NCBI GenBank assembly: GCA_947303945.1
Contig: CAMYZS010000009.1
Span: 1-59,030, forward strand
Reading direction: 5' to 3'
Origin: an uncultured Candidatus Saccharibacteria bacterium
Lineage (GTDB): Bacteria; Patescibacteriota; Saccharimonadia; Saccharimonadales; Saccharimonadaceae
Length of the DNA stretch: 59,030 nucleotides
Shown here piece by piece: positions 1 to 59,030 of the stretch (its first letter is position 1; each line of letters starts with the position of its first letter). Under the pieces are notes generated by a model. The model was not told where the DNA came from, made no database searches, and was given only the letters and a program-made list of their open reading frames with translations. A program made the position numbers and the translations under genes.

Positions 1-1
1 G

Positions 2-49
2 ACTAAAGTATATGACGCCTATGCAAATGTTGCAAAGGTGCTGAGTTAA
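2..49 (+). CDS. C-terminal tail of a gene entering from the left edge
   Basis: An open frame runs in from the window edge and stops at TAA 47-49, giving TKVYDAYANVAKVLS. Too little is present to name the protein. The stretch YANVAKVL recurs, encoded by identical DNA on the opposite strand, at the right edge of the window, so this is probably part of a repeated gene family. That it is coding is inferred from the open frame and from the following intergenic promoter. Confidence 0.4.
   Translation, partial: TKVYDAYANVAKVLS
18..44 (+). repeat. 27-bp edge repeat, copy 1
   Basis: Identical over 27 bp to the reverse complement of 58978-59004. Including one mismatch and five more bases on the left, the match is 33 bp. 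The flanks differ completely beyond that. In both copies the reading frame gives YANVAKVL. Confidence 0.85.
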
Positions 50-59
50 TACGAACGGA

Positions 60-88
60 TTGACAGAACAAGCAATATATGATATAAT
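60..88 (+). promoter_or_regulatory. Consensus promoter for the gene at 143
   Basis: A perfect -35 TTGACA (60-65), a 17-bp spacer and a perfect -10 TATAAT (83-88), with an added TGA extended -10 (80-82). Predicted transcription starts near 95, leaving a leader of about 48 nt that carries AGGAGGT at 128-134. Confidence 0.9.
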
Positions 89-142
89 TAAATCGTGGAC
101 CCAAAGACACTCGCACCACTCTAGCTTAGGAGGTAGCAATTT

Positions 143-520
143 ATGATTACAGTAACACCAGTAAGTGTGTTGGGTGACCCTAATTACTTAGACGTGACAC
201 CAAAGGAAACAGAGAAAACTATTCTCTTCTCTGATTTGCCACTCGAAAAACGGCAGGCGGCAATCGACGCCGCTATGAGACTCGGCGGTGAAATTTGCAT
301 CGTCACCGTCGACGACGCCATTGTCGTCGTAAAAGGATACAACGATGAACGCGGGCAAGTATGGGGTTCCAATCAACCACTCAGATATGCACTATTTAAC
401 GCGAAACGTTCGAGAAGGTCTCCCCTTTGCGATTACGTATTCGTCTTCGTTCAGGAGGATAGCGCAAATAATTGTCGGTTTCGGTCATACTTCGAACACT
501 GCCCCGGCGCAGTGAGCTAA
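143..520 (+). CDS. Hypothetical protein, 125 aa
   Basis: Function not recognised. The gene is well supported: a consensus promoter at 60-88, AGGAGGT 8 nt before the ATG, and a strong terminator directly after the stop make a complete single-gene transcription unit. The protein has no signal peptide or membrane segment. A hydrophobic valine/isoleucine strand (about residues 51-63) precedes a polar region, and a basic patch (residues 86-92) precedes a C-terminal strand rich in Val and Phe, followed by two cysteines. This could be a small soluble alpha/beta domain. It is one of several orphan accessory genes in the window with strong -35 promoters, unlike the neighbouring core genes. Confidence 0.75.
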   Translation: MITVTPVSVLGDPNYLDVTPKETEKTILFSDLPLEKRQAAIDAAMRLGGEICIVTVDDAIVVVKGYNDERGQVWGSNQPLRYALFNAKRSRRSPLCDYVFVFVQEDSANNCRFRSYFEHCPGAVS

Positions 521-532
521 GAAGACTAGTGT

Positions 533-559
533 AGCCCCCAATCACGTGGGGGCTTTTTT
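533..559 (+). terminator. Rho-independent terminator of the gene at 143
   Basis: Stem AGCCCCCA / TGGGGGCT around a short loop, followed by TTTTTT. Confidence 0.9.
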
Positions 560-684
560 ATGACAAAAATCAAAGAATACACAAACAAACAAATCAATTT
601 ATCACCCACCCCACACGCAACACTACATCCTACGCCTCAAGCACTAATAAACATTCAACAGCCTAGCCAGGATTTTCAAGCAAC

Positions 685-712
685 AAAAAAAGAGCCCCAC
701 CATGGAGACTCT
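685..712 (-). terminator. Terminator of the giant surface protein gene
   Basis: Read on the minus strand: AGAGTCTCC, loop, GGGGCTCT, then seven T. It lies 11 bp beyond the stop of the surface protein gene. The 561-722 stretch otherwise holds only an unsupported short ORF. Confidence 0.85.
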
Positions 713-722
713 TTTTGCTTAT

Positions 723-3700
723 TTAGCTTTCTTTCTCTAGATAACGTTTGCCAACTACTAAGCTACCAATCAAGCCGATTAACGAAACGCTAAGCATCAC
801 TACCGAAGTCACAACACTATCATTAGTTACAGGCGGTTCAGGCGGAATATAACCTTTACCTGGCTTATTGTATTTATTGGTGAACACCACATCACTACTC
901 GTATCTGAACTTACCTTTAGCTCACCTTCACCATCATCTTCAACCTCAACCACGAAAGTATACTCGTTCTCATCATAAGCAATATCTTGTTCGCGATCCG
1001 CAACATCCTCTTTAATTACAAAGCTATACATACCCGCCTCATCGAACGTGATACCATTATTAAGCACGATTTCTCCGTTCGCCATATTGTAGCCAGTAGC
1101 GACCAACTCGTTGCCGAGATAGATATTAAACTTAAACTCCTTATCTTTCAGAACACGATTTTCAAGCACCTTTTTAACCGCAATCGGGACTTCACATTCT
1201 GGGCAACCATAAATCACCTCTTCTGGCTTATAGCTGTTCTCAAAGATAATCGCTCCCACATCTTCGCCGTTCTTATGATAACTTACCTCGGCTTCTAGTT
1301 TCGCATCATTATCACTCACCCTAACCGTAATAATATACTCAGATTCATCGTAGACATAGCCCTTTGCATCATCTTTAACTTCCTTAACGGTATAAGTATA
1401 TTCATCGGCTTTGTCGAATTTAATCTCATTAAACTCAGCCTTGCCAGAGCCCTTAATCTTAACAACTTGAATTATGCCATTCTTATCTGAAAGAATAAAT
1501 TCAAATTCCTTCGCAAGGTTCTGATCGATGCCGCTCAGGATTTTTTCAAAATCAATCTTCGTCGAAGTCGCTTCAGCCCTGTAATCATTCTCAAATTCAA
1601 CTTCATTAATTTCTTTGCCGTCAATCGTCACTTTCGCAACTAGTTGCGCCTGCTCATAATCATCGGTAACCTCTATTACTACCTTGTGTTTAGTGTCGTC
1701 ATAGCTAAAACCAGCCTGCCCATCGTCTATCTCAACGAGTGTGTATTCGTAAGTGCCAGCTTTATCAAACTTAATCGAATCAAAGTCAACCGAACCAGCT
1801 AGCTCTTTTGTAGTAATCTCCTTAGTCTGCACAACTACATTCTTATCATCGCGAAGCTCAAACTTAAATGTCGCATCTTTCTTACTATTGCTCTGATCGT
1901 TAATCTTCTTCTTTACTGTAAATGGCTTGATAACCTCGACTGGCTTCGCCTTGTAAGTATTCGTAATCGTACCATTATTTGAATAATCCGCCTTGAAAGC
2001 TAAGTTGCCATTTTTGTCATCAGTAACCGTTAAGTTTACATCGATATCTTCCGACTTAGATAAACCACTTGGCATCGTGTCAGTTTCAGTAATCGTATAT
2101 TTATGCTCGCCAACGTCAGCCTGCGTAAATTTGAGCTTCTTAAAGCTAACTGCAGTATGATCTCTATCTACGATTTGCGTATCAACGACGTTACCGTCTT
2201 TATCTTCCAATACAAAATTGTAACTTTCGCCACTCTGCCAGTTACGCCCCTCAAGGACCTTAGTCGCCTCAAAGCCAAATTCACCTTCAGCGGAATAGGT
2301 ATTAACAATCGTATTATACTTCTCACCCTGACCGCCGCTATAGACGACTGTAGTTTTCAAAGTACCGTCATGATTATCATCAACCGTAACCGTAGCAGTA
2401 ACATCGCCAGAATTCGTAATACCACCAGGCAATGGAGTGCTCTCATGAATTGTATAGACAAAAGTCTTACCCGCATCTTCAAGCGTATAGCTAATTTCGC
2501 TATAAACTACATCCGATTGAGCTTTACTGACGCTTTTACTCTTAATCTCAACACCATCTTCGCCCATAAGTGTGAAATTATAGAGCTCACCCTCTTGCCA
2601 ATCACGACCAGTCAAAATCTTGCTTGCGCCAAGCTGAATCTTACCAGTTGCGGAATAACGGTTCACAATCGTATTTAGTTTTTCACCTTCACCACCTTGA
2701 TAAGCAACATTAAAGTTCAAACCACCTTCGCCGTTATCGGTTGCAGTTACGGAAGCGGTAATATTACCACTAGTTTGTTTAATACCGCCACGCACACTTG
2801 AAGCTTGAAGGTCTTCGGTAATCATATATTCAAAAGTGCCAGTACTGTTAATCGGAACTTCAAATTCAGCCTTCTTATCTGCGCCATCTATCGTCGCAGT
2901 CATCGAATCAGCAATGCCATCACCGCTCAATTTAAAGACGAATTTATCGCCCGTACGCCAATCATTAAAATCTTTCTTAACCTCAATCTTTACCTTACCA
3001 CTCACACTGTAAGTATTCGTAAAGGCAGCCGTCGAAGTTGTATCTTCTGCTATCGTGCCAGTGTCACCAGTCTTAGTAGTCGTAAAACCAGCAGCTTCCG
3101 TCTCGACGACTTCATAATACGCCCCTACCGGCAAATCAAGGATAGTTAGCGATTCACCATCTTTCAATCTTACCGTTCCGCCAGACTTAATCGTATTAGT
3201 GCTACCATCAATTTTATAGCTACCAGCCAACTCTGAAGTCTTATTTGCATTAGCATAAAGTCTAACCGTAAAGATGAACTCTTTATTTTTTACAGTAGTT
3301 GCGTTACCGCTTTGGACTACAACATTCTTCGTAAGCTTCAAATTACCAGAAGTATAATTATTTACTACCGTTACTAAAGAAGCGGAATTGCCAGCTACGG
3401 CGTAATAATCTTTACCATCAATCGTCTTAGCGGCTTTGTCGTCTTTTGCATTTTCACCACCATAAGCAATCTGATATTCAACATCTTTCAAAGAGTAACC
3501 AACTGGAACGTCGCTTTCCTCAACGTGGTAAAGCGTACCAGTGTTCATATTGACAACACGAATTATGTCATCCGTCGAAATTGCTCTCTCAATTATACCG
3601 CTACCATAAATGTGCGCCGAACGATACCCAGTCACATTACCGCTGCTATCTTTTAATTCTTGGTTACAATCGTCATGTGCTTTTGAACAATAGACGCGAT

Positions 3701-5918
3701 AATCGTAGTTATAATCGCTGTTGTCATCTGGATTCTTCAAATAAGCTATTATGGTAAACTTATCATCCGTATTAGATACTTCGTTGCCAGCCTTATCGAC
3801 AATCTTCTTCTGAATATTAACACCACCCTTGATAGTATTCGTAGCCGATATGGCCGACATTTCCTTAGCCGATTCTACACCAGTAAAAGTATTACCAGAG
3901 CGCGTAAATGCAACGTTCATTAAAGTACCATCCACCAACATTGGATGATAAATATAGTTCGTTAATTCAAAGTGATTATTAATATCAGCTTCGCCAAACT
4001 TATAATCGTGGCCTGGATTCAAGATAGAGTATCTCTTGCCATTCATTACCACAACGCCATACGGCGAATTCTCATCAAAGGCGGGGCGCCCTTCACTCAC
4101 CATCAAGCCCGGCGCAATCGCAATCTTACCAGAGCTCCAGGTAGTGCTGCCAGCTACCTTTTTAACCTTAATGCCGCCCTTGCTAGCATCATAATTCTCA
4201 TGGAACTGATCATATTCTTGATACTCAGTTTGGCTAAAATCTTTCTTATAGAACTGAAGGTAAATATCTTGCACTTCAGTGTTATCCTCGCGTTGACTTG
4301 GATCAAGCGAATCCTCCCAAAGCTTCTGCAACTCCGCTTCTTCCTGGTACAGATCGACCGGATCAGGGTTCTTAATCTTCACAGTTTGCGGATCAGAAAC
4401 TACCGTCTCGGTTTGGCCGTTAGTTGTAGTCGTCGTCACCGTTTTATAAGTCAAGGTCGGATAATCAGTGTTAGTTTTAAGCGTATATTTATCGCCGCTC
4501 TTCAAAATCTGCGCTTTTTGATCGGCAGTCAAATCATCATAAGCCATCACACCGTTATTGAGATCAGCAATCAAATCCAATGATGCCTGACTTGGGTAAA
4601 CGATAAAGCTCACTGTTGCAGTTTCGCCATCAGACAGCACCGTATTGCCAAGATCCCAAGTTACGGTCCCGTTTTCAAACTTCGCCGCTGGCGCATCTGC
4701 CCAGTTATTTCCACCCTTAGTATAAGTAAAGCCGCCAGCCGTGCCCTCAATTGCTACCGAGGTCATGCCAGTAATGCCATCATTAAAGATTAACCCCGTT
4801 AAAGAAAGACTATTCGTAATAGACTTCACAATATCGTCAAAGGCCGCCTCAAGCGCTTGCTGGTTTGTTGCATCTTTATAAATTGCCTTAGAATTCAAGT
4901 TCTGCATATTGGTTGCATCGCCGAACACACCTACCGTATATAGCGTCTTGCCGGCATTCACAATCGTACTTGCAACCGCCTGCGCATCGGACATATTCCA
5001 GCCATTTGGGTCACTATTACCGGAGCCATGGACACCAGATGGTGTTGGCGGATTTGCAGTTGAACTTCTATCGTCAGAATCAGAACAGCTCCAGCCAGTA
5101 CAGTGCTTCGTGTTACGAAAAGTCGGGTTACCATCCGATACAAAGATTACATATGTCGGATCAGTATCGCCGAAATTAACATTGTTCGCTGCCGTCAAAG
5201 CCGCTTCCCAGTTCGTACCGCCATCAATACCATCTTTTGGTTGCGCAGCCCCAACCCAACTACTAAAAGTATCTTTGCTCGTCGTTGGAGTTGTATGAGT
5301 CGTAGAGCTATTTACTTGTGTGGAGAAATCAATGAAGGCAATCTGAACCATATCGTTCACGCCCGTCGTGGTGTTGTAATTTAGGAGTTTATTTCCAAGT
5401 GACTTCAATGCCACCTCGGCTACACTAGCACGAGTCTTCGTAGTATTCGTATTGCTCGTATAACGTGGGCCGCTATAAGAACCATATGAATTGCCAGAAC
5501 GATAATACAAATTGGTCGTATATGTGCTCTGGTTGTTGATCTCTGAACAGCTGTTCACATTGTTATTTGTACAATGGTACAGCTGTACATAACTATTATT
5601 GGTGACGTTATAGCCATAGCGACCAAGCTCTGAACTTGGTTCTGGATACTTCATACTACCAGACGTATCGTAAATCACCACGATATTAGCCTTAGTATTT
5701 TGCGTCGCCGATGATGCCTTTCCTGTAACACTCAAAGTAAGCGTATAGGTGCCATCACCATTATCCTTTAATGTTTTACTACGTACCGGCGCGCCCTCTG
5801 GATCGACGTCGTCGTCAGCATACGCACTGCGGACAAAACCGTTCCCCAGCGGCGTAATTACACTCGCGACCATCAAAAACGAAGCTGCGAAATATTTTAA
5901 TTTGCGTTTGAAGTTCAC
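723..5918 (-). CDS. Giant cell-surface protein: vWA domain plus repeated pilin-type (Spy0128-like) domains
   Basis: A secreted, wall- or membrane-anchored adhesin of about 1731 aa. The start is taken as GTG at 5918, because AAGGAG lies 8 nt upstream; an in-frame GTG at 5927 would sit 1 nt from that site. A signal peptide (about residues 1-35, ending SAYA) is followed by a von Willebrand A domain (about 79-370) with the MIDAS motif DTSGS (D84, S86, S88), GGTNW and SDG. A middle region (about 590-850) contains a cysteine pair (YCSK/DDC). Then come seven tandem domains beginning with motifs such as ATKVLEGRNWQ or VKKKI and ending YTI.E, resembling Spy0128/FctA-type isopeptide pilin domains. The C-terminus has a proline-rich PPEPPVTND, a hydrophobic helix and a charged tail: the layout of a sortase signal, but with PPVTN in place of LPxTG. 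It probably contacts other cells. No ligand is known. Confidence 0.9.
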   Translation of the reverse strand: MNFKRKLKYFAASFLMVASVITPLGNGFVRSAYADDDVDPEGAPVRSKTLKDNGDGTYTLTLSVTGKASSATQNTKANIVVIYDTSGSMKYPEPSSELGRYGYNVTNNSYVQLYHCTNNNVNSCSEINNQSTYTTNLYYRSGNSYGSYSGPRYTSNTNTTKTRASVAEVALKSLGNKLLNYNTTTGVNDMVQIAFIDFSTQVNSSTTHTTPTTSKDTFSSWVGAAQPKDGIDGGTNWEAALTAANNVNFGDTDPTYVIFVSDGNPTFRNTKHCTGWSCSDSDDRSSTANPPTPSGVHGSGNSDPNGWNMSDAQAVASTIVNAGKTLYTVGVFGDATNMQNLNSKAIYKDATNQQALEAAFDDIVKSITNSLSLTGLIFNDGITGMTSVAIEGTAGGFTYTKGGNNWADAPAAKFENGTVTWDLGNTVLSDGETATVSFIVYPSQASLDLIADLNNGVMAYDDLTADQKAQILKSGDKYTLKTNTDYPTLTYKTVTTTTTNGQTETVVSDPQTVKIKNPDPVDLYQEEAELQKLWEDSLDPSQREDNTEVQDIYLQFYKKDFSQTEYQEYDQFHENYDASKGGIKVKKVAGSTTWSSGKIAIAPGLMVSEGRPAFDENSPYGVVVMNGKRYSILNPGHDYKFGEADINNHFELTNYIYHPMLVDGTLMNVAFTRSGNTFTGVESAKEMSAISATNTIKGGVNIQKKIVDKAGNEVSNTDDKFTIIAYLKNPDDNSDYNYDYRVYCSKAHDDCNQELKDSSGNVTGYRSAHIYGSGIIERAISTDDIIRVVNMNTGTLYHVEESDVPVGYSLKDVEYQIAYGGENAKDDKAAKTIDGKDYYAVAGNSASLVTVVNNYTSGNLKLTKNVVVQSGNATTVKNKEFIFTVRLYANANKTSELAGSYKIDGSTNTIKSGGTVRLKDGESLTILDLPVGAYYEVVETEAAGFTTTKTGDTGTIAEDTTSTAAFTNTYSVSGKVKIEVKKDFNDWRTGDKFVFKLSGDGIADSMTATIDGADKKAEFEVPINSTGTFEYMITEDLQASSVRGGIKQTSGNITASVTATDNGEGGLNFNVAYQGGEGEKLNTIVNRYSATGKIQLGASKILTGRDWQEGELYNFTLMGEDGVEIKSKSVSKAQSDVVYSEISYTLEDAGKTFVYTIHESTPLPGGITNSGDVTATVTVDDNHDGTLKTTVVYSGGQGEKYNTIVNTYSAEGEFGFEATKVLEGRNWQSGESYNFVLEDKDGNVVDTQIVDRDHTAVSFKKLKFTQADVGEHKYTITETDTMPSGLSKSEDIDVNLTVTDDKNGNLAFKADYSNNGTITNTYKAKPVEVIKPFTVKKKINDQSNSKKDATFKFELRDDKNVVVQTKEITTKELAGSVDFDSIKFDKAGTYEYTLVEIDDGQAGFSYDDTKHKVVIEVTDDYEQAQLVAKVTIDGKEINEVEFENDYRAEATSTKIDFEKILSGIDQNLAKEFEFILSDKNGIIQVVKIKGSGKAEFNEIKFDKADEYTYTVKEVKDDAKGYVYDESEYIITVRVSDNDAKLEAEVSYHKNGEDVGAIIFENSYKPEEVIYGCPECEVPIAVKKVLENRVLKDKEFKFNIYLGNELVATGYNMANGEIVLNNGITFDEAGMYSFVIKEDVADREQDIAYDENEYTFVVEVEDDGEGELKVSSDTSSDVVFTNKYNKPGKGYIPPEPPVTNDSVVTSVVMLSVSLIGLIGSLVVGKRYLEKES

Positions 5919-6226
5919 TTCACACACTCCTTTTTAGTTATTTATTCTCCCGACTCCACTCGAGAGAAGATAGTTTGTGAACTCAAGATAGCGGAATGAC
6001 CCCTAAAACGCAAGCATAAGCGCCCATATTTACCCCTATAATGTTTATGATTGACTTTCGACAAAATGCAAACCATTAGCCAATGTCGCAAAAGCTACAA
6101 ATTCTGTGTTCTAAGAAATAGTCCAAACATAGATATATCGCGGTTGTACCGAATCGCTAAAATAGCTTAAATCTTGAATTTATATCCAAAAATCCATACT
6201 CGCCGCGATAAAATGGAACTTCTTTT
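5919..6226 (-). promoter_or_regulatory. Upstream region of the giant surface gene
   Basis: This 308-bp gap holds no credible ORF. On the minus strand a candidate promoter is TTGTCG (6058-6063 region), 17 bp, TTATAG, which would give a leader of about 110 nt ending in AAGGAG before the GTG start. The leader is partly A/T-rich. Nothing else is recognisable. Confidence 0.4.
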
Positions 6227-6946
6227 TCACGCCGTCGCTCGCTCCATACATTTCGCAATATATAGAACTTCATCAATCAAAGCATCCACCCCTTGCACTT
6301 TCAACGACAGCTCCACTGGCCCTGACGCCATCAAGCGCATCAGCTTAATATGATCCGCCCCAACTCGACCAGCCGCCGCTTTACTAAGCGCCGCTTGCTC
6401 CTCATCCCAATAATAACGTTTTTCTGCCAACAGCTTCTCGCCGTCCGTATCGAAATGCAAATTCACATCCTCGCCCAATGCCCGCGTTAGATTAATCCCC
6501 CACCACGCTCGCAAAACATCTTTCCAACGTCCAGCCTCATCCGCGTGCTTCTGCATTGCAAAAAGTGCCTGTTTCAAAATCTTATAAAATTCCGGCGACT
6601 CTATCTGCTCCGCCCGTGCGCTCACACTTCGCATCATCATACCACCCATTTCAATCAACTCAATATCCTTCACAAAAGCATCGTAATGCTCCAACAACTT
6701 TGCACTTGTCAAAATCCCCAATTCTGTTCGCCCTTCATGAATTACTACCTCTGACACACTGAATAACTCAATTCCACCCGCCAATTTTGATTTTTCTTTA
6801 CGCGCTCCGCGCGCCACTACGCTCCGCTTTCCTTCCGGTGTCAATAGTTGCAAAATTCGATCCGCTTCACCATAGTCAGTCCGACGTAGCACAATCGCCT
6901 CCGTGCACAAATCTAATTGCCGCCGCGCACTTTTGCCAGAATTCAT
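6227..6946 (-). CDS. recO: DNA repair protein RecO
   Basis: RecO helps RecR load RecA onto SSB-coated single-stranded DNA in RecFOR gap repair and anneals complementary strands. The 239-aa length is typical. The N-terminal OB-fold segment (about residues 13-90) shows the family pattern EAIVLRRTDYGEADRIL, GKRSVVARGARK and ELFSVSEV. The rest is the helical C-terminal domain. No zinc-binding cysteine cluster is seen, as in a subset of RecO proteins. The start overlaps the upstream response-regulator stop by ATGA, so it is translationally coupled as the last gene of a kinase-regulator-recO operon. Confidence 0.93.
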   Translation of the reverse strand: MNSGKSARRQLDLCTEAIVLRRTDYGEADRILQLLTPEGKRSVVARGARKEKSKLAGGIELFSVSEVVIHEGRTELGILTSAKLLEHYDAFVKDIELIEMGGMMMRSVSARAEQIESPEFYKILKQALFAMQKHADEAGRWKDVLRAWWGINLTRALGEDVNLHFDTDGEKLLAEKRYYWDEEQAALSKAAAGRVGADHIKLMRLMASGPVELSLKVQGVDALIDEVLYIAKCMERATA

Positions 6947-7290
6947 TTTAATGCTCCTCGAACAGCCCCTATCAGCTCCTGTGGAATCATTTTGCCCTTA
7001 TCCAATATCTCCGACACGCCATACCGTTCCGCCAATTCACTTTTAATATCCACGCTCGTTATAATTACAACCGGCACCTTTGCCAAATCTGAATAGCTTC
7101 GCATTTCATTCAACACCGCAAATCCCGTTGGGCCCGTCAAAAGAATATCTAAAATCACCAATTCCGGCACCACCTCATTCATTGCTGCTATCGCCTCTAC
7201 TCCATCATGAAAAAACTCCAACTCATAAGACTTCAAAATCCGACGGTAGTAGTTCTCCCACCCACGATCATCTTCAATTATAAAAATCAT
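6943..7290 (-). CDS. Single-domain response regulator (receiver only)
   Basis: A CheY-like receiver of 115 aa with no output domain. The acidic pocket is E6-D7-D8, the phospho-acceptor is D48 in LVILDILL, the conserved Thr is T78 in VVIITS and the Lys is K98 in LDKGK. All switch residues are present, so it should be phosphorylatable. It overlaps the upstream kinase gene by 4 nt and recO by 4 nt (both ATGA), so kinase, regulator and RecO are made from one mRNA. Its partner is presumably the kinase next door, and its output is probably protein-protein contact. The link to recO may be only positional. Confidence 0.92.
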   Translation of the reverse strand: MIFIIEDDRGWENYYRRILKSYELEFFHDGVEAIAAMNEVVPELVILDILLTGPTGFAVLNEMRSYSDLAKVPVVIITSVDIKSELAERYGVSEILDKGKMIPQELIGAVRGALK

Positions 7291-7985
7291 ACCAAGCTCA
7301 ATTGCCCGCTAATCGGCAAGTCAATATAAAAACTCGTACCGTCTCGATGGCGCACTAAACCAAAATTGCTATTCATATAATTTGCAAACTTCGCCGCAAT
7401 ATAAAGTCCCAAACCAGACGAACCAGGTCGCATCGCAATATCAACCGGCTTCTTCACGAAACCATTTTTTATCTCACGCCAAATCTTTGTCGGTATCGTC
7501 GGACCATAATCGCGCACGTCAATCCGAATTTTGTCACCTTTTTCATATATCGAGACTATGCTCGGCAATTCTTCGCCACCATAATTCATTGCATTTAAAC
7601 AAAAGTTATAGACCACCGAGCGTAATAGTTGACGATTTGCTACTACCAACTTTCGCTTATTCCGATAATTAATCATCAACTCCCGCCGATTAAACTCAAA
7701 CAAACGCCATAGCTCTGACACTACTTCGTCACAGACAATTCGCGGATTTACTGGCTCCATCTCAAACATCGCATCTTCCAAACGCGCAATTCGCGTCAAA
7801 TCTTCAACCTGCCTTAGCGCCCGCTCCGAGGTCGCCACAATCTGACGACCAATCTCACGCGCCCCAACAATCGAATCCTCAAAATCCAAAGATAGGGCGA
7901 GTTGACGCGACAAGCTTAACGGCCCTTTCAACTCATGCGCAACTATCATCGCGCTCGAATTTGCGCCAAATACCTCACTCTCCAT
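7287..7985 (-). CDS. Minimal soluble sensor histidine kinase
   Basis: The 232-aa protein has only a dimerisation/phospho-acceptor helix pair with H17 in the H-box AHELKGPLS and a HATPase_c domain: N-box NFCLNAMNYGG, G1 motif DVRDYGPTIP and G2 motif GSSGLGLYIA. There is no transmembrane segment and no PAS, GAF or HAMP domain, so any signal must come through a partner or the cytoplasm. It heads an operon with the receiver gene and recO. A -10-like TAGAAT lies 7 nt before the ATG and there is no well-spaced Shine-Dalgarno, so the mRNA is probably leaderless. Confidence 0.9.
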   Translation of the reverse strand: MESEVFGANSSAMIVAHELKGPLSLSRQLALSLDFEDSIVGAREIGRQIVATSERALRQVEDLTRIARLEDAMFEMEPVNPRIVCDEVVSELWRLFEFNRRELMINYRNKRKLVVANRQLLRSVVYNFCLNAMNYGGEELPSIVSIYEKGDKIRIDVRDYGPTIPTKIWREIKNGFVKKPVDIAMRPGSSGLGLYIAAKFANYMNSNFGLVRHRDGTSFYIDLPISGQLSLV

Positions 7986-7992
7986 GCCCCCT

Positions 7993-7998
7993 ATTCTA
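7993..7998 (-). promoter_or_regulatory. -10 box of the kinase operon, leaderless
   Basis: Minus-strand TAGAAT ends 7 nt before the ATG at 7985, so transcription should begin at or next to the start codon. Confidence 0.5.
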
Positions 7999-8003
7999 CA
8001 CTA

Positions 8004-8930
8004 TTAGTTTCCGCGTCGCAAAGTCTGCAAAATCTTTTCGTAATCATCCAAAAGCACATCAGAATCGGTCTGCAGAATTGCCGTCTTATCATTCACCTTG
8101 AAGATTACGAAAGTACCATTAATTTTACTACTAATTTCACCCTCATAACGCATACCCGTAATATTGCCACTATCAGCCGTAAAATTCTGCGACTGCATTT
8201 TACCATTCTTCACCTTAGCGGTATATGGCTTTACTACCTCGTCGTATTGACGATTATAAATCGCAAAACGTAAAGCATAACGAGAATTCTGCCCATTAAC
8301 TGGTGGAACTTTCTTAGGCTGGAAATATGCCATATAATCACTATTATTTGAAGCGTCTTTTTCAACATATACGCTCCAAGTCTTCGGATATTGAAAACTA
8401 ATTGAGCCATAGTCATCTGGACCACGAAACTCTAGGTTTGGCTCTTTCAGCTTTTCGTCCAAATTCCTTGTCGCAATTTCTTGCTCCTCAGCCCTCGCCG
8501 CCGCAACCATCGCATCAATCTTAGATTGTTGATCAGCATTCGCTTCGTTATATTTCATAAAAAATATTACTGCTACAATAATTGCGCCAGCAGCAATAAT
8601 ACACACAACAACCAAAATTATAGTTTCAACCAAAGTTCCTTTTGCGTCTTTCTGCACCGCAACAGGAGCCGCTACTACGCCTGGCTGGTTAATAACTGGG
8701 GCGCTTCCACTCATATTCATATTTGGTACGGGAGGGACTACCGATACGTTCTGCATATTTCCCTGATTTTGCGGCATTTGCTGCATTTGTGGCATCTGCT
8801 GCATAGGCGGATTATATACCGACTGTTGTTGGTCGGCCACATTATTCGGCATAGTATTCGGATCCATGCCCATATTCGGCGCCGGCATAGAACTACTACC
8901 ATTAACACCGTTATTCCAGTTTTGATCCAT
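8004..8930 (-). CDS. Membrane-anchored protein with Met/Gln/Pro-rich cytoplasmic tail and extracellular domain
   Basis: About 308 aa starting at the ATG at 8930; a longer frame from TTG at 8951 would include the promoter. Residues 1-105 are a disordered tail rich in Met, Gln, Asn and Pro (for example MQQMPQMQQMPQ). One transmembrane helix follows (about 110-135, ETIILVVVCIIAAGAIIVAVIFF cut short here by its charged end), then a short helical linker and a soluble domain with the strand pattern SISFQYPKTWSVYVEKD, reminiscent of PsbP-like domains in other secreted proteins. Function is unknown. The same architecture (long polar tail, TM, extracellular domain) recurs in the gene at 44153. Confidence 0.8.
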   Translation of the reverse strand: MDQNWNNGVNGSSSMPAPNMGMDPNTMPNNVADQQQSVYNPPMQQMPQMQQMPQNQGNMQNVSVVPPVPNMNMSGSAPVINQPGVVAAPVAVQKDAKGTLVETIILVVVCIIAAGAIIVAVIFFMKYNEANADQQSKIDAMVAAARAEEQEIATRNLDEKLKEPNLEFRGPDDYGSISFQYPKTWSVYVEKDASNNSDYMAYFQPKKVPPVNGQNSRYALRFAIYNRQYDEVVKPYTAKVKNGKMQSQNFTADSGNITGMRYEGEISSKINGTFVIFKVNDKTAILQTDSDVLLDDYEKILQTLRRGN

Positions 8931-8965
8931 ACTATGATTATATTTTAGCAATAACGTTTTCGCAA
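8931..8965 (-). promoter_or_regulatory. Promoter of the 8930 gene, leaderless
   Basis: Minus-strand TTGCGA (8960-8965), 17-bp spacer, TATAAT (8937-8942). Six bases separate the -10 from the ATG, so the seventh base, the expected +1, is the A of the start codon. Confidence 0.8.
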
Positions 8966-8983
8966 GACCTTCGGCAGAAAATA

Positions 8984-9184
8984 TTATTTACTAAAGTCCT
9001 CCTCGATAACTTTTATCTCATTCTTCATCTCAGCCAAATCCTTCTCGATTTCTTTAGCTAAATCCACTAATACACGATATTTTTTGCTCGCCTCATCGAT
9101 TTTAAAATCATCAGAATAAAACCAATCCACCCCGTCTTTTAAATCCGCGATCTTATCACTCACATTCTTCTTTGTCTTAGTCAT
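8984..9184 (-). CDS. xseB: Exodeoxyribonuclease VII small subunit
   Basis: A 66-aa helical protein with the family layout: two amphipathic helices joined by a short turn, KKYRVLVDLAKEIEKDLAEM in the second. Exonuclease VII degrades single-stranded DNA from both ends. XseB forms a multimeric arm around XseA. The start overlaps the xseA stop by ATGA, the standard coupled pair. Confidence 0.85.
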   Translation of the reverse strand: MTKTKKNVSDKIADLKDGVDWFYSDDFKIDEASKKYRVLVDLAKEIEKDLAEMKNEIKVIEEDFSK

Positions 9185-10275
9185 TTCCGCTCCTTTACTG
9201 CTATTATTCTTGCTTTTATATTTCGGTTTGCCGTTGTGATATCGACAACATTATCTACCGTAATGTCACCTTTTATTAATGCATAACCTTGCCTCAGAAT
9301 ATTTTCTGGATTTAATTGCTCTAAAATACACTTCTGCGCCAAAATATCATTCTCTATTAATGTAACTTTCGCAATAATATCACCACCAACCCGTTCGATA
9401 CTGCTCTTAATCTCAAGAAAAAGCCTATCTACCTCTGCATTAAATAAATTATTTATTCGACTCATATCACCCCAAATCGCCGCCATCACCTCTTTTTTAT
9501 CGCGCGAAAGCATCTGTGCAGCATTCGATGGAGTCGAAGCTACTACGTCGGCCACTAAGTCGCACAAGCTCTCGTCCACTTCATGCCCAATCCCTGTAAT
9601 TACGGGTAACTTTGAGGCCGCAATTGCACGCACTAGCGCCTCATCATTAAAGACCGCCAAATCGTCCGCCGACCCGCCACCCCGAATCAGTGCAATCACC
9701 TGCACTTCATTTCGCTCATTGAAATAATTTAAGGCTCTAATTATTTGATCAGCGGCCGCCATGCCTTGTACCTGCGTGTGCGCCACTAATACCTCTAGAC
9801 CGCCCCATCTCTCATTTAGAATCTTGCAAAAATCAGCATATCCAGCCGCCTGTGTACTCGATATTACGCCTATTTTGACGATATTATCTGGTAATGGGCG
9901 CTTTTTCTCTGGAGCGAATAACCCCTCAGCTTTCAATTTCTTTTTTAACAGCTCGAAGCTCTTCTTTAAATCACCCTCGCCTACTGGCATTACGGCCTGA
10001 ACCGTCAAGGAGAATTTTCCCCAATTTGTCAATTTTGGCACCGCGCGTACTCGCACTTTCATTCCATCCTCGAGCGGAAATCGCAAAGCAAACTTCATCA
10101 TAAAACAACCTATACTTGATTGATCATCTTTTAAATCAAAAAATACAAACTTGCCCTGATTGACCTTAAAGCTCGCCACTTCACCTTCTACTACAACACC
10201 AGAAAAAGCGGTCTCCATTATCTGATTGCAGACCGCTTGAAAATCCGAGACACTATAAACTTGTGCCAGTTCCAT
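9181..10275 (-). CDS. xseA: Exodeoxyribonuclease VII large subunit
   Basis: The 364-aa catalytic subunit of exonuclease VII. The N-terminal OB fold (residues 1-100) has YSVSDFQAVCNQI and GEVASFKVNQGKFVFFDLKD. The catalytic domain has GVISSTQAAGYADF, RGGGSADDLAVFND and GIGHEVDESLCDLVADV followed by STPSNAAQ, all diagnostic. It is somewhat shorter than the roughly 450-aa E. coli enzyme, mainly in the coiled-coil region. It follows the UPF0104 gene by 2 nt in one operon with xseB. Confidence 0.95.
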   Translation of the reverse strand: MELAQVYSVSDFQAVCNQIMETAFSGVVVEGEVASFKVNQGKFVFFDLKDDQSSIGCFMMKFALRFPLEDGMKVRVRAVPKLTNWGKFSLTVQAVMPVGEGDLKKSFELLKKKLKAEGLFAPEKKRPLPDNIVKIGVISSTQAAGYADFCKILNERWGGLEVLVAHTQVQGMAAADQIIRALNYFNERNEVQVIALIRGGGSADDLAVFNDEALVRAIAASKLPVITGIGHEVDESLCDLVADVVASTPSNAAQMLSRDKKEVMAAIWGDMSRINNLFNAEVDRLFLEIKSSIERVGGDIIAKVTLIENDILAQKCILEQLNPENILRQGYALIKGDITVDNVVDITTANRNIKARIIAVKERK

Positions 10276-10277
10276 AA

Positions 10278-11357
10278 TTATTCTTGTGGCGCCTTAAATT
10301 TATCTGGACGCTTCATTAGCGCATGCTGGTAAAAGCCATAACCACTCACTATCGTGCCAATCAATACAAATACGCGCGTCACAATCACCGTGATAGTCGC
10401 TACTTGCAAATCTACACCCGTCGCCACTAATACCGCCACGAACGCCCCCTCATAACCACCCATACCACCAGGCGTCACCATTACCGTGCCAACGACGCTT
10501 CCTACACCCTCCGCAATCATTATTTGTGGCAATATCTCTGGATGCCCCAACGCACAGGCTACTACCCAATATGTCGCCAATTCCAAGAATGAATAGAATA
10601 AACCCCAAATCATCGGTTTACCCAGCATACGGCGATTCTTTTTTAGACTCAAATAATCCTCACGCAAATCCGCAAAGAACTTCGTTACTGCCTCTTCTTT
10701 GAGGAACTTACGCTTTTTACCTCGCGTAATCTTACGTACGACCCTATTAATGAACTTCGACGACGTATTCGCTAACCAATCAATATTCTTCTGCTTCCGC
10801 ACAATCAGCCACGCAACAATAATCAGACCAATAATCCCCAAAGAAATCAACGCCGACAATATCACCGCCCACATGCCGCCTGGAACTACACAGCCAGCAA
10901 TCAAAACCACAATAATCGCCGCCACCGTCTGTAGCGCATTGCCAATTGCACAAATTCCATAGCGCAAAATATGAATAAAGCTAATTTGCCCCGCAGAAAT
11001 GTTAAATTCTTTTAGGCGCCATATTAGATAGGCTAAACCACTCGTACCACCTGACGGCAAAGCATGATTCACAAAGTTAATTTCTAAAGAAATCCGCGTA
11101 AGCTTGGCTTGCGTAATCTTGAAGCTTTTGCGTTGGCGCAAAAATGCAAAATAAATCTGCCCCGCCGCATAATACATCAGAATCTGCTCTGGAATAATCA
11201 ATAACAACACCCAAACATTGATGCTTTTCAGTGAATACCAAGTCGCATCAATCATCGTCATTGTTTGCCCATTAAAAACTATTTCTTCGCTAAACGCATT
11301 ATAAGCAATAAATGCCACCAAAATCAGCGTAACTACACTTAGGATTTTCTTAAACAT
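10278..11357 (-). CDS. UPF0104 / lysylphosphatidylglycerol synthase TM-region family membrane protein
   Basis: A polytopic membrane protein of 359 aa with about eight hydrophobic helices. Family features include LEINFVNHALPSGGTSGLAYLIWRL (quoted in part: NHALPSGGTSG), a central basic cytoplasmic loop (RKITRGKKRKF) and the C-terminal glycine segment VTPGGMGGYEGAF. Related proteins form the flippase half of MprF or glycolipid-associated transporters. The precise substrate cannot be read from the sequence. The gene starts 19 bp from a divergent methyltransferase gene and has its own extended -10 box; xseA and xseB follow. Confidence 0.88.
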   Translation of the reverse strand: MFKKILSVVTLILVAFIAYNAFSEEIVFNGQTMTMIDATWYSLKSINVWVLLLIIPEQILMYYAAGQIYFAFLRQRKSFKITQAKLTRISLEINFVNHALPSGGTSGLAYLIWRLKEFNISAGQISFIHILRYGICAIGNALQTVAAIIVVLIAGCVVPGGMWAVILSALISLGIIGLIIVAWLIVRKQKNIDWLANTSSKFINRVVRKITRGKKRKFLKEEAVTKFFADLREDYLSLKKNRRMLGKPMIWGLFYSFLELATYWVVACALGHPEILPQIMIAEGVGSVVGTVMVTPGGMGGYEGAFVAVLVATGVDLQVATITVIVTRVFVLIGTIVSGYGFYQHALMKRPDKFKAPQE

Positions 11358-11376
11358 ATGCTACAATATTAGCACA
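11358..11376. promoter_or_regulatory. Two overlapping divergent extended -10 promoters in a 19-bp gap
   Basis: Plus strand: TGC TACAAT at 11359-11367, predicted start near 11374, ATG at 11377. Minus strand: TGC TAATAT at 11374-11366, predicted start near 11359, ATG at 11357. The two -10 boxes share 11366-11367, so polymerase can occupy only one at a time, and both mRNAs would carry leaders of only 2-3 nt. Confidence 0.75.
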
Positions 11377-12510
11377 ATGACTTTCCTTTTGGTACTAGGT
11401 CGCGAACCAAAGATTTCCCTCGCCGAGCTCGAGGCTGTTTTTTCAAGTAACAAAGTTAAACAGCTCTCACCACAGCTCGCCCTAGTTACCGCACATTCTA
11501 TCCCACTCGAACGCCTTGGTGGCACTATTAAGGCCGCTCAACTGATCGACGAGCCAATTCAAGATTATCTATCCAACCTTCCTGCCGGTAAAATCACCCT
11601 TGGTATCTCTGATTATTCCGAACATGCCAACCCGCGCAAAACTTGGGAGCTCGCCCTCAAGTACAAGAACATGCTCAAACGCCACGGTCGCAACGTTCGC
11701 CTTGTCCCAAACGGCAAATCATCCGTCCTTACCTCCGCCGCCTCACATCATAATCAACTTGGCGAGAAGACTAATCATATCGAAATCGTCAAATTTAGCA
11801 AATACACCGGCATCTCCATCGGCACCCAAAACATCACCGCCTACGCCAAACGCGACCAAGCCCGCCCCGCTCGCGATGCCTTCGTTGGTATGCTCCCCCC
11901 AAAACTCGCCCAGATTCTGCTCAATCTCGCCACTGCCGGCGCCCAGACCGGCACCGTACTCGATCCCTTCTGTGGTACCGGCGTCATTCTTCAAGAGTCA
12001 GTCCTGATGGGCTACTCCGCCTACGGCACTGATTTATCCGAAAAAATGATCAACTACAGCCAAAAAAATCTCGATTGGATTACTGGTCGTACGCCACGTC
12101 TTCAGAAAACAGACGCGCCCAAACTCTTCCTCGAGGTCGGCGATGCTACTAACCATCAATGGAAAGCTACAAAACCAGACTTTATCGCCTCTGAAACATA
12201 TCTCGGCCATCCACTCTCTGCTCCACCCGCCGAAATCAAACTCAAACAGTTCCAACAAGACGCCAAGATACTCTTAACTGGCTTTCTAAAAAACCTCGCC
12301 AATCAAATTTCATCTGGCGCTCAATTAGCACTCGCTACTCCTGCCTGGAAACGACCCGACGGTAGCTATTCAGGGGTGAATATCCTTGACGAAGTCGACA
12401 AGCTGGGGTATAATACCGTAAAGTATCGTTATGCGTCTTACGATGACCTCCTATATTACCGAGAGGACCAAATCGTTGCGCGTCAAATAATAGTATTAAG
12501 GAAAAAGTAG
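11377..12510 (+). CDS. TRM11-like (UPF0020) RNA/DNA methyltransferase
   Basis: A 377-aa Rossmann methyltransferase related to the TRM11/TrmG10 tRNA guanosine methylases. A THUMP-like N-terminal region (about 1-165) precedes SAM motif I LDPFCGTG (D196) and the acidic motif II YGTDLSEKM. The catalytic motif that is usually DPPYG reads FIASETYLGHPL here, so the NPPY/DPPY proline-tyrosine core is altered while a following YLG remains. The target base is uncertain. The gene has a near-leaderless promoter and reaches rpmA with 1 nt between them, so it may be co-transcribed with L27. Confidence 0.85.
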   Translation: MTFLLVLGREPKISLAELEAVFSSNKVKQLSPQLALVTAHSIPLERLGGTIKAAQLIDEPIQDYLSNLPAGKITLGISDYSEHANPRKTWELALKYKNMLKRHGRNVRLVPNGKSSVLTSAASHHNQLGEKTNHIEIVKFSKYTGISIGTQNITAYAKRDQARPARDAFVGMLPPKLAQILLNLATAGAQTGTVLDPFCGTGVILQESVLMGYSAYGTDLSEKMINYSQKNLDWITGRTPRLQKTDAPKLFLEVGDATNHQWKATKPDFIASETYLGHPLSAPPAEIKLKQFQQDAKILLTGFLKNLANQISSGAQLALATPAWKRPDGSYSGVNILDEVDKLGYNTVKYRYASYDDLLYYREDQIVARQIIVLRKK

Positions 12511-12511
12511 T

Positions 12512-12790
12512 ATGTCACATGTCAAAGCTGGCGGTACCAGCAAAAACCTACACAACAATGCCGGCCAACGACTTGGCGTCAAGCGTTTCGGTGGCCAACA
12601 GGTCAAGACTGGCGAAGTTCTCGTCCGTCAAACTGGCGCTACGAAGATTGCCGGTCCTGGCACCTTCATGAGCCGCAATTTCACCATCCATGCAGCCATT
12701 GATGGCAAAGTTGTTTTTGTGAAGACCAAGAAAAATCACTTCTCTGGCAAAAGCGTTCCGCGCACTCGCGTCGAAGTTCACGCCGCTTAA
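12512..12790 (+). CDS. rpmA: Ribosomal protein L27
   Basis: A 92-aa protein with the L27 signature HVKAGGTSKN, GQRLGVKRFGGQ and VLVRQTGATKIAGPG. L27 sits at the peptidyl-transferase centre of the 50S subunit. The N-terminus begins MSHVKAGG, close to the usual MAHKKAGG, with no cleavable leader of the Firmicutes type. It is preceded by AAGGA in the upstream gene's end. Unlike most bacteria, rpmA is not next to rplU here: rplU lies about 8 kb away on the other strand. Confidence 0.97.
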   Translation: MSHVKAGGTSKNLHNNAGQRLGVKRFGGQQVKTGEVLVRQTGATKIAGPGTFMSRNFTIHAAIDGKVVFVKTKKNHFSGKSVPRTRVEVHAA

Positions 12791-12806
12791 TATAGCAATT
12801 ATCAAA

Positions 12807-12835
12807 AATATCTCCGAGTAAGTCGGGGATATTTT
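12807..12835. terminator. Bidirectional terminator between rpmA and holA
   Basis: Stem AATATCTCCGA / TCGGGGATATT with T-rich tracts on both sides; serves the convergent rpmA (plus) and holA (minus) genes. Confidence 0.85.
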
Positions 12836-13450
12836 TTATTTTAACTGACCAATTTCTAGTAGCGCAATTTTCACAATATTCCAACCATCAACATCTGCAC
12901 TTTTCATATCAATATCCGCCTTCGCAAGGATTTTAATCGCGCGTATCGCTTTCGAATTACGCACCTCTAATCGCTTGCATGCCTGAGAAATAATCGCCCC
13001 CATCATCAAATACGGATCATCTGTCTGTTGGACTCGCTCACACATTTTCACCGCTTCTACGCCTCTACCCGCAAAAGCCTCATCAGCAATTTTAAAGGCC
13101 AAAAAACGATCAACCTTTTCCTCTTGAGTAAACTCTTTTATCTCTATTTCTTTAACTTTGCTGGCTGCTTTATATACCACAGAACGCTTATCTAATGCCG
13201 ACAGCCAAATCACCATATTATGCGTAGTTTTGAGATAATTTGGGAACGATTCCCAACATTCTTTATTCTCATTAAGACCCTTCAATAAAATATTTCGCGT
13301 CTCTCCAAATAAAGAAGTGCCTTTAAAAATGGTTTCCATATCCGCGCGCGAGATATTGTCTGCCTCAATTACCTCGTAATTTCCCCCCAATACTTTTTCG
13401 ACTGCCTGTTGTGTCTTTTGACGATCGGTACCATAAAAAATCTTTATCAT
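12836..13450 (-). CDS. holA: DNA polymerase III delta subunit-like protein
   Basis: A short HolA-like protein of 204 aa; typical delta subunits have about 330 aa. Delta opens the beta clamp within the clamp-loader complex. Seen features are the N-terminal FYGTDRQKTQQAVEKVL, a strand VIWLSALDKRS resembling the delta pattern after domain 1, and the helical C-terminal region with ACKRLEVRN and IKILAKADIDMKS, like the family pattern LAxxDxxxKSG. Domains are shortened, and identification rests on overall pattern and context. It overlaps mutM by ATGA. Confidence 0.7.
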   Translation of the reverse strand: MIKIFYGTDRQKTQQAVEKVLGGNYEVIEADNISRADMETIFKGTSLFGETRNILLKGLNENKECWESFPNYLKTTHNMVIWLSALDKRSVVYKAASKVKEIEIKEFTQEEKVDRFLAFKIADEAFAGRGVEAVKMCERVQQTDDPYLMMGAIISQACKRLEVRNSKAIRAIKILAKADIDMKSADVDGWNIVKIALLEIGQLK

Positions 13451-14295
13451 TTTTGGCAGCCTTTACAATAATGCGTCCCCCTCCCCGCCGTTCTCGTCTT
13501 CTCAATTAAACCACCACAACGTTTACATTCTAGACCTTCACGTCGAAATACTTGTGCAAACTTTTCGAGATAACTACCCTTAGTACCGTCCGCCCGTACA
13601 TAATCCTTCATGGTCGAACCGCCGCTGTCTATCGCCGCCTGCATTACTTTGCACAACCCCTCTAGCAGCAAATTCGCTTCTTCCCGATCTAAGCTGCCAC
13701 ATTTCCGCCAAGGCAAAACCAGCGCATAAAAACAGCCCTCATCCGCATAGATATTACCAACTCCCGCCACATTGCTTTGATCGAGTAACACTGCCTTAAC
13801 TGGTGCCGCCTTATGGCGTTGTAGCATTTTCCAAAAATCATCTGGCTTTATATCCCACGGTTCAGGTGCAAGCTTCTTCAAAAACTTGTCTTCCTGCAGC
13901 CCTAATTCGCCCATAACCGCTACAAAGCCAAACTTCCGCTGATCATTAAAGTATAAATGACTACCATCGTTAAAATCAAAATATACTCGCGTATGTCGCC
14001 CCGGCATCTTTTCCGTAAAACCGCCGTCCGGATGACCGGCAGCAAACTTTTCTTTCCCCTCATATATCATCTGCCCAGTCATGCGCAGATGAATCATCAG
14101 CCACATATTATTTGATAAATTAATCAATAATGCCTTACCGCGGCGCTCGACCTTTTCAATGTCTTGCCCAATAACCAACTTACTATCCCCCCGAAAGCTT
14201 TTTTCACTCAAAATGGTCACATTTTTTATGCGTTTATGCAAAATAAATTTATCAAGCCCACGTCGAATTGTTTCAACTTCAGGTAATTCTGGCAT
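13447..14295 (-). CDS. mutM: Formamidopyrimidine-DNA glycosylase
   Basis: A bifunctional glycosylase/AP lyase removing 8-oxoguanine and formamidopyrimidines. After Met1 removal the catalytic P2 and E3 head MPELPEVETIRRGL; K54 lies in ERRGKALL. The H2TH region is followed by YVRADGTKGSYL. The C-terminal zinc finger uses four cysteines (CKRC...HYCKGC). At 282 aa it is full length. The start is unambiguous because Pro2 is catalytic, and TATAAT ends 7 nt upstream, so the mRNA is probably leaderless. Confidence 0.97.
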   Translation of the reverse strand: MPELPEVETIRRGLDKFILHKRIKNVTILSEKSFRGDSKLVIGQDIEKVERRGKALLINLSNNMWLMIHLRMTGQMIYEGKEKFAAGHPDGGFTEKMPGRHTRVYFDFNDGSHLYFNDQRKFGFVAVMGELGLQEDKFLKKLAPEPWDIKPDDFWKMLQRHKAAPVKAVLLDQSNVAGVGNIYADEGCFYALVLPWRKCGSLDREEANLLLEGLCKVMQAAIDSGGSTMKDYVRADGTKGSYLEKFAQVFRREGLECKRCGGLIEKTRTAGRGTHYCKGCQK

Positions 14296-14302
14296 ACTTT
14301 AT

Positions 14303-14311
14303 ATTATACCA
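14303..14311 (-). promoter_or_regulatory. Extended -10 promoter of mutM, leaderless
   Basis: Minus-strand TGG TATAAT; 7 nt (ATAAAGT) separate it from the mutM ATG. It lies inside the gap and 3-prime end of the CPBP protease gene. Confidence 0.75.
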
Positions 14312-15131
14312 AGAATGGCCACAATGTCGCGCATCCCGCCATGGCGCCCATAATTGGATTCACATATAAAAGATAGAATGCAATCCCGTTCCTAATCATG
14401 TGCATCAGGATGCCCGCATAAATGGTACCCGTCAATTCGCGCGCAATGCACATAAAGACACTCATTATGCAAACTATTACACCTACATTCCATTGCCCAT
14501 GCAAAACCCCAAATAAAACCGATACTAAAATAATTGCCGGTACAGCACTCAACTTTGTCCGTAATCTACCATAAAGAAAGCCGCGGAATATTAGCTCTTC
14601 AGTAATCGGAGCCACCACAACCAATGCAATGAAAGTAATAATACGATCCGCAGAAGTATATATCGAATTAAAACCAACATCCTGCGCCTGAGTCCAGTCC
14701 ACATCCCTTATTACAGCCTGCAAAACCATTATTACGAAAGCTCCCGCCACCGTCGAAACAATATATCCAATCGGCGACAACAGTATATCCGTCCAAGTTG
14801 GCAGCCCATTCAAACCTAAGCTATCTCGCACCACTATTACTTTAAATATTTTTCTCGAGACTAATACCGCCACAACTATTGCAACGGAATTCGATATCGC
14901 AACACAAACCGTTTGCGCTGCATTTATATTAACTTCCCAGTTAGTCACATCAATCAGCCACTGCGCGATACAAGCAACCACAAGCTGCGACATATAAAAG
15001 ATTACGCCCGTCCATACTGTTAATAATAGTGCCCAAACAACTATCGCCCACTTGCGATATGTACGGTCTTTCTTACAACGCTCTCTTACTATATTTAGCC
15101 TTTTATCTAGCCATGTTTTCTTCTTATTCAT
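14304..15131 (-). CDS. CPBP family intramembrane glutamic endopeptidase (CAAX/Abi type)
   Basis: A 275-aa multi-pass membrane protein with the family's catalytic motifs: EELIFRGFLYGRLR (motif 1), a His in LFGVLHGQWN (motif 2) and HMIRN (motif 3). In bacteria such proteases act in prenyl-peptide processing, bacteriocin self-immunity or surface-protein handling. Which one applies here is not shown. It is coupled to the upstream rseP gene (they meet at 15131), an arrangement of two membrane proteases. Confidence 0.88.
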   Translation of the reverse strand: MNKKKTWLDKRLNIVRERCKKDRTYRKWAIVVWALLLTVWTGVIFYMSQLVVACIAQWLIDVTNWEVNINAAQTVCVAISNSVAIVVAVLVSRKIFKVIVVRDSLGLNGLPTWTDILLSPIGYIVSTVAGAFVIMVLQAVIRDVDWTQAQDVGFNSIYTSADRIITFIALVVVAPITEELIFRGFLYGRLRTKLSAVPAIILVSVLFGVLHGQWNVGVIVCIMSVFMCIARELTGTIYAGILMHMIRNGIAFYLLYVNPIMGAMAGCATLWPFLV

Positions 15132-16345
15132 CAGAATAACCTCAAGATATCAATTACAGTCACAATAGCCGCCAATACCAAAATCGCCACAAAAGCCCGT
15201 CCTACAATTTTCTCTTCTTTCTCTTTTGTTAACTTTTTCTTCCTTAGTCTATAAATTGCAATCAAAAGCCATCTACCACCATCTAAGGCCGGAATCGGTA
15301 ATACATTCATGCAGGCTAGAGAAATCGAAATCAAAGCTACCAAAAATCCCAAATTATTTAATCCGCTCGCCGCAAAAGCCGGAAAGAGTACCCCAATAAT
15401 CCCAACTGGACCACTTACGGAGTCGCCAGCACTCTTAATTGCTTCTGCTCCGCTTACTCGTACCGCCTCGCTAGGATTAATTTGTTGTACGATGCCACTC
15501 AATAAGTTATACAGCAACATCCCTACCCCTTTAAATGTCTCACCCGTAATCTGCGCCGTTGTCATGAAACCAACTATCGGCGCGCTCCACGAGCTCACAT
15601 AATATGCGCTACCAGTAATACTTGCACCAAGCAAATAAGCTGCGCTAGAGTCATTTAGCTCAACTTCCGAAATCATCTCGTTTTCATTTCGTTCGAAAGT
15701 TAAGTACACCAAACCGCCAGCGTGGCGTTTATTAAAGGCTAGTAAATCTTCAGTCGTAACAATATCTATTCGCTCCGAATTCTCATCTACGGCCCTAGCA
15801 GACTTAATTATGTCACCATCCTTTAAACCAGCCGTACTCGCTGGGCTACCATCAATTACCTCGCTGATTATTACGGGTTTTTCTACAGCTATTTCCGTAT
15901 CGCTATCAATCGTAAATTGACCATCTAAGAAATGCGGCATGCCCACCCAGGCCAATATCGTGAGTAACACAAAGGCTACTAGCCAGTTCATTGCTACACC
16001 GCCAAACAAAATCTTGGTTTTACGCCAAAAGCTCGCCGCACCAAAGCTACCTTTCTCAGTATCAGCATCGCTTTCGCCTTTCATCTGGCAAAAGCCACCA
16101 ATCGGCAACCAGTTTAGCGAGATTATCGTGCCCTTCCCTGGCGCTTTCTTCCATTCACGTTTTTTCAGTCGGCGCCACTTACCGTTCACTTTTCGCCAAG
16201 CAATTATTCGTGGCGGAAAACCGATTCCAAATTCTTCAACATCAACCCCGTTGCGACGCGCCATGATAAAATGCCCAAACTCGTGCGCCGTGACGAGAAA
16301 CATCAACATTAATATTCCAATTATTATTCCTATTACCACACTCAT
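15131..16345 (-). CDS. rseP: RseP-type site-2 zinc metalloprotease (M50)
   Basis: A 404-aa membrane protease cleaving transmembrane segments, typically of anti-sigma factors or signal peptides. The zinc motif HEFGH is in the first helix (TAHEFGHFIMAR), a PDZ domain covers about residues 165-250 (VIDGSPASTAGLKDGDII), and the LDG motif is in PIPALDGGRWLL. There is no clear Shine-Dalgarno; a TATAGT-like -10 lies about 7 nt before the ATG. The CPBP protease gene follows directly. No anti-sigma/sigma pair is visible nearby. Confidence 0.93.
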   Translation of the reverse strand: MSVVIGIIIGILMLMFLVTAHEFGHFIMARRNGVDVEEFGIGFPPRIIAWRKVNGKWRRLKKREWKKAPGKGTIISLNWLPIGGFCQMKGESDADTEKGSFGAASFWRKTKILFGGVAMNWLVAFVLLTILAWVGMPHFLDGQFTIDSDTEIAVEKPVIISEVIDGSPASTAGLKDGDIIKSARAVDENSERIDIVTTEDLLAFNKRHAGGLVYLTFERNENEMISEVELNDSSAAYLLGASITGSAYYVSSWSAPIVGFMTTAQITGETFKGVGMLLYNLLSGIVQQINPSEAVRVSGAEAIKSAGDSVSGPVGIIGVLFPAFAASGLNNLGFLVALISISLACMNVLPIPALDGGRWLLIAIYRLRKKKLTKEKEEKIVGRAFVAILVLAAIVTVIDILRLF

Positions 16346-16388
16346 ACTAATAACTATAATAACACACCATGAGCTTTTTCAGACGGTA

Positions 16389-18431
16389 TTATGGCTCATT
16401 CTGCTCATAATATAAAGTCTGATAAATGACACTACCTATTACCGCCGTACCGTTCATCTTCGTCGCACCCTCTTCAGCTGTTATTAATGCTTCGTTATTA
16501 ATGGCGGCCGTCTTACCTTGCAAAATGCCATCATAGAACTCAATTGCCGCAGTGGTATTCACACCATAAGTTGCACCACGAATAATTGGCGTAGAGTTAG
16601 AAATTCCTCCACCATGTACACCGATCACCAAGGTGCCAGATTCGTTCTTTACACCTTCTTGTTTGTTAGAGATGATCGTACCGCCAGTAATCACGACCGA
16701 TCCATTATTCAAGTTATGTACCGTTGCGCGCTGCGACGAAGAGCCGGTGCTCAAATATGCATTACCACTGATTACTAAGCTACCACCATTATTGTAGACC
16801 GCCTGCTTCGAGCCAGTCGCTACAATTCTCGCACCATTTTGAATATCTAATTCAGCTCCAGACTCATTATTGATCACACCTTCGGCTAGCGATGACGTAA
16901 TTGTGCCATTAATAATAGTTAATTTACCCTTATTGTCTATCACCCTATTACCGACGACGGAATTTTCCCCACCATTATCGCTAAACGTATAGCCATTCAA
17001 ATCTAATGTTATCTCTACGCCCGCATCAACCAGGACGTGATCTTTGATGTTGTCGAGCAAGGTAATCGTATCGCCCGCGCCCGCCTCGTCAATGCAATCT
17101 TGCAATAATGGATAAGTGGTTCCGCTTACGCCTACGCTACAAATATCGTTATTTTCGCGCCAGTTCGCATATAGAGTCATATCTTGGCTAATAATTGATT
17201 CTTCCGTGATTCTCTGTCCAGCGCCATCTTGCTCCGTATACCAGCCGCCAAAGTATTTGCGGCCACTATCCGTTTCAACGCTGTTCGGCATATCCGGCAA
17301 CAGACTACCAATTTTGGCGGAGCCAATCACTGTTACGTCATTTGGGTCGTCCACGACACCGCCAGCATTGAACGACACCGTATGTCTATTTGCACCCGTT
17401 TCACCTAATTTAATATATAAATTAGATAGAGTAGCGTCCAAATAACGTTTTGGCGCACCGTCAGCCCTCTCGGACGCGCCAAACCATACTGTAGTATCGA
17501 AGTAATCAGATGTATTATTTATATCCTGCAAAACCATAAACGGCTCGTCGTTGAACGAATAGTAAACCACACCGTCAACTCTTGCGACCACTACCTTAGT
17601 GGCGGTGGCGGCACTATGGGTTCCAGTCTTTTTCTCATGCGTGTTATTTTTCTTAATGGTCTGAACTATTTCAATATTATTATTGCCTCTGCGTATAGCT
17701 AAGCCCGGCCAGTGTCGGCTACTATCTTCAAATTTTGCATTCACGAATGTCGACTGAGTGGCATCATCTTCATCTATAACCGAATCATGGAACTGACGGC
17801 TCGGATCGTACACAAGTATTGTAAAACCTATTTCATAGTCTTTATTGTAGTTCTCTTCACTATATAGTTTTATACCCGTATCGATATAACGATGCGTACC
17901 ATCCGCCCAGTTAGTACCATTCACGATACAGTTATTGCCAGTTATATATCCGTCGCCGCCATGCTGAATATCGTAGCCATGAAAAACACATACGCCATCC
18001 ATCTCAAATTCAGTATGCATCTCATTATCCGGCTCAGCCTCTACCCACTGCGCATACAAATCATATACGGCACCATTATCCACGTCCAAGTTCATCGACG
18101 CGCTATCCGCATAGTCTACGCCCATATCGGAAGCTCTTGAGTCCCAGTGATCAAACTCATAACCCGCACGCACAAAAGCATTTGGGGTTAGTGTTTGAGC
18201 CTCGCCATAATAAAATAGCTGGTCCTCCATCGTACCTTGTACTGGATCGTCGCCAGCATTTGCATGGAACCGCACGTAATAATGTGCTTTTTCGACACTT
18301 AACTTTATCGTGGCCGTAGTTGTTGTTGAATATTTCGCATAAACCCGCTCAGGCAAAATTATCCCAATTGCTACCGCCATCAAAAATACAAAGATTGAAG
18401 TGCTAATTGTAAACAAACGACGCTTCATCAT
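16389..18431 (-). CDS. Secreted adhesin with InlB-type repeats and beta-helix region, last gene of TasA-like operon
   Basis: A 680-aa secreted protein. The signal peptide ends VYAKYSTTTT, the same VYAKY junction as the TasA-like protein at 20375. Order: an InlB/Listeria-Bacteroides-type repeat (about 50-110, AGYEFDHWDSR), a lectin/LamG-like region (about 120-340), a second InlB-type repeat (about 350-430, KYFGGWYTEQDGAG), then a right-handed beta-helix-like region (about 440-660) with repeated turns such as LDLNGYTF, ELDIQNGARI and SVVITGGTI. No sortase motif or C-terminal helix is seen, so attachment may be through the fibre. It overlaps the upstream gene by ATGA. The product is inferred to be a fibre-associated adhesin. 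Confidence 0.82.
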   Translation of the reverse strand: MMKRRLFTISTSIFVFLMAVAIGIILPERVYAKYSTTTTATIKLSVEKAHYYVRFHANAGDDPVQGTMEDQLFYYGEAQTLTPNAFVRAGYEFDHWDSRASDMGVDYADSASMNLDVDNGAVYDLYAQWVEAEPDNEMHTEFEMDGVCVFHGYDIQHGGDGYITGNNCIVNGTNWADGTHRYIDTGIKLYSEENYNKDYEIGFTILVYDPSRQFHDSVIDEDDATQSTFVNAKFEDSSRHWPGLAIRRGNNNIEIVQTIKKNNTHEKKTGTHSAATATKVVVARVDGVVYYSFNDEPFMVLQDINNTSDYFDTTVWFGASERADGAPKRYLDATLSNLYIKLGETGANRHTVSFNAGGVVDDPNDVTVIGSAKIGSLLPDMPNSVETDSGRKYFGGWYTEQDGAGQRITEESIISQDMTLYANWRENNDICSVGVSGTTYPLLQDCIDEAGAGDTITLLDNIKDHVLVDAGVEITLDLNGYTFSDNGGENSVVGNRVIDNKGKLTIINGTITSSLAEGVINNESGAELDIQNGARIVATGSKQAVYNNGGSLVISGNAYLSTGSSSQRATVHNLNNGSVVITGGTIISNKQEGVKNESGTLVIGVHGGGISNSTPIIRGATYGVNTTAAIEFYDGILQGKTAAINNEALITAEEGATKMNGTAVIGSVIYQTLYYEQNEP

Positions 18432-18949
18432 CGCGGATCCTTCTGTGCAAATACTACTTCGACCGAAACATTATGGTTTACTGTTGCTTCCGCCGATAAT
18501 TTTGCAACAAATTCTATCGTATGATTCCTATTTCTGTGCGGACCAAGTTCTTTTCCCGTATTCTCCAAAATAATAACGCCACTACTATTTGGATTCTTAT
18601 AATTCCCGCCTTCATCCAATCTAGCCATTACGCCAGTTGGGACCCCCGTCAATTTAATCGTATACTTGCTCGCCGTATCCGAATCGTTCGTAACCGTCAG
18701 ATTGAAAACCTGTTGACGCTCCTCGTCCTCATTTCCAGCAATCACGCCAACTTTATCATCATTACTCTGTTCCGACGTACCGGCAATCCCGACATCCCAT
18801 TCTGCTACTAAGGTAGAAGTATTCTTAGTTATATCTTCTCGTAGCATCATCTTTGCTACCACAAAAGAGCCCGCAATCAGCGGAATGCCAGCATAAAGCA
18901 TCGCGAAGAATACGACTCGTCTTACCGAAATTCGCCTCTTGCTTGCCAT
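18428..18949 (-). CDS. TasA/camelysin-like secreted protein, 173 aa
   Basis: A basic N-terminus (KRRISVRR) precedes one hydrophobic helix (about 13-32, ending VVAKMMLRE) and an extracellular beta-rich domain with AEWDVGIAG, FNLTVTNDSDTASKYTIKLTG and HTIEFVAKLSAE. The pattern of a signal peptide, an Ala/Glu-x-Trp strand and an 'unordered tails' beta sandwich matches TasA/CalY-type fibre proteins, but similarity is weak by eye. It sits 2 nt after the previous gene and overlaps the following one, so it is co-translated with two other secreted proteins. Confidence 0.75.
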   Translation of the reverse strand: MASKRRISVRRVVFFAMLYAGIPLIAGSFVVAKMMLREDITKNTSTLVAEWDVGIAGTSEQSNDDKVGVIAGNEDEERQQVFNLTVTNDSDTASKYTIKLTGVPTGVMARLDEGGNYKNPNSSGVIILENTGKELGPHRNRNHTIEFVAKLSAEATVNHNVSVEVVFAQKDPR

Positions 18950-18951
18950 CT

Positions 18952-19719
18952 CTACACTTCCTCAAAGTTTATTTTGACGCCCAACCTATAATCAGTCGCA
19001 TTCTTACCAGCCTTTGTATCTGCGGCATCTACGCCGCCATCATACGGCCAATTCCAATCAAGCGTATAACTATCCACTTTATCATTTTGCAATAATTTCA
19101 GTGCCGAAGCTAACTCTTTTGCCTTCACCCACTGTGTATCGCTACCGACTATATATTCCCCACCGCGCTTCAAGCGATAAAGCATATTCACAGCGTACTG
19201 CGAGTCGTCCTCAAACTCTATACTATAACGGATCGCATTGTTAGTCCCGTTATGGACTTTGAAGTTATAAGAGTTCGATACTCCTGGCGCAATTTTATCC
19301 TTATATTGAAATGCTGCATTCTGAAAAATTTTTAAGCTCTTTTGGTAGACATACCAACCATTAGTATCGTCAACGTAAACTATACCATCCTCATCAACGT
19401 CAGTATCGGTTTTCCCATTTATTGTTTTCTCGGAATAACCATTCGTTCCATTAGAACCGCTGTAACCGTTAGATCCAGGTGAAGTACCCGGGATAAAACC
19501 ATCTTTGTCTTCTTTATCAGGATCGCAATCTTCGCCATTCTTGCCTTTGCAAATACATCCAATTCGAATATCGAACACATCAACATTGCCAGTCTCTATC
19601 TCATCCGGCTCTGGCGTAGGCTTCAATAAAAGTGATAGCAAAAATATAATTACCACTAACAATACAGCGGAAACAACCGCTAAGCCACGATTATAACTTC
19701 TTTTTTCTCCACTCTCCAT
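18952..19719 (-). CDS. TasA-like membrane-anchored protein with Gly-rich spacer and W-x-WPY domain
   Basis: A 255-aa protein with one N-terminal membrane helix (about 11-32), an acidic/cysteine segment (IGCICKGKNGEDC) and a short collagen-like Gly-rich spacer (about 73-95, GSNGYSGSNGTNGY). A domain shared with the TasA-like protein at 20375 follows: KDKIAPGVSNSYNFKVHN matches its GKIAPGTKGTCNIELSN, and TLDWNWPYDGG...DAADT matches its SINWEWPYETDEG...DAADT. It therefore belongs to the same fibre family. AAAGGAG lies 5 nt before the ATG, and a hairpin-rich 80-bp gap separates it from the upstream subunit gene. Confidence 0.82.
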   Translation of the reverse strand: MESGEKRSYNRGLAVVSAVLLVVIIFLLSLLLKPTPEPDEIETGNVDVFDIRIGCICKGKNGEDCDPDKEDKDGFIPGTSPGSNGYSGSNGTNGYSEKTINGKTDTDVDEDGIVYVDDTNGWYVYQKSLKIFQNAAFQYKDKIAPGVSNSYNFKVHNGTNNAIRYSIEFEDDSQYAVNMLYRLKRGGEYIVGSDTQWVKAKELASALKLLQNDKVDSYTLDWNWPYDGGVDAADTKAGKNATDYRLGVKINFEEV

Positions 19720-19721
19720 TT

Positions 19722-19799
19722 TTCTCCTTTAGCCCCCACGCAGACAATCAATTTATTCATTGCCTACGTGGAGGCTAAACCTCCACGATAATTTGTTTA
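19722..19799 (-). promoter_or_regulatory. Stem-loops between the first two TasA-like genes
   Basis: The gap contains a perfect 8-bp stem CGTGGAGG / CCTCCACG, and then an imperfect longer stem CACGTAGGCAAT / ATTGATTGTCTGCGTG just before the next ribosome site. Neither has a T-run, so they are more likely to stabilise the first cistron or hold back ribosomes than to terminate. This is inferred. Confidence 0.6.
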
Positions 19800-20375
19800 T
19801 TAATTTGAAGGTTTGGTCTGTACACCAGTAACGTCAAAAATAACTTTCATCTCACTAGTGCCAGTAGTGGCATTACCTGCCGCAGTCCTACCATCAATAG
19901 TATCAGCAGCGTCGCCCGCACCCTCGTCAGTCTCATATGGCCATTCCCAGTTAATTGAAACGGTCTTAGTATCGCCAATCTTTAACTTGCCCGTAATTTC
20001 TCCATCCGCAGCCAATGCATTGCCTTTATATTTAAACTTCAAATTTTGCGGACCGCTTACCTCTTTAACCGTAATTGTATAATCTACGCCAACTTCGCTA
20101 GTATTATTTGATAGCTCAATATTACAAGTGCCCTTTGTGCCAGGCGCAATCTTACCCTCAGCTACAGTTTTAGTATATGTCTTGCTGAGATCGCAAGACA
20201 GCGTCTTTGTCTCGTTCTCTTCCTTAAATGCCCACTTTGCCACCTCAATGGATGCAGTCTTATCTGTAATGCTAGCAATGTACTTCGCGTAAACCGCAGC
20301 AGCCAAGCCTAAAACGGCAACTCCCATTACGACAAACGCAACAACGAGCGCAGTCCTAGTCCTTCTTTTACTCAT
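19800..20375 (-). CDS. TasA/CotN-like fibre subunit
   Basis: A 191-aa secreted protein and first gene of the fibre operon. The start is set at ATG 20375 because GGAGGT lies 6 nt upstream; a longer frame begins at 20411 without a site. The N-terminus has KRRTRT, a hydrophobic helix and the cleavage region AAVYAKYIAS. The mature part begins with a strand ASIEVAKWAF, has two cysteines (SCDLSK and TCNIEL) that could form a disulphide, IAPGTKG, and the C-terminal WEWPYETDEG...DAADT followed by a strand KVIFDV. These match the TasA/camelysin family, whose members assemble into biofilm fibres after cleavage by a SipW-type peptidase. That peptidase is not in this window. Confidence 0.85.
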   Translation of the reverse strand: MSKRRTRTALVVAFVVMGVAVLGLAAAVYAKYIASITDKTASIEVAKWAFKEENETKTLSCDLSKTYTKTVAEGKIAPGTKGTCNIELSNNTSEVGVDYTITVKEVSGPQNLKFKYKGNALAADGEITGKLKIGDTKTVSINWEWPYETDEGAGDAADTIDGRTAAGNATTGTSEMKVIFDVTGVQTKPSN

Positions 20376-20428
20376 GTTTTTACCTCCATTGACTCCACCT
20401 CGCGAAGTCATTAATTTTTATGCTTTTT

Positions 20429-20437
20429 ATTATAGCA
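20429..20437 (-). promoter_or_regulatory. Extended -10 promoter of the TasA-like operon
   Basis: Minus-strand TGC TATAAT within CTTATGCTATAAT. The leader is about 47 nt and includes GGAGGT. It directly follows the rplU terminator, so the operon is transcribed separately from rplU. Confidence 0.75.
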
Positions 20438-20450
20438 TAAGCACGCACCA

Positions 20451-20476
20451 AAAAACTCCCATTTTTGGGAGTTTTT
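20451..20476. terminator. Terminator of rplU
   Basis: AAAAACTCCC / GGGAGTTTTTT stem and T-run, nearly symmetrical so it could work both ways. Lies 3 bp beyond rplU. Confidence 0.88.
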
Positions 20477-20478
20477 TA

Positions 20479-20790
20479 TTATTTACCAATGCTCTCAATT
20501 TCGATTTCTGAGTACTTTTGGCGGTGACCAGTTTCGGTGTGGACACGCTTCTTGGAGTGGTAACGAATGACGCGAATCTTGTCGCCAGCTACCTTTGCTT
20601 CTACGACCTTCGCCTTCACCTTAACTCCGCTAACCGTTGGCGTACCGACCGTAGTCTTGTCGCCGTCAATTACGAGTAAAGCATCGAGAGCGAGATCTTT
20701 AGTTCCTTCCGGGAGGAGGTCCACACGGAGGGTCTCTTTTTCAGCGACAACATATTGTTTACCGCCAACCTTTATGACTGCTTTTTTCAT
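20479..20790 (-). CDS. rplU: Ribosomal protein L21
   Basis: A 103-aa 50S protein that binds 23S rRNA near L20. Signature features are AVIKVGGKQYVV at the N-terminus, the central strand VDLLPEG and the C-terminal RVIRYHSKKRVHTETGHRQKYSEIEI (quoted in part: HSKKRVHTETGHRQ). It has AAAGGA before the ATG and TGG TATAAT upstream at 20815-20823. It is isolated among surface genes and separated from rpmA, its usual neighbour. Confidence 0.97.
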   Translation of the reverse strand: MKKAVIKVGGKQYVVAEKETLRVDLLPEGTKDLALDALLVIDGDKTTVGTPTVSGVKVKAKVVEAKVAGDKIRVIRYHSKKRVHTETGHRQKYSEIEIESIGK

Positions 20791-20814
20791 AAAATTCCTT
20801 TTATTACTTGCGCC

Positions 20815-20823
20815 ATTATACCA
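20815..20823 (-). promoter_or_regulatory. Extended -10 promoter of rplU
   Basis: Minus-strand TGG TATAAT about 25 nt before the rplU ATG, with AAAGGA in the short leader. Confidence 0.7.
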
Positions 20824-20864
20824 ATAATTACCATAAAATTCAAGCCTTAGCGCAAACGTAAAAT

Positions 20865-20892
20865 AGACGCTGGGATACCCGAACCAGCGCCT
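20865..20892 (-). terminator. Terminator of the LPNTG protein gene
   Basis: Minus-strand AGGCGCTGG, 8-nt loop, CCCAGCGTCT, then ATTTTA. The T-run is weak. Confidence 0.7.
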
Positions 20893-20935
20893 ATTCCTTA
20901 AAGAATTGTTTTTAAAAAGGAGCGTTTACAAATCT

Positions 20936-22486
20936 TTATTTTTTCTTACCGTGTTTGATTCCTTCTTGAATCTCGGCAACTTCTTTTTGGCTACGATACC
21001 AATAGCTAACACCAGTCATTACGCATACGGCGGCCACTATCGCTAATGCAATTTCGCCTGGCCCCGTATTTGGAAGTATCGGTGCTGGAGTTGGTTCTTT
21101 TTTACACTGCGGCAAGTCCTTGTATTCGTCCTTATCACAGCACTCAGTCTTAATCGAGCCATCTTCGTTTTTGCACGGATCTTCTTCCTTACATTGTGGA
21201 AGATCTTTATATTCATCCCGATCGCAACATTCAGGCTTTACTGAGCCATCTTCGTTTTTACATTCATCCTCAACTTTACATTCTGGCTCATCTTTATATT
21301 CCGGTTTATCGCAACATTCAGGTTTTACTGAGCCATCTTCGTTTTTACATGGATCCTTCTTTGGCTCCTCTGGCTCTTCGCAAGTTTTCTCGACTTTTAT
21401 TGTCGCCGTAGCCGTCGAAGTACCAGTCTGATCAGTCACGGTAGTAATCGTGTTCTTAAAGGAATTCGTACCACAATCGCCATCTTTTACAATATCACTA
21501 TTCACTTTTACTTTATAAGTCAAAGTGCCCGTCACGCCTTCCCCAAATAGACCAGTATTAATGCCATTCGCGACAATCGCATCACTCAAAGTGCGTGTCT
21601 TTTTAGAGCCAGAATCATAAAGAGTTACACTACCAGGGACCAAAGTAACACCAGTTGGAAGCTTATCACGAAAAGTCACATTTGTAAGAACTTTAGAGCC
21701 GCTGTTTTTGAAGGTAATCTTATATGTAACCGTATCGCCAGGCTTCGCCGTTACGCTACTAAAGAAGTTTGTGCCATCCAATGAAGCGCTCTTCGAAACT
21801 GACGAACTTGCCTGCTCGGCACGTACATGATATATGATATGACCAGAATATTCACTACAACCCGGAATAACACCATTAAACTTATTGTAGCCAATATACA
21901 GACCTTCATTAAATAATTGGGTCCCCAAAAGCTCGCCTTTTAGCTTACCTTGATTTATAATCTTCGCTGTCGCATTTACATACTTGAGCTCAATATCCGT
22001 CTTTGAGTCGGTCGTAAAATACGCCTCATCCCAAACTGATTCCGGCGAAGCTGTATCGGACGAAATAGTCGCACTAATCTTACCCTTACTCGAAGAGTTA
22101 ATTTTTGTAGAAAAGCTACTGCGAACTTTCGTCTTCATCGCGATACCTTTTCCGCCATTAGTCGTGTTTGTCTCCGTAGCGGCATTGTTATGATAGAAGA
22201 TGTACACCTCATAGGTCTTACCAGGAGTAACCTTGATTTCGTTGACATATTTGCCATTTCCGCCCACCTCAGTCACACGCACAAAGTCGCGCTCGTCGCC
22301 GATAATATTATTATCGGTAATCGAGTTGAAGGTGGCGTGATCTGCCGGCTTTTTCATCGTATATGTTGGGCGATCTGGACCCCACGCATACGATGACGCG
22401 GCTGGCACCAGCACGGACAATGCCAATGCCGACAATCCCGCAATCATCAGTCTCCGCTTAAAGTTAATATTCGTTTGTTTTTGCAT
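20936..22486 (-). CDS. LPNTG sortase-anchored surface protein with DUF11 domain and Cys-rich repeats
   Basis: A 516-aa wall-anchored protein. The signal peptide (about 1-34) ends SSYA. An N-terminal beta region (about 40-230) is followed by a DUF11-type domain (about 235-350: KPGDTVTYKITFKNSGS, FRDKLPTGVTLVPGSV). Three copies of a 25-27-aa repeat, C-KNEDGSVKPECCD-EYKD-PQC, follow, each with four cysteines including a CC pair. The sorting signal LPNTG, a hydrophobic helix and a basic tail (HGKKK) end the protein. It has a good AAGGAG. The Cys repeats could form a disulphide-stiffened stalk, as is inferred for similar surface proteins. No sortase gene lies in the window. Confidence 0.92.
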   Translation of the reverse strand: MQKQTNINFKRRLMIAGLSALALSVLVPAASSYAWGPDRPTYTMKKPADHATFNSITDNNIIGDERDFVRVTEVGGNGKYVNEIKVTPGKTYEVYIFYHNNAATETNTTNGGKGIAMKTKVRSSFSTKINSSSKGKISATISSDTASPESVWDEAYFTTDSKTDIELKYVNATAKIINQGKLKGELLGTQLFNEGLYIGYNKFNGVIPGCSEYSGHIIYHVRAEQASSSVSKSASLDGTNFFSSVTAKPGDTVTYKITFKNSGSKVLTNVTFRDKLPTGVTLVPGSVTLYDSGSKKTRTLSDAIVANGINTGLFGEGVTGTLTYKVKVNSDIVKDGDCGTNSFKNTITTVTDQTGTSTATATIKVEKTCEEPEEPKKDPCKNEDGSVKPECCDKPEYKDEPECKVEDECKNEDGSVKPECCDRDEYKDLPQCKEEDPCKNEDGSIKTECCDKDEYKDLPQCKKEPTPAPILPNTGPGEIALAIVAAVCVMTGVSYWYRSQKEVAEIQEGIKHGKKK

Positions 22487-22503
22487 GTTTTGCTCCTTTT
22501 TGT

Positions 22504-24168
22504 TTACATATCCAATAGCTCATCTAAGTTGACGTTTCCAGCATCATCCGTGTGCTCCGCAATCGTTTCCCCACCACTAGGCTGCGCCTCTACAGCTTCA
22601 TTATATGTCGCCGTATTCTGATCTATCTGTTCTTGCACCCTATCCCCCTCGTCCCTCGCCTCCGCGACCTCCGGAGCTTCACTTTGAATATTATCCGCAG
22701 GACGCTCAGCCTGCCGTTGTTCTGCCGTCACCGGCTCAGCTTCCTCGGGTCGCTCCGCCCGAATACTAGTATTACCGTCTCCGCCCATATTCTCAGTCGT
22801 CGAGCTAGTCGATGGCGCTTCGCCTATCGAGCCGGGACCAGTCGTATCTGTTTCATATTCATTTCCAGCCCCGCCACCAAATACCTGCTCCTCAGTCAAT
22901 GCCGTCTTCTCTTTATTAACTTCCTCCCCTTGACTATCTGGCGTTATTTCTGGATTCTCATCTGGCTTTTTCTCCTCAACCACTACTGCCGGATTCTCCG
23001 GTATCTCACTTGTTGTCGTAATAATTCTTTCCGCTCCCGGATCATCTTTAGCGCGCACAACCTGTAAACCACAACCCAAGCGCCATGTCGTCTTCGCTAT
23101 TCTATCAGTGCCTGGTATCGTATACTTAAACTCTATCGCCTGAGAACCATTCTCATTCGTAGAACAGTGAACAGGCTCAATATTTCTCGACGTAAACTGC
23201 GCGCCGTTCTCCGCATTCGCTCTACCAAACACATTAATATATGTACCATTTAATGTCGTCATCTCATGCTGACCTTGGCGTATTATTCCTAAATAGTGCG
23301 AAGCCATTTGCCTATGCGCGCTTTCATTAGAATCCATTAGAGCGTCAAGTTCATTCATTGTCATGTTGGCAGTATCGACTTCAGTACCATCTTCGTAACG
23401 CAAAACTAACTTCGCATCATCATCCAAGTCATAATATTGCGCCGCAAACAACGAAGGCTCATGATAAGCAATATGCTCTTCTTCTTTCATAATAGTTTCA
23501 TAATCAGCATTCTCAAGCGACTCGCCAAAAGAATAACGACCACTCTTTCTCTCATTATAGCCATTACCATCATCGTTAGCGAAATGTCCAGCATACTGGT
23601 CGCTAACATCAATACTCTCCGCCTCCTCCATTGCTTCCACCGCTTCCGAATCATCTGTAACATTGTCGTTCTCAATATTCGCACTCGGGCGACCACCCTC
23701 CTCTGCTTTTGCGCTATTATTATGCCCAATAGCATAACCTATGCCACCCACCGCCAAAGCCGACGCAGTCAATCCAGCCACAACCGCAATTTTTTTGGCA
23801 GTATTAGAGGACGCGCCTCTATTATCTCCACCAGATTCACCACGCCCCCTAGCTTCAGTTGGCGGAGGTGTCGAGCTCCCTCTTTCTGGCTGTCGCGGAG
23901 GTGTCGGGCCCCCTCTTTCTGGCTGTCGCGGAGGAAGCATACTTACCTCGTTTAACTTCTGCTGTATTTCGGGCAATAAATCATTATATTTTCCGCCCAC
24001 AAATTCCATACGCTTATAACTACGGCCATGTCTGGTTACAATCTCTCTAGCTGCATTATCGAGAGTCGCAAACTTGTCCCCCTTATATTGTTCAAAAAGG
24101 TTTTGCAGAACCTCATCCGGATTCTGCGATTCCGCACCTTCTCCTGTTCTTCTTGGTACTTCTGTCAT
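22504..24168 (-). CDS. Large membrane-anchored protein with acidic low-complexity tail
   Basis: A 554-aa protein of unknown function. Residues 1-75 form a helical cytoplasmic domain. A Pro/Arg-rich linker with repeated PRQPERG units (about 79-110) leads to one transmembrane helix (about 127-148, VAVGLT/ALAVGGIGYAIGH region). An extracellular domain (about 200-380) has two cysteines (VHCSTNENG and RLGCGLQV) and motifs YETIMKEEEHIAYHEPSLFA and DSNESAHRQMASHYLGI. The last 160 residues are Glu/Pro/Ser/Thr-rich and likely disordered. There is no sorting motif. It has its own TTGACA/TAAAAT promoter and lies upstream of the LPNTG gene with a 17-bp gap, so the two are probably co-transcribed. Confidence 0.82.
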   Translation of the reverse strand: MTEVPRRTGEGAESQNPDEVLQNLFEQYKGDKFATLDNAAREIVTRHGRSYKRMEFVGGKYNDLLPEIQQKLNEVSMLPPRQPERGGPTPPRQPERGSSTPPPTEARGRGESGGDNRGASSNTAKKIAVVAGLTASALAVGGIGYAIGHNNSAKAEEGGRPSANIENDNVTDDSEAVEAMEEAESIDVSDQYAGHFANDDGNGYNERKSGRYSFGESLENADYETIMKEEEHIAYHEPSLFAAQYYDLDDDAKLVLRYEDGTEVDTANMTMNELDALMDSNESAHRQMASHYLGIIRQGQHEMTTLNGTYINVFGRANAENGAQFTSRNIEPVHCSTNENGSQAIEFKYTIPGTDRIAKTTWRLGCGLQVVRAKDDPGAERIITTTSEIPENPAVVVEEKKPDENPEITPDSQGEEVNKEKTALTEEQVFGGGAGNEYETDTTGPGSIGEAPSTSSTTENMGGDGNTSIRAERPEEAEPVTAEQRQAERPADNIQSEAPEVAEARDEGDRVQEQIDQNTATYNEAVEAQPSGGETIAEHTDDAGNVNLDELLDM

Positions 24169-24205
24169 TTTTTATTCCTTTTTTATTTTTGACCTATTTA
24201 GGCGA

Positions 24206-24235
24206 ATTTTAGCATTAACTCTTTCGAATTGTCAA
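24206..24235 (-). promoter_or_regulatory. Promoter of the 24168-20936 surface gene pair
   Basis: Minus-strand TTGACA (24230-24235), 18-bp spacer, TGC TAAAAT (-10 at 24206-24211). Leader about 30 nt with AAAGGA. Confidence 0.85.
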
Positions 24236-24298
24236 GTACCAGAGCCAACCACAACCAGGCAATGCCGAAACCATTTCCATCACAGCACTCATTGCAAC

Positions 24299-24338
24299 AA
24301 AAAAATGAGGCCAGCAGCTAGTCACTTGGCCTCATTTA
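24299..24338 (-). terminator. Terminator of the 95-aa gene
   Basis: Minus-strand AAATGAGGCCA / TGGCCTCATTT, 11-bp perfect stem, then TTTTTTT. The 24169-24425 gap otherwise holds only this and the promoter. Confidence 0.93.
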
Positions 24339-24425
24339 TTCTTTCTAATAATTCTTTTTATCTTTATCTTATAGGCATTCTCCTTTTTATTTTAAAATAT
24401 TCCTCAAATTATTTCTTTCTACATA

Positions 24426-24713
24426 TTAAGCTGCCTCTTCGTCAGTAAAGAGTCCTCCTCGTTTAAGAAAAACCTTAACCCTCTTGGCGAGCTTTGCGGC
24501 CCGTTCAGGAGACATTTTTCTTACTTCTTTCGGTATAAACTCTTTGGTTTCTTCATACCCAAGCACAAGTCCGTTATCTTCCTCTTCTCGAACTTTCTCA
24601 ATCTCCGCTCTCAAGAGCTCTTCGTTTTTACGTTGCTGTTCAGTAAACGCCTTTTCGTCTATGCCGTCCCCCTTAGTCGGAATCATCATTTTCGTCGTCT
24701 TGAGTATCTCCAT
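24426..24713 (-). CDS. Hypothetical small charged protein, 95 aa
   Basis: Not recognised. The protein is soluble, Glu/Lys-rich and probably mostly helical (about residues 20-50 and 66-90), with no cysteine and no membrane segment. It forms a complete transcription unit: consensus promoter 24813-24841, AAAGGA before the ATG, and a strong terminator. The ending KRVKVFLKRGGLFTDEEAA suggests a short interaction motif, but nothing firm can be said. Confidence 0.7.
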   Translation of the reverse strand: MEILKTTKMMIPTKGDGIDEKAFTEQQRKNEELLRAEIEKVREEEDNGLVLGYEETKEFIPKEVRKMSPERAAKLAKRVKVFLKRGGLFTDEEAA

Positions 24714-24812
24714 TTTTGTTTTCGTTCCTTTCTTTTATTCTCTCCTTCCTTATTACCCGATTCTGGAATTTGATTTTTTGTTTTTGTGTTGGTTTCTGTT
24801 CCAACTATCTCC

Positions 24813-24841
24813 ATGCTATCACACTTATGCTTTTCTGTCAA
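24813..24841 (-). promoter_or_regulatory. Consensus promoter of the 95-aa gene
   Basis: Minus-strand TTGACA (24836-24841), 17-bp spacer, TGA TAGCAT (-10 at 24813-24818). Leader about 90 nt and purine-rich before AAAGGA. Confidence 0.8.
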
Positions 24842-24977
24842 GTATACTTATGCTTATTACCTGGCAAATTGTCAAATTCAACAGAGGTCAGAAGCCACTT
24901 GAAAATTCTCAGAATTATTTTCACCACCCCGCAAAATAACAAATTATTTATATCACAGTTAGACTATTCGGCTCGTT

Positions 24978-27905
24978 TTATGCTTTTTCTAACGAAATCG
25001 CAACATTCTTATCGTCAATCTTCACTATTTCGTCATATTCATAGTTAGCGTCTTCCGAAAACGCCGTCGCCAAAACTTCATTCTTCAGCATCTCTAAGTG
25101 TTGTTTTGGCACCTTGACCGAAACCGACAATTTAATCCTATCATCCACATTTAGCCCAGCTTTTTTACGCGCAGCCTGAACAAAACGGATTAACTCGCGT
25201 ACAAATCCTTCCTCGCGCAACTCCTTAGTTATTTTTTTATCGAGTACTAATTCTTTTCCATGTACAACTTTTTTAACATTCACCTCTTCAGCAATAATAT
25301 TCTCGTAGAATTCTTCCAACTTTTCGCCCTTATAAGTCAATTGCATAAGTGGTTGGCGGACCTTGATTTGACCAAAACCATCATCGCGCAACATGCGTAA
25401 CGCTAAGCCGTCCTTAATGATCTCTCGGCAGCGCGCCATATCGTCCAAAACCTTTTGGTCGACCTCAATGTTTTGCGGATAATTCAAAAGATGCACCGAC
25501 TCACCCTCTTCGCCGCCAGTCATATTTTGCCAAAGCTCCTCCGCCAAAAACGGCACAAACGGCGCAACTATAGCAGCAAACTTTACCAATACCGTATATA
25601 GCGTCCAATACGCCTCAGCCTTATCGCCGTCATCCTCGGACTTCCAAAAACGTCGACGCGACCGGCGCACAAACCAATTCGAAAGGTCGTCAATAAATGG
25701 CAACACCCCAGCTAACGCTTTTGGTATATTATATTGATCCATTCCCTCAATTACTTCAGCCTTTACCTGATGCAAACGCGAGATAATCCAGCGATCAAGC
25801 GGATTCTTTAAATCGCCGAAAGTCGTCTTACTAGACGGCTTCCAACTGTTCTTTGAGTCCCAACCGTCTACGCTCGCATACATTGTAAAGAAATCATAAA
25901 CATTCCAAATCATCGTCAGTTTCCGCGCCGTATCGGATACATCTTTATCAATCAAAGCAAAATCCTCACCAGCAAGAACTGGGCTAGATAACAGCTGAAA
26001 GCGCAAGGCATCTGCCGAAAACTTGTCCATTAGTTCGTTCGGATCAGTATAATTACCAAGCGATTTACTCATCTTACGGCCATCATTACCCGCCAACGTG
26101 CCTGTCGTAATCACGTTCTTGTACGCACATTCGCCAAATAAAGCCGTATTTACAGCATGAACATAGTAAAACCATGCCCGTACCTGACCGACATACTCCA
26201 CAATAAAGTCAGCCGGGTAATTCTTTTCAAATTTCTCCTTATTCTCAAACGGATAGTGCATCTGCGCAAATGGCATCGAGCCAGACTCAAACCAACAGTC
26301 TAACACTTTATCTACACGTGTAAAATGTTCACCATCAATATCAAATTCAATCGCATCTACCCATGGACGATGATAGTCATCAAGACGCACGCCGGATAAC
26401 TCATACAACTCATCATAAGAACCGACCACCCTAATCGAACCTTTATCACCCTTCCAAACCGGCATCGCAGTCGCCCAAAAACGGTCGCGCGAAAGATTCC
26501 AGTCTGGCGCCTGTTCAATATTCTTCGCAAAACGACCATATTTTAAATGCGCCGGGAACCAATTAATATCTTCATTCTTTTCAAGCATCAAAGATTTACT
26601 ACTCTCAATGTCAAAAAACCAGCTCGGAAACGCACGATACATAATACGCTGTTTGCTTCGCGGATTAAACGGATACTCGTGCTTAATATACTCGATTTTC
26701 CAGATAATTCCCTTCTCTTCTAGACATTTCGCAATAAACTTATTAGCCGCCCAAATCTCAACCCCATTTTCATCTGTATCGCGTACACCCAGCTCATGCA
26801 GTCTGTCGGCATATTCTGGAAGATAATAACCATTCTCATCCAGAGTATCGACAAAATCTATCTTGCCGTCATTCTGACGATATAGCTCATAATCATCTTC
26901 ACCATAGGCTGGCGCAATATGTACGATACCGGTGCCTTCTTCCTCGCCCACAAAGTCCGCCGCAAAAACCTGACAAATCGTACCATCCAAGCTCTCATAT
27001 TTCAGACCAACCAAATCGCTCCCTTTAATGTCATTATGAACTATCTCAATCTCGTGCCCTTCAAAAAGCTTCTCGGCACATTTATCCGCTACAATCAAAA
27101 GTTCTTTCTTGCCGTCAACTCTCAGAGCCGTATATGCCAAATCCTTCTTAACGGCTAATGCACGGTTCGCCATCAACGTCCACGGCGTCGTTGTCCAGGC
27201 AATTAGATACACTTTGTCCTTCGTCTCATAAGCCTTGCCATACTTCTGCTTTGGTTGCAAACGAAATCGTACATACGCACTCGGATCAGTCACCGTCTGA
27301 TACGCATCATTATCCATCGTCACCTCCGCCTTCGAAACCGGCGTTGCAAACTTCGTATCATACATCAAAACTTTTCGACCCTCATAAATCTTGCCCTTCT
27401 CATAAAGTGTCTTAAACGCCCACCAGACCGACTCCATGAAATCCTTATTCATCGTCCGATAGCAATTATCAAAATCCACCCAACGGCCAATCCGATCGAT
27501 CGTACCACGCCAAGTCTCCGAGTTCGCTACCATCGACTCGCGCGCCTTCGTAATATACGTTTCAAGCGACCATTTCGTGCCAATCTCGCGCCTATCTGTA
27601 ATGCCAAGTTGTTTCTCAACAAAATTCTCCGCCGGAAGACCATGACAATCCCACCCCCAACGACGCTCAACGCGCTTTCCTCTCATTGTCCAGTAGCGCG
27701 GCACCGCATCTTTTACTATCGAAGAAAGCAAAGTGCCATGATGTGGATTGCCCGTAATAAATGGCGGACCATCATAAAACACATACGAATCATCACTCGA
27801 GCGCTGCTCGACCGATTTTTCAAAAGTTTTATTTTTCTTCCAATACTCCACCAAAGCTTTTTCATATTCGCTCGCTCGGCGTCGTTCACCATATTTGTAC
27901 TTCAT
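24978..27905 (-). CDS. ileS: Isoleucyl-tRNA synthetase
   Basis: A 975-aa class I synthetase charging tRNA-Ile. The ATP-binding HIGH-like motif is PPFITGNPHHGTLL and the KMSKS loop is GRKMSKSLGNY. The CP1 editing domain lies between them (TTTPWTLMANRALAV, ending GIVHIAPAYGEDDY). WGWDCHGLPAE and WFESGSMPFAQ are further signatures. It is of the eukaryote-like (IleS2) type, judging by the MKY.ERR.ASEYE-like start and the lack of a C-terminal zinc-ribbon. AAGGAG precedes the ATG. A T-box leader lies upstream, so expression should rise when tRNA-Ile is uncharged. Confidence 0.97.
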   Translation of the reverse strand: MKYKYGERRRASEYEKALVEYWKKNKTFEKSVEQRSSDDSYVFYDGPPFITGNPHHGTLLSSIVKDAVPRYWTMRGKRVERRWGWDCHGLPAENFVEKQLGITDRREIGTKWSLETYITKARESMVANSETWRGTIDRIGRWVDFDNCYRTMNKDFMESVWWAFKTLYEKGKIYEGRKVLMYDTKFATPVSKAEVTMDNDAYQTVTDPSAYVRFRLQPKQKYGKAYETKDKVYLIAWTTTPWTLMANRALAVKKDLAYTALRVDGKKELLIVADKCAEKLFEGHEIEIVHNDIKGSDLVGLKYESLDGTICQVFAADFVGEEEGTGIVHIAPAYGEDDYELYRQNDGKIDFVDTLDENGYYLPEYADRLHELGVRDTDENGVEIWAANKFIAKCLEEKGIIWKIEYIKHEYPFNPRSKQRIMYRAFPSWFFDIESSKSLMLEKNEDINWFPAHLKYGRFAKNIEQAPDWNLSRDRFWATAMPVWKGDKGSIRVVGSYDELYELSGVRLDDYHRPWVDAIEFDIDGEHFTRVDKVLDCWFESGSMPFAQMHYPFENKEKFEKNYPADFIVEYVGQVRAWFYYVHAVNTALFGECAYKNVITTGTLAGNDGRKMSKSLGNYTDPNELMDKFSADALRFQLLSSPVLAGEDFALIDKDVSDTARKLTMIWNVYDFFTMYASVDGWDSKNSWKPSSKTTFGDLKNPLDRWIISRLHQVKAEVIEGMDQYNIPKALAGVLPFIDDLSNWFVRRSRRRFWKSEDDGDKAEAYWTLYTVLVKFAAIVAPFVPFLAEELWQNMTGGEEGESVHLLNYPQNIEVDQKVLDDMARCREIIKDGLALRMLRDDGFGQIKVRQPLMQLTYKGEKLEEFYENIIAEEVNVKKVVHGKELVLDKKITKELREEGFVRELIRFVQAARKKAGLNVDDRIKLSVSVKVPKQHLEMLKNEVLATAFSEDANYEYDEIVKIDDKNVAISLEKA

Positions 27906-27930
27906 ACACTAGCACTCCTTTCTTTCGAAT

Positions 27931-28124
27931 AAAAAAATTCCAATCTTCATTGGAACTCCTTAGAGCGGTACCATCCAATTTCCAGATTACCTGGCCCTCA
28001 TTTTATCCTTTACGCAGACTCACGGATGATTCTAATAGACTTAACTTCTCGCACTAGTTACGTCGTTCTTTCATCAGCCTCGCAGTTGATAGCTGCTCAA
28101 ACGCTTTATGCTTGCATTATAGCA
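27931..28124 (-). promoter_or_regulatory. T-box riboswitch upstream of ileS
   Basis: On the minus strand an extended -10 TGC TATAAT (28116-28124) starts a leader of about 190 nt. It contains a stem I region, the T-box core GGATGGTACCGC (27965-27976), and a terminator hairpin TTCCAATGAAGATTGGAA followed by seven T (27931-27955), 26 bp before ileS. Uncharged tRNA-Ile should pair with the T-box bulge and block the terminator. ATC codons occur in the stem I area (about 28022-28030) as possible specifiers, but the fold was not computed. Confidence 0.85.
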
Positions 28125-28170
28125 TATTTATTCAAAAAGAAAAAATTCTGCAGACTTCCGCACTTAATAT

Positions 28171-28437
28171 TTAGTGCTCCATTAAATAATAGGACACATC
28201 ATCAATGCGCGGTAAATTATGTCCACGCCACATTTGGAGTAATCTCCCATCATCATCAAGAGCCAACATACTCGGATACTCAACAATATCATAGGCCTTA
28301 CAAAGGCTTTCCCCTTCCGGTTCATCTGGGGATAGACTCTCTGGCGCAACACCAACTCTCCGCTCACAATCATGTAGCCATTCCGTTACTGTCCGCCCAT
28401 AGTCAGACTCGTCACGCCAAATCACCACCACCCTCAT
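28171..28437 (-). CDS. Thioredoxin-fold-like small protein without CxxC
   Basis: An 88-aa protein that looks like a reduced thioredoxin/glutaredoxin fold: strand VVVIWRDES, helix with WLHDCERR, strand and cis-Pro-type turn YDIVEYPSMLALDDDG, then a strand LLQMWRGHNLP. There is no CxxC active site; only two separate cysteines are present (WLHDC and SLCKAY). It follows nrdR by 3 nt, so it is in the ftsZ-nrdR transcript. Redox activity is doubtful, and the fold assignment is by eye. Confidence 0.65.
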   Translation of the reverse strand: MRVVVIWRDESDYGRTVTEWLHDCERRVGVAPESLSPDEPEGESLCKAYDIVEYPSMLALDDDGRLLQMWRGHNLPRIDDVSYYLMEH

Positions 28438-28440
28438 ATA

Positions 28441-28914
28441 TTATTTCTCCTCATCTTCACGCTTTTTCATGCGTTCACGCTGCTCCGCAATACTGCGCTC
28501 GAGATCATCCAATGACTTAAATTCCTTAAACACACTCGCAAAACGTACGTAAGCCATTTCGTTCGTCTCCGAGAGAACATTTAAAATCGTTTCACCGATT
28601 ACGCTCGATAGGATCTCATCTTTACCTAACTCATAAATCATCTCTTCAACACGATCAACGACATTTTGTACATCTAAATCACTATTAAAATACTTGCCAA
28701 CACTATTTCGAATCGATTTCGCTAGCTTATCACGATCAAATGCTTCACGCGAGCCACTGCGCTTACTTACCATCAAGCCTGGTCGCTCAATTCGCTCATA
28801 AGTCGTAAAGCGATGTTTTCCATCTAGGGAAACTCGCCTACGACGAATCATTGTCCCATCCTGGGATTCGCGACTCTCTATAACCTTGCTCTCGCCAATC
28901 TTAAAATGGCTCAT
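28441..28914 (-). CDS. nrdR: NrdR-like transcriptional regulator lacking the zinc ribbon cysteines
   Basis: NrdR represses ribonucleotide reductase genes in response to ATP/dATP. The 157-aa protein keeps VIESRESQDGTMIRRRRV, HRFTTYERIE and the ATP-cone region (VSKRSGSREAFDRDKLAKSIRNSV, quoted in part: SGSREAFDRDKLAKS) plus the C-terminal helices ending YVRFASVFKEF. The usual N-terminal CPxC and the second CxxC are gone: it begins MSHFKIGESKV, and the second site reads VSLDGKHRF. The whole protein has no cysteine, so it cannot bind zinc there. AGGAG precedes the ATG. It lies 10 bp after ftsZ. Confidence 0.9.
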   Translation of the reverse strand: MSHFKIGESKVIESRESQDGTMIRRRRVSLDGKHRFTTYERIERPGLMVSKRSGSREAFDRDKLAKSIRNSVGKYFNSDLDVQNVVDRVEEMIYELGKDEILSSVIGETILNVLSETNEMAYVRFASVFKEFKSLDDLERSIAEQRERMKKREDEEK

Positions 28915-28924
28915 TTAGGCTCTC

Positions 28925-30157
28925 CTATTTGTTTTTCTTGCGACGTCTCAAGATAGCTGGAATATCGCTATCATCGTTTCCGCTATTGTCAGTCCGAATG
29001 CTATCCCACATATTCACGGTTGTAGCTTCAGCGAAATCTGCACTCTGGCTTTCTGACTCTAACTTTTCTTCATCTTTCTCCGCCTCATTAACCGGATCGG
29101 CCATCGCTTGGCTCGGCTTCGTTAAAGCTTCATCCTTGCTACCTACTGATTCAACCGCATTATGACCATACTCTTGCGCACGCGGATCATCGCGGTAATA
29201 CTCGGAATCGAAGCCAGTCGCCACCACCGTAACAATGATTTCATCCTCAAGCTCTGGGCGTATTGATGCGCCCCAAATAATATTCGCATCAGGGCTAACA
29301 CTCGCTGTAATTAACTCTGCCGCTTCACGCATTTCTTCCATCGTCACATCATAGCCACCAGCAATCGAGAATAGAACACCCCGAGCACCATCAATAGATA
29401 CTTCAATTAATGGTGATTCAATCGCTTGTTGAGCGGCGATACTGGCACGATTCTCACCAGAGGCACGACCAATGCCCATCAGGGCTGAACCAGCATCCTT
29501 CATAATAGCCTTAACGTCGGCGAAGTCTAGATTAATTAAACTATGTTCGGTAATCAATTCGGAAATGCCTTGAACACCTTGGCGCAATACTTCATCGGCA
29601 ATCTTAAAAGTCTCAAGAATAGGAGTTCTCTGATCAATAGTCTGAAGGAGACGATCGTTCGGAATCGTAATCAAAGCATCAACATTGCGCGCTAAACGCT
29701 CAATCGCCCAATCTGCGTTCGCCTTGCGCTTCGCTCCCTCAAACGAGAATGGCTTAGTCACAACACCGACCGCCAAAATGTCTTGTTTACGAGCCTCCTC
29801 CGCTACGATATAACCCGCGCCAGAACCAGTACCGCCGCCAGCGCCAAAAGTAATAAAAGCCATATCGGCGCCCGTCAACGAATTCTTGATTTCCTCACGG
29901 CTCTCTTCAGCTGCACGCTCTCCAACCGTCGGATCAGCACCCGCCCCCAAACCATTAGTCGTTTCGTGACCGAGATGTACCTTAATATCAGCCTTCGAGT
30001 TATGTAAAGCCTGCGCATCGGTATTCATCGCAATAAACTCGACACCACTTAAGCCAGCATCGCGCATACGGTTTACGGCAGAGCCACCCGCGCCACCAAT
30101 GCCAATAACTTTAATACTAGCGGTACTTTCCACCTCACTTGGCTTGACTTCAGGCAT
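28925..30157 (-). CDS. ftsZ: Cell division protein FtsZ
   Basis: A tubulin-like GTPase of 410 aa forming the division ring. The signature GGGTGSG lies in [31 protein letters not shown] begins the nucleotide-binding domain and [20 protein letters not shown] is the T7 region (quoted within limits: [15 protein letters not shown]). The C-terminal linker is acidic, and the conserved tail motif is [13 protein letters not shown], which should bind FtsA. GAGGAG precedes the ATG. It is transcribed after ftsA with a 76-bp gap. Confidence 0.98.
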
Positions 30158-30233
30158 GTATTAACTCCTCACTTTTCTTCAATTCTTATCTAATAGTAAC
30201 ATTTGAATAATTATTTTGCTAGACTCGTATTTT

Positions 30234-31475
30234 TTATTTAAACTTTTGAAGTAACATCGAGAGAAAACCTTCACCCTTCGGTTTCTTCTGTTTCTTTCCG
30301 TTCATGATTCCGTCTAATACACTACCTTTGTTGTTTTCCTGATATTCAGCATCTGCAAACATTAAACCAATCGCCGTCGCATATTCAGGCTTCATAATTT
30401 CCTCACTCACGCCCAAAATACCTTCCGGCTTTCCTAGACGCACTGCGAGCTCTACCTGGTTGCGCGCATATATCTCGATATCACGCAATTTTGAACCGCC
30501 ACCAACCAAGATGAGCCCCTCCGGCAGACGCTTGTCATAACCCGCATGCTTCAATAATTTGCGCACTCCTTCAAATATCTCCTCGAGACGCGCTTCAACT
30601 ACTTCATCAACTTCTTCGCGCCTAAAACGATATTCCTCGCGCCCGCGCTTAATTACAATATCTTTATCGCTACTGCCAAACTTCGCCGAAGCAAAACGAA
30701 TCTTAATCTCCTCCGCTACCTCTGGGACGGTTTTTAAAACCGTAGCTAAATCGTTCGTAATATCATTACTTCCAATCGGCACCACACCAGTAAACTGCAG
30801 TTCCCCCTCATCAAATATAGCAACACCCGTCGTGGCGCTGCCCATATCAACTAAACCTACCCCATTTTCTTTTTGGGTATTCGTCACAATTACTCGCGAC
30901 GCAGCTACAACAGACGGCTCCAATAAGCGCACGTGCAAATTGCCCGCTTCGCAAGCTTTGTGAATATTTTCACAATCAGGAGATAGGGCTGATATTACAT
31001 TTGCACGAAGCTCTAAACGTGCACCATGCATACCAAACGGCTCCTTTATGCCACCCTGACCATCTAATACATATTCGTATGGAACTAAAGAAAGAATCTC
31101 TCGATTAGCAGGAATCTTACCCGCTACTGCTGCTTCTGCAATACGGTTAATATCTTCGTCTGTAATCTCATGGTCCGCCACGCCGACCGCAATCATACCG
31201 TCAACTTTTGTACTACCAATATGCGAGCCATTAATATTTACTGCCGCATCATTCACCTCAAGGCCACTCATCCCCTCGACGGCACGCAAACACGTATCAA
31301 TTACTCTTGGCGGAGACATCAATTCCTTTACGATTCCACGACGTAATCCCTCTGAAGGGACCTCGCCGAATCCTACAACTGATATCTTGCCATCATGACC
31401 AATCGTGCCCATAACGGCCCGGGTAGTACTGGTGCCAATATCTAACCCTACTGCAAAGCGAGCTTTTTCTTCCAT
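30234..31475 (-). CDS. ftsA: Cell division protein FtsA
   Basis: An actin-like ATPase (413 aa) tethering FtsZ to the membrane. GLDIGTSTTRAVMG is the phosphate-1 motif, LVDMGSATTGVAIF phosphate-2 and LILVGGGSKL the adenosine motif. The SHS2/1C domain lies at about residues 85-165. The C-terminal amphipathic helix FLSMLLQKFK would be the membrane anchor. The mRNA is probably leaderless: TGC TACAAT ends 6 nt before the ATG. Confidence 0.97.
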   Translation of the reverse strand: MEEKARFAVGLDIGTSTTRAVMGTIGHDGKISVVGFGEVPSEGLRRGIVKELMSPPRVIDTCLRAVEGMSGLEVNDAAVNINGSHIGSTKVDGMIAVGVADHEITDEDINRIAEAAVAGKIPANREILSLVPYEYVLDGQGGIKEPFGMHGARLELRANVISALSPDCENIHKACEAGNLHVRLLEPSVVAASRVIVTNTQKENGVGLVDMGSATTGVAIFDEGELQFTGVVPIGSNDITNDLATVLKTVPEVAEEIKIRFASAKFGSSDKDIVIKRGREEYRFRREEVDEVVEARLEEIFEGVRKLLKHAGYDKRLPEGLILVGGGSKLRDIEIYARNQVELAVRLGKPEGILGVSEEIMKPEYATAIGLMFADAEYQENNKGSVLDGIMNGKKQKKPKGEGFLSMLLQKFK

Positions 31476-31481
31476 AAGCTT

Positions 31482-31490
31482 ATTGTAGCA
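31482..31490 (-). promoter_or_regulatory. Extended -10 promoter of ftsA, leaderless
   Basis: Minus-strand TGC TACAAT, 6 nt (AAGCTT) before the ATG, which puts the expected +1 on the A of ATG. Confidence 0.75.
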
Positions 31491-31495
31491 TACCC

Positions 31496-32242
31496 TTATA
31501 TTTGGGTTAAGATTTCATAACCATCTTCGGTCACTAAAACCGTATGTTCAAAGTGACACCCCAAAGAACCATCTTTCAAACAAACCGTCCATCCACTATC
31601 ACTCTCCTTAACCATATTATCCGGCTTACCTAAACTCGACATCGGCTCAATACAAATCGTATCGCCAACTTGCAATTCGTAACCATGTCCGCGCTTACCG
31701 TAATTTGGCACTTCTGGCGGCATATGCATACTCTTTCCAATACCGTGCCCAATATAATTCTTAATTATACCGAGCTTTCCCTTCTTTAGCTGCTTCTCAA
31801 CCGCATAGCCAATGTCGCCTATCTTCGCTCCTGGCTTTACTTGTTCAATCCCCTCATATAAGGCAGACTCTGTAAAACTTAACAAATGCTTCTGCGCTGC
31901 CGTCGGTTTTTCACCCACAATCATCGTAAAAGCCGAATCCACATAGTAGCCCTGATATTTTATTACCAAATCATAACTAACCTTATCTCCATCTTCTAGC
32001 TCAATGTCTTTCGGGATTCCATGAATTAACTCTTCGTTCACCGAAATACAAATTGACCCAGGAAAGTTAACTTCTGGCTCATAGTATGCAATTCCGCAAC
32101 CATATTCTTTAATTTTTTTCGCCACCCATGCATCAATTTCTTTCCCAGTTTTTCCAATCTGCGTATATTCACGTAGCTCGGCAAAAATTCTCGCCATAAT
32201 TTTTCCGCCCACACGCATTGCATCAATTTTCTTCAGGTCCAC
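31496..32242 (-). CDS. map: Methionine aminopeptidase, type I
   Basis: Removes the initiator Met after deformylation. The 248-aa length fits type Ia. Metal ligands are visible in order: Asp in VSYDLVIKY, Asp in YYVDSAFTM, His in YIGHGIGKSMH, Glu in ICIEPMSS and Glu in CHFEHTVLVT. The adk gene ends 1 nt before the start, so the two are co-expressed. With def and fmt in the same window, the full formyl-Met cycle is represented. Confidence 0.97.
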   Translation of the reverse strand: MDLKKIDAMRVGGKIMARIFAELREYTQIGKTGKEIDAWVAKKIKEYGCGIAYYEPEVNFPGSICISVNEELIHGIPKDIELEDGDKVSYDLVIKYQGYYVDSAFTMIVGEKPTAAQKHLLSFTESALYEGIEQVKPGAKIGDIGYAVEKQLKKGKLGIIKNYIGHGIGKSMHMPPEVPNYGKRGHGYELQVGDTICIEPMSSLGKPDNMVKESDSGWTVCLKDGSLGCHFEHTVLVTEDGYEILTQI

Positions 32243-32809
32243 TTAGATAGTCTCCGATTCTCGAGTACCAATTATACTCCACTCGTACAAAATATTCTCT
32301 ATTCTTTGCGTAATTTCCTCAATCGCTCCTTCGCCATTCACATGTGCCGTTTTTATGCCCGCTTTCTCTAATTTCTCAATCATTGAATAAATATTTTGCT
32401 CAATAATCCTCCATCGCCTCTCTATCGGCTCCCGCGTATCATCTGCCCGACCACGCAGCTCCAGACGACGCCATAGTTCTTCGCGGCTTACATCAAAAAT
32501 GATTGCACCGTCTATATACTTATCATCGCCATTATCAACAATCCAATTCGCCTGCCACTGATCGCGCGGGTAGCCATCTAGTATCGCATTCCGTCCATTC
32601 TCAACTTCCTTCATCATTTCATTATGCATCAGCTTCACTACAAACTCGTCTGGCACCAGTTCTCCCTTTTTCATTGTCTCATTCATCACAGGGTCGTTGC
32701 ATTCTCGCAATAATTGGCCAACCGACATCCAGCGCCAACCATATTTCTTCGCCAGGACTTCGCCTTGAAGGCTTTTACCGCTACCTGCCAACCCAAAGAA
32801 GATAATCAT
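32243..32809 (-). CDS. adk: Adenylate kinase
   Basis: Converts ATP + AMP to 2 ADP. The start is set at ATG 32809, where AAAGGAGC sits 5 nt upstream and the protein begins MIIFFGLAGSGKS (P-loop). A longer frame to 32851 adds unrelated residues. The AMP-binding region has SVGQLLRE, and DGYPRDQWQAN is the adenylate kinase signature. RGRADDTREPIERRW covers the short LID. At 188 aa it is a short-LID form without a zinc finger. Confidence 0.95.
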   Translation of the reverse strand: MIIFFGLAGSGKSLQGEVLAKKYGWRWMSVGQLLRECNDPVMNETMKKGELVPDEFVVKLMHNEMMKEVENGRNAILDGYPRDQWQANWIVDNGDDKYIDGAIIFDVSREELWRRLELRGRADDTREPIERRWRIIEQNIYSMIEKLEKAGIKTAHVNGEGAIEEITQRIENILYEWSIIGTRESETI

Positions 32810-32835
32810 TTTTTGCTCCTTTTTTATTTCGTAAA

Positions 32836-32864
32836 AAATACCCCATCTCAAAGGGAGGGGTATT
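32836..32864 (-). terminator. Terminator of rpsU
   Basis: Minus-strand AAATACCCC / GGGGTATTT stem followed by TTTTA. Lies directly after the rpsU stop and just before adk. Confidence 0.85.
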
Positions 32865-32866
32865 TC

Positions 32867-33085
32867 CTATTTAAGGCCCAACTTCATACGCTCGGCTTTT
32901 TCAGCTTTACGCTTATCGCGCAAGATTGCTTTCAAACGACGTTCGCGCTTAGAAATCGGCTTCGAGAAGCGCATGCTTTCCTTCGCAGTCGCCATGACGC
33001 CACTCTGTAGAACCTTACGATTGAAGCGACGAATAATATTCTCGTTAGCTTCGCTCTGGTCTTTTCTAGTTACTTTGATTGCCAT
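32867..33085 (-). CDS. rpsU: Ribosomal protein S21
   Basis: A 72-aa 30S protein near the mRNA exit/anti-SD region. It begins MAIKVTRKDQSEAN and has the basic core FNRKVLQSGVM and ISKRERR. The start is set at 33085: a longer frame from 33124 runs into the promoter. TGC TAGAAT lies 10 nt upstream, so the leader is only a few nucleotides. Confidence 0.95.
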   Translation of the reverse strand: MAIKVTRKDQSEANENIIRRFNRKVLQSGVMATAKESMRFSKPISKRERRLKAILRDKRKAEKAERMKLGLK

Positions 33086-33107
33086 ACTGTCGCTAATTCT
33101 AGCATAT

Positions 33108-34712
33108 CTAGCCCAATCTTTCAAGGGATAATATATTCCCTTCTATCGAGGCTTTCCCATGCCACTCATTCTTTGTTAGACTAAACTGCACGCGTATTCT
33201 TTCGTTTTTCTCAATCATCTTCCAATCTTCCGATGCATAAAACGCCATCATCTTAATATCCTTATTAGTATCATCGCGCACAATTAAAGCTAGGTGTTTA
33301 TCTTTTAGAATTCTCTTATCATAAACTAGTCCATCTATCTCAAAAATCGGTTCCGTATTTCCATCCCCAAACGGCTCCAGTAAACAAATCTCCGCATATA
33401 GCTCCTCTGTAATCCCAGACAAGTCGTTCAGCTTCAAATCGCTCTCATTCTTTAAAAACCGTTCTTGATTCTTTAGCTTTAGACTCCGATAATACTTATT
33501 CATTCCTACTCGAAAATCTTCAAGCTTCTCCTTCTCCAATGTAATACCACACGCCCCAGCATGCCCACCGCCACTTAGCAATACTCCACGGCCACAATGC
33601 TGCAAAGCCTCAGCCAGCGAGAACTCTCCAAAACTTCGCCCCGAACCCTTCAAACGACCATCACTTAACTCCGTAATTGCAAATGCTGGCTTCTTATAAA
33701 TCTCCACTAAGCGCCCAGCAATTATTCCCAATATCCCCTCATGCCATTTGCCACAAGCTATAATCACTACATCATTAGCGTCGACCTCTATTTCGTTAAT
33801 TGCATCTTCTTGCGCTTTTCGGCGTTCACTATTAAGCCCATCTAGCTCATTTGCTAACGAAAAGGCCTTCGTCCGACTAGTCGATAGTATTAATTCTAAT
33901 GCTAAGTCTGCACTCTTCATCCGCCCTGCCGCATTAATACGCGGCCCAAGCTGAAAGCCAATCGCATGCGTATTTAACTTCTGTAAATCCACACTAGCCG
34001 CCCGCGCCAACTCTTTAATGCCCGGGCGCCGCGTCTTACTAAGCACTTTCATGCCATAATAAGTCAAAATGCGATTCTCATCTCTTAACTCCATCGAGTC
34101 ACAAATCGTTCCAATCGCAACCAAATCAAGCATCCATTTTTCCTGACCGTCACATTTTCCCCCATTCTTATCCATATTTAATGCTCGCGCCAACATGAAC
34201 GCCACCCCCACCCCCGCCATTCGCTGGCCAAGCTTATCCCCCTGTTTAGGATTAACTACCGCAACGGCCGACTTTGGTATATCTGGAATCTCATGATGAT
34301 CCGTCACTATTGTGTCTACGTTACGTTTTTTAAGCTCAGCAATCACCTCTTCCGAACCAGAACCGCAATCTACCGTTATTACTAACTTTGCGCCACGTTT
34401 CACAATCTTATCTACGGCCGGCATATTTAAACCGTAACCATCTAAAAATCGGTTAGGTAACATTATTTCAACTTTTTCGCACCCGTAGCCTTTCAGCGCG
34501 TCGCGCATCAAAGTGCTAGCCGTCACACCATCGGCATCATAATCGCCATAAATGACAATTTTTTCATTAGAATCGCACGCCGCCTTAATTCGAACCACGG
34601 CCTGCCTAATCCCGCTTAATTTATAGGGGTCAAAAAGCATTTCATAATCTGGATGCAAAAAATCCTTATCCAGCCCACGTTGCCGCAACAGCTGTTTAAA
34701 TAAATCCGTCAT
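33108..34712 (-). CDS. recJ: Single-stranded-DNA-specific exonuclease RecJ
   Basis: A 5'-3' ssDNA exonuclease of 534 aa in recombination and mismatch repair. DHH-family motifs: YGDYDADGVTAS (motif I), VITVDCGSGS, VTDHHEIPD (DHH) and the DHHA1 signature GGGHAGACG (LLSGGGHAGACGITL). The C-terminal OB fold has LEPFGDGNTEPIFEI. The start overlaps the winged-helix gene's stop by ATGA. Confidence 0.97.
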   Translation of the reverse strand: MTDLFKQLLRQRGLDKDFLHPDYEMLFDPYKLSGIRQAVVRIKAACDSNEKIVIYGDYDADGVTASTLMRDALKGYGCEKVEIMLPNRFLDGYGLNMPAVDKIVKRGAKLVITVDCGSGSEEVIAELKKRNVDTIVTDHHEIPDIPKSAVAVVNPKQGDKLGQRMAGVGVAFMLARALNMDKNGGKCDGQEKWMLDLVAIGTICDSMELRDENRILTYYGMKVLSKTRRPGIKELARAASVDLQKLNTHAIGFQLGPRINAAGRMKSADLALELILSTSRTKAFSLANELDGLNSERRKAQEDAINEIEVDANDVVIIACGKWHEGILGIIAGRLVEIYKKPAFAITELSDGRLKGSGRSFGEFSLAEALQHCGRGVLLSGGGHAGACGITLEKEKLEDFRVGMNKYYRSLKLKNQERFLKNESDLKLNDLSGITEELYAEICLLEPFGDGNTEPIFEIDGLVYDKRILKDKHLALIVRDDTNKDIKMMAFYASEDWKMIEKNERIRVQFSLTKNEWHGKASIEGNILSLERLG

Positions 34713-35011
34713 CCAATAATTTTACTCGGTGCTTTCTTAGCGTCTATCTGCTGTTGATCTTTAATTACAATACTCTGAAGTTCTTTTAGAATCGGAAATT
34801 GCTTATTTGTCTGATAAATACTGGTATTCCCCTTCTTAGACGTAATCAAAAAGCCACCCTTCGTTAAGCGACGCAATTCGCGCTGAATATTACCTGGGTC
34901 CTCTTTGATTAACTTCGATAAGCCGCGAACATGTGTTTTAAAATCTGGATACTTAGCAAAAACTACAATAATTTTACGTCTTACTCGACTCGTAACGAAA
35001 ACGTCTAACAC
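34709..35011 (-). CDS. Winged-helix DNA-binding protein (ArsR-like), 100 aa
   Basis: A small helix-turn-helix protein. The helices (RRKIIVVFAKY, HVRGLSKLIKEDPGNIQREL) and wing (KGGFLITSKKGNTSIYQTN) follow the ArsR/MarR-like winged-helix pattern. Starts at GTG 35011 with AAGGAGG 5 nt upstream; it has no ATG near. It is co-translated with recJ. No metal-binding cysteines are present, so the ligand, if any, is unknown. Confidence 0.8.
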   Translation of the reverse strand: MLDVFVTSRVRRKIIVVFAKYPDFKTHVRGLSKLIKEDPGNIQRELRRLTKGGFLITSKKGNTSIYQTNKQFPILKELQSIVIKDQQQIDAKKAPSKIIG

Positions 35012-35085
35012 TTAACCTCCTTACTAAGAACATTCTACTGATTTCTTGTAAAAATCACAACATCACGAAACGCATTTTTGCATCA

Positions 35086-35094
35086 TGCTAAAAT
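35086..35094 (+). promoter_or_regulatory. Extended -10 promoter of priA, leaderless
   Basis: TGC TAAAAT, 6 nt (TACTTT) before the priA ATG; no Shine-Dalgarno. Confidence 0.75.
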
Positions 35095-35100
35095 TACTTT

Positions 35101-37038
35101 ATGCATTACTACCTAGTTGCGCCAGCTAAAACTTTCCATTCGACAGATAATACCCTAACTTACGCCTCAAACGAATCACTCAAAATTGGTCAAATTGTCG
35201 AAATTCCACTTGGAAAAAATACCACATTTGGCATAATTTCCGCCAAAACTATCCAACCAAGCTTCAAAACTAAAGAAATCATTCGCACCCTCTACCCAGA
35301 GCCATTACCGAAACACCTTATTAAAGCCATTTTCTGGCTCAGCGACTATTATCGATGCCCTCTTTCAACCGTCATCCAAGCTGCCCTACCGCGTGGCGTT
35401 GCTAAAAAACGACGCCAACAAAAGCTCGCCGATACATCAAATGTCGAAACTACATCCAACAACCCCCTCAATCCCGCCCAGCAACATGCCATCGCCGAAA
35501 TCATTTCTAATCCAGCCAATACCGTCCTCTTGCATGGCGTCACCGGTAGTGGTAAAACCAATATTTATATCGAACTCACCAAGCAAGTTCTCTCTCAAAA
35601 TCAATCTGTCATTTTATTAGTACCAGAAATCGCTCTCACCTCCCAACTCGTGCGCAATTTTCAAGCCCATTTCAGTAACATAACTCTCCTCCATTCCGCC
35701 CAAACCGAGGCTACTCGACATCGGCTCTGGCAAAAAACTCTTCAATCCGAGCAACCACAAATTATTATCGGCCCACGCTCAGCCCTGTTTGCCCCTGTGC
35801 GCAAACTTGGTCTCATCATTATTGATGAAGCCCACGAGCCCGCATATCACCAAGATCAGAATCCTAAATATTCCTCCCAACGCCTCGCCGCTGTCATGGC
35901 GAAAACCATCTTAGGCTCCGCCACTCCACTCGTTTCAGATTACTATATCTGCAAACAGCACAAAGCTATCGTCGAGTTATCTGAACTCGCCATAAAAAAT
36001 GAAAAGTCCGCCAAAATCTCTATCATCGACCTCAAGAATCGATCAGATTTTACCCGCAGTCGATTTCTCAGCAATCAACTCATCGAATCCATCCAAGAAT
36101 CACTCAATCGTCACGCCCAATCCATGATTTTCCATAATCGCCGCGGTACTGCGCCACTGACTATTTGTAATCAATGCGGTTGGCAAGCGCTTTGCGGAAA
36201 CTGTCTTCTTCCACTCGTTCTTCATGCCGATAAGTATCAAATGCGCTGCCACACTTGCGGCTATACCTACCCCGTCCCAACCACTTGTCCAGAATGCCAC
36301 AATGCCAGCATTCACCATAAAGGCTTTGGTACTAAAATGCTCGAGGAGGAACTGCGACGACTCTTTCCGCAAGCTCGCATTGCTCGCTTTGATGCCGATA
36401 CTGAAGATAGCCAACAACTCACTCAAGTCTACGACCAAGTCCATACTGGCGACTTCGATATTATCATTGGCACTCAAATGATCGCTAAAGGCTTCGACTT
36501 TCCAAAATTAAGCACACTTGGCATCGCCCAAGCCGACGCTGGTTTGAGCCTGCCAGACTACTCTTCCGAAGAACGAACATTTCAATTAATCACCCAAGTC
36601 ATTGGACGCGCAAAGCGCGGACACCAAAATAGTCACATTTTTATCCAAAGCTTTCAGCCAAATCACCCCATAATTACCTTTGCCGCTAACTCCGACTATA
36701 CGGAATTTTATAAATATTTGCTTCAACGTCGCAAACGAAGCAACCTACCGCCATATAGCTTTTTGCTCAAACTTTCGCTCTCGTACAAAACCGAAAAAGC
36801 CACGGTCTTGAACGCAAAAAAGTTGAACAATAAAATTGCTCAACTTAACCAAAAACTCCAACTCACACAAGTTTCAATTTCTCCGCCTATGCCCGCCTTC
36901 CATGAACACACTACTTCTGGCTACACTTGGCAAATCATCATTAAAGCCAAATCGCGAAAAGATTTATTAACTCTTTTCGACGCACTCGACAAAAATCCAT
37001 ATCTGCATTACGACTTCGACCCAATTTCTCTACTTTAA
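35101..37038 (+). CDS. priA: Primosomal replication restart helicase PriA
   Basis: A 645-aa SF2 helicase that reloads the replisome at stalled forks. Walker A is HGVTGSGKTNIY; Walker B is LIIIDEAHEPAY. GPRSALFAP is motif Ib-like. The paired zinc-binding module has eight cysteines (CNQCGWQALCGNC and MRCHTCGYTYPVPTTCPEC, quoted in part). GTQMIAKGFDFP and QVIGRAKRG are late helicase motifs. An N-terminal fork-binding domain is present. Confidence 0.97.
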   Translation: MHYYLVAPAKTFHSTDNTLTYASNESLKIGQIVEIPLGKNTTFGIISAKTIQPSFKTKEIIRTLYPEPLPKHLIKAIFWLSDYYRCPLSTVIQAALPRGVAKKRRQQKLADTSNVETTSNNPLNPAQQHAIAEIISNPANTVLLHGVTGSGKTNIYIELTKQVLSQNQSVILLVPEIALTSQLVRNFQAHFSNITLLHSAQTEATRHRLWQKTLQSEQPQIIIGPRSALFAPVRKLGLIIIDEAHEPAYHQDQNPKYSSQRLAAVMAKTILGSATPLVSDYYICKQHKAIVELSELAIKNEKSAKISIIDLKNRSDFTRSRFLSNQLIESIQESLNRHAQSMIFHNRRGTAPLTICNQCGWQALCGNCLLPLVLHADKYQMRCHTCGYTYPVPTTCPECHNASIHHKGFGTKMLEEELRRLFPQARIARFDADTEDSQQLTQVYDQVHTGDFDIIIGTQMIAKGFDFPKLSTLGIAQADAGLSLPDYSSEERTFQLITQVIGRAKRGHQNSHIFIQSFQPNHPIITFAANSDYTEFYKYLLQRRKRSNLPPYSFLLKLSLSYKTEKATVLNAKKLNNKIAQLNQKLQLTQVSISPPMPAFHEHTTSGYTWQIIIKAKSRKDLLTLFDALDKNPYLHYDFDPISLL

Positions 37039-37065
37039 AAAAGAGCCCGAACCACGTCCGGACCC
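37035..37065 (-). terminator. Terminator of the paralogue pair
   Basis: Minus-strand GGGTCCGGA / TTCGGGCTC (with G-U pairs) followed by six T. It overlaps the 3-prime end of convergent priA. Confidence 0.75.
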
Positions 37066-37091
37066 TTTTAGGCTCCATTTAAGAAATCTAA

Positions 37092-37829
37092 TCAGGATGC
37101 AGCATTATACTGTCCTGGATAAAGATTTCTTCTAAGATCATCTAAGACCTCCTGATCCTCTCTGTCTAAGTCGGGGTCCCCTAAATCGATCTTCTGAAAA
37201 TAGTTCAACAAGTCGATATCATTCGGATACATATCCGACACTATCAGACTCGACTTGTTTATGAGTCTACCAGTCACATAACAAGCGCCTTTTAGCGCTA
37301 CTGTCATATCGAATGCCGCACCTAAATCGCTAATACAGACAATGCCTAGCTGCACCGCCAACCAATCAGCTCCCCCACTATCCAGCATTTCTACGACTAC
37401 TGCTCCGCCTCGCGGAGAAACCCCGCACTCTTCCGGCCCGCAACCATACCTTGCGAGAAATTCATTTCTCACTTTCTCGCACTGGGCATCATCTAACGCC
37501 ACTTGATGCGAACAATCGCTGCCTAGGCAGTCGCAGACCCACAGTCGCATCATATTGATGAGCCCCGGAAGACACAGTGGTCTATTATCCTTCAAGAAAA
37601 CTATATTGTTTTCCGAAGTCGTAAACTCCATTATGTACCCCGGTTGCTCATCGGTTAGCATTAACTCCTTAAGGAGATTGCCGTAATACAGCTCCTCCTC
37701 TTCGTTCATATTACGCCTTGCTACGACACCGAACTCCAACCTTACTCTAGCTGGAATCGTTCCTTTTTCGCCACACAAGTCGTGTAAGATATAATCTCTC
37801 AGAGAGATTAACAGTTCCTTTGCGTCCAT
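37092..37829 (-). CDS. Hypothetical protein, paralogue B of tandem pair (245 aa)
   Basis: Function not recognised. It is clearly related to the next gene at 37867: shared HQVALDDAQCEKVRNEF / YQVALDNAQWKEIETEF, RYGC, VSPRGGAVVVEM / LSPRGGARVVEM, a strand with GIVCIS / GAICIG, ATCY / ACYV and a YPN motif near the end. It is soluble with scattered cysteines (CDCLGSDCS). AAGGTGGG precedes the ATG. Only 37 bp separate it from its paralogue's stop, so the pair shares one promoter and ends at one terminator. An accessory gene pair, possibly a duplicated immunity, effector or regulator gene; nothing in sequence decides. Confidence 0.8.
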   Translation of the reverse strand: MDAKELLISLRDYILHDLCGEKGTIPARVRLEFGVVARRNMNEEEELYYGNLLKELMLTDEQPGYIMEFTTSENNIVFLKDNRPLCLPGLINMMRLWVCDCLGSDCSHQVALDDAQCEKVRNEFLARYGCGPEECGVSPRGGAVVVEMLDSGGADWLAVQLGIVCISDLGAAFDMTVALKGACYVTGRLINKSSLIVSDMYPNDIDLLNYFQKIDLGDPDLDREDQEVLDDLRRNLYPGQYNAAS

Positions 37830-37866
37830 TTGTTCCCACCTTTCGAAAAAATCTGAACCTATGCTT

Positions 37867-38532
37867 TTAGTAGTGGAAATCTGTCCCAGTTCTATTGGGA
37901 TAGCACTTCATAACATGAAAACTCTCTGGGAGACTTTCTACCGCGTAGCACGTCGCCCACTCGACAGTTTTCATGTCTTCGTACGCGCCAAGCGTACCTA
38001 TACAAATCGCGCCGATTTCTACCGTTATACCTGGCGCGCCATCTACGGCCATCTCGACAACCCTTGCGCCCCCTCGCGGAGAGAGACCGCGATCTTTTAG
38101 GCTGCAGCCGTAACGGCTGGAAAACTCAGTTTCAATTTCTTTCCACTGAGCATTGTCTAACGCAACCTGATAGGTATAGGCATCATCGTCTCCTTCTTTG
38201 AGACGATCAGAAACCCATCGCATCATCATGTCCATTACGGGCCCCACATAGCAGCAATCGTCACCCTGATATACAGTAGCGCCTTTATTCAAGGTACCGA
38301 ATTCATACACTTTGCGAGGGTACCCTCTTTTGCTGCTGATACCAAGACAGGACAAGATGTTAATGTACGCCTTCATGTCGGCCACATTCATTCTACTCTC
38401 GTCTTGCCGCACCTCCAGCCACAAACGCACCCTCTCGACGGGCGCCACTGCCAACGATGCAATGGTGTCATCTAAATAAAGATTGCCAGTTATTTCCGAC
38501 TTGATTTCGGCAAATAATTCCGCTATTTTCAT
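37867..38532 (-). CDS. Hypothetical protein, paralogue A of tandem pair (221 aa)
   Basis: The start is set at ATG 38532 because AAAGGGGG lies upstream; the frame extends to 38577 without support. N-terminal third MKIAELFAEIKSE differs from the paralogue at 37092, while the C-terminal two thirds align (MMRWVSDRL / MMRLWVCDCL, the QVALD-AQ segment, SPRGGA-VVEM). No signal peptide, membrane helix or known motif is seen. The gene is led by a strong TTGACT/TAAAAT promoter and sits between priA and def, both core genes on the opposite strand, which suggests insertion of an accessory cassette. Confidence 0.8.
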   Translation of the reverse strand: MKIAELFAEIKSEITGNLYLDDTIASLAVAPVERVRLWLEVRQDESRMNVADMKAYINILSCLGISSKRGYPRKVYEFGTLNKGATVYQGDDCCYVGPVMDMMMRWVSDRLKEGDDDAYTYQVALDNAQWKEIETEFSSRYGCSLKDRGLSPRGGARVVEMAVDGAPGITVEIGAICIGTLGAYEDMKTVEWATCYAVESLPESFHVMKCYPNRTGTDFHY

Positions 38533-38592
38533 CAAAATCCCCCTTTCGACAAAACAAAAAATTAAAGATCCTTCCATTTAGAAACACTAACT

Positions 38593-38621
38593 ATTTTAAC
38601 ACTATACTAGTAGTTAGTCAA
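38593..38621 (-). promoter_or_regulatory. Promoter of the paralogue pair
   Basis: Minus-strand TTGACT (38616-38621), 17-bp spacer, TGT TAAAAT (-10 at 38593-38598). Leader about 55 nt with a strong purine-rich ribosome site. Confidence 0.85.
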
Positions 38622-38651
38622 GTGGTTATACTCGCCTAGCTAAGGATAATG

Positions 38652-38660
38652 TGTTAAAAT
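38652..38660 (+). promoter_or_regulatory. Extended -10 promoter of def, leaderless
   Basis: TGT TAAAAT, 7 nt before the def ATG, without Shine-Dalgarno. Confidence 0.75.
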
Positions 38661-38667
38661 TCTCTCA

Positions 38668-39255
38668 ATGAAAAGAATAACAGTCATCACAACGCCAGAT
38701 CCACGCCTTCGCAAAAAATCCACTAAAGCAAGGGTGCACGATTCAGAAACCGAACAAATCATCAAAGCAATGGTTCAATCTTGCATTGATTGGGAAAACG
38801 AGCATGAGTTTGAGCTTTCCGCCGCCATGGCCGCCCCACAACTCGGCTACAATAAACGCATTATTGTTGTCCGCGAAGATATGAGCAATAAAGACAATAC
38901 GACTTTCGTTCCTCTATTAAACCCAGAAATTATCAAAACCGAAGGTAAAATCCTCTACGATTATGAAGGCTGTCTTTCCGTTCCTACTATTTACGGAAAA
39001 GTTCCACGTCCAGCCAAAGTTCGCATCAAAGCACAGCTCGAAGATGGCACTGAGGTTCGCCTCAAAGCCACCGATTTTCTTGCCCGCACTCTTATGCATG
39101 AAATTGACCATCTCAATGGTATTCTTTTTATTGATCATATTAAAAATCAAAAAGATGCCTTCTATAAACTCAACGACAAAGGCAATCTCGAACCACTCGA
39201 TTACGACACCCACATAAAGGACAACAAGGAACTCTATCCAGATGACCAAGACTAA
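38668..39255 (+). CDS. def: Peptide deformylase
   Basis: Removes the formyl group from nascent proteins. Motif 1 AAMAAPQLGY, motif 2 YEGCLSVP (metal Cys) and motif 3 LMHEIDHLNGILF (HEIDH) are complete. At 195 aa it is normal, with a polar C-terminal extension. fmt starts inside its last codons (14-bp overlap), so def and fmt form the usual coupled operon. Confidence 0.98.
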   Translation: MKRITVITTPDPRLRKKSTKARVHDSETEQIIKAMVQSCIDWENEHEFELSAAMAAPQLGYNKRIIVVREDMSNKDNTTFVPLLNPEIIKTEGKILYDYEGCLSVPTIYGKVPRPAKVRIKAQLEDGTEVRLKATDFLARTLMHEIDHLNGILFIDHIKNQKDAFYKLNDKGNLEPLDYDTHIKDNKELYPDDQD

Positions 39256-40126
39256 AATCCTCTATTTTGGCAATGAACAGCTCGCCCAGGGCATTAAAGC
39301 CAAAACGCCGATTTTTGATTCCCTATTAGCAGACGAGCGCTATGAAATATGCGCCCTAATCTTACCAAAAGCACATATTCGTAAGCCCTTCCCGATCACT
39401 ATTAAAGCTCAGGAAGCAAATATTGAAATTCGCCAAGTCCAAACAGGCGCCGAGCTCCTTCCGATCATTAACGAGTATCAACCAGAGGTCGGCATCTTAG
39501 CCGCCTTTGGTAAACTCGTACCAGAATCCGCCATAAACGCTATTCCGAGCGGCATTCTAAACATTCACCCTTCTCTGCTACCAAAATACCGCGGCACCAC
39601 CCCGATTGAAACCGCTCTACTTAATGGCGACACCACAACTGGTGTTTCTATTATGCGCCTCGCCAAAAAAATGGACGCTGGCAATATTCTCGCACAAGAA
39701 ACGGTCAATATCACTAACAGCACCACCAAACAATCCCTCTACGAGGAGTTATCCAAACTTGGCGCAAAACTACTTTTAGACGTTCTACCTGGAGTCCTAG
39801 CCAAAAATGCCCCTGAGACCACACAGAACGACGCAGAAGCCACTTTTACACAAAAACTAAGCAAAGACCTTGCACTTCTGAAACCGGCCGAGAAGGCCGC
39901 TCAGACGCTCTACAATGAGGTTCGCGCATATGCTAATTTTCCAAAGTCTAAAACAACTTTGCTTAATATTCCGTGTATTATTACGTCCGCCCACGTTGCC
40001 GACCATGCCTCCACTTCACTCGATTTACTCTGTTCTGACGGCAAGTATCTCATAATTGACCGCCTTCTTCCTGAGAACTCCAAAGAAATGGATGCCAAAA
40101 GCTTCCTTAATGGCCACAAACAATAG
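39242..40126 (+). CDS. fmt: Methionyl-tRNA formyltransferase
   Basis: Formylates initiator Met-tRNA using 10-formyl-THF. The 294-aa protein has the catalytic core: NIHPSLLPKYRGTTPIE (Asn-His and SLLPKYRG) and the Asp in RLAKKMDAGNILAQE. FGNEQLAQ lies in the N-terminal Rossmann fold, and the C-terminal OB domain is shorter than in E. coli. Co-translated with def. Confidence 0.97.
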   Translation: MTKTKILYFGNEQLAQGIKAKTPIFDSLLADERYEICALILPKAHIRKPFPITIKAQEANIEIRQVQTGAELLPIINEYQPEVGILAAFGKLVPESAINAIPSGILNIHPSLLPKYRGTTPIETALLNGDTTTGVSIMRLAKKMDAGNILAQETVNITNSTTKQSLYEELSKLGAKLLLDVLPGVLAKNAPETTQNDAEATFTQKLSKDLALLKPAEKAAQTLYNEVRAYANFPKSKTTLLNIPCIITSAHVADHASTSLDLLCSDGKYLIIDRLLPENSKEMDAKSFLNGHKQ

Positions 40127-40201
40127 CTTACTACACATCATAATCAAGAAAACATCCTCGACAAATGTGTGGAATGTTTCTCATCCTTAAAGTAGCCCCC
40201 C

Positions 40202-40228
40202 AAAAAAGGAGGAACGTGTCCTCCTTTT
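40202..40228. terminator. Bidirectional terminator between fmt and the DUF5663 gene
   Basis: AAAAGGAGGA / TCCTCCTTTT, perfect 10-bp stem, T-run on the plus strand and A-run in front for the minus strand. Confidence 0.9.
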
Positions 40229-40243
40229 GAGCAACGTAACTTT

Positions 40244-40663
40244 CTATTCGGCCGCCAAAATCGCATCTTTTTGTTCGCTGATTTCCTTTCGAAGAGCGGC
40301 TATATTGTCTTTTATAATCTGTTGATATTGCGGACAATTCTTATCCAACCACTTCGCAGTTATATAGTCCGACATTAGGCCAGGATCATCATCTTGCGCA
40401 CCAGTGTTCGCCTTTAATACTTGATAAACTTCATCGTTGCGATAATCGCCCAAACTCGCCAAAATTGCATTCATTGTATCTGCGTCATTATCAATAATAC
40501 GTTCGAATTCCTCTATCTGTCCTTCATTCAAGCTTTCGCTCATTGCCTCGCCAATGTGAATTTCTAGCTGATCTTGAGCATACTCCAAAAACGCTTCCTT
40601 CTGTGCTTCTGGCAAACCCGCCAAACCAACACTTTCTAGAAATCTATCATCAAACTTAAACAC
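40244..40663 (-). CDS. DUF5663-type hypothetical protein, 139 aa
   Basis: Matches from memory the CPR-enriched DUF5663 pattern: FKFDDRFLESVGLAGLPEAQKEAFLEY, then a helix with LEIHIGEAMSESLNEGQIEEFE (quoted in parts), then a C-terminal helical region NCPQYQQIIKDNIAALRKEI. The function is unknown. It is helical, acidic and soluble. It starts at GTG 40663 with AGGAG upstream and TGT TACAAT at 40688-40696. It lies directly downstream of infB on the same strand but with its own promoter. Confidence 0.85.
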   Translation of the reverse strand: MFKFDDRFLESVGLAGLPEAQKEAFLEYAQDQLEIHIGEAMSESLNEGQIEEFERIIDNDADTMNAILASLGDYRNDEVYQVLKANTGAQDDDPGLMSDYITAKWLDKNCPQYQQIIKDNIAALRKEISEQKDAILAAE

Positions 40664-40687
40664 TACGTTACTCTCCTATTTACCACC

Positions 40688-40696
40688 ATTGTAACA
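40688..40696 (-). promoter_or_regulatory. Extended -10 promoter of the DUF5663 gene
   Basis: Minus-strand TGT TACAAT about 25 nt before the GTG start; the leader includes AGGAG. Confidence 0.65.
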
Positions 40697-40713
40697 TAAA
40701 ACGCTAATGATTA

Positions 40714-42486
40714 TTACAAAATTTTCTTCTTCTTGTATTCGCGCACAAAGAATTTCAAGGTATCGCCAATTTCTAACTGAATTTTCTTAGTCGTCTTCAA
40801 GGATAAGCCGCCAATTTCGCCTTCTGCTAAAGAAGGAACGTTTATTTTCCCCTCTTGTGTGCTTACAACCTCAAATTCGCCCAAATCAACTTTTTTGCGA
40901 TAAGCATGGCCAAACATGCCTGGCGCCACGCGTCCTTTTTTAACCTGGCCACCCGTAATAATCTCTGTTTTTTCGGTACGAAATACGCCCTTCACCTCAA
41001 GCTCGCCCGTCTCTGTTTCTACCACTTCCGCATCTAACATCTCTTCCATATCATGCTTCGCGTCATCAAGTAATTCATAAATTACTCGGAATACACGCAC
41101 TGGCACGCCGTTTCGCTCCGCCATTTTAGCAATTGCGTTCGGCACCGTTACGTTAAAACCATAAATCACCGTATTGCCGCCCGAAGCCATGTAGACATCG
41201 TTTTCGGAGATTGCACCCACGCCCGTCGAAACGATATTTAAGGTAATCTCACCCTGAGTGTCAATTAAGCGTAGCGAATCCACCACAGAAGTTACCGAAC
41301 CAGCCACATCGCCTTTTACAATTACATTAAATGTCTTAGTGTTATCTGCCACATTCATCATACGCAACATATCCGTTGCAGTAACGTTCGTATTGGCGCT
41401 ATCATTTGCTTCAGCCTGCGCATTCAGCAATGCCATCTTGCGAGCAGTTTTCTCGTCTGGAACCTCCTCAAACTTATCGCCAAAATTTGGCAACTCCTTA
41501 AAACCGGTTATTACTACTGGAGTAGAAGGCGTAGCTTTTCCCTTCGGTTTACCTTTCCAGTTTACCATCGTGCGCACTTTAGCATAAGTCTTGCCTGCCA
41601 CGATAAATTCACCAGTTTTAAGCTCACCGCCAGTTACTAATAGGTTTACTACCGACCCCTTACCGACTTCCATATGGCTTTCGATCACAAGACCTTCCGC
41701 CGGAATATTAATATCCGCCTTCAATTCATCAATATCCGCCGTCAGTAAAATCATATCGAGTAATTTTTCGACGTTCTCACCTGTCTTTGCCGAAATTGGC
41801 ACCATAATCGTATCGCCGCCCCATTCTTCTGGGTTAAGATTAAAATCGGTCGCTAATTGCGCCTTGGTGCGGTCAATATTCGCACCTTCCTTATCTATCT
41901 TATTAATTGCAACGATAATCTTAGCATTTGCCGCTTCCGCAAATTTAATTGCTTCTGCCGTCTGCGGCTTCACGCCATCATCCGCCGCCACCACAATCAC
42001 TACGATATCTGTAAGCATTGCGCCGTGCTGACGAATTGCTGCAAAAGCCTCATGTCCTGGCGTATCCAAGAAGGTAATCTTACGCTCCTTATATTCCATC
42101 TGATAAGCCGAAATATGCTGCGTAATACCGCCCGCCTCATCTTCGACTGTCTTCTTTTCTAACAACGTATCTAGTAAAGTAGTCTTACCATGATCAACGT
42201 GCCCCATCACTGCTACTACTGGCGGACGCACTTTAGCATCCTTAGATAACTCGCGCTTAATACCTGGAATCTTAGCGGAATTCTCTTTCTTCTCGAAACG
42301 CACATTCGTAAAACCGAGCTCCTCAGTCATAATCTGAGCAGTTTCTGCATCGAGTCGCTGATTAATCGTTGCCATAATGCCATTCTTGAATAGCTCACCA
42401 ATCAGATGCGTAACAGATACGCCTAAGGCATTCGCCAGCTCGTCTACCGTAATCGAGCCAGAAATCTGTATTACTTTTTCTTCCAC
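40714..42486 (-). CDS. infB: Translation initiation factor IF-2
   Basis: A GTPase delivering fMet-tRNA to the 30S subunit. G1 is GHVDHGKTTLL, G3 DTPGHEAF, G4 NKIDKEG. Domain II, III and the C2 fMet-binding domain follow. At 590 aa the disordered N-terminal region seen in E. coli is almost absent: only one IF2_N domain (about 1-55) precedes the G domain, as is common in reduced genomes. Starts at GTG 42486 with AAGGAG upstream. Confidence 0.98.
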   Translation of the reverse strand: MEEKVIQISGSITVDELANALGVSVTHLIGELFKNGIMATINQRLDAETAQIMTEELGFTNVRFEKKENSAKIPGIKRELSKDAKVRPPVVAVMGHVDHGKTTLLDTLLEKKTVEDEAGGITQHISAYQMEYKERKITFLDTPGHEAFAAIRQHGAMLTDIVVIVVAADDGVKPQTAEAIKFAEAANAKIIVAINKIDKEGANIDRTKAQLATDFNLNPEEWGGDTIMVPISAKTGENVEKLLDMILLTADIDELKADINIPAEGLVIESHMEVGKGSVVNLLVTGGELKTGEFIVAGKTYAKVRTMVNWKGKPKGKATPSTPVVITGFKELPNFGDKFEEVPDEKTARKMALLNAQAEANDSANTNVTATDMLRMMNVADNTKTFNVIVKGDVAGSVTSVVDSLRLIDTQGEITLNIVSTGVGAISENDVYMASGGNTVIYGFNVTVPNAIAKMAERNGVPVRVFRVIYELLDDAKHDMEEMLDAEVVETETGELEVKGVFRTEKTEIITGGQVKKGRVAPGMFGHAYRKKVDLGEFEVVSTQEGKINVPSLAEGEIGGLSLKTTKKIQLEIGDTLKFFVREYKKKKIL

Positions 42487-42586
42487 TTTCTAGCTCCTTT
42501 CGTTTAAAGTAATAATAAAAAATCCACCCCTAACATTTACCCATTTTACCATATTTGGAGTAAAATATCAAAACCCCGCATACAGG

Positions 42587-42615
42587 TTGACAAGAACCGT
42601 TTTATGATGCATAAT
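42587..42615 (+). promoter_or_regulatory. Consensus promoter of the small lipoprotein gene
   Basis: TTGACA (42587-42592), 17-bp spacer, CATAAT (42610-42615). It lies back to back with infB. Confidence 0.8.
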
Positions 42616-42653
42616 AAACAACATAATCTGGGTACTTTAGGAGGTGACTGATA

Positions 42654-43007
42654 TTGAAGAAAGTAATAATCGCGATTACTATCGTCGCATTGTTAACATG
42701 TGGCTGCTCCGGCGGCATAAAACAAAAAACCACTACCGATGTGACATCCGGAGATCAGTTTGTTTTCGCAAAAATCCCAGGCGAGACCGACTTGGTTTAC
42801 GTCGTTAAAACAAATGGCGTTTACATATACTGGACAAGTGTCACTTACAACGATCATGAAGTAGACGGCATAGCTCCATTTACGCCAAAATACGGGTATA
42901 GCGGAATTCACGTTTACTATTTACCGGAAGAGAACAAACTAGTAAACGAAAACGGCGAAGAGGTCCCGGGCATAGAACGAGACGTCGGTGACCGACCAGA
43001 GTCTTAA
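42654..43007 (+). CDS. Small putative lipoprotein, 117 aa
   Basis: Starts at TTG 42654, supported by AGGAGGTG 7 nt upstream. A lipoprotein-like signal MKKVIIAITIVALLTCGCSGG gives a lipid cysteine at position 16 or 18 (quoted up to 20 residues in spirit: the box is LLTCGC). The mature domain (about 20-117) is beta-rich with KIPGETDLVYVVKTNGVYI, YNDHEV and YLPEENKLVNENGEEV and has no other cysteine. Function unknown. A complete unit: consensus promoter, strong ribosome site, strong terminator. An orphan between infB and the hydrolase gene, both on the other strand. Confidence 0.8.
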   Translation: MKKVIIAITIVALLTCGCSGGIKQKTTTDVTSGDQFVFAKIPGETDLVYVVKTNGVYIYWTSVTYNDHEVDGIAPFTPKYGYSGIHVYYLPEENKLVNENGEEVPGIERDVGDRPES

Positions 43008-43054
43008 TCGCGCAACCGCCAACAGAAAACACCAACCCGGATTGCGCAAAACCT

Positions 43055-43088
43055 AAGCTGCCGACTTAGTTGGCAGCTTTTTCTTTTT
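43055..43088 (+). terminator. Terminator of the lipoprotein gene
   Basis: AAGCTGCC / GGCAGCTT stem with TTTTTCTTTTT behind it. Confidence 0.92.
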
Positions 43089-43141
43089 CGCCAAGAACCC
43101 AGCCTATAATATCAACGTGGTTTTAATGCATCCCTAAAAAT

Positions 43142-43771
43142 TTATTCATCTTCCCCTGCAAAAATCTCTCCCGAATCAACTACTTTACCATACTGTATCG
43201 GAAAAGTATAATCCAACAATATTTTCTGCATATCTTGGCATATCGGCAAATCCGTCGCCTCAACCAAATCGCGCGGGATTATGAAGTTATAACCCTTACT
43301 AAACCCACTCGCGATGGTCGATAGTACACATCCATCTGTAAATACGCCACAAACTACCAAATCTGTAATTCCTCTCTGCTCCAGATAACCACTTAGCTCA
43401 GAACTAGCAAAACAATCATAGGTATTCTTCTTTACCACGAAATCCGTATCCGCCGGCATAATACGATAAAATTCTTCTTCAAATCCCTCTTCGCCAAAAT
43501 TTGCCGCCTCAGGATTCTCGTCGTACAGCCTAATAATATTTTGCGGCAGATAATCCCGCGTCCAAGGCTCCAGCCCCATAATTATCACGTTCTTATTAAT
43601 TCGCCGACGATAATCATCAATAAAGCTCAATAATCTTCCATTTACCATTTCTCGGATTTTTTCAAAAGTAATCCCAATTGACGAATCTTCGCAATCCTCA
43701 TGACAACAGGCATTCACAATATCAATCACCAAAAGCGCCGTATGCTCCGGATTCTTCAAAACGCCACTCAT
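43142..43771 (-). CDS. Isochorismatase-family cysteine hydrolase
   Basis: A 209-aa alpha/beta hydrolase of the isochorismatase/nicotinamidase superfamily. The start is set at ATG 43771 because AAAGGAG sits 9 nt upstream; the longer frame to 43807 has no site. The catalytic triad is seen: D17 in LLVIDIVNAC, the Lys in FVVKKNTYDCF and the Cys in VCGVFTDGCVLSTI, after a cis-peptide-like GVFTDG. The substrate is not known; nicotinamidase-type metal ligands are not evident. Confidence 0.9.
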   Translation of the reverse strand: MSGVLKNPEHTALLVIDIVNACCHEDCEDSSIGITFEKIREMVNGRLLSFIDDYRRRINKNVIIMGLEPWTRDYLPQNIIRLYDENPEAANFGEEGFEEEFYRIMPADTDFVVKKNTYDCFASSELSGYLEQRGITDLVVCGVFTDGCVLSTIASGFSKGYNFIIPRDLVEATDLPICQDMQKILLDYTFPIQYGKVVDSGEIFAGEDE

Positions 43772-43787
43772 TTCTATACGCTCCTTT

Positions 43788-44126
43788 CTAAAAAGAATAT
43801 AAATCATTCACTAAGACACTTGCCCCAATGGCCGCACCCACTACGCTCGCTACCATTACTATCCCTAATGTAACTAACGCCCCTATACTAATTGGATCCT
43901 GCTCATAGTCGCTACGGCTATTTTGGCGTTTTCTTTGCGTTTTCATTAACGACAAAACACCCAGGGCAGCCATTACTCCTGGCGCCATACAAGTTGCCAT
44001 TTTGAGGTATTCAAACTCGTTTTGCGGCAAAAGCCCATCCAAGCTTAAATATCCTACCACTATTGCCCCCTCTAGCAAAAACGAGAATATTACAAAATGA
44101 AATATCTTCTTAATATATCCCCACAT
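43788..44126 (-). CDS. Small integral membrane protein, 112 aa
   Basis: Not recognised. Three hydrophobic segments (about 8-28, 43-60 and 84-107) are separated by a short basic loop (KTQRKRQNSRSDYEQ). There is no known motif. A TGG TATATT box ends 6 nt before the ATG, so it is probably leaderless. It lies just upstream of the hydrolase gene, with a 16-bp gap, and may be in one transcript with it. Confidence 0.7.
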   Translation of the reverse strand: MWGYIKKIFHFVIFSFLLEGAIVVGYLSLDGLLPQNEFEYLKMATCMAPGVMAALGVLSLMKTQRKRQNSRSDYEQDPISIGALVTLGIVMVASVVGAAIGASVLVNDLYSF

Positions 44127-44132
44127 AACCTA

Positions 44133-44141
44133 AATATACCA
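44133..44141 (-). promoter_or_regulatory. Extended -10 promoter of the 112-aa membrane gene, leaderless
   Basis: Minus-strand TGG TATATT, 6 nt (TAGGTT) before ATG 44126. Confidence 0.7.
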
Positions 44142-44152
44142 CAGAAGCTAGA

Positions 44153-45268
44153 CTAGTGATTGTCAATGCAAACAATCGAGCCCCCTTCTAGCTTTATGAA
44201 AACTGCAGCATCTCGTGTACCGCTAGTCTTCTTCAAGTAGCCACTCTTGCTACCACATTCAGCACTATAAAAACCATAAAAAGTCTTCTCTGCGGCTATC
44301 TTTGCTGAAATATTACCAGTAGTAGCTTCGCCCATATTCTTCATTTTATAAACATCACCTTGCGGATCGCGGAACCCATCACCGCTACAAGAAAGCGCCA
44401 TCGCATCATCGCCCATACAAGTCTGTTCAATATAGCGCCTCACAAAGATAGCTATATCCTTAGTAGTTGCACCGTCCCTAAACGGTATCTTACCATTATT
44501 GTTTGCTTGATATTGACCTATTGCCGTGACCACACGAGCAAGATCATCCTCGCGCTGATCATTCCGCTTCTTCATCGCGGCAGCCGCTTTTTCTTCAGCG
44601 CCACCACCTTCGTCGCCATCGTCACTATCATCGCCATCTTCCCTCTTGCCATCCTCTTTTTCGCCACCTTCTTCAACACCATCCTTCTCGTCACCAACAT
44701 AACTACTACTATTATTGCTCTTGTGAGATTTCAGACCGTCATTCTTACCCATATTGTAGGCAATAAATCCTGTTGCTACAACCATAGCCAAAGCAAGTAC
44801 CACTAAGATAATTATCAATACTACATTAGATTTCTTTTTTGGCCCATTTGCCCCCACCATAGCGCTTTGAGTCGACGCAACAACTGGTGTTGCTGATTCT
44901 GAGACTGGCGCCGGCGTAGACATCGCCACTGTTGGATCTTGCGCAGGCGTTGACGTTACTATTGGTTCCGAAGTCGATTCAGAAGCCGAAGCCACCGGCC
45001 CTTGAGCCGACATCTGCGACTCCGTCGCGAAAGAGTCCCCCATTACCGAGGCTGCCGTCTCCATTTTGGTCGCCGTCGCTGAAGTAAAATCCGTTGCCAC
45101 CATCGGCTCCTCCGCTGGCGCCCCTGCAGACATTACCGACTCCTCCATTGGTACTCCCGTAGCCATCACCGGTCCACCACCCATTGGCGCCCCAGGCGTC
45201 ACCGGCTCCGCCCCTATTGGCTCCATCTCCGCCATCATTGGATTCTCTCCGAATTGACCGTCTTGCAC
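44153..45268 (-). CDS. Membrane protein with low-complexity tail and pilin-like extracellular domain
   Basis: About 371 aa starting at GTG 45268, where AAAGGAGG lies 4 nt upstream; the frame extends to 45346 but only through the leader. Residues 1-140 are low-complexity (Met/Pro/Ala/Thr/Ser), followed by a transmembrane helix (about 150-172, VVLIIILVVLALAMVVATGF). An acidic Gly/Asp/Glu spacer is followed by a helix RNDQREDDLARVVTAIGQYQANNNGKIPF. This matches the helix-turn of type IV pseudopilins (RK..DL..I..AL..Y...NGKYP). Four cysteines follow (TCMGDD, LSCSGDG, AECGS, VCIDNH). It looks like a pilin globular domain placed on a non-pilin stem. Confidence 0.8.
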   Translation of the reverse strand: MQDGQFGENPMMAEMEPIGAEPVTPGAPMGGGPVMATGVPMEESVMSAGAPAEEPMVATDFTSATATKMETAASVMGDSFATESQMSAQGPVASASESTSEPIVTSTPAQDPTVAMSTPAPVSESATPVVASTQSAMVGANGPKKKSNVVLIIILVVLALAMVVATGFIAYNMGKNDGLKSHKSNNSSSYVGDEKDGVEEGGEKEDGKREDGDDSDDGDEGGGAEEKAAAAMKKRNDQREDDLARVVTAIGQYQANNNGKIPFRDGATTKDIAIFVRRYIEQTCMGDDAMALSCSGDGFRDPQGDVYKMKNMGEATTGNISAKIAAEKTFYGFYSAECGSKSGYLKKTSGTRDAAVFIKLEGGSIVCIDNH

Positions 45269-45323
45269 TTTTCCTCCTTTAGGCAGAAAATCCACCCTAC
45301 TTATCTTACTTATGCTTTTATTT

Positions 45324-45332
45324 ATTGTACCA
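45324..45332 (-). promoter_or_regulatory. Extended -10 promoter of the pilin-like gene
   Basis: Minus-strand TGG TACAAT directly after the rpsA terminator, about 55 nt before the GTG start. Confidence 0.65.
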
Positions 45333-45333
45333 C

Positions 45334-45364
45334 AAAAAACATCCACTAAACCAACTAGTGGATG
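45334..45364 (-). terminator. Terminator of rpsA
   Basis: Minus-strand CATCCACTAGTTGGTTTAGTGGATG, then TTTTTTG. It overlaps the next promoter's -10 by a few bases' distance. Confidence 0.9.
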
Positions 45365-45382
45365 CTTTTATTCTTTCAAGAC

Positions 45383-46453
45383 TTATTTCTTCTTATCGGT
45401 AAAGCTCAAAGAAATCTTGCGACCCTCTTTATCGATATCGAGAACCTTAAATTCTTTTCGCTCATTTAGAGTAAAAATCTTCTCCGGATCAATATCGCTG
45501 CCTTCGCCAAGTTCAGAAACATGGACCAAGGCCTCCACGGCTGGCGAAATCTGCACAAATGCACCAAACGGAGTGATACGAGTAATCGTGCCCTCAACTT
45601 TGTCGCCCTTCTTAAAGTTAGCAATCTCAGATAGCCATGGATCTTCCTGGAGCTGCTTCATAGAAAGACTTAAACGATCCTTATCGATAGCAATAATTTT
45701 CGCTTCAACCGTATCGCCAACCTTTACGTAATCAGCTGGGCTATTTACACGTTCCCAAGAAATCTCAGAAATATGTACAAGACCTTCAATTCCGTCAACA
45801 TTGACGAAAATACCAAAGTCTACCACACCGGTAACGACGCCTTTTACGACATCGCCAACGGCAAGCTGTGCAAAGCGCTCAGCTAGACCATCCTTGATTG
45901 CTTCCTTCTCGGAAAGAATCAACTTGTTCGTTTTACGATCAGCGTCGAGGATGCGAACGCGAATCGTTTGGCCTACCAACGCATTTAAGCGTTGTAGAAT
46001 TTCATCCTTATCTGAACCACCAACACGTGGATAATGTTCCGCTGAAAGCTGCGAAACCGGCAAGAAACCACGAATACCTTCGTATTCGACCAAAAGGCCG
46101 CCACGGTTAGCATCATACGGTTGAACCTCGATAATCTCGCCCGCCTCAAGTTTAGCGGCAATCTCGTCCCAACCTTTTTCTTTGACAGCTTTGCGAAGCG
46201 ACAAGAGAACCATGCCGTCTTCCATTTCAGTATCGACAACACTGGCCGAAACCGCATCACCTTCCTTAAGCTGGCGCCCAAAGGCAACCTCGCGACGTGG
46301 CACTAGACCAACCCCGCGTGCACCAAGATCAATCAGAATCTCGTGTTTCTTGACCGACATAACCGTACCTTCGATCGTGTCGCCAAGGATAATTGGCTGG
46401 ATATCTTCTGCTGCGAGAAGCTCATCCATTGTTATTTTAGCTTTTGTAGCCAT
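45383..46453 (-). CDS. rpsA: Ribosomal protein S1-like, four S1 domains
   Basis: A 356-aa RNA-binding protein with four S1 domains at about 20-90, 108-178, 200-268 and 285-353. Characteristic motifs: GTVMSVKKHEILIDLG, GVVTGVVDFGIFVNVDGIEGLVHISEIS (quoted in part: GVVDFGIFV) and GTITRITPFGAFVQI. It aids mRNA binding on the 30S subunit. E. coli S1 has six domains; four is typical of Gram-positives and CPR. AAAGGA precedes the ATG. For leaderless mRNAs S1 is less needed, which is notable here. Confidence 0.93.
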   Translation of the reverse strand: MATKAKITMDELLAAEDIQPIILGDTIEGTVMSVKKHEILIDLGARGVGLVPRREVAFGRQLKEGDAVSASVVDTEMEDGMVLLSLRKAVKEKGWDEIAAKLEAGEIIEVQPYDANRGGLLVEYEGIRGFLPVSQLSAEHYPRVGGSDKDEILQRLNALVGQTIRVRILDADRKTNKLILSEKEAIKDGLAERFAQLAVGDVVKGVVTGVVDFGIFVNVDGIEGLVHISEISWERVNSPADYVKVGDTVEAKIIAIDKDRLSLSMKQLQEDPWLSEIANFKKGDKVEGTITRITPFGAFVQISPAVEALVHVSELGEGSDIDPEKIFTLNERKEFKVLDIDKEGRKISLSFTDKKK

Positions 46454-46504
46454 TGATTATATTTTCCTTTCGTTAGAACTGCTCATTCGCTTTCATTATT
46501 TACA

Positions 46505-46537
46505 ACAAAAACAAGTGAGCAGCTCTATACTGCTCAC
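46505..46537 (-). terminator. Terminator of the LPHTG gene
   Basis: Minus-strand GTGAGCAG, 7-nt loop, CTGCTCAC, then TTGTTTTTGTT. It lies between the LPHTG gene and rpsA. Confidence 0.88.
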
Positions 46538-46575
46538 TATTTTAACCTATTTCACAGATTAGGTAAAGCTTAAAC

Positions 46576-47055
46576 TTAATGTGTTTGTTTATTTACTAAA
46601 GAAACATTCAAAGCAAACAAGTATGCAATTACCGCAAAGCCAACAATCGCAGCAAACGAGTCCGCTGGACCAGTATGTGGCAAATTCTTCCTTGCCGCTT
46701 CCTCTCTGGCGGCTTTTTCGCGAGCAGCCTTCTCTTGAGCCGCCTTTTTCTCTGCTGCCGCTTCTTCTTCCGCAGCCTTCCGCTCTTCTTCAGCCTTCTT
46801 CGCCTCTTCTTCCTCTTTTTGCCTCGCCTCTTCTTCAGCTTTTTTCTCAGCCTCAGCGCGTGCCTCAGCATCCGCATCGCTTCCAGTACCACCATCTTCG
46901 CCACTATCGCTAGTAGTTGTGACCGTAGCAATGTTGCCGTTCGGCTTTGGTGACGACATCGAAACCGCAACCACTAAGCCAGCAATCAAAATCACACCAA
47001 TCAACGCAATTACTGCGCCCCAACCCCAGCGTCGATATTTAGCATTTAAATCCAT
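46576..47055 (-). CDS. LPHTG protein with charged single-helix stalk between two membrane segments
   Basis: A 159-aa protein: membrane helix 1 (about 12-32), a short acidic linker, then about 70 residues of nearly continuous Ala/Glu/Lys/Arg helix (pattern EEEARQKEEEEAKKAEEE), likely a stable single alpha-helix. The sorting motif LPHTG (about 124-128) and a hydrophobic tail (about 133-151) complete it. Sortase cleavage would link the helix's end to the wall while helix 1 stays in the membrane, bridging the two. If uncut it would be a hairpin. GAGGAG precedes the ATG. Confidence 0.85.
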   Translation of the reverse strand: MDLNAKYRRWGWGAVIALIGVILIAGLVVAVSMSSPKPNGNIATVTTTSDSGEDGGTGSDADAEARAEAEKKAEEEARQKEEEEAKKAEEERKAAEEEAAAEKKAAQEKAAREKAAREEAARKNLPHTGPADSFAAIVGFAVIAYLFALNVSLVNKQTH

Positions 47056-47138
47056 CTCTCTAACTCCTCTAAATTGCCCTAACTATACCACTATTACGCT
47101 CTTATCACAAGCATAAGCACCACTGTTTCTCAAGATGG

Positions 47139-47147
47139 TGTTATACT
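47139..47147 (+). promoter_or_regulatory. Extended -10 promoter of the ROK kinase gene, leaderless
   Basis: TGT TATACT, 6 nt (ATCTTC) before the ATG at 47154. Confidence 0.75.
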
Positions 47148-47153
47148 ATCTTC

Positions 47154-47957
47154 ATGTATCTATGTATAGATGTTGGAGGTACTAAAACCCTTATCGCCCT
47201 CTTCAGCAATAGCGGCAAACTCTTGCATTCCATCAAATTCCCCACCAATATTAATCAAACTAAGTTTTATCAAACTCTTATTCAGCAAATTAAAGTGAAC
47301 TTCGTCCTCTCCGGCATAAAGGCCATCTCCGTCGCCATGCCCGGCATCGTCAAAAACAACTATGCTACCTGGCTTGGAAACCTTCCCTGGCACAACTTTG
47401 ATATTGCCAAAAAACTCAATCAAGACTTCAACTTACCTGTCTATGTCGAAAATGACGCCAATTTAGCCGCCCTCGCCGAAGCGCGCAACACCAAAGGGCG
47501 ATCCGTTTATTTTACTTTTTCTACCGGCATTGGCGGTGGTGTTGTTGAAGATGGTCAACTCGTAAAACGTTATTTAGATTTTGAGCCTGGTCATATCGAA
47601 TATATCTACAAAGACAAAAAGGCTGAATGGGAAGATTTTGCCGCCGCCAGCGCCATTAACGCCAGATTTGGCAAATATGTTAGCGATTTAACTACTCCAG
47701 AAGAATGGGATGAAGTTACCCAACGCATACTGCTCGGCCTCGTGCCACTCACTATCTCCATCAAACCTGCCCGCATTTTCTTCGGTGGCCCACTCGGCCT
47801 TCATTTAAATCATTATCGCACCAAACTCCGCAAAGCATTTCTAGCCGAACTTCCCTCCAACCTCACCGCTCCGCGCTTCTTTATTGCTAAATATGGCAGT
47901 TTTTCTTCAATTTATGGATGCTACTACTATGCCAAACTTAAAGAATCTCATCGCTAA
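47154..47957 (+). CDS. ROK family sugar kinase
   Basis: A 267-aa ASKHA-fold protein. The phosphate-1 loop is LCIDVGGTKTLIALF, the sugar-binding/catalytic segment is VYVENDANLAALAEA (catalytic Asp in END), and the phosphate-2 loop is TFSTGIGGGVV. The ROK signature's HxH/CxCG zinc site is reduced: EPGHIEYIYKDKK keeps the His but not the CxCGxxGC cluster, so zinc binding is doubtful. It is shorter than glucokinases (about 310 aa). Glucose or N-acetylhexosamine is possible; unknown. Confidence 0.88.
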   Translation: MYLCIDVGGTKTLIALFSNSGKLLHSIKFPTNINQTKFYQTLIQQIKVNFVLSGIKAISVAMPGIVKNNYATWLGNLPWHNFDIAKKLNQDFNLPVYVENDANLAALAEARNTKGRSVYFTFSTGIGGGVVEDGQLVKRYLDFEPGHIEYIYKDKKAEWEDFAAASAINARFGKYVSDLTTPEEWDEVTQRILLGLVPLTISIKPARIFFGGPLGLHLNHYRTKLRKAFLAELPSNLTAPRFFIAKYGSFSSIYGCYYYAKLKESHR

Positions 47958-48351
47958 TCTTCAGTCCGATTACCCCCATCTATCTATCTCTATCGGATCT
48001 CGTACTAAATTTACACCCCCAAATCGACTTTTTTACACCAAAGACACCACCCCTCTCGAACTCCTACATGAGCTTGGCCATTATCTACTTGAGCGTCACA
48101 ACTACTCTAGCGACATCGACCTACTCCGCATCGAATCGGAAGCTTGGGAAAAGGCTAAGATCCTTTGCGGCAAATACCAGGTAGAATGGAACGAAGACTA
48201 TGCCGAAAATCACCTCGACACCTACCGCGACTGGCTCCATCTCACTTCTCTCTGCAAAAATTGCCAGCTTGCTGGTTATCAGGATTCGTCTCTTCTCTAC
48301 CACTGCCCCCTCTGCGGCGCCACTTGGCATTCTAATATTCAACCAGAATAA
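47929..48351 (+). CDS. HELGH metallopeptidase-like protein with zinc ribbon
   Basis: A 140-aa protein starting at ATG 47929, which overlaps the ROK gene by 29 bp; earlier in-frame starts at 47884 or 47914 overlap more. Zincin motif LLHELGHYLLERH (HELGH) is followed by EAWEKAKIL, with a Glu that may be the third ligand, the pattern of ImmA/IrrE (M78) peptidases. The C-terminus has a CKNC/CPLC zinc ribbon. ImmA-type proteases cleave repressors, but no repressor is nearby. Co-translated with the kinase. Confidence 0.75.
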   Translation: MPNLKNLIANLQSDYPHLSISIGSRTKFTPPNRLFYTKDTTPLELLHELGHYLLERHNYSSDIDLLRIESEAWEKAKILCGKYQVEWNEDYAENHLDTYRDWLHLTSLCKNCQLAGYQDSSLLYHCPLCGATWHSNIQPE

Positions 48352-48466
48352 AAATAGACCCCGCACGACTAACGCGCAAGGTCAAAACCGCTAGCTACAA
48401 CCAACACTATCGAGACTTGCCTCGCTTATGTTGCCTATAGTACATTTTTAGATCACTTCCGAAAAT

Positions 48467-49066
48467 CTATTTGCTATCAGGCATAGGAATCATGACTCCC
48501 CGATACGAGCCGATTAGTGCATCAGTAATCTCCTCGTATTTCAACCACTCTGAAGCCGCTTCTATAACGCCATATTTGCCGGAACATGTATACAGCGGAG
48601 AAGGCACCATTAGCCTACCACCAATCGGTCGATCGTCTCTACTAAGCTTACAGCCGTAACTCTTATCCCACATAACGCAAGGACTTCCCGGCCGCACATC
48701 GAACGCTCCAATGATAACAAACCTATCATCAATATTACGCATGCGCACAACTGTACCCAAACCTCTACGGTAATAATCAGTCAAATCCACTCTCTCGATC
48801 ACAAAATAGCCTTTTTCTATTTCGCGCCGCATTGCCTCTAGGGTTAGCTCTTTGCCGCCGAATCTCCTTCTAAAGTCTCTCGGCCCAATAAAACAGCCAC
48901 AACGCCGGCAGCATCTGCCACCGCAGGCCTTACATAACTCCGGATTATATAAATCCGGATCGTTTAAATCATAATCCTTCTCGCAAGGAGTTAATGGCCG
49001 CCCAATAGACCTGATAAGCTTAATCATTTCAGAACCAAAAGTACAATCATCATTTACTAACCCCAT
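48467..49066 (-). CDS. Cysteine-rich protein resembling YkgJ-type metal-chelating domain
   Basis: A 199-aa protein starting at ATG 49066, with a run of six G before it; the frame to 49135 is unsupported. The cluster LCKACGGRCCRRCGCFIGPRDF (in part: CKACGGRCCRRCGC) gives seven cysteines in 14 residues, and further cysteines are in SPCVMWD, YGCKLS and YTCSG. This resembles the YkgJ/UPF0153 zinc-or-iron chelating family, CxxCxGxCC...C...C. Its role is unknown. A TTGCGC/17/TATTAA-type promoter precedes it. Confidence 0.75.
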   Translation of the reverse strand: MGLVNDDCTFGSEMIKLIRSIGRPLTPCEKDYDLNDPDLYNPELCKACGGRCCRRCGCFIGPRDFRRRFGGKELTLEAMRREIEKGYFVIERVDLTDYYRRGLGTVVRMRNIDDRFVIIGAFDVRPGSPCVMWDKSYGCKLSRDDRPIGGRLMVPSPLYTCSGKYGVIEAASEWLKYEEITDALIGSYRGVMIPMPDSK

Positions 49067-49222
49067 TTCTTTACACCCCCCTTTTCTTTGGTTAGCACTC
49101 CACAATTTAATAACACACTCTATGATGTCGCGCAAGCATTACCGCAATATTTACCACACCATAACCTTCAAGAATCACTTAGCCACTTATCATAAATCTT
49201 AACTACTAAACCCCCAAAGCAA

Positions 49223-49253
49223 AAGTCGGATACACATTATATGTATCCGACTT
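49223..49253 (-). terminator. Terminator of the KGG gene
   Basis: AAGTCGGATACA / TGTATCCGACTT, 12-13-bp stem, followed on the minus strand by TTTTGCTTT. Confidence 0.9.
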
Positions 49254-49273
49254 CAAGTAATATCTTTTTGTCT

Positions 49274-49474
49274 TTAATTACTTTTCTTAGCTTTACCACG
49301 CTTTGAAATACGACCGCCCTTGGCACCAGCAATCTTTGCTAACTCTGGGTTTGCCGCAAAGCCACCAGTATGGCCATTACGACCACCCTTGCGACCGATC
49401 TCGGCGTAAAAGTCTTTACCATATTTATTCTTATTAGTCGCGGCAGCTTTTTGACCGCCAGCTTTAGTTCCTGC
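49274..49474 (-). CDS. KGG-repeat stress-induced protein
   Basis: A 66-aa protein starting at ATG 49474 (GGAG 6 nt before); a longer frame reaches 49555. It has the KGG motif pattern twice (GRKGGRNGHTGGFAANPELA and GAKGGRISKRGK), as in GsiB-like and other general stress proteins, with Gly, Lys and Ala dominance and no hydrophobic core. Such proteins are usually disordered hydrophilins tied to desiccation or stress tolerance. Confidence 0.88.
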   Translation of the reverse strand, partial: AGTKAGGQKAAATNKNKYGKDFYAEIGRKGGRNGHTGGFAANPELAKIAGAKGGRISKRGKAKKSN

Positions 49475-49817
49475 CATTTCTAGCTCCATTTCTGCCCACC
49501 ATATAACTTTATATGCCACCCTTTTACGGCCCACAACTCGAAAGAGATGCGCCATCTCAGGTGCTTACGTCTATTTTATCATAAAGCTTCTGTTTTGTCA
49601 ATATGTTTTTGCTTAGAATTATGTCATAATATCCGAACAAATATCCGAACAAAATTTACAAAAAAATCTTGACATTATATCACAAGCGGTATACCATCAG
49701 AGTTAATTGAAGCTACCAAAAACTGCGAGGGTCTTCAATCAAAAAAAATACCTCCAGGATCCCATCCAGGAGGTATTTTGTTATGTCTTTCGCGTCAGAA
49801 CGGCCTTAGAGCGCGTT
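49475..49817. other. Gap with tandem 12-bp repeat, possible small RNA and a terminator
   Basis: 49628-49651 is two exact copies of AATATCCGAACA, which could be an operator. Plus-strand TTGACA (49669-49674) with a weak -10 TACCAT (49692-49697) would start a transcript of about 80 nt with a hairpin ATTGAAG/CTTCAAT (49703-49738). It ends at the 49744-49778 hairpin. No protein gene is seen. Confidence 0.45.
49740..49778 (-). terminator. Terminator of the 87-aa acidic protein gene
   Basis: AAAATACCTCC / GGAGGTATTTT, nearly symmetrical, followed on the minus strand by seven T. It can also end plus-strand transcripts. Confidence 0.9.
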
Positions 49818-50078
49818 TTATGCGGCCTCCCCTTTTCTAAAAAATTCTTTCACTTTGTCGAAAATGCCATTACCCAGTACCTCCATTACCGCATTATAAA
49901 TCTCGTCCGCCTTCGCATCGTCAAAACCAAGTTTCTCTTTGATTCCATCGATTATTTTGTCCTTATTATTTTTACCAATCACAAAATGCTCCTCAATAAC
50001 CTCATTCACTTTATCGATTTGCTCTTCCGATAAACCGGTTTTTTCTCTGATTATCTCTAATACTCGTTCCTCATTCAT
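49818..50078 (-). CDS. Small acidic helical protein, 86 aa
   Basis: Not recognised. The start is ATG 50078 with AAGGAG upstream; a longer frame to 50111 is unsupported. It has two similar helix-turn-helix halves: ERVLEIIREKTGLSEEQIDKVNEVI and DKIIDGIKEKLGFDDAKADEIYNAV (quoted in pieces: REKTGLSEEQIDKV, KEKLGFDDAKADEI), so it is probably an internal duplication of a 30-35-aa unit. This resembles small CPR proteins of unknown function. A -10 TATAAT is just after the iscU terminator. Confidence 0.75.
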   Translation of the reverse strand: MNEERVLEIIREKTGLSEEQIDKVNEVIEEHFVIGKNNKDKIIDGIKEKLGFDDAKADEIYNAVMEVLGNGIFDKVKEFFRKGEAA

Positions 50079-50109
50079 ATCATATATCTCCTTTCCTTCA
50101 TTATAAAAC

Positions 50110-50165
50110 AAAAAAACGCCCCCTTGGGCGAATGTTGGTGGAGTAGATTAGACCGAAGCCTAATC
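50110..50165 (-). terminator. Terminator region of iscS-iscU
   Basis: Minus strand: a GATTAG/CTAATC stem at 50146-50165, then CGCCC/GGGCG (50117-50130) followed by seven T (50110-50116). The second hairpin is the true terminator. Confidence 0.85.
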
Positions 50166-50192
50166 ATACCCCATATACAATTCATTATACAC

Positions 50193-50588
50193 CTACTTCC
50201 GATAATTCTCAATCGCCTCTTTTAATGCCTCATGTCCAAGCACCGAACAATGGAATTTATGCTTCGGCAGATTACCAAGATAATCATCAATATCTTTAGC
50301 TGAAATTTTCAAAGCCTCATCCAGGGTTTTCCCTTTCGCCAATTCCGACAAAGCCGAAGTTGAAGCAATTGCCGATGCGCAACCATAAGTTTTCCAACGC
50401 ACGTCTTTAATTGTATCGGTCTTTTTGTCAACCTGAATATACATCTTCATCTGATCGCCACAAATCGGATTTCCTACCTGTCCAACTGCATCAAAATCAA
50501 ATTGCGATTCATCGCCAAACAAAAAATTCCGCGGATTAATAAAATGCTCCTTTACCTTCTCTGGATAAATCCAATCTTCGCCCTCCAT
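50193..50588 (-). CDS. iscU: Fe-S scaffold protein (IscU/NifU type)
   Basis: A 131-aa scaffold on which clusters are built from sulfur delivered by the cysteine desulfurase. The three ligands are Cys in GNPICGDQ, Cys in TYGCASAIASTSAL and Cys in HKFHCSVLGHEAL. The last, with the preceding His, resembles IscU (LPPVKxHCSxLA) more than SufU, and no SufU insertion is seen. It starts 1 nt after iscS. Confidence 0.96.
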   Translation of the reverse strand: MEGEDWIYPEKVKEHFINPRNFLFGDESQFDFDAVGQVGNPICGDQMKMYIQVDKKTDTIKDVRWKTYGCASAIASTSALSELAKGKTLDEALKISAKDIDDYLGNLPKHKFHCSVLGHEALKEAIENYRK

Positions 50589-50589
50589 T

Positions 50590-51669
50590 CTACTCCTTCA
50601 TCTTTACTGTACTCATTTTTTGTAAACGATTAATGATTCCCGGTAAAACCCCCATTACCTTTTCAATATCCGCCTCGGTGCTATCCAAACCAAACGAAAA
50701 TCGAATCGACGAATGTGCCACCTCGGCATCACCACCCGATTTCGCCATTAATACATGACTCGGCTTAATATCCCCCGCTGCACAAGCCGAACCTGTCGAA
50801 ACAATCACCCCCTCCGCATCTAAGTATAACTGAATCGATTCGCCTTCCGCCGCCTGAAATGACACATTGAGGATATTTGGCAAAGATTTATTCGGTTTCA
50901 ACTCTGTATTTAAACTACTACCAGGTATCTTTTTCAAAATCCACTCCGCTAGACCATCACGCAGCTTTCGCACCTTTGTATCGTAGATTTTCCAAGACTC
51001 CAGCTCCTTCATCTTTTTCAGCGCCGCACCAAAACCAACAATTCCAACCGTGTTATAAGTGCCACCACGACGCTTCTTTTCCTGATTTCCACCAATAATC
51101 AATGGTTTAAACGGCGCACCCTTGCGCACATATAGCGCACCTACACCTACCGGACCACCAATTTTATGCGCACTAAACGTTGCATAATCCAAGTCTAACT
51201 CCCTCACATTAAGCCGTATTTTTCCTAAAGACTGCGTCAAGTCTGAATGAATAAAGCCGCTCTCGCTATGCGCCTTCTTTGCTATTTTCTTAATTGGCAA
51301 AATATCCCCCACCTCATTATTGGCGAGCATATAGGAATAAAGCTTCGGTTTATCATGCCCCCCGTAAACCTTTGCCGCTTCAATAATCGAATGATGCTCT
51401 AGTGGCGATGTCTCAATCTCGTGCCCCTCAAAACTCCGTATCACCGTATTATTCGATTCCGACGCTCCAGATGTAAAAATAATCTCATCCTTATTTGACC
51501 CGATTATCTCAGCTAATAACTCGCGCGCATGCTCAATCTCATTCATTGCCAAATGGCCCGGCGTATGTAATGCCGACGCATTCGCAAAAAACTTTTGCTC
51601 AGCCAAATGCATCGCTTTTGACACCTCTGGCAATAACGGGCTTGTCGCTGCGTAATCCAAATACGTCAT
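50590..51669 (-). CDS. iscS: Cysteine desulfurase (NifS/IscS family)
   Basis: A PLP enzyme of 359 aa that supplies sulfur for Fe-S clusters and tRNA thiolation. Begins YLDYAATSPLLPEV; TSGASESNN contacts PLP; the PLP lysine is in FSAHKIGGPVGVGALY; the catalytic Cys loop is VSTGSACAAG. No regulator (IscR) or HscA/B genes are nearby: a minimal two-gene system. The upstream gap of 71 bp to the NUDIX gene is divergent. Confidence 0.97.
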   Translation of the reverse strand: MTYLDYAATSPLLPEVSKAMHLAEQKFFANASALHTPGHLAMNEIEHARELLAEIIGSNKDEIIFTSGASESNNTVIRSFEGHEIETSPLEHHSIIEAAKVYGGHDKPKLYSYMLANNEVGDILPIKKIAKKAHSESGFIHSDLTQSLGKIRLNVRELDLDYATFSAHKIGGPVGVGALYVRKGAPFKPLIIGGNQEKKRRGGTYNTVGIVGFGAALKKMKELESWKIYDTKVRKLRDGLAEWILKKIPGSSLNTELKPNKSLPNILNVSFQAAEGESIQLYLDAEGVIVSTGSACAAGDIKPSHVLMAKSGGDAEVAHSSIRFSFGLDSTEADIEKVMGVLPGIINRLQKMSTVKMKE

Positions 51670-51725
51670 ATCTCCTCTATTCTATCACTATTCAAGACGT
51701 CAAAGCCTCCGTTTCCTTCATATAA

Positions 51726-51734
51726 TGATATGAT
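51726..51734 (+). promoter_or_regulatory. Extended -10 promoter of the NUDIX gene, leaderless
   Basis: TGA TATGAT, 6 nt (TAAATT) before the ATG. Confidence 0.75.
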
Positions 51735-51740
51735 TAAATT

Positions 51741-52208
51741 ATGCGCAACCCAAATAAACGCTTCAAAACAATCGCCGCAGTATTAATTCTCTTGACAAGA
51801 AAAAACACCAATGGCGACACAGAGTATCTCCTACAAAAACGGCGCAATACCGGTTTTGCTGACGGAATGTGGGATTTCTCTGCTTCTGGGCACGTAGAAA
51901 AAGACGAACCAATGACCGAGACAGTTTGCCGTGAAGCCAATGAAGAAATCGGGATCCATGTAGAACCTGAGAATATTGAATTTATGGGTCTTTTTCATTC
52001 AGTCCGAACCGACAATGAGCCAATGCTACTCGCATGTTTCATAGTAACCGAGTATTCCGGCAAAATAAAAATCAACGAACCAGATAAAATATCCGAGTTA
52101 AAATGGTTCAAAGAGAGCGACCTGCCAGACAATATTATCGGCACACGAAAGACAGCCCTCACGCGTTTTAAAAACGAAGGCATTTTTTATCAAGAATTTG
52201 GCTGGTAG
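51741..52208 (+). CDS. NUDIX hydrolase
   Basis: A 155-aa pyrophosphohydrolase with a full Nudix box GHVEKDEPMTETVCREANEEIGI (in pattern: G-x5-E-x7-RE-xx-EE-x-G). It is preceded by YLLQKRRNTGFADGMWDFSASGH, resembling the MutT/8-oxo-dGTP or IPP-isomerase-like group (quoted in part: FADGMWDFSASGH). Substrate not certain. It starts a plus-strand accessory unit, and the 724-aa gene follows by 6 nt. Confidence 0.93.
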   Translation: MRNPNKRFKTIAAVLILLTRKNTNGDTEYLLQKRRNTGFADGMWDFSASGHVEKDEPMTETVCREANEEIGIHVEPENIEFMGLFHSVRTDNEPMLLACFIVTEYSGKIKINEPDKISELKWFKESDLPDNIIGTRKTALTRFKNEGIFYQEFGW

Positions 52209-52214
52209 TCAAGA

Positions 52215-54389
52215 ATGAAGAATAAAGAAATAGCCGTTTTAACCAACGAGGCTCTACGAGTAGATCAAGAAAAGCACACTCCAAGCGATAACCCACCCTT
52301 TAACCCAGAAGCAGCCGCCAGAAGAATCGACGAAGCCAAACAAAATCTCGCAAATAAAACCGAAAGTAGCAAAACAATTAACGACGGCATCTGGGAAAAC
52401 CTGAACGATGGATATGACGAATATGACGCCCCCGATTCCGCCAGCGCCCTAGAGAAGTCGGCAACGTGGATACCAAAATACGAAAGACTTCTCTCTAGCC
52501 CAGGCATGTTACAAACTATAAGTAAAGAATATCTTGAACAATATCGGCCTAATCCCGAATCAAGAGCCGACATTCTTTTTTGCAAAGACATGTTAGATCA
52601 CTATGTTCTTGGCCAACTCTCCGGCGATAATGCTAAAAGTTTTATCGAATCAGATCGATTTAAAAACTATTCCTCGCATATCATAAGCGTGGCTAGACAA
52701 AAAATCCAAACTATCTACGGAAAAAACTATTATCCAGAACTTGCCACCAATCCAGTTCTAAGAAATCCAAAATATCGCAAGCTCATAATATCCATGCTGC
52801 GACCTGCGAACCAAGTTGATGCGATAGCCAACAATCTCAATGAAAACGAAGCTGGATATAGAAGATATCTAAAAGCTATCGAGAGCCGCCTAGACAATGG
52901 CGCAGCTGTTTCTCAAGGCGAGTTAAACATGGTAGGCGATTACTTATACTCGAGTAGAGATTTTAGTAACGGCTTAGCGAAAAAATTCGCATGCTATATG
53001 TTTAACGACGCAAGCCAAAGACGAGACCTCAACCCATCCACGCAAATATGCGGAGCATTAGCAAATTATTTTGCATACAAAAACACACTCGACGATAGAA
53101 TTAAAGAAAGACGAATCGTCATAGCTAATAATACAGGTTGGGATAGCAATAATAACGCATTAGACCCCGTAAATGTCGGCGTTTCAACACGAGACTATTG
53201 CGTTCTCGAACAAGGCGTAATCAATAATATATCTTTATCCTCCGAGGAAGGACTCAGTAAGTCGAGACCCAAAACTATCACAGACCTCTACTCTCTCGAG
53301 TTTGTCTCATACCACGAGCTTACACATGATTATGAAAAATATATGGTTTTCGACGGCAAAAGTAACAGTAGCGCCATGTCCTACATATTGAATCAAGTTC
53401 TAAGGAGAAACCAAAGCGAGTGTTTCCCAATAGTAGACAAAAGCTTGAATAAAGTACTCGACAAGAATGGGAAAGAAGTAAAAGCTGGTTATTACCGAGC
53501 AAATCACGATAGTGATGAGATAGAAATTCAAGCCGATGAGGAAGCATGGCGACAATGTCGTAAGTTTATAGGCGAGCATGAAAGAGAATATAGCTGGAGC
53601 AAGAAAGATAGTGCCGGCGATAAGCGCGCTTTTAGTCATCTTATCAAATGCAAGGACAACGAACAGGAAGTAAGAGTCAGGCGCACATTCGCCCTAAAAG
53701 TTGACGAAAACGGACAAGAAATGCCCTACATTCAATACGATATTCAACAGCTCGAAAAAAGCATCAAAGAGGATTCGGAAATAATCAAGCAATTTCCACA
53801 GCTGGCAGAATTTTTTGACAATACCGGTCATATCAAACCAGAAATCTTTTTTGATAAAGATATCGCAAGCGTAGATATGAGTACTAGAGACGAAATTACC
53901 GACAATTTTGGCGTAGAAATCGCCACCTATGCACTCATGGATAATTCTGACATTCAAAACATCCTATCCTATATTCAAAGCCCACATAATAACCTAAATT
54001 ATTCTCAAATAACGCGCTGCTTAACTAACCTATGGAACGTTCTTCATCAGAACACGCTCAGAACTCGGCCTCTAAAAGATATCAATTTCAATAATTACTC
54101 CGACACCGCAACCAGAGGAAAAAATATAGATCTTAATATTTTAAGAGAGTCCTACCTAAAACAGTATTTACATCAATTATTTAATGCTACCCATATAGCT
54201 GAAGTTTTACGAAGTAAATACCCAGAAGCCGACCGCGCAATTAGTCAAGAGGAGCAAATATACTACATATCATATTACGACGAACTTGCTAAAGGTATTA
54301 ACTTAGAACCCGCCTATGCAAAGATGGTTAAAGATCTCTATATGAGAACAAATAACCCAGCATTGCAACAGATAGCAACACAACTATAA
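52215..54389 (+). CDS. Large unknown protein with HELTH zincin motif
   Basis: A 724-aa protein with no signal peptide or membrane helix. The first 300 residues are helical. H367-E-L-T-H371 lies in FVSYHELTHDYEKY, and 66 residues on EIEIQADEEAW (E437 to D441) offers a third metal ligand, the layout of gluzincin-type metallopeptidases. The family is not recognised. The N-terminus (residues 20-75) is rich in Pro, Asn and Ala. It starts 6 nt after the NUDIX stop without a clear Shine-Dalgarno. Toxin, protease effector or anti-phage roles are all possible; none is shown. Confidence 0.75.
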   Translation: MKNKEIAVLTNEALRVDQEKHTPSDNPPFNPEAAARRIDEAKQNLANKTESSKTINDGIWENLNDGYDEYDAPDSASALEKSATWIPKYERLLSSPGMLQTISKEYLEQYRPNPESRADILFCKDMLDHYVLGQLSGDNAKSFIESDRFKNYSSHIISVARQKIQTIYGKNYYPELATNPVLRNPKYRKLIISMLRPANQVDAIANNLNENEAGYRRYLKAIESRLDNGAAVSQGELNMVGDYLYSSRDFSNGLAKKFACYMFNDASQRRDLNPSTQICGALANYFAYKNTLDDRIKERRIVIANNTGWDSNNNALDPVNVGVSTRDYCVLEQGVINNISLSSEEGLSKSRPKTITDLYSLEFVSYHELTHDYEKYMVFDGKSNSSAMSYILNQVLRRNQSECFPIVDKSLNKVLDKNGKEVKAGYYRANHDSDEIEIQADEEAWRQCRKFIGEHEREYSWSKKDSAGDKRAFSHLIKCKDNEQEVRVRRTFALKVDENGQEMPYIQYDIQQLEKSIKEDSEIIKQFPQLAEFFDNTGHIKPEIFFDKDIASVDMSTRDEITDNFGVEIATYALMDNSDIQNILSYIQSPHNNLNYSQITRCLTNLWNVLHQNTLRTRPLKDINFNNYSDTATRGKNIDLNILRESYLKQYLHQLFNATHIAEVLRSKYPEADRAISQEEQIYYISYYDELAKGINLEPAYAKMVKDLYMRTNNPALQQIATQL

Positions 54390-54424
54390 ACCCTTACCTA
54401 TAGCATCAATAAGACTAAACCACT

Positions 54425-54444
54425 AAAAAACCGGCTAAAAGCCG
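54425..54444 (-). terminator. Terminator of tRNA-Ile
   Basis: Minus-strand CGGC, TTTTA loop, GCCG, then GTTTTTT. Short but well placed, 15 bp beyond the tRNA. Confidence 0.7.
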
Positions 54445-54459
54445 TCTTATAAATCGCTC

Positions 54460-54536
54460 TGGTGGGGATATGTGGACTTGAACCACAGACCTCGTCATTA
54501 TCAGTGACGCGCTCTAACCAGCTGAGCTATATCCCC
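54460..54536 (-). tRNA. tRNA-Ile (anticodon GAT)
   Basis: A 77-nt minus-strand cloverleaf: acceptor GGGGATA / TATCCCC, D-arm with GCTCAGCTGGTTAGAGC, anticodon loop CTGATAA giving GAT, T-arm GTGGTTCAAGTCCAC and encoded CCA. It is the only tRNA in the window. The ileS T-box should sense tRNA-Ile. Confidence 0.95.
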
Positions 54537-54592
54537 AACTGTCACTAATTCTACTGGATAAGAGTAAAAAACGCAAGTAGAAACCACTTCCA

Positions 54593-54601
54593 TGCTATAA
54601 T
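54593..54601 (+). promoter_or_regulatory. Extended -10 promoter of the small membrane gene, leaderless
   Basis: TGC TATAAT, 7 nt before ATG 54609. Confidence 0.75.
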
Positions 54602-54608
54602 TATGCTT

Positions 54609-54848
54609 ATGGAAGGATACAATATCGGTTATCTCTTTGGTGGAATTGCTCTGCTTGCGGCTGGCATCTTAATTGTGGTTTATCATCAAAAAATTGCCGA
54701 CAACTTCGCTAGTGGCGTCAGCAGCTACAGTAAAGTCAAACTATTCGGTCTCGGCGCTTGTCTCTTAGGCATCATCTTTATTGCTAATCTCCACATTCTT
54801 ATTCTTAATTTTCTGCTTCACCTCATCATACCAAGCGCTTTTAAATAA
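54609..54848 (+). CDS. Small membrane protein, complete copy, 79 aa
   Basis: Starts at the second ATG (54609), since the first (54603) lies within the promoter. Two hydrophobic helices (about 8-25 and 46-75) with a short polar loop (HQKIADNFASGVSSYSK). A second, truncated copy lies at 58763. The two differ mostly at silent third positions on this strand (for example CTTGTCTCTTAGGC versus CCTGCCTCCTTGGC in the frame G-A-C-L-L-G), which supports this strand as coding and points to selection. The function is not known. Confidence 0.8.
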   Translation: MEGYNIGYLFGGIALLAAGILIVVYHQKIADNFASGVSSYSKVKLFGLGACLLGIIFIANLHILILNFLLHLIIPSAFK

Positions 54849-54894
54849 TCCCAAGTTACTTACTCACCATAGGAGTAACCAATAAGAGCACTTA

Positions 54895-54903
54895 TGCTAA
54901 AAT
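54895..54903 (+). promoter_or_regulatory. Extended -10 promoter of the solenoid gene
   Basis: TGC TAAAAT in CTTATGCTAAAAT, about 50 nt before the ATG. The leader is A-rich and has no clear Shine-Dalgarno. Confidence 0.6.
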
Positions 54904-54952
54904 TTAAAGAAAAAACAAATAGCAACTAAACCCTAAATCGAGATATTTTAGC

Positions 54953-57900
54953 ATGAACCAACATGAAAGATTTAAAGCACCTTCCTCCGCAGATATCAGT
55001 ATCGACGAAAGTCAAGCTGAAGCTATTGCTCGTGAAGACGAACAAATTCTCAAACAGCAAATTGGAGCCAGGATGCTTCGCGCGGTTGGCTATATGGATA
55101 AAATACCTGCTCCACTATACAATGCCGAGGCTACTTATGCTAAGGAGCGCAAGAAGCGTTCTGGAGAAAAAGTTCCTCTAGCTTTTAATAATAACGAAAG
55201 TAGCGAACGTAAGCTCATGCTTCACGTTAATACGCTCGAAAAAGCTATCAGCACAGGCGGAAGTGCTGTAGAAAAGAGTATTCTCGACGAAGTTATTCAT
55301 GGCAATTCAGACATGCCGGGCATCCATATTACGACTATGGAAGATATTCCAGATAGCTATTGGCGCGCCCAAGAAGAAGCTAGCCGAGATAATGGCCACA
55401 TCGCCCACTATGACGATGGAAAGAAGGTTGAGGAGCTAAAAATAATTCAACAGCAGCAGATCGATTCCCTTGTACCCTGGGAGAACTATCTCCAGCACAA
55501 ATCTTGCCCCTATCCAATGTGGTTCAAGCTCTACGCTCTTGATGGCATATCTAAAATGGGTAAATACAGCAAAGAGCAGAAAAAATTCACTAAACGCGAC
55601 AACACCACCGTCGCTCCATACCCAAGACTAGACGAGGCCTCCCTTGCGAAGGTTTTTCAATCTATTATGGACTTTTATAGCCTAAAAGATGAAGCTACCC
55701 TTCCATCGAAACAAGGCGGAGTAGCAGACGAAGAATTAATCGCCCTTATTAAAGCTGGCAACTTTAATAATCTTTACACCAACTTCCTTACCCAGGAACG
55801 CCACATTATTGAAGTACCCAAAAATCCAGAAGATATTCACGGTGAATGGAAAGAATACGACCCAGGCGACGAGGAAAAGCTTGCCAAAGCCGCCGATTGT
55901 ACGCCATGGTGCATCGCAAGTCCTGGCGTGGCGAAGAAATACCTAGATGGGAGTTATCGTAGAAGTTTCGGGAAAAAAAGCGATAGTACAAATAAAGCAG
56001 CGTTTTTTCTCTTCCACCTTGAGGACCCGTCTTCTGGAGAATTGTCCAGCAGTGGCTGCGCCTCGATACGTTTGGGCACAAACGGTCGAGTCGCAGAAAT
56101 ATCTGGCCTTCAAAACGGACAGGCCCTAAATGACTCATTAATAGATATCGTTGAAGAAAAAGTCATGTCGCTTCCTGGCGGCGAAGAATTCCTAGAAAAA
56201 TTTAAAGATAAAAAACGCCTCATTGAAATAGACCATAAATGGCGTCGCGGCGAAGAGTTAAGCGCAGAAGACATCGCTTTTATTAATGGCCCAATCCATA
56301 CGCTAGACACCTACAACGGCGTAGACCCACGCGTAACATATGCAAAGAAAATAGCTATACCGTTACAAAACGGAGAAGATATTGATAAGATCATTGACAG
56401 TCTCCAAAGTAGCGACATAGCCGAAAATCTTGACCCCCTTCTTGATCGTGGTGCAAATATATCTGAACTAACAAAAAAGCTCGAGCCTAGGCGTATAGCT
56501 GAAAACCTCGATACATTCATTAAGCATAATGCAAAAATAGATATATCTAAATTAGTCCAAAGACTAGAGCCTGATGATATAGTCGCCAACCTCGGTCCAC
56601 TCATTAAGCATGGTGCAAGCACATCCGAGCTAGTCCAGAATTTTTATCCTTGGGAAATAAGCGACAATCTCAACGCTTTTATTAGCCACGGTGCAGATAT
56701 GTCCAAGCTAGTCCAAAGACTAGAGTCTGAGGATATAGTCGCCAACCTCGATCCGCTCATTGAGCATGGTGCAAAAATATCTGAGCTAATTCAAAGACTT
56801 AAACCTGAATATGTTGCCATAAATCTCAATCTACTTATCGAACATAACGCAAATATATCCGAGCTAGTCCAAAGACTAAAGCCTGGAGATGTTGCCACAA
56901 ATCTCAATCTACTTATCGAACATAACGCAAATATATCCGAGCTAGTCCAGAAGCTTGGATCTCAGGGAATAAGCGATAATATCAATACCCTCATTGAACA
57001 TAATGCCGACATATCCGAGCTAGTCCAAAGACTAAAGCCTTGGCATATAGCTAAAAACCTCGACACACTCAAGAAGCACGGTGCAAAAATAGACATATCT
57101 AAATTAGTCCAGGATCTAAGTCCTTTGCATATAGTTCGTTATATCGACACCCTTATTAAGCATGGTGCCGATATAAATATATCTGAGCTAGTCCAAGGAC
57201 TAGAGCCTGATGATATAGTCGCCAACCTCGATCCGCTCATTAAGCATGGTGCGAAAATAGATATATCTGGATTAATCCAAAAACAAGAACTTACCTCTTC
57301 GGATATAATTCATAATCTCGGCGCTCTCATTAAGCATGGTGCAAGCACATCCGAGCTACTCCAGAAATTTAATCCTCGGGAAATAAGCGACAAACTCAAC
57401 ACTTTTATTAGCCACGGCGCAGATATATCCGAGCTAGTCCAAAGACTAGAGCCTGATGGTATAGCTAAAAACCTCGATCCGCTCATTAAGCATGATGCGA
57501 AAATATCTGAGCTAGTTCAAAAGCTTAAGCCTGAAGATGTTGCCACGAATCTCAATCTACTTATCGAACATAACGCAAATATATCCGAGCTAGTTCAAAA
57601 GCTTAAGCCTGAAGATGTTGCCACAAACCTCAATCTACTTATCGAACATAACGCAAATATATCCGAGCTAGTCCAAAGACTAGAGCCTGGAGATATAGCT
57701 AAAAACCTCGATCCGCTCATTAAGCATGGTGCGAAAATAGATATATCTGAATTAATCCAAGGTCTTATCCCTTGGGATATAATTCATAATCTCGGCGCTC
57801 TCATTAAGCATGGTGCAAGCACATCCGAGCTAGTCCAGAAGCTTGGATCTCAGGAAACAAGCAATAATATCGACACCCTCATTGAACATAATGCCGACAT

Positions 57901-58555
57901 ATCCGAGCTAGTCCAAGGACTAGAGCCTAGGGATATAGCTAAAAACCTCGATACGCTCATCGAACATAATGCAGACATAAATGTGTCTAAACTAGTTCAG
58001 ACACTTAAGCCTTGGGACATAGCTGAAAATCTCGGCACACTCAAGAAGCACGGTGCAAATATAAATATATCCGAGCTAGCCCAAAGACTAGATTCTTGGG
58101 GTATAATCCGCCATCTCAATACCCTCATTAAGCATAATGCCGACATATCCGAGCTAGTCCAAAGACTAGAGCCTAAGGATATAGCCGCCAACCTCGACAC
58201 ACTCAATAGATATGATGCAAACATAGACATGTCTAAATTAGTCCAAGATCTAGATCCTCGGCATATAGCTCGTTATATCGACCCCCTCATTAAGTATGGT
58301 GCCAATATAAATATATCTGAGCTAGTCCAGAATCTAGATCCTAAGGATATAGTCGCCAACCTCGACGAACTCAATAGATATGGAGCAAACATAAATATAT
58401 CCGAGCTAACCCAAAGACTAGAGCCTGAAGATATAGCTGAAAACCTCAACAAACTCAATAGACATGGTGCAAAAATAAACATATCTAAATCAGTCCACAA
58501 TCTAGATCCTCGGCGTATGGCTCATTATATCGACACGCTTAAAGAAAGTGCATAA
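54953..58555 (+). CDS. 1200-aa alpha-solenoid repeat protein with CTPWC-containing N-terminal domain
   Basis: The N-terminal 480 residues form a distinct domain. It contains YPMWFKLYALDGISKMGKYS, the cysteine motif C316-T-P-W-C320-I-A-S, and a strand block FFLFHLEDP, GCASIRLGTNGRVAEISGLQN. From memory this resembles a domain in CPR repeat proteins. Residues about 487-1200 are some 27 tandem units of either 26 or 28 aa (consensus DIAxNLDxLIKHGA(x I D)ISELVQRLEP). Each unit is probably two short helices. There is no signal peptide or membrane helix. The gene lies between a complete and a broken copy of a membrane gene. Confidence 0.85.
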   Translation: MNQHERFKAPSSADISIDESQAEAIAREDEQILKQQIGARMLRAVGYMDKIPAPLYNAEATYAKERKKRSGEKVPLAFNNNESSERKLMLHVNTLEKAISTGGSAVEKSILDEVIHGNSDMPGIHITTMEDIPDSYWRAQEEASRDNGHIAHYDDGKKVEELKIIQQQQIDSLVPWENYLQHKSCPYPMWFKLYALDGISKMGKYSKEQKKFTKRDNTTVAPYPRLDEASLAKVFQSIMDFYSLKDEATLPSKQGGVADEELIALIKAGNFNNLYTNFLTQERHIIEVPKNPEDIHGEWKEYDPGDEEKLAKAADCTPWCIASPGVAKKYLDGSYRRSFGKKSDSTNKAAFFLFHLEDPSSGELSSSGCASIRLGTNGRVAEISGLQNGQALNDSLIDIVEEKVMSLPGGEEFLEKFKDKKRLIEIDHKWRRGEELSAEDIAFINGPIHTLDTYNGVDPRVTYAKKIAIPLQNGEDIDKIIDSLQSSDIAENLDPLLDRGANISELTKKLEPRRIAENLDTFIKHNAKIDISKLVQRLEPDDIVANLGPLIKHGASTSELVQNFYPWEISDNLNAFISHGADMSKLVQRLESEDIVANLDPLIEHGAKISELIQRLKPEYVAINLNLLIEHNANISELVQRLKPGDVATNLNLLIEHNANISELVQKLGSQGISDNINTLIEHNADISELVQRLKPWHIAKNLDTLKKHGAKIDISKLVQDLSPLHIVRYIDTLIKHGADINISELVQGLEPDDIVANLDPLIKHGAKIDISGLIQKQELTSSDIIHNLGALIKHGASTSELLQKFNPREISDKLNTFISHGADISELVQRLEPDGIAKNLDPLIKHDAKISELVQKLKPEDVATNLNLLIEHNANISELVQKLKPEDVATNLNLLIEHNANISELVQRLEPGDIAKNLDPLIKHGAKIDISELIQGLIPWDIIHNLGALIKHGASTSELVQKLGSQETSNNIDTLIEHNADISELVQGLEPRDIAKNLDTLIEHNADINVSKLVQTLKPWDIAENLGTLKKHGANINISELAQRLDSWGIIRHLNTLIKHNADISELVQRLEPKDIAANLDTLNRYDANIDMSKLVQDLDPRHIARYIDPLIKYGANINISELVQNLDPKDIVANLDELNRYGANINISELTQRLEPEDIAENLNKLNRHGAKINISKSVHNLDPRRMAHYIDTLKESA
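56412..58555 (+). repeat. Tandem DNA repeats, 78- and 84-bp units
   Basis: About 27 in-frame units. Units near 56817-56973 and 57531-57682 are almost identical (recurrent LLIEHNANISELVQ), showing recent duplication or gene conversion. Length variants differ by exactly two codons (inserted I-D, I-N). Confidence 0.9.
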
Positions 58556-58615
58556 TTTAATTATAAATAGGCCCAAGCTAGCCCAAAGGTTCATACATTA
58601 ATATGCCACACCCTT

Positions 58616-58762
58616 TTATAATTCCGCCCTATATTGCCCCGTATCGCGCAGCATAATTCCATGTGATTCGTAAAACTTAACTGCATTCTCTTTATTCTCA
58701 CGGCTCGTAGATGTGAATTCCAATCGTTGGCAACCTTTTTGCGCCCTCAATCCTTCACTGTA
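58616..58762 (-). pseudogene. C-terminal remnant of a GNAT acetyltransferase
   Basis: A 48-codon minus-strand frame to TAA (58618-58616) reads YSEGLRAQKGCQRLEFTS, then a linker ENKENAVKFYESHGI and ends RAEL. This is the typical end of a GNAT protein (GxxxLxLxxS...A..FYE..GF). It has no start: at 58762 it meets the truncated membrane-protein copy running the other way, so both genes lost their 5-prime ends at this junction. Confidence 0.75.
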
Positions 58763-58951
58763 GCAGGTATCTTAATTGTAGTCCATCACCAAAAGATTGC
58801 CGATAACTTTGCTAGCGGCGTCAGCAGTTACAATAAAGTCAAACTATTTGGTCTCGGCGCCTGCCTCCTTGGCATCATCTTTATTGCTAATCTCCACATT
58901 CTTATTCTTAATTTTCTGCTTCACCTCATCATACCAAGCGCTTTTAAATAA
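58763..58951 (+). pseudogene. Truncated second copy of the small membrane protein gene
   Basis: From about codon 20 onward it matches the complete copy at 54609 (GILIVVHHQKIADNFASGVS, then SYNKVKLFGLG and the same end PSAFK), with only two amino-acid changes (Y to H, S to N) and many silent ones. The N-terminal part and promoter are missing; an apparent frame from TTG 58727 is not homologous. It stops homology a few bases beyond the stop codon, like the complete copy. Confidence 0.85.
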
Positions 58952-59029
58952 TCCCCTAGGAATCAACCTTAGAGAGGTCAGCACCTTTGCAACATTTGCA
59001 TAGGAGTCATTCTTAAAGTTGTATGTATT
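58844..59029 (-). CDS. Minus-strand open frame leaving the right edge
   Basis: An open frame enters at the right edge and ends at TAG 58846-58844, passing through antisense of the membrane-protein copy. The part next to the edge (NTYNFKNDSYANVAKVL) shares YANVAKVL and its DNA with the left edge, so it may be a real C-terminus or a broken one. The remaining part is probably not functional. Confidence 0.3.
   Translation of the reverse strand, partial: NTYNFKNDSYANVAKVLTSLRLIPRGLFKSAWYDEVKQKIKNKNVEISNKDDAKEAGAETK
58978..59004 (-). repeat. 27-bp edge repeat, copy 2 (inverted)
   Basis: Reverse complement of 18-44, exact over 27 bp; divergent flanks. Confidence 0.85.
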
Positions 59030-59030
59030 C

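Follow-up and report, generated by a model that had tools for sequence, protein, structure and literature searches.

Known fibre systems and the A-D operon

In the fibres formed by TasA, the N-terminal strand of each subunit completes the next subunit (PMC9674648, PMC10151520). TapA can give such a strand but cannot take one, and can therefore only start a filament (PMC9674648, PMC10151520); it has been reported to be a membrane-associated filament initiator (PMC10151520). The tapA-sipW-tasA operon of Bacillus and the sipW-calY operon of B. cereus encode beta-sandwich subunits that carry signal peptides, and in the Bacillus TasA/TapA/SipW system the gene for SipW lies inside the operon. A similar logic of tip, shaft and base is found in the chaperone-usher pili (Csu, Fim, Pap).

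Here we describe a four-gene operon, A-B-C-D, from a member of the Saccharibacteria, a group of tiny bacteria presumed to live on other bacteria. Its subunits match those of the two Bacillus systems in size, in their signal peptides and in their beta-sandwich character, and its relatives in the Bacillota also carry SipW inside the operon, whereas the Saccharibacterial operon has none. Gene D encodes a minor protein which, much like TapA, is predicted to be able to give a strand and not to take one. Compared with the TasA and CalY systems, the operon has in addition a membrane-anchored protein (B), lectin and beta-helix parts in D, and an RNA element at the junction of A and B. Chaperone-usher pilins are the best listed matches of the A model, but the operon encodes neither chaperone nor usher and has no sequence relation to those systems. 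An outer membrane is, moreover, not expected in Saccharibacteria.

The same genome has two small islands (L002 and L003, on contigs C4 and C28 of G000) that encode pilin-like, signal-peptidase-like and sortase-like proteins. These sortase-type pilus islands also represent surface polymers, each with its own signal-peptidase-like gene, but they have isopeptide-type pilins and sortases, whereas the A-D operon contains neither a sortase gene nor an LPxTG motif. In the peptidase-like proteins of both islands the usual catalytic lysine seems to be missing, as it is in the chaperone-like peptidases of pilus islands.

Layout of the locus

The window, by which we mean the whole stretch of 59,030 nucleotides analysed, comes from a genome of 1.29 Mb whose named genus-mates are rumen 'Candidatus Saccharibacteria', in keeping with the CPR-type genome that a first-pass annotation had recognized from the letters. 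The operon occupies positions 16389-20411 on the minus strand as four ORFs, between what we take, from sequence and general knowledge, to be rplU (L21; 20479-20790) and the gene of an M50-type membrane protease (15131-16345). Genes A and B are separated by 80 nt and B and C by 2 nt, and C and D overlap in an ATGA, exactly as first described.

Gene A (19800..20411, minus strand), the candidate major fibre subunit, encodes a signal peptide with the predicted site VYA↓KY (the arrow marks the cut), a donor-type N-terminus and a pilin-like domain; the ATG at 20375, preceded by a GGAGG Shine-Dalgarno site, is the better start. Gene B (18952..19719, minus strand) encodes an uncleaved hydrophobic segment, a Cys-containing linker and an acceptor-type domain, and is a probable membrane-anchored base. 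Gene C (18428..18949, minus strand), the putative minor shaft subunit, has a signal segment with the site A↓KM followed by a VA-x-W segment. Gene D (16389..18431, minus strand), the probable tip adhesin, combines the site VYA↓KY with a donor-type strand and InlB-type repeats. An extended -10 element, TGcTATAAT, can be read on the minus strand at 20429..20437, between A and the terminator-like hairpin of rplU (20450-20477). It has no good -35 and is missing from the consensus scan, and is a putative promoter-like site only.

Homology, family and fold of the subunits

Genes A, B and C are homologous. With profiles built from Saccharibacterial and Bacillota members, hhalign aligned A with B at E 5e-14 and A with C at E 2e-13, each with a probability of 98%, and a profile of A alone recovered B (E 1e-5 to 2e-9) in genomes that carry the operon. 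B aligns to A solely from the KIAPG motif onward and has no A-like N-terminal segment, and C aligns to the signal and the first half of A. For D the similarity to A is confined to the signal and the N-terminus and is weak when taken alone (probability 48%). The motifs to which the first-pass annotation had drawn attention, namely KIAPG and W-x-WPY...DAADT in both A and B and VYAKY in both A and D, are all present and go beyond a chance resemblance, the A-B relation now having the backing of hhalign, and C does follow A in its arrangement of signal and beta-domain. The proposal of a fibre-type operon with homologous subunits is supported, and the fibre is likely as a mechanism.

Membership of the TasA/Peptidase_M73 family, which had been suggested at the same time, did not survive profile comparison. 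None of A, B, C and D matches PF12389 (Peptidase_M73) at E values up to 5, and seven Bacillota relatives fall below the cut-off of the same model; hhalign with B. subtilis TasA gave a probability of <1%. No TasA/M73 match was returned by Pfam, NCBIfam or PHROGs, and none of the family libraries gives A, B or C a name. A sequence search of the PDB with A gave no match. Bridging profiles were sought among TasA relatives on plasmids, where there were none, and among camelysins in 195 genomes of the phylum of a Bacillota relative, where one weak match yielded no such profile. The searches with Pfam, NCBIfam, PHROGs and hhalign thus do not put A into the TasA/M73 family, and on these comparisons filing the operon under the TasA family is not justified.

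The model of mature A has a pLDDT of 73.7, with residues 1-21 below 50, such that the N-terminal 21 residues are unplaced. Among 50 matches listed, it is nearest to donor-strand pilins (Csu, the pilin domain of PapG, FimG; Z 6-7), at middling scores (Z of 7 or less, Foldseek E of 0.003 or more). TasA is absent among those 50, which does not exclude TasA; in Foldseek the TasA fibre structure 8aur_A matched weakly (query TM 0.40, E 0.03, probability 0.80), its query TM-score being the highest among the matches listed. Residues 31 and 54 of mature A (window 19803-20285, minus strand) are cysteines that are invariant in Saccharibacterial A and missing from the aligned Bacillota A; with this distribution, a disulfide was possibly gained after transfer between the phyla.

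A shared N-terminus, predicted to be processed

Of 117 ORFs with a hydrophobic segment at the N-terminus, in loci from 15 genomes, 42 have an [AS][KR][YM] motif near the end of that segment. Every one of these is A, C or D, the motif being absent from the other secreted proteins of the loci compared. Most A and D proteins have A-x-A↓K-Y as the predicted site, and C has x-x-A↓K-M, so that A, C and D appear to share a processed N-terminus, [AS]-K-Y/M. Beyond the site the segment continues into [VI]A-x-W in A and C, and in D it passes, over about 17 residues, into the InlB-type repeat. The hydrophobic segment of B has no cleavage motif.

Gene D as a probable adhesin

Gene D scored 49 bits against Flg_new (PF09479, the Listeria-Bacteroides/InlB B-repeat; cut-off 27) and matched the InlB structure 2y5p at E 9.5e-5. 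Its model (pLDDT 82.7, residues 1-13 disordered) contains a lectin-like domain of the CBM40/laminin-G type (mature residues 104-341, Z about 12.6) as well as a beta-helix (400-647, Z 14.9). Together with the shared N-terminus, this modelled body supports the adhesin originally proposed, and D is probably a lectin/beta-helix adhesin forming the sugar-binding end of the fibre. Many receptor-binding domains of neurotoxins appear in the Foldseek list for D. Since the laminin-G/ConA-like lectin fold that such domains share is a common one, and D contains no toxin domain, we set aside a relation to neurotoxins.

Signal peptidases

The genome encodes a canonical LepB (on C5) and a SipW-like Ser-His peptidase (on C31; 96 bits against TIGR02228, cut-off 51.85), the latter in a different operon from A-D. 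A SipW elsewhere in the genome, for which the first-pass annotation had advised looking, was found, and SipW genes do lie inside the Bacillota operons, in support of the link to SipW; the dependence on SipW that it implied is not supported for the Saccharibacteria, where the operon has no SipW gene and the two do not track each other. Over 37 genomes of the genus SipW is present in 9/12 operon carriers versus 16/25 non-carriers, which amounts to no association, and G025 and G003, two near-complete genomes with the operon, have no SipW match at E 1e-5. Since the operon is without SipW and two carriers are without a detected one, ordinary signal peptidase I probably suffices here. The A-x-A↓K-Y and x-x-A↓K-M sites are, by their sequence, cuttable by this enzyme in principle. 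A literature search for both Saccharibacteria and SipW returned nothing, and papers naming both TasA and Saccharibacteria were off topic by title.

The C31 gene belongs to a second SipW module (L033, positions 2827-5599 of that locus, minus strand), which comprises a small secreted protein (P0006), a long SipW (P0005) whose N-terminus is extended by a multi-span part, and a membrane protein (P0007). In the rumen bin RUG357 (L107), genes of the P0006-P0005-P0007 type occur in this order a little upstream of A-B-SipW-C-D on the same contig.

Distribution and origin of the operon

Within the genus, 15 of 45 genomes carry the operon, and one further locus (L103) brings the number of genomes to 16; the A-B-C-D order is kept in all 16 where the contig allows. 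In a phylum sample of 380 genomes it was found only in this genus, apart from one weak match without the operon; this candidate distant carrier, G357 (A-profile E 0.005), contains none of the operon families and was rejected. Thirteen of the 16 operons lie at the rplU/M50 site, and three (G003, G012, L103) lie elsewhere. The site is empty in G066, G018, G030 and G063, and in G029 and G032 it holds a single large repeat protein. In G027 a scar (L184, 6460-6700, contig C1) retains rplU, the RNA element, the first codons of B and the M50 protease, with 19/22 RNA pairs kept and a weaker fold; as the RNA and the first B codons persist, the operon was once present there and has since been lost.

The rplU/M50 site (window 16346-20478; also L166 and L170) thus forms a small hot spot where surface genes are found. 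The large repeat protein found at it has DTSNVTDM-type repeats and lectin/InlB parts resembling those of D. At 20936-22486 (minus strand) lies the gene of a DUF11-repeat surface protein with a C-terminal LPNTG sortase-type motif, which is kept upstream of rplU whether the fibre operon is present or absent.

Outside the Saccharibacteria, A turned up in our collection scan both in gut Bacillota and in bins labelled 'Tenericutes', the closest at 38-43% identity. The Bacillota gene order is [SipW]-A-B-SipW-C-D in L104, L107, L109 and L135; the operons of L108 and L111 appear incomplete in the available stretch, L102 is without B, and several Clostridia loci have A-SipW pairs. Contact with a host cell, as proposed by the first-pass annotation, is a candidate role; because the same operon is found in gut Bacillota, it is not a CPR-specific device for such contact. 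In a midpoint-rooted tree of A, the Saccharibacterial sequences group in a single clade (100/98) that branches with gut Bacilli, and Clostridia lie outside (98/93); transfer is not resolved in the tree of B. Given the A tree and the narrow range within Saccharibacteria, the simplest reading is a transfer that most likely brought the operon from gut Bacilli into the Saccharibacteria.

A conserved RNA element at the A-B junction

The gap between A and B contains a two-state RNA element (19721..19802, minus strand), recognized by fold and covariation, with a folding energy of -35.6 kcal/mol (z -7.9). Three arms on the minus strand, arm1 (19780-19787), arm2 (19756-19779) and arm3 (19728-19751), form two mutually exclusive hairpins, since arm1 and arm3 both pair with arm2. 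Hairpin 2 (arm2 with arm3) is a long helix of 22 bp, found in Saccharibacteria and Bacillota, that stops one base short of B's Shine-Dalgarno GGAG (19724-19727); hairpin 1 joins arm1 with arm2. The whole layout recurs in the Saccharibacterial operons and, with a differing sequence, in Bacillota operons. In an alignment of 25 sequences 94.5% of hairpin 2 cells are paired and 16/22 pairs have changed on both sides, whereas shifting the columns by one to three lowers pairing to 51.5% or less. In a comparison with shuffled upstream sequence, the 21 sequences tested favoured hairpin 1 (single fractions from 0 to 0.08), with a combined p of 2e-26 that is not a strict probability, the sequences being related.

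A covariance model built from 21 sequences matched next to A in two Clostridia loci outside its training set, L126 (E 3e-7) and L137 (E 7e-4), and in L137 the element sits between A and B. Among 61 related genomes it is restricted to the A-B junction of 12 operon carriers and to the G027 scar. Rfam cis-regulatory families likewise include conserved intergenic hairpins, but in Rfam 15 no family reaches its gathering score, and the gap searched by itself gives matches at chance level. The element is, on well-supported grounds, a new conserved structured RNA, previously unlisted and outside any Rfam family. It is not an intrinsic terminator after A: neither hairpin has a U-run on the sense strand, and a T-run match falls on the opposite strand.

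The element probably sets the stoichiometry of A to B, perhaps through RNase III, which the genome encodes, and would keep A in excess over B. In the scheme that we put forward, RNase III would most likely cut the long helix of hairpin 2, separating the B-C-D mRNA from that of A; after the cut, arm1 and arm2 would remain attached to the A mRNA, where hairpin 1 could refold as a protective 3' hairpin. Cutting followed by refolding would explain the two-state design, though we hold the RNase III step itself as tentative. A strong competing possibility, which we put somewhat short of even chances, is that the element is not a processing site, and works as a translational on/off switch for B or is an inverted repeat at the DNA level. 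The switch version, in which hairpin 2 would hide B's ribosome site and hairpin 1 would free it, is the main rival to RNA processing; it draws on the single base that separates hairpin 2 from GGAG in the window and on the mutual exclusion of the two helices. A DNA inverted repeat would likewise show paired changes, but on the sense strand G-U pairs outnumber A-C mismatches by 62 versus 17 (p 4e-7 by cell, 0.02 by column), which favours RNA as the conserved molecule and speaks against a reading in DNA alone.

A model for the fibre

We consider it reasonably probable, from the combined analysis, that A, B, C and D encode an extracellular fibre assembled by TasA/TapA-like donor-strand exchange. 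The division into tip, shaft and base derives from sequence comparisons. A (major), C (minor) and D would be exported and cut before K-Y/M, freeing an N-terminal strand, and A and C would make up the shaft, with the pilin-like domain accepting the strand of a neighbour. D, with a strand and no acceptor domain, could by the logic of TapA only start a fibre, and would sit at no place but the starting end; its lectin and beta-helix would make it a tip adhesin. B, which combines an acceptor domain with an uncleaved membrane anchor and lacks both a free strand and an N-terminal segment like that of A, would end the chain at the cell surface. The first-pass annotation had regarded B as a minor subunit with a Gly-rich spacer; the spacer is present here and poorly conserved among relatives, and B is better read as a membrane-anchored base. 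Were the fibre to grow at the membrane, D would be carried to the tip, a polarity (D at the tip, B at the base) to which we give roughly even chances. After acquisition by the Saccharibacteria, the SipW peptidases of the operon would have been lost and ordinary signal peptidase I used.

It is also conceivable, if rather unlikely, that nothing polymerises, A, C and D being separate secreted or surface proteins and B a membrane protein, with the shared N-terminus serving as an export signal only and the Ig-like domains binding D or a surface polymer. The missing TasA family match and the middling fold scores of A are in line with such an arrangement. Beyond the cleavage site, however, the K-Y/M N-terminus continues as a conserved strand segment and VA-x-W, the low-confidence N-terminus of A and its matches to donor-strand pilins fit a strand awaiting a partner, and SipW genes in the Bacillota operons fit known TasA-type systems. 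Still less probable in our view is the same fibre turned around, with D at a cell-proximal starting end as a nucleator that holds the fibre to a surface polymer. TapA, a strand donor only and a membrane-associated initiator (PMC10151520), offers a precedent, and the terminal beta-helix of D could bind a cell-surface polymer; against this, the uncleaved anchor and acceptor-type domain of B fit the base better than D does, and D has lectin-like and InlB-type modules.

Significance

The strongest new facts are the conserved RNA between A and B and an operon that spans two phyla and includes SipW in the Bacillota. The full proposal, that an RNA shared by both phyla sets the ratio of subunits in a donor-strand fibre by cutting and refolding, in a module transferred from gut Bacillota that then lost its signal peptidase, we advance only tentatively. 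We know of few attachment tools in Saccharibacteria, and the A-D operon is a candidate adhesive fibre whose polarity may be read from the parts that each subunit has. It is a complete surface-fibre module common to Saccharibacteria and gut Bacillota, and has most likely moved between the phyla. If the RNA does set stoichiometry, it would bear on how shaft subunits can be made in large numbers, and anchors and tips in small numbers, from one operon.
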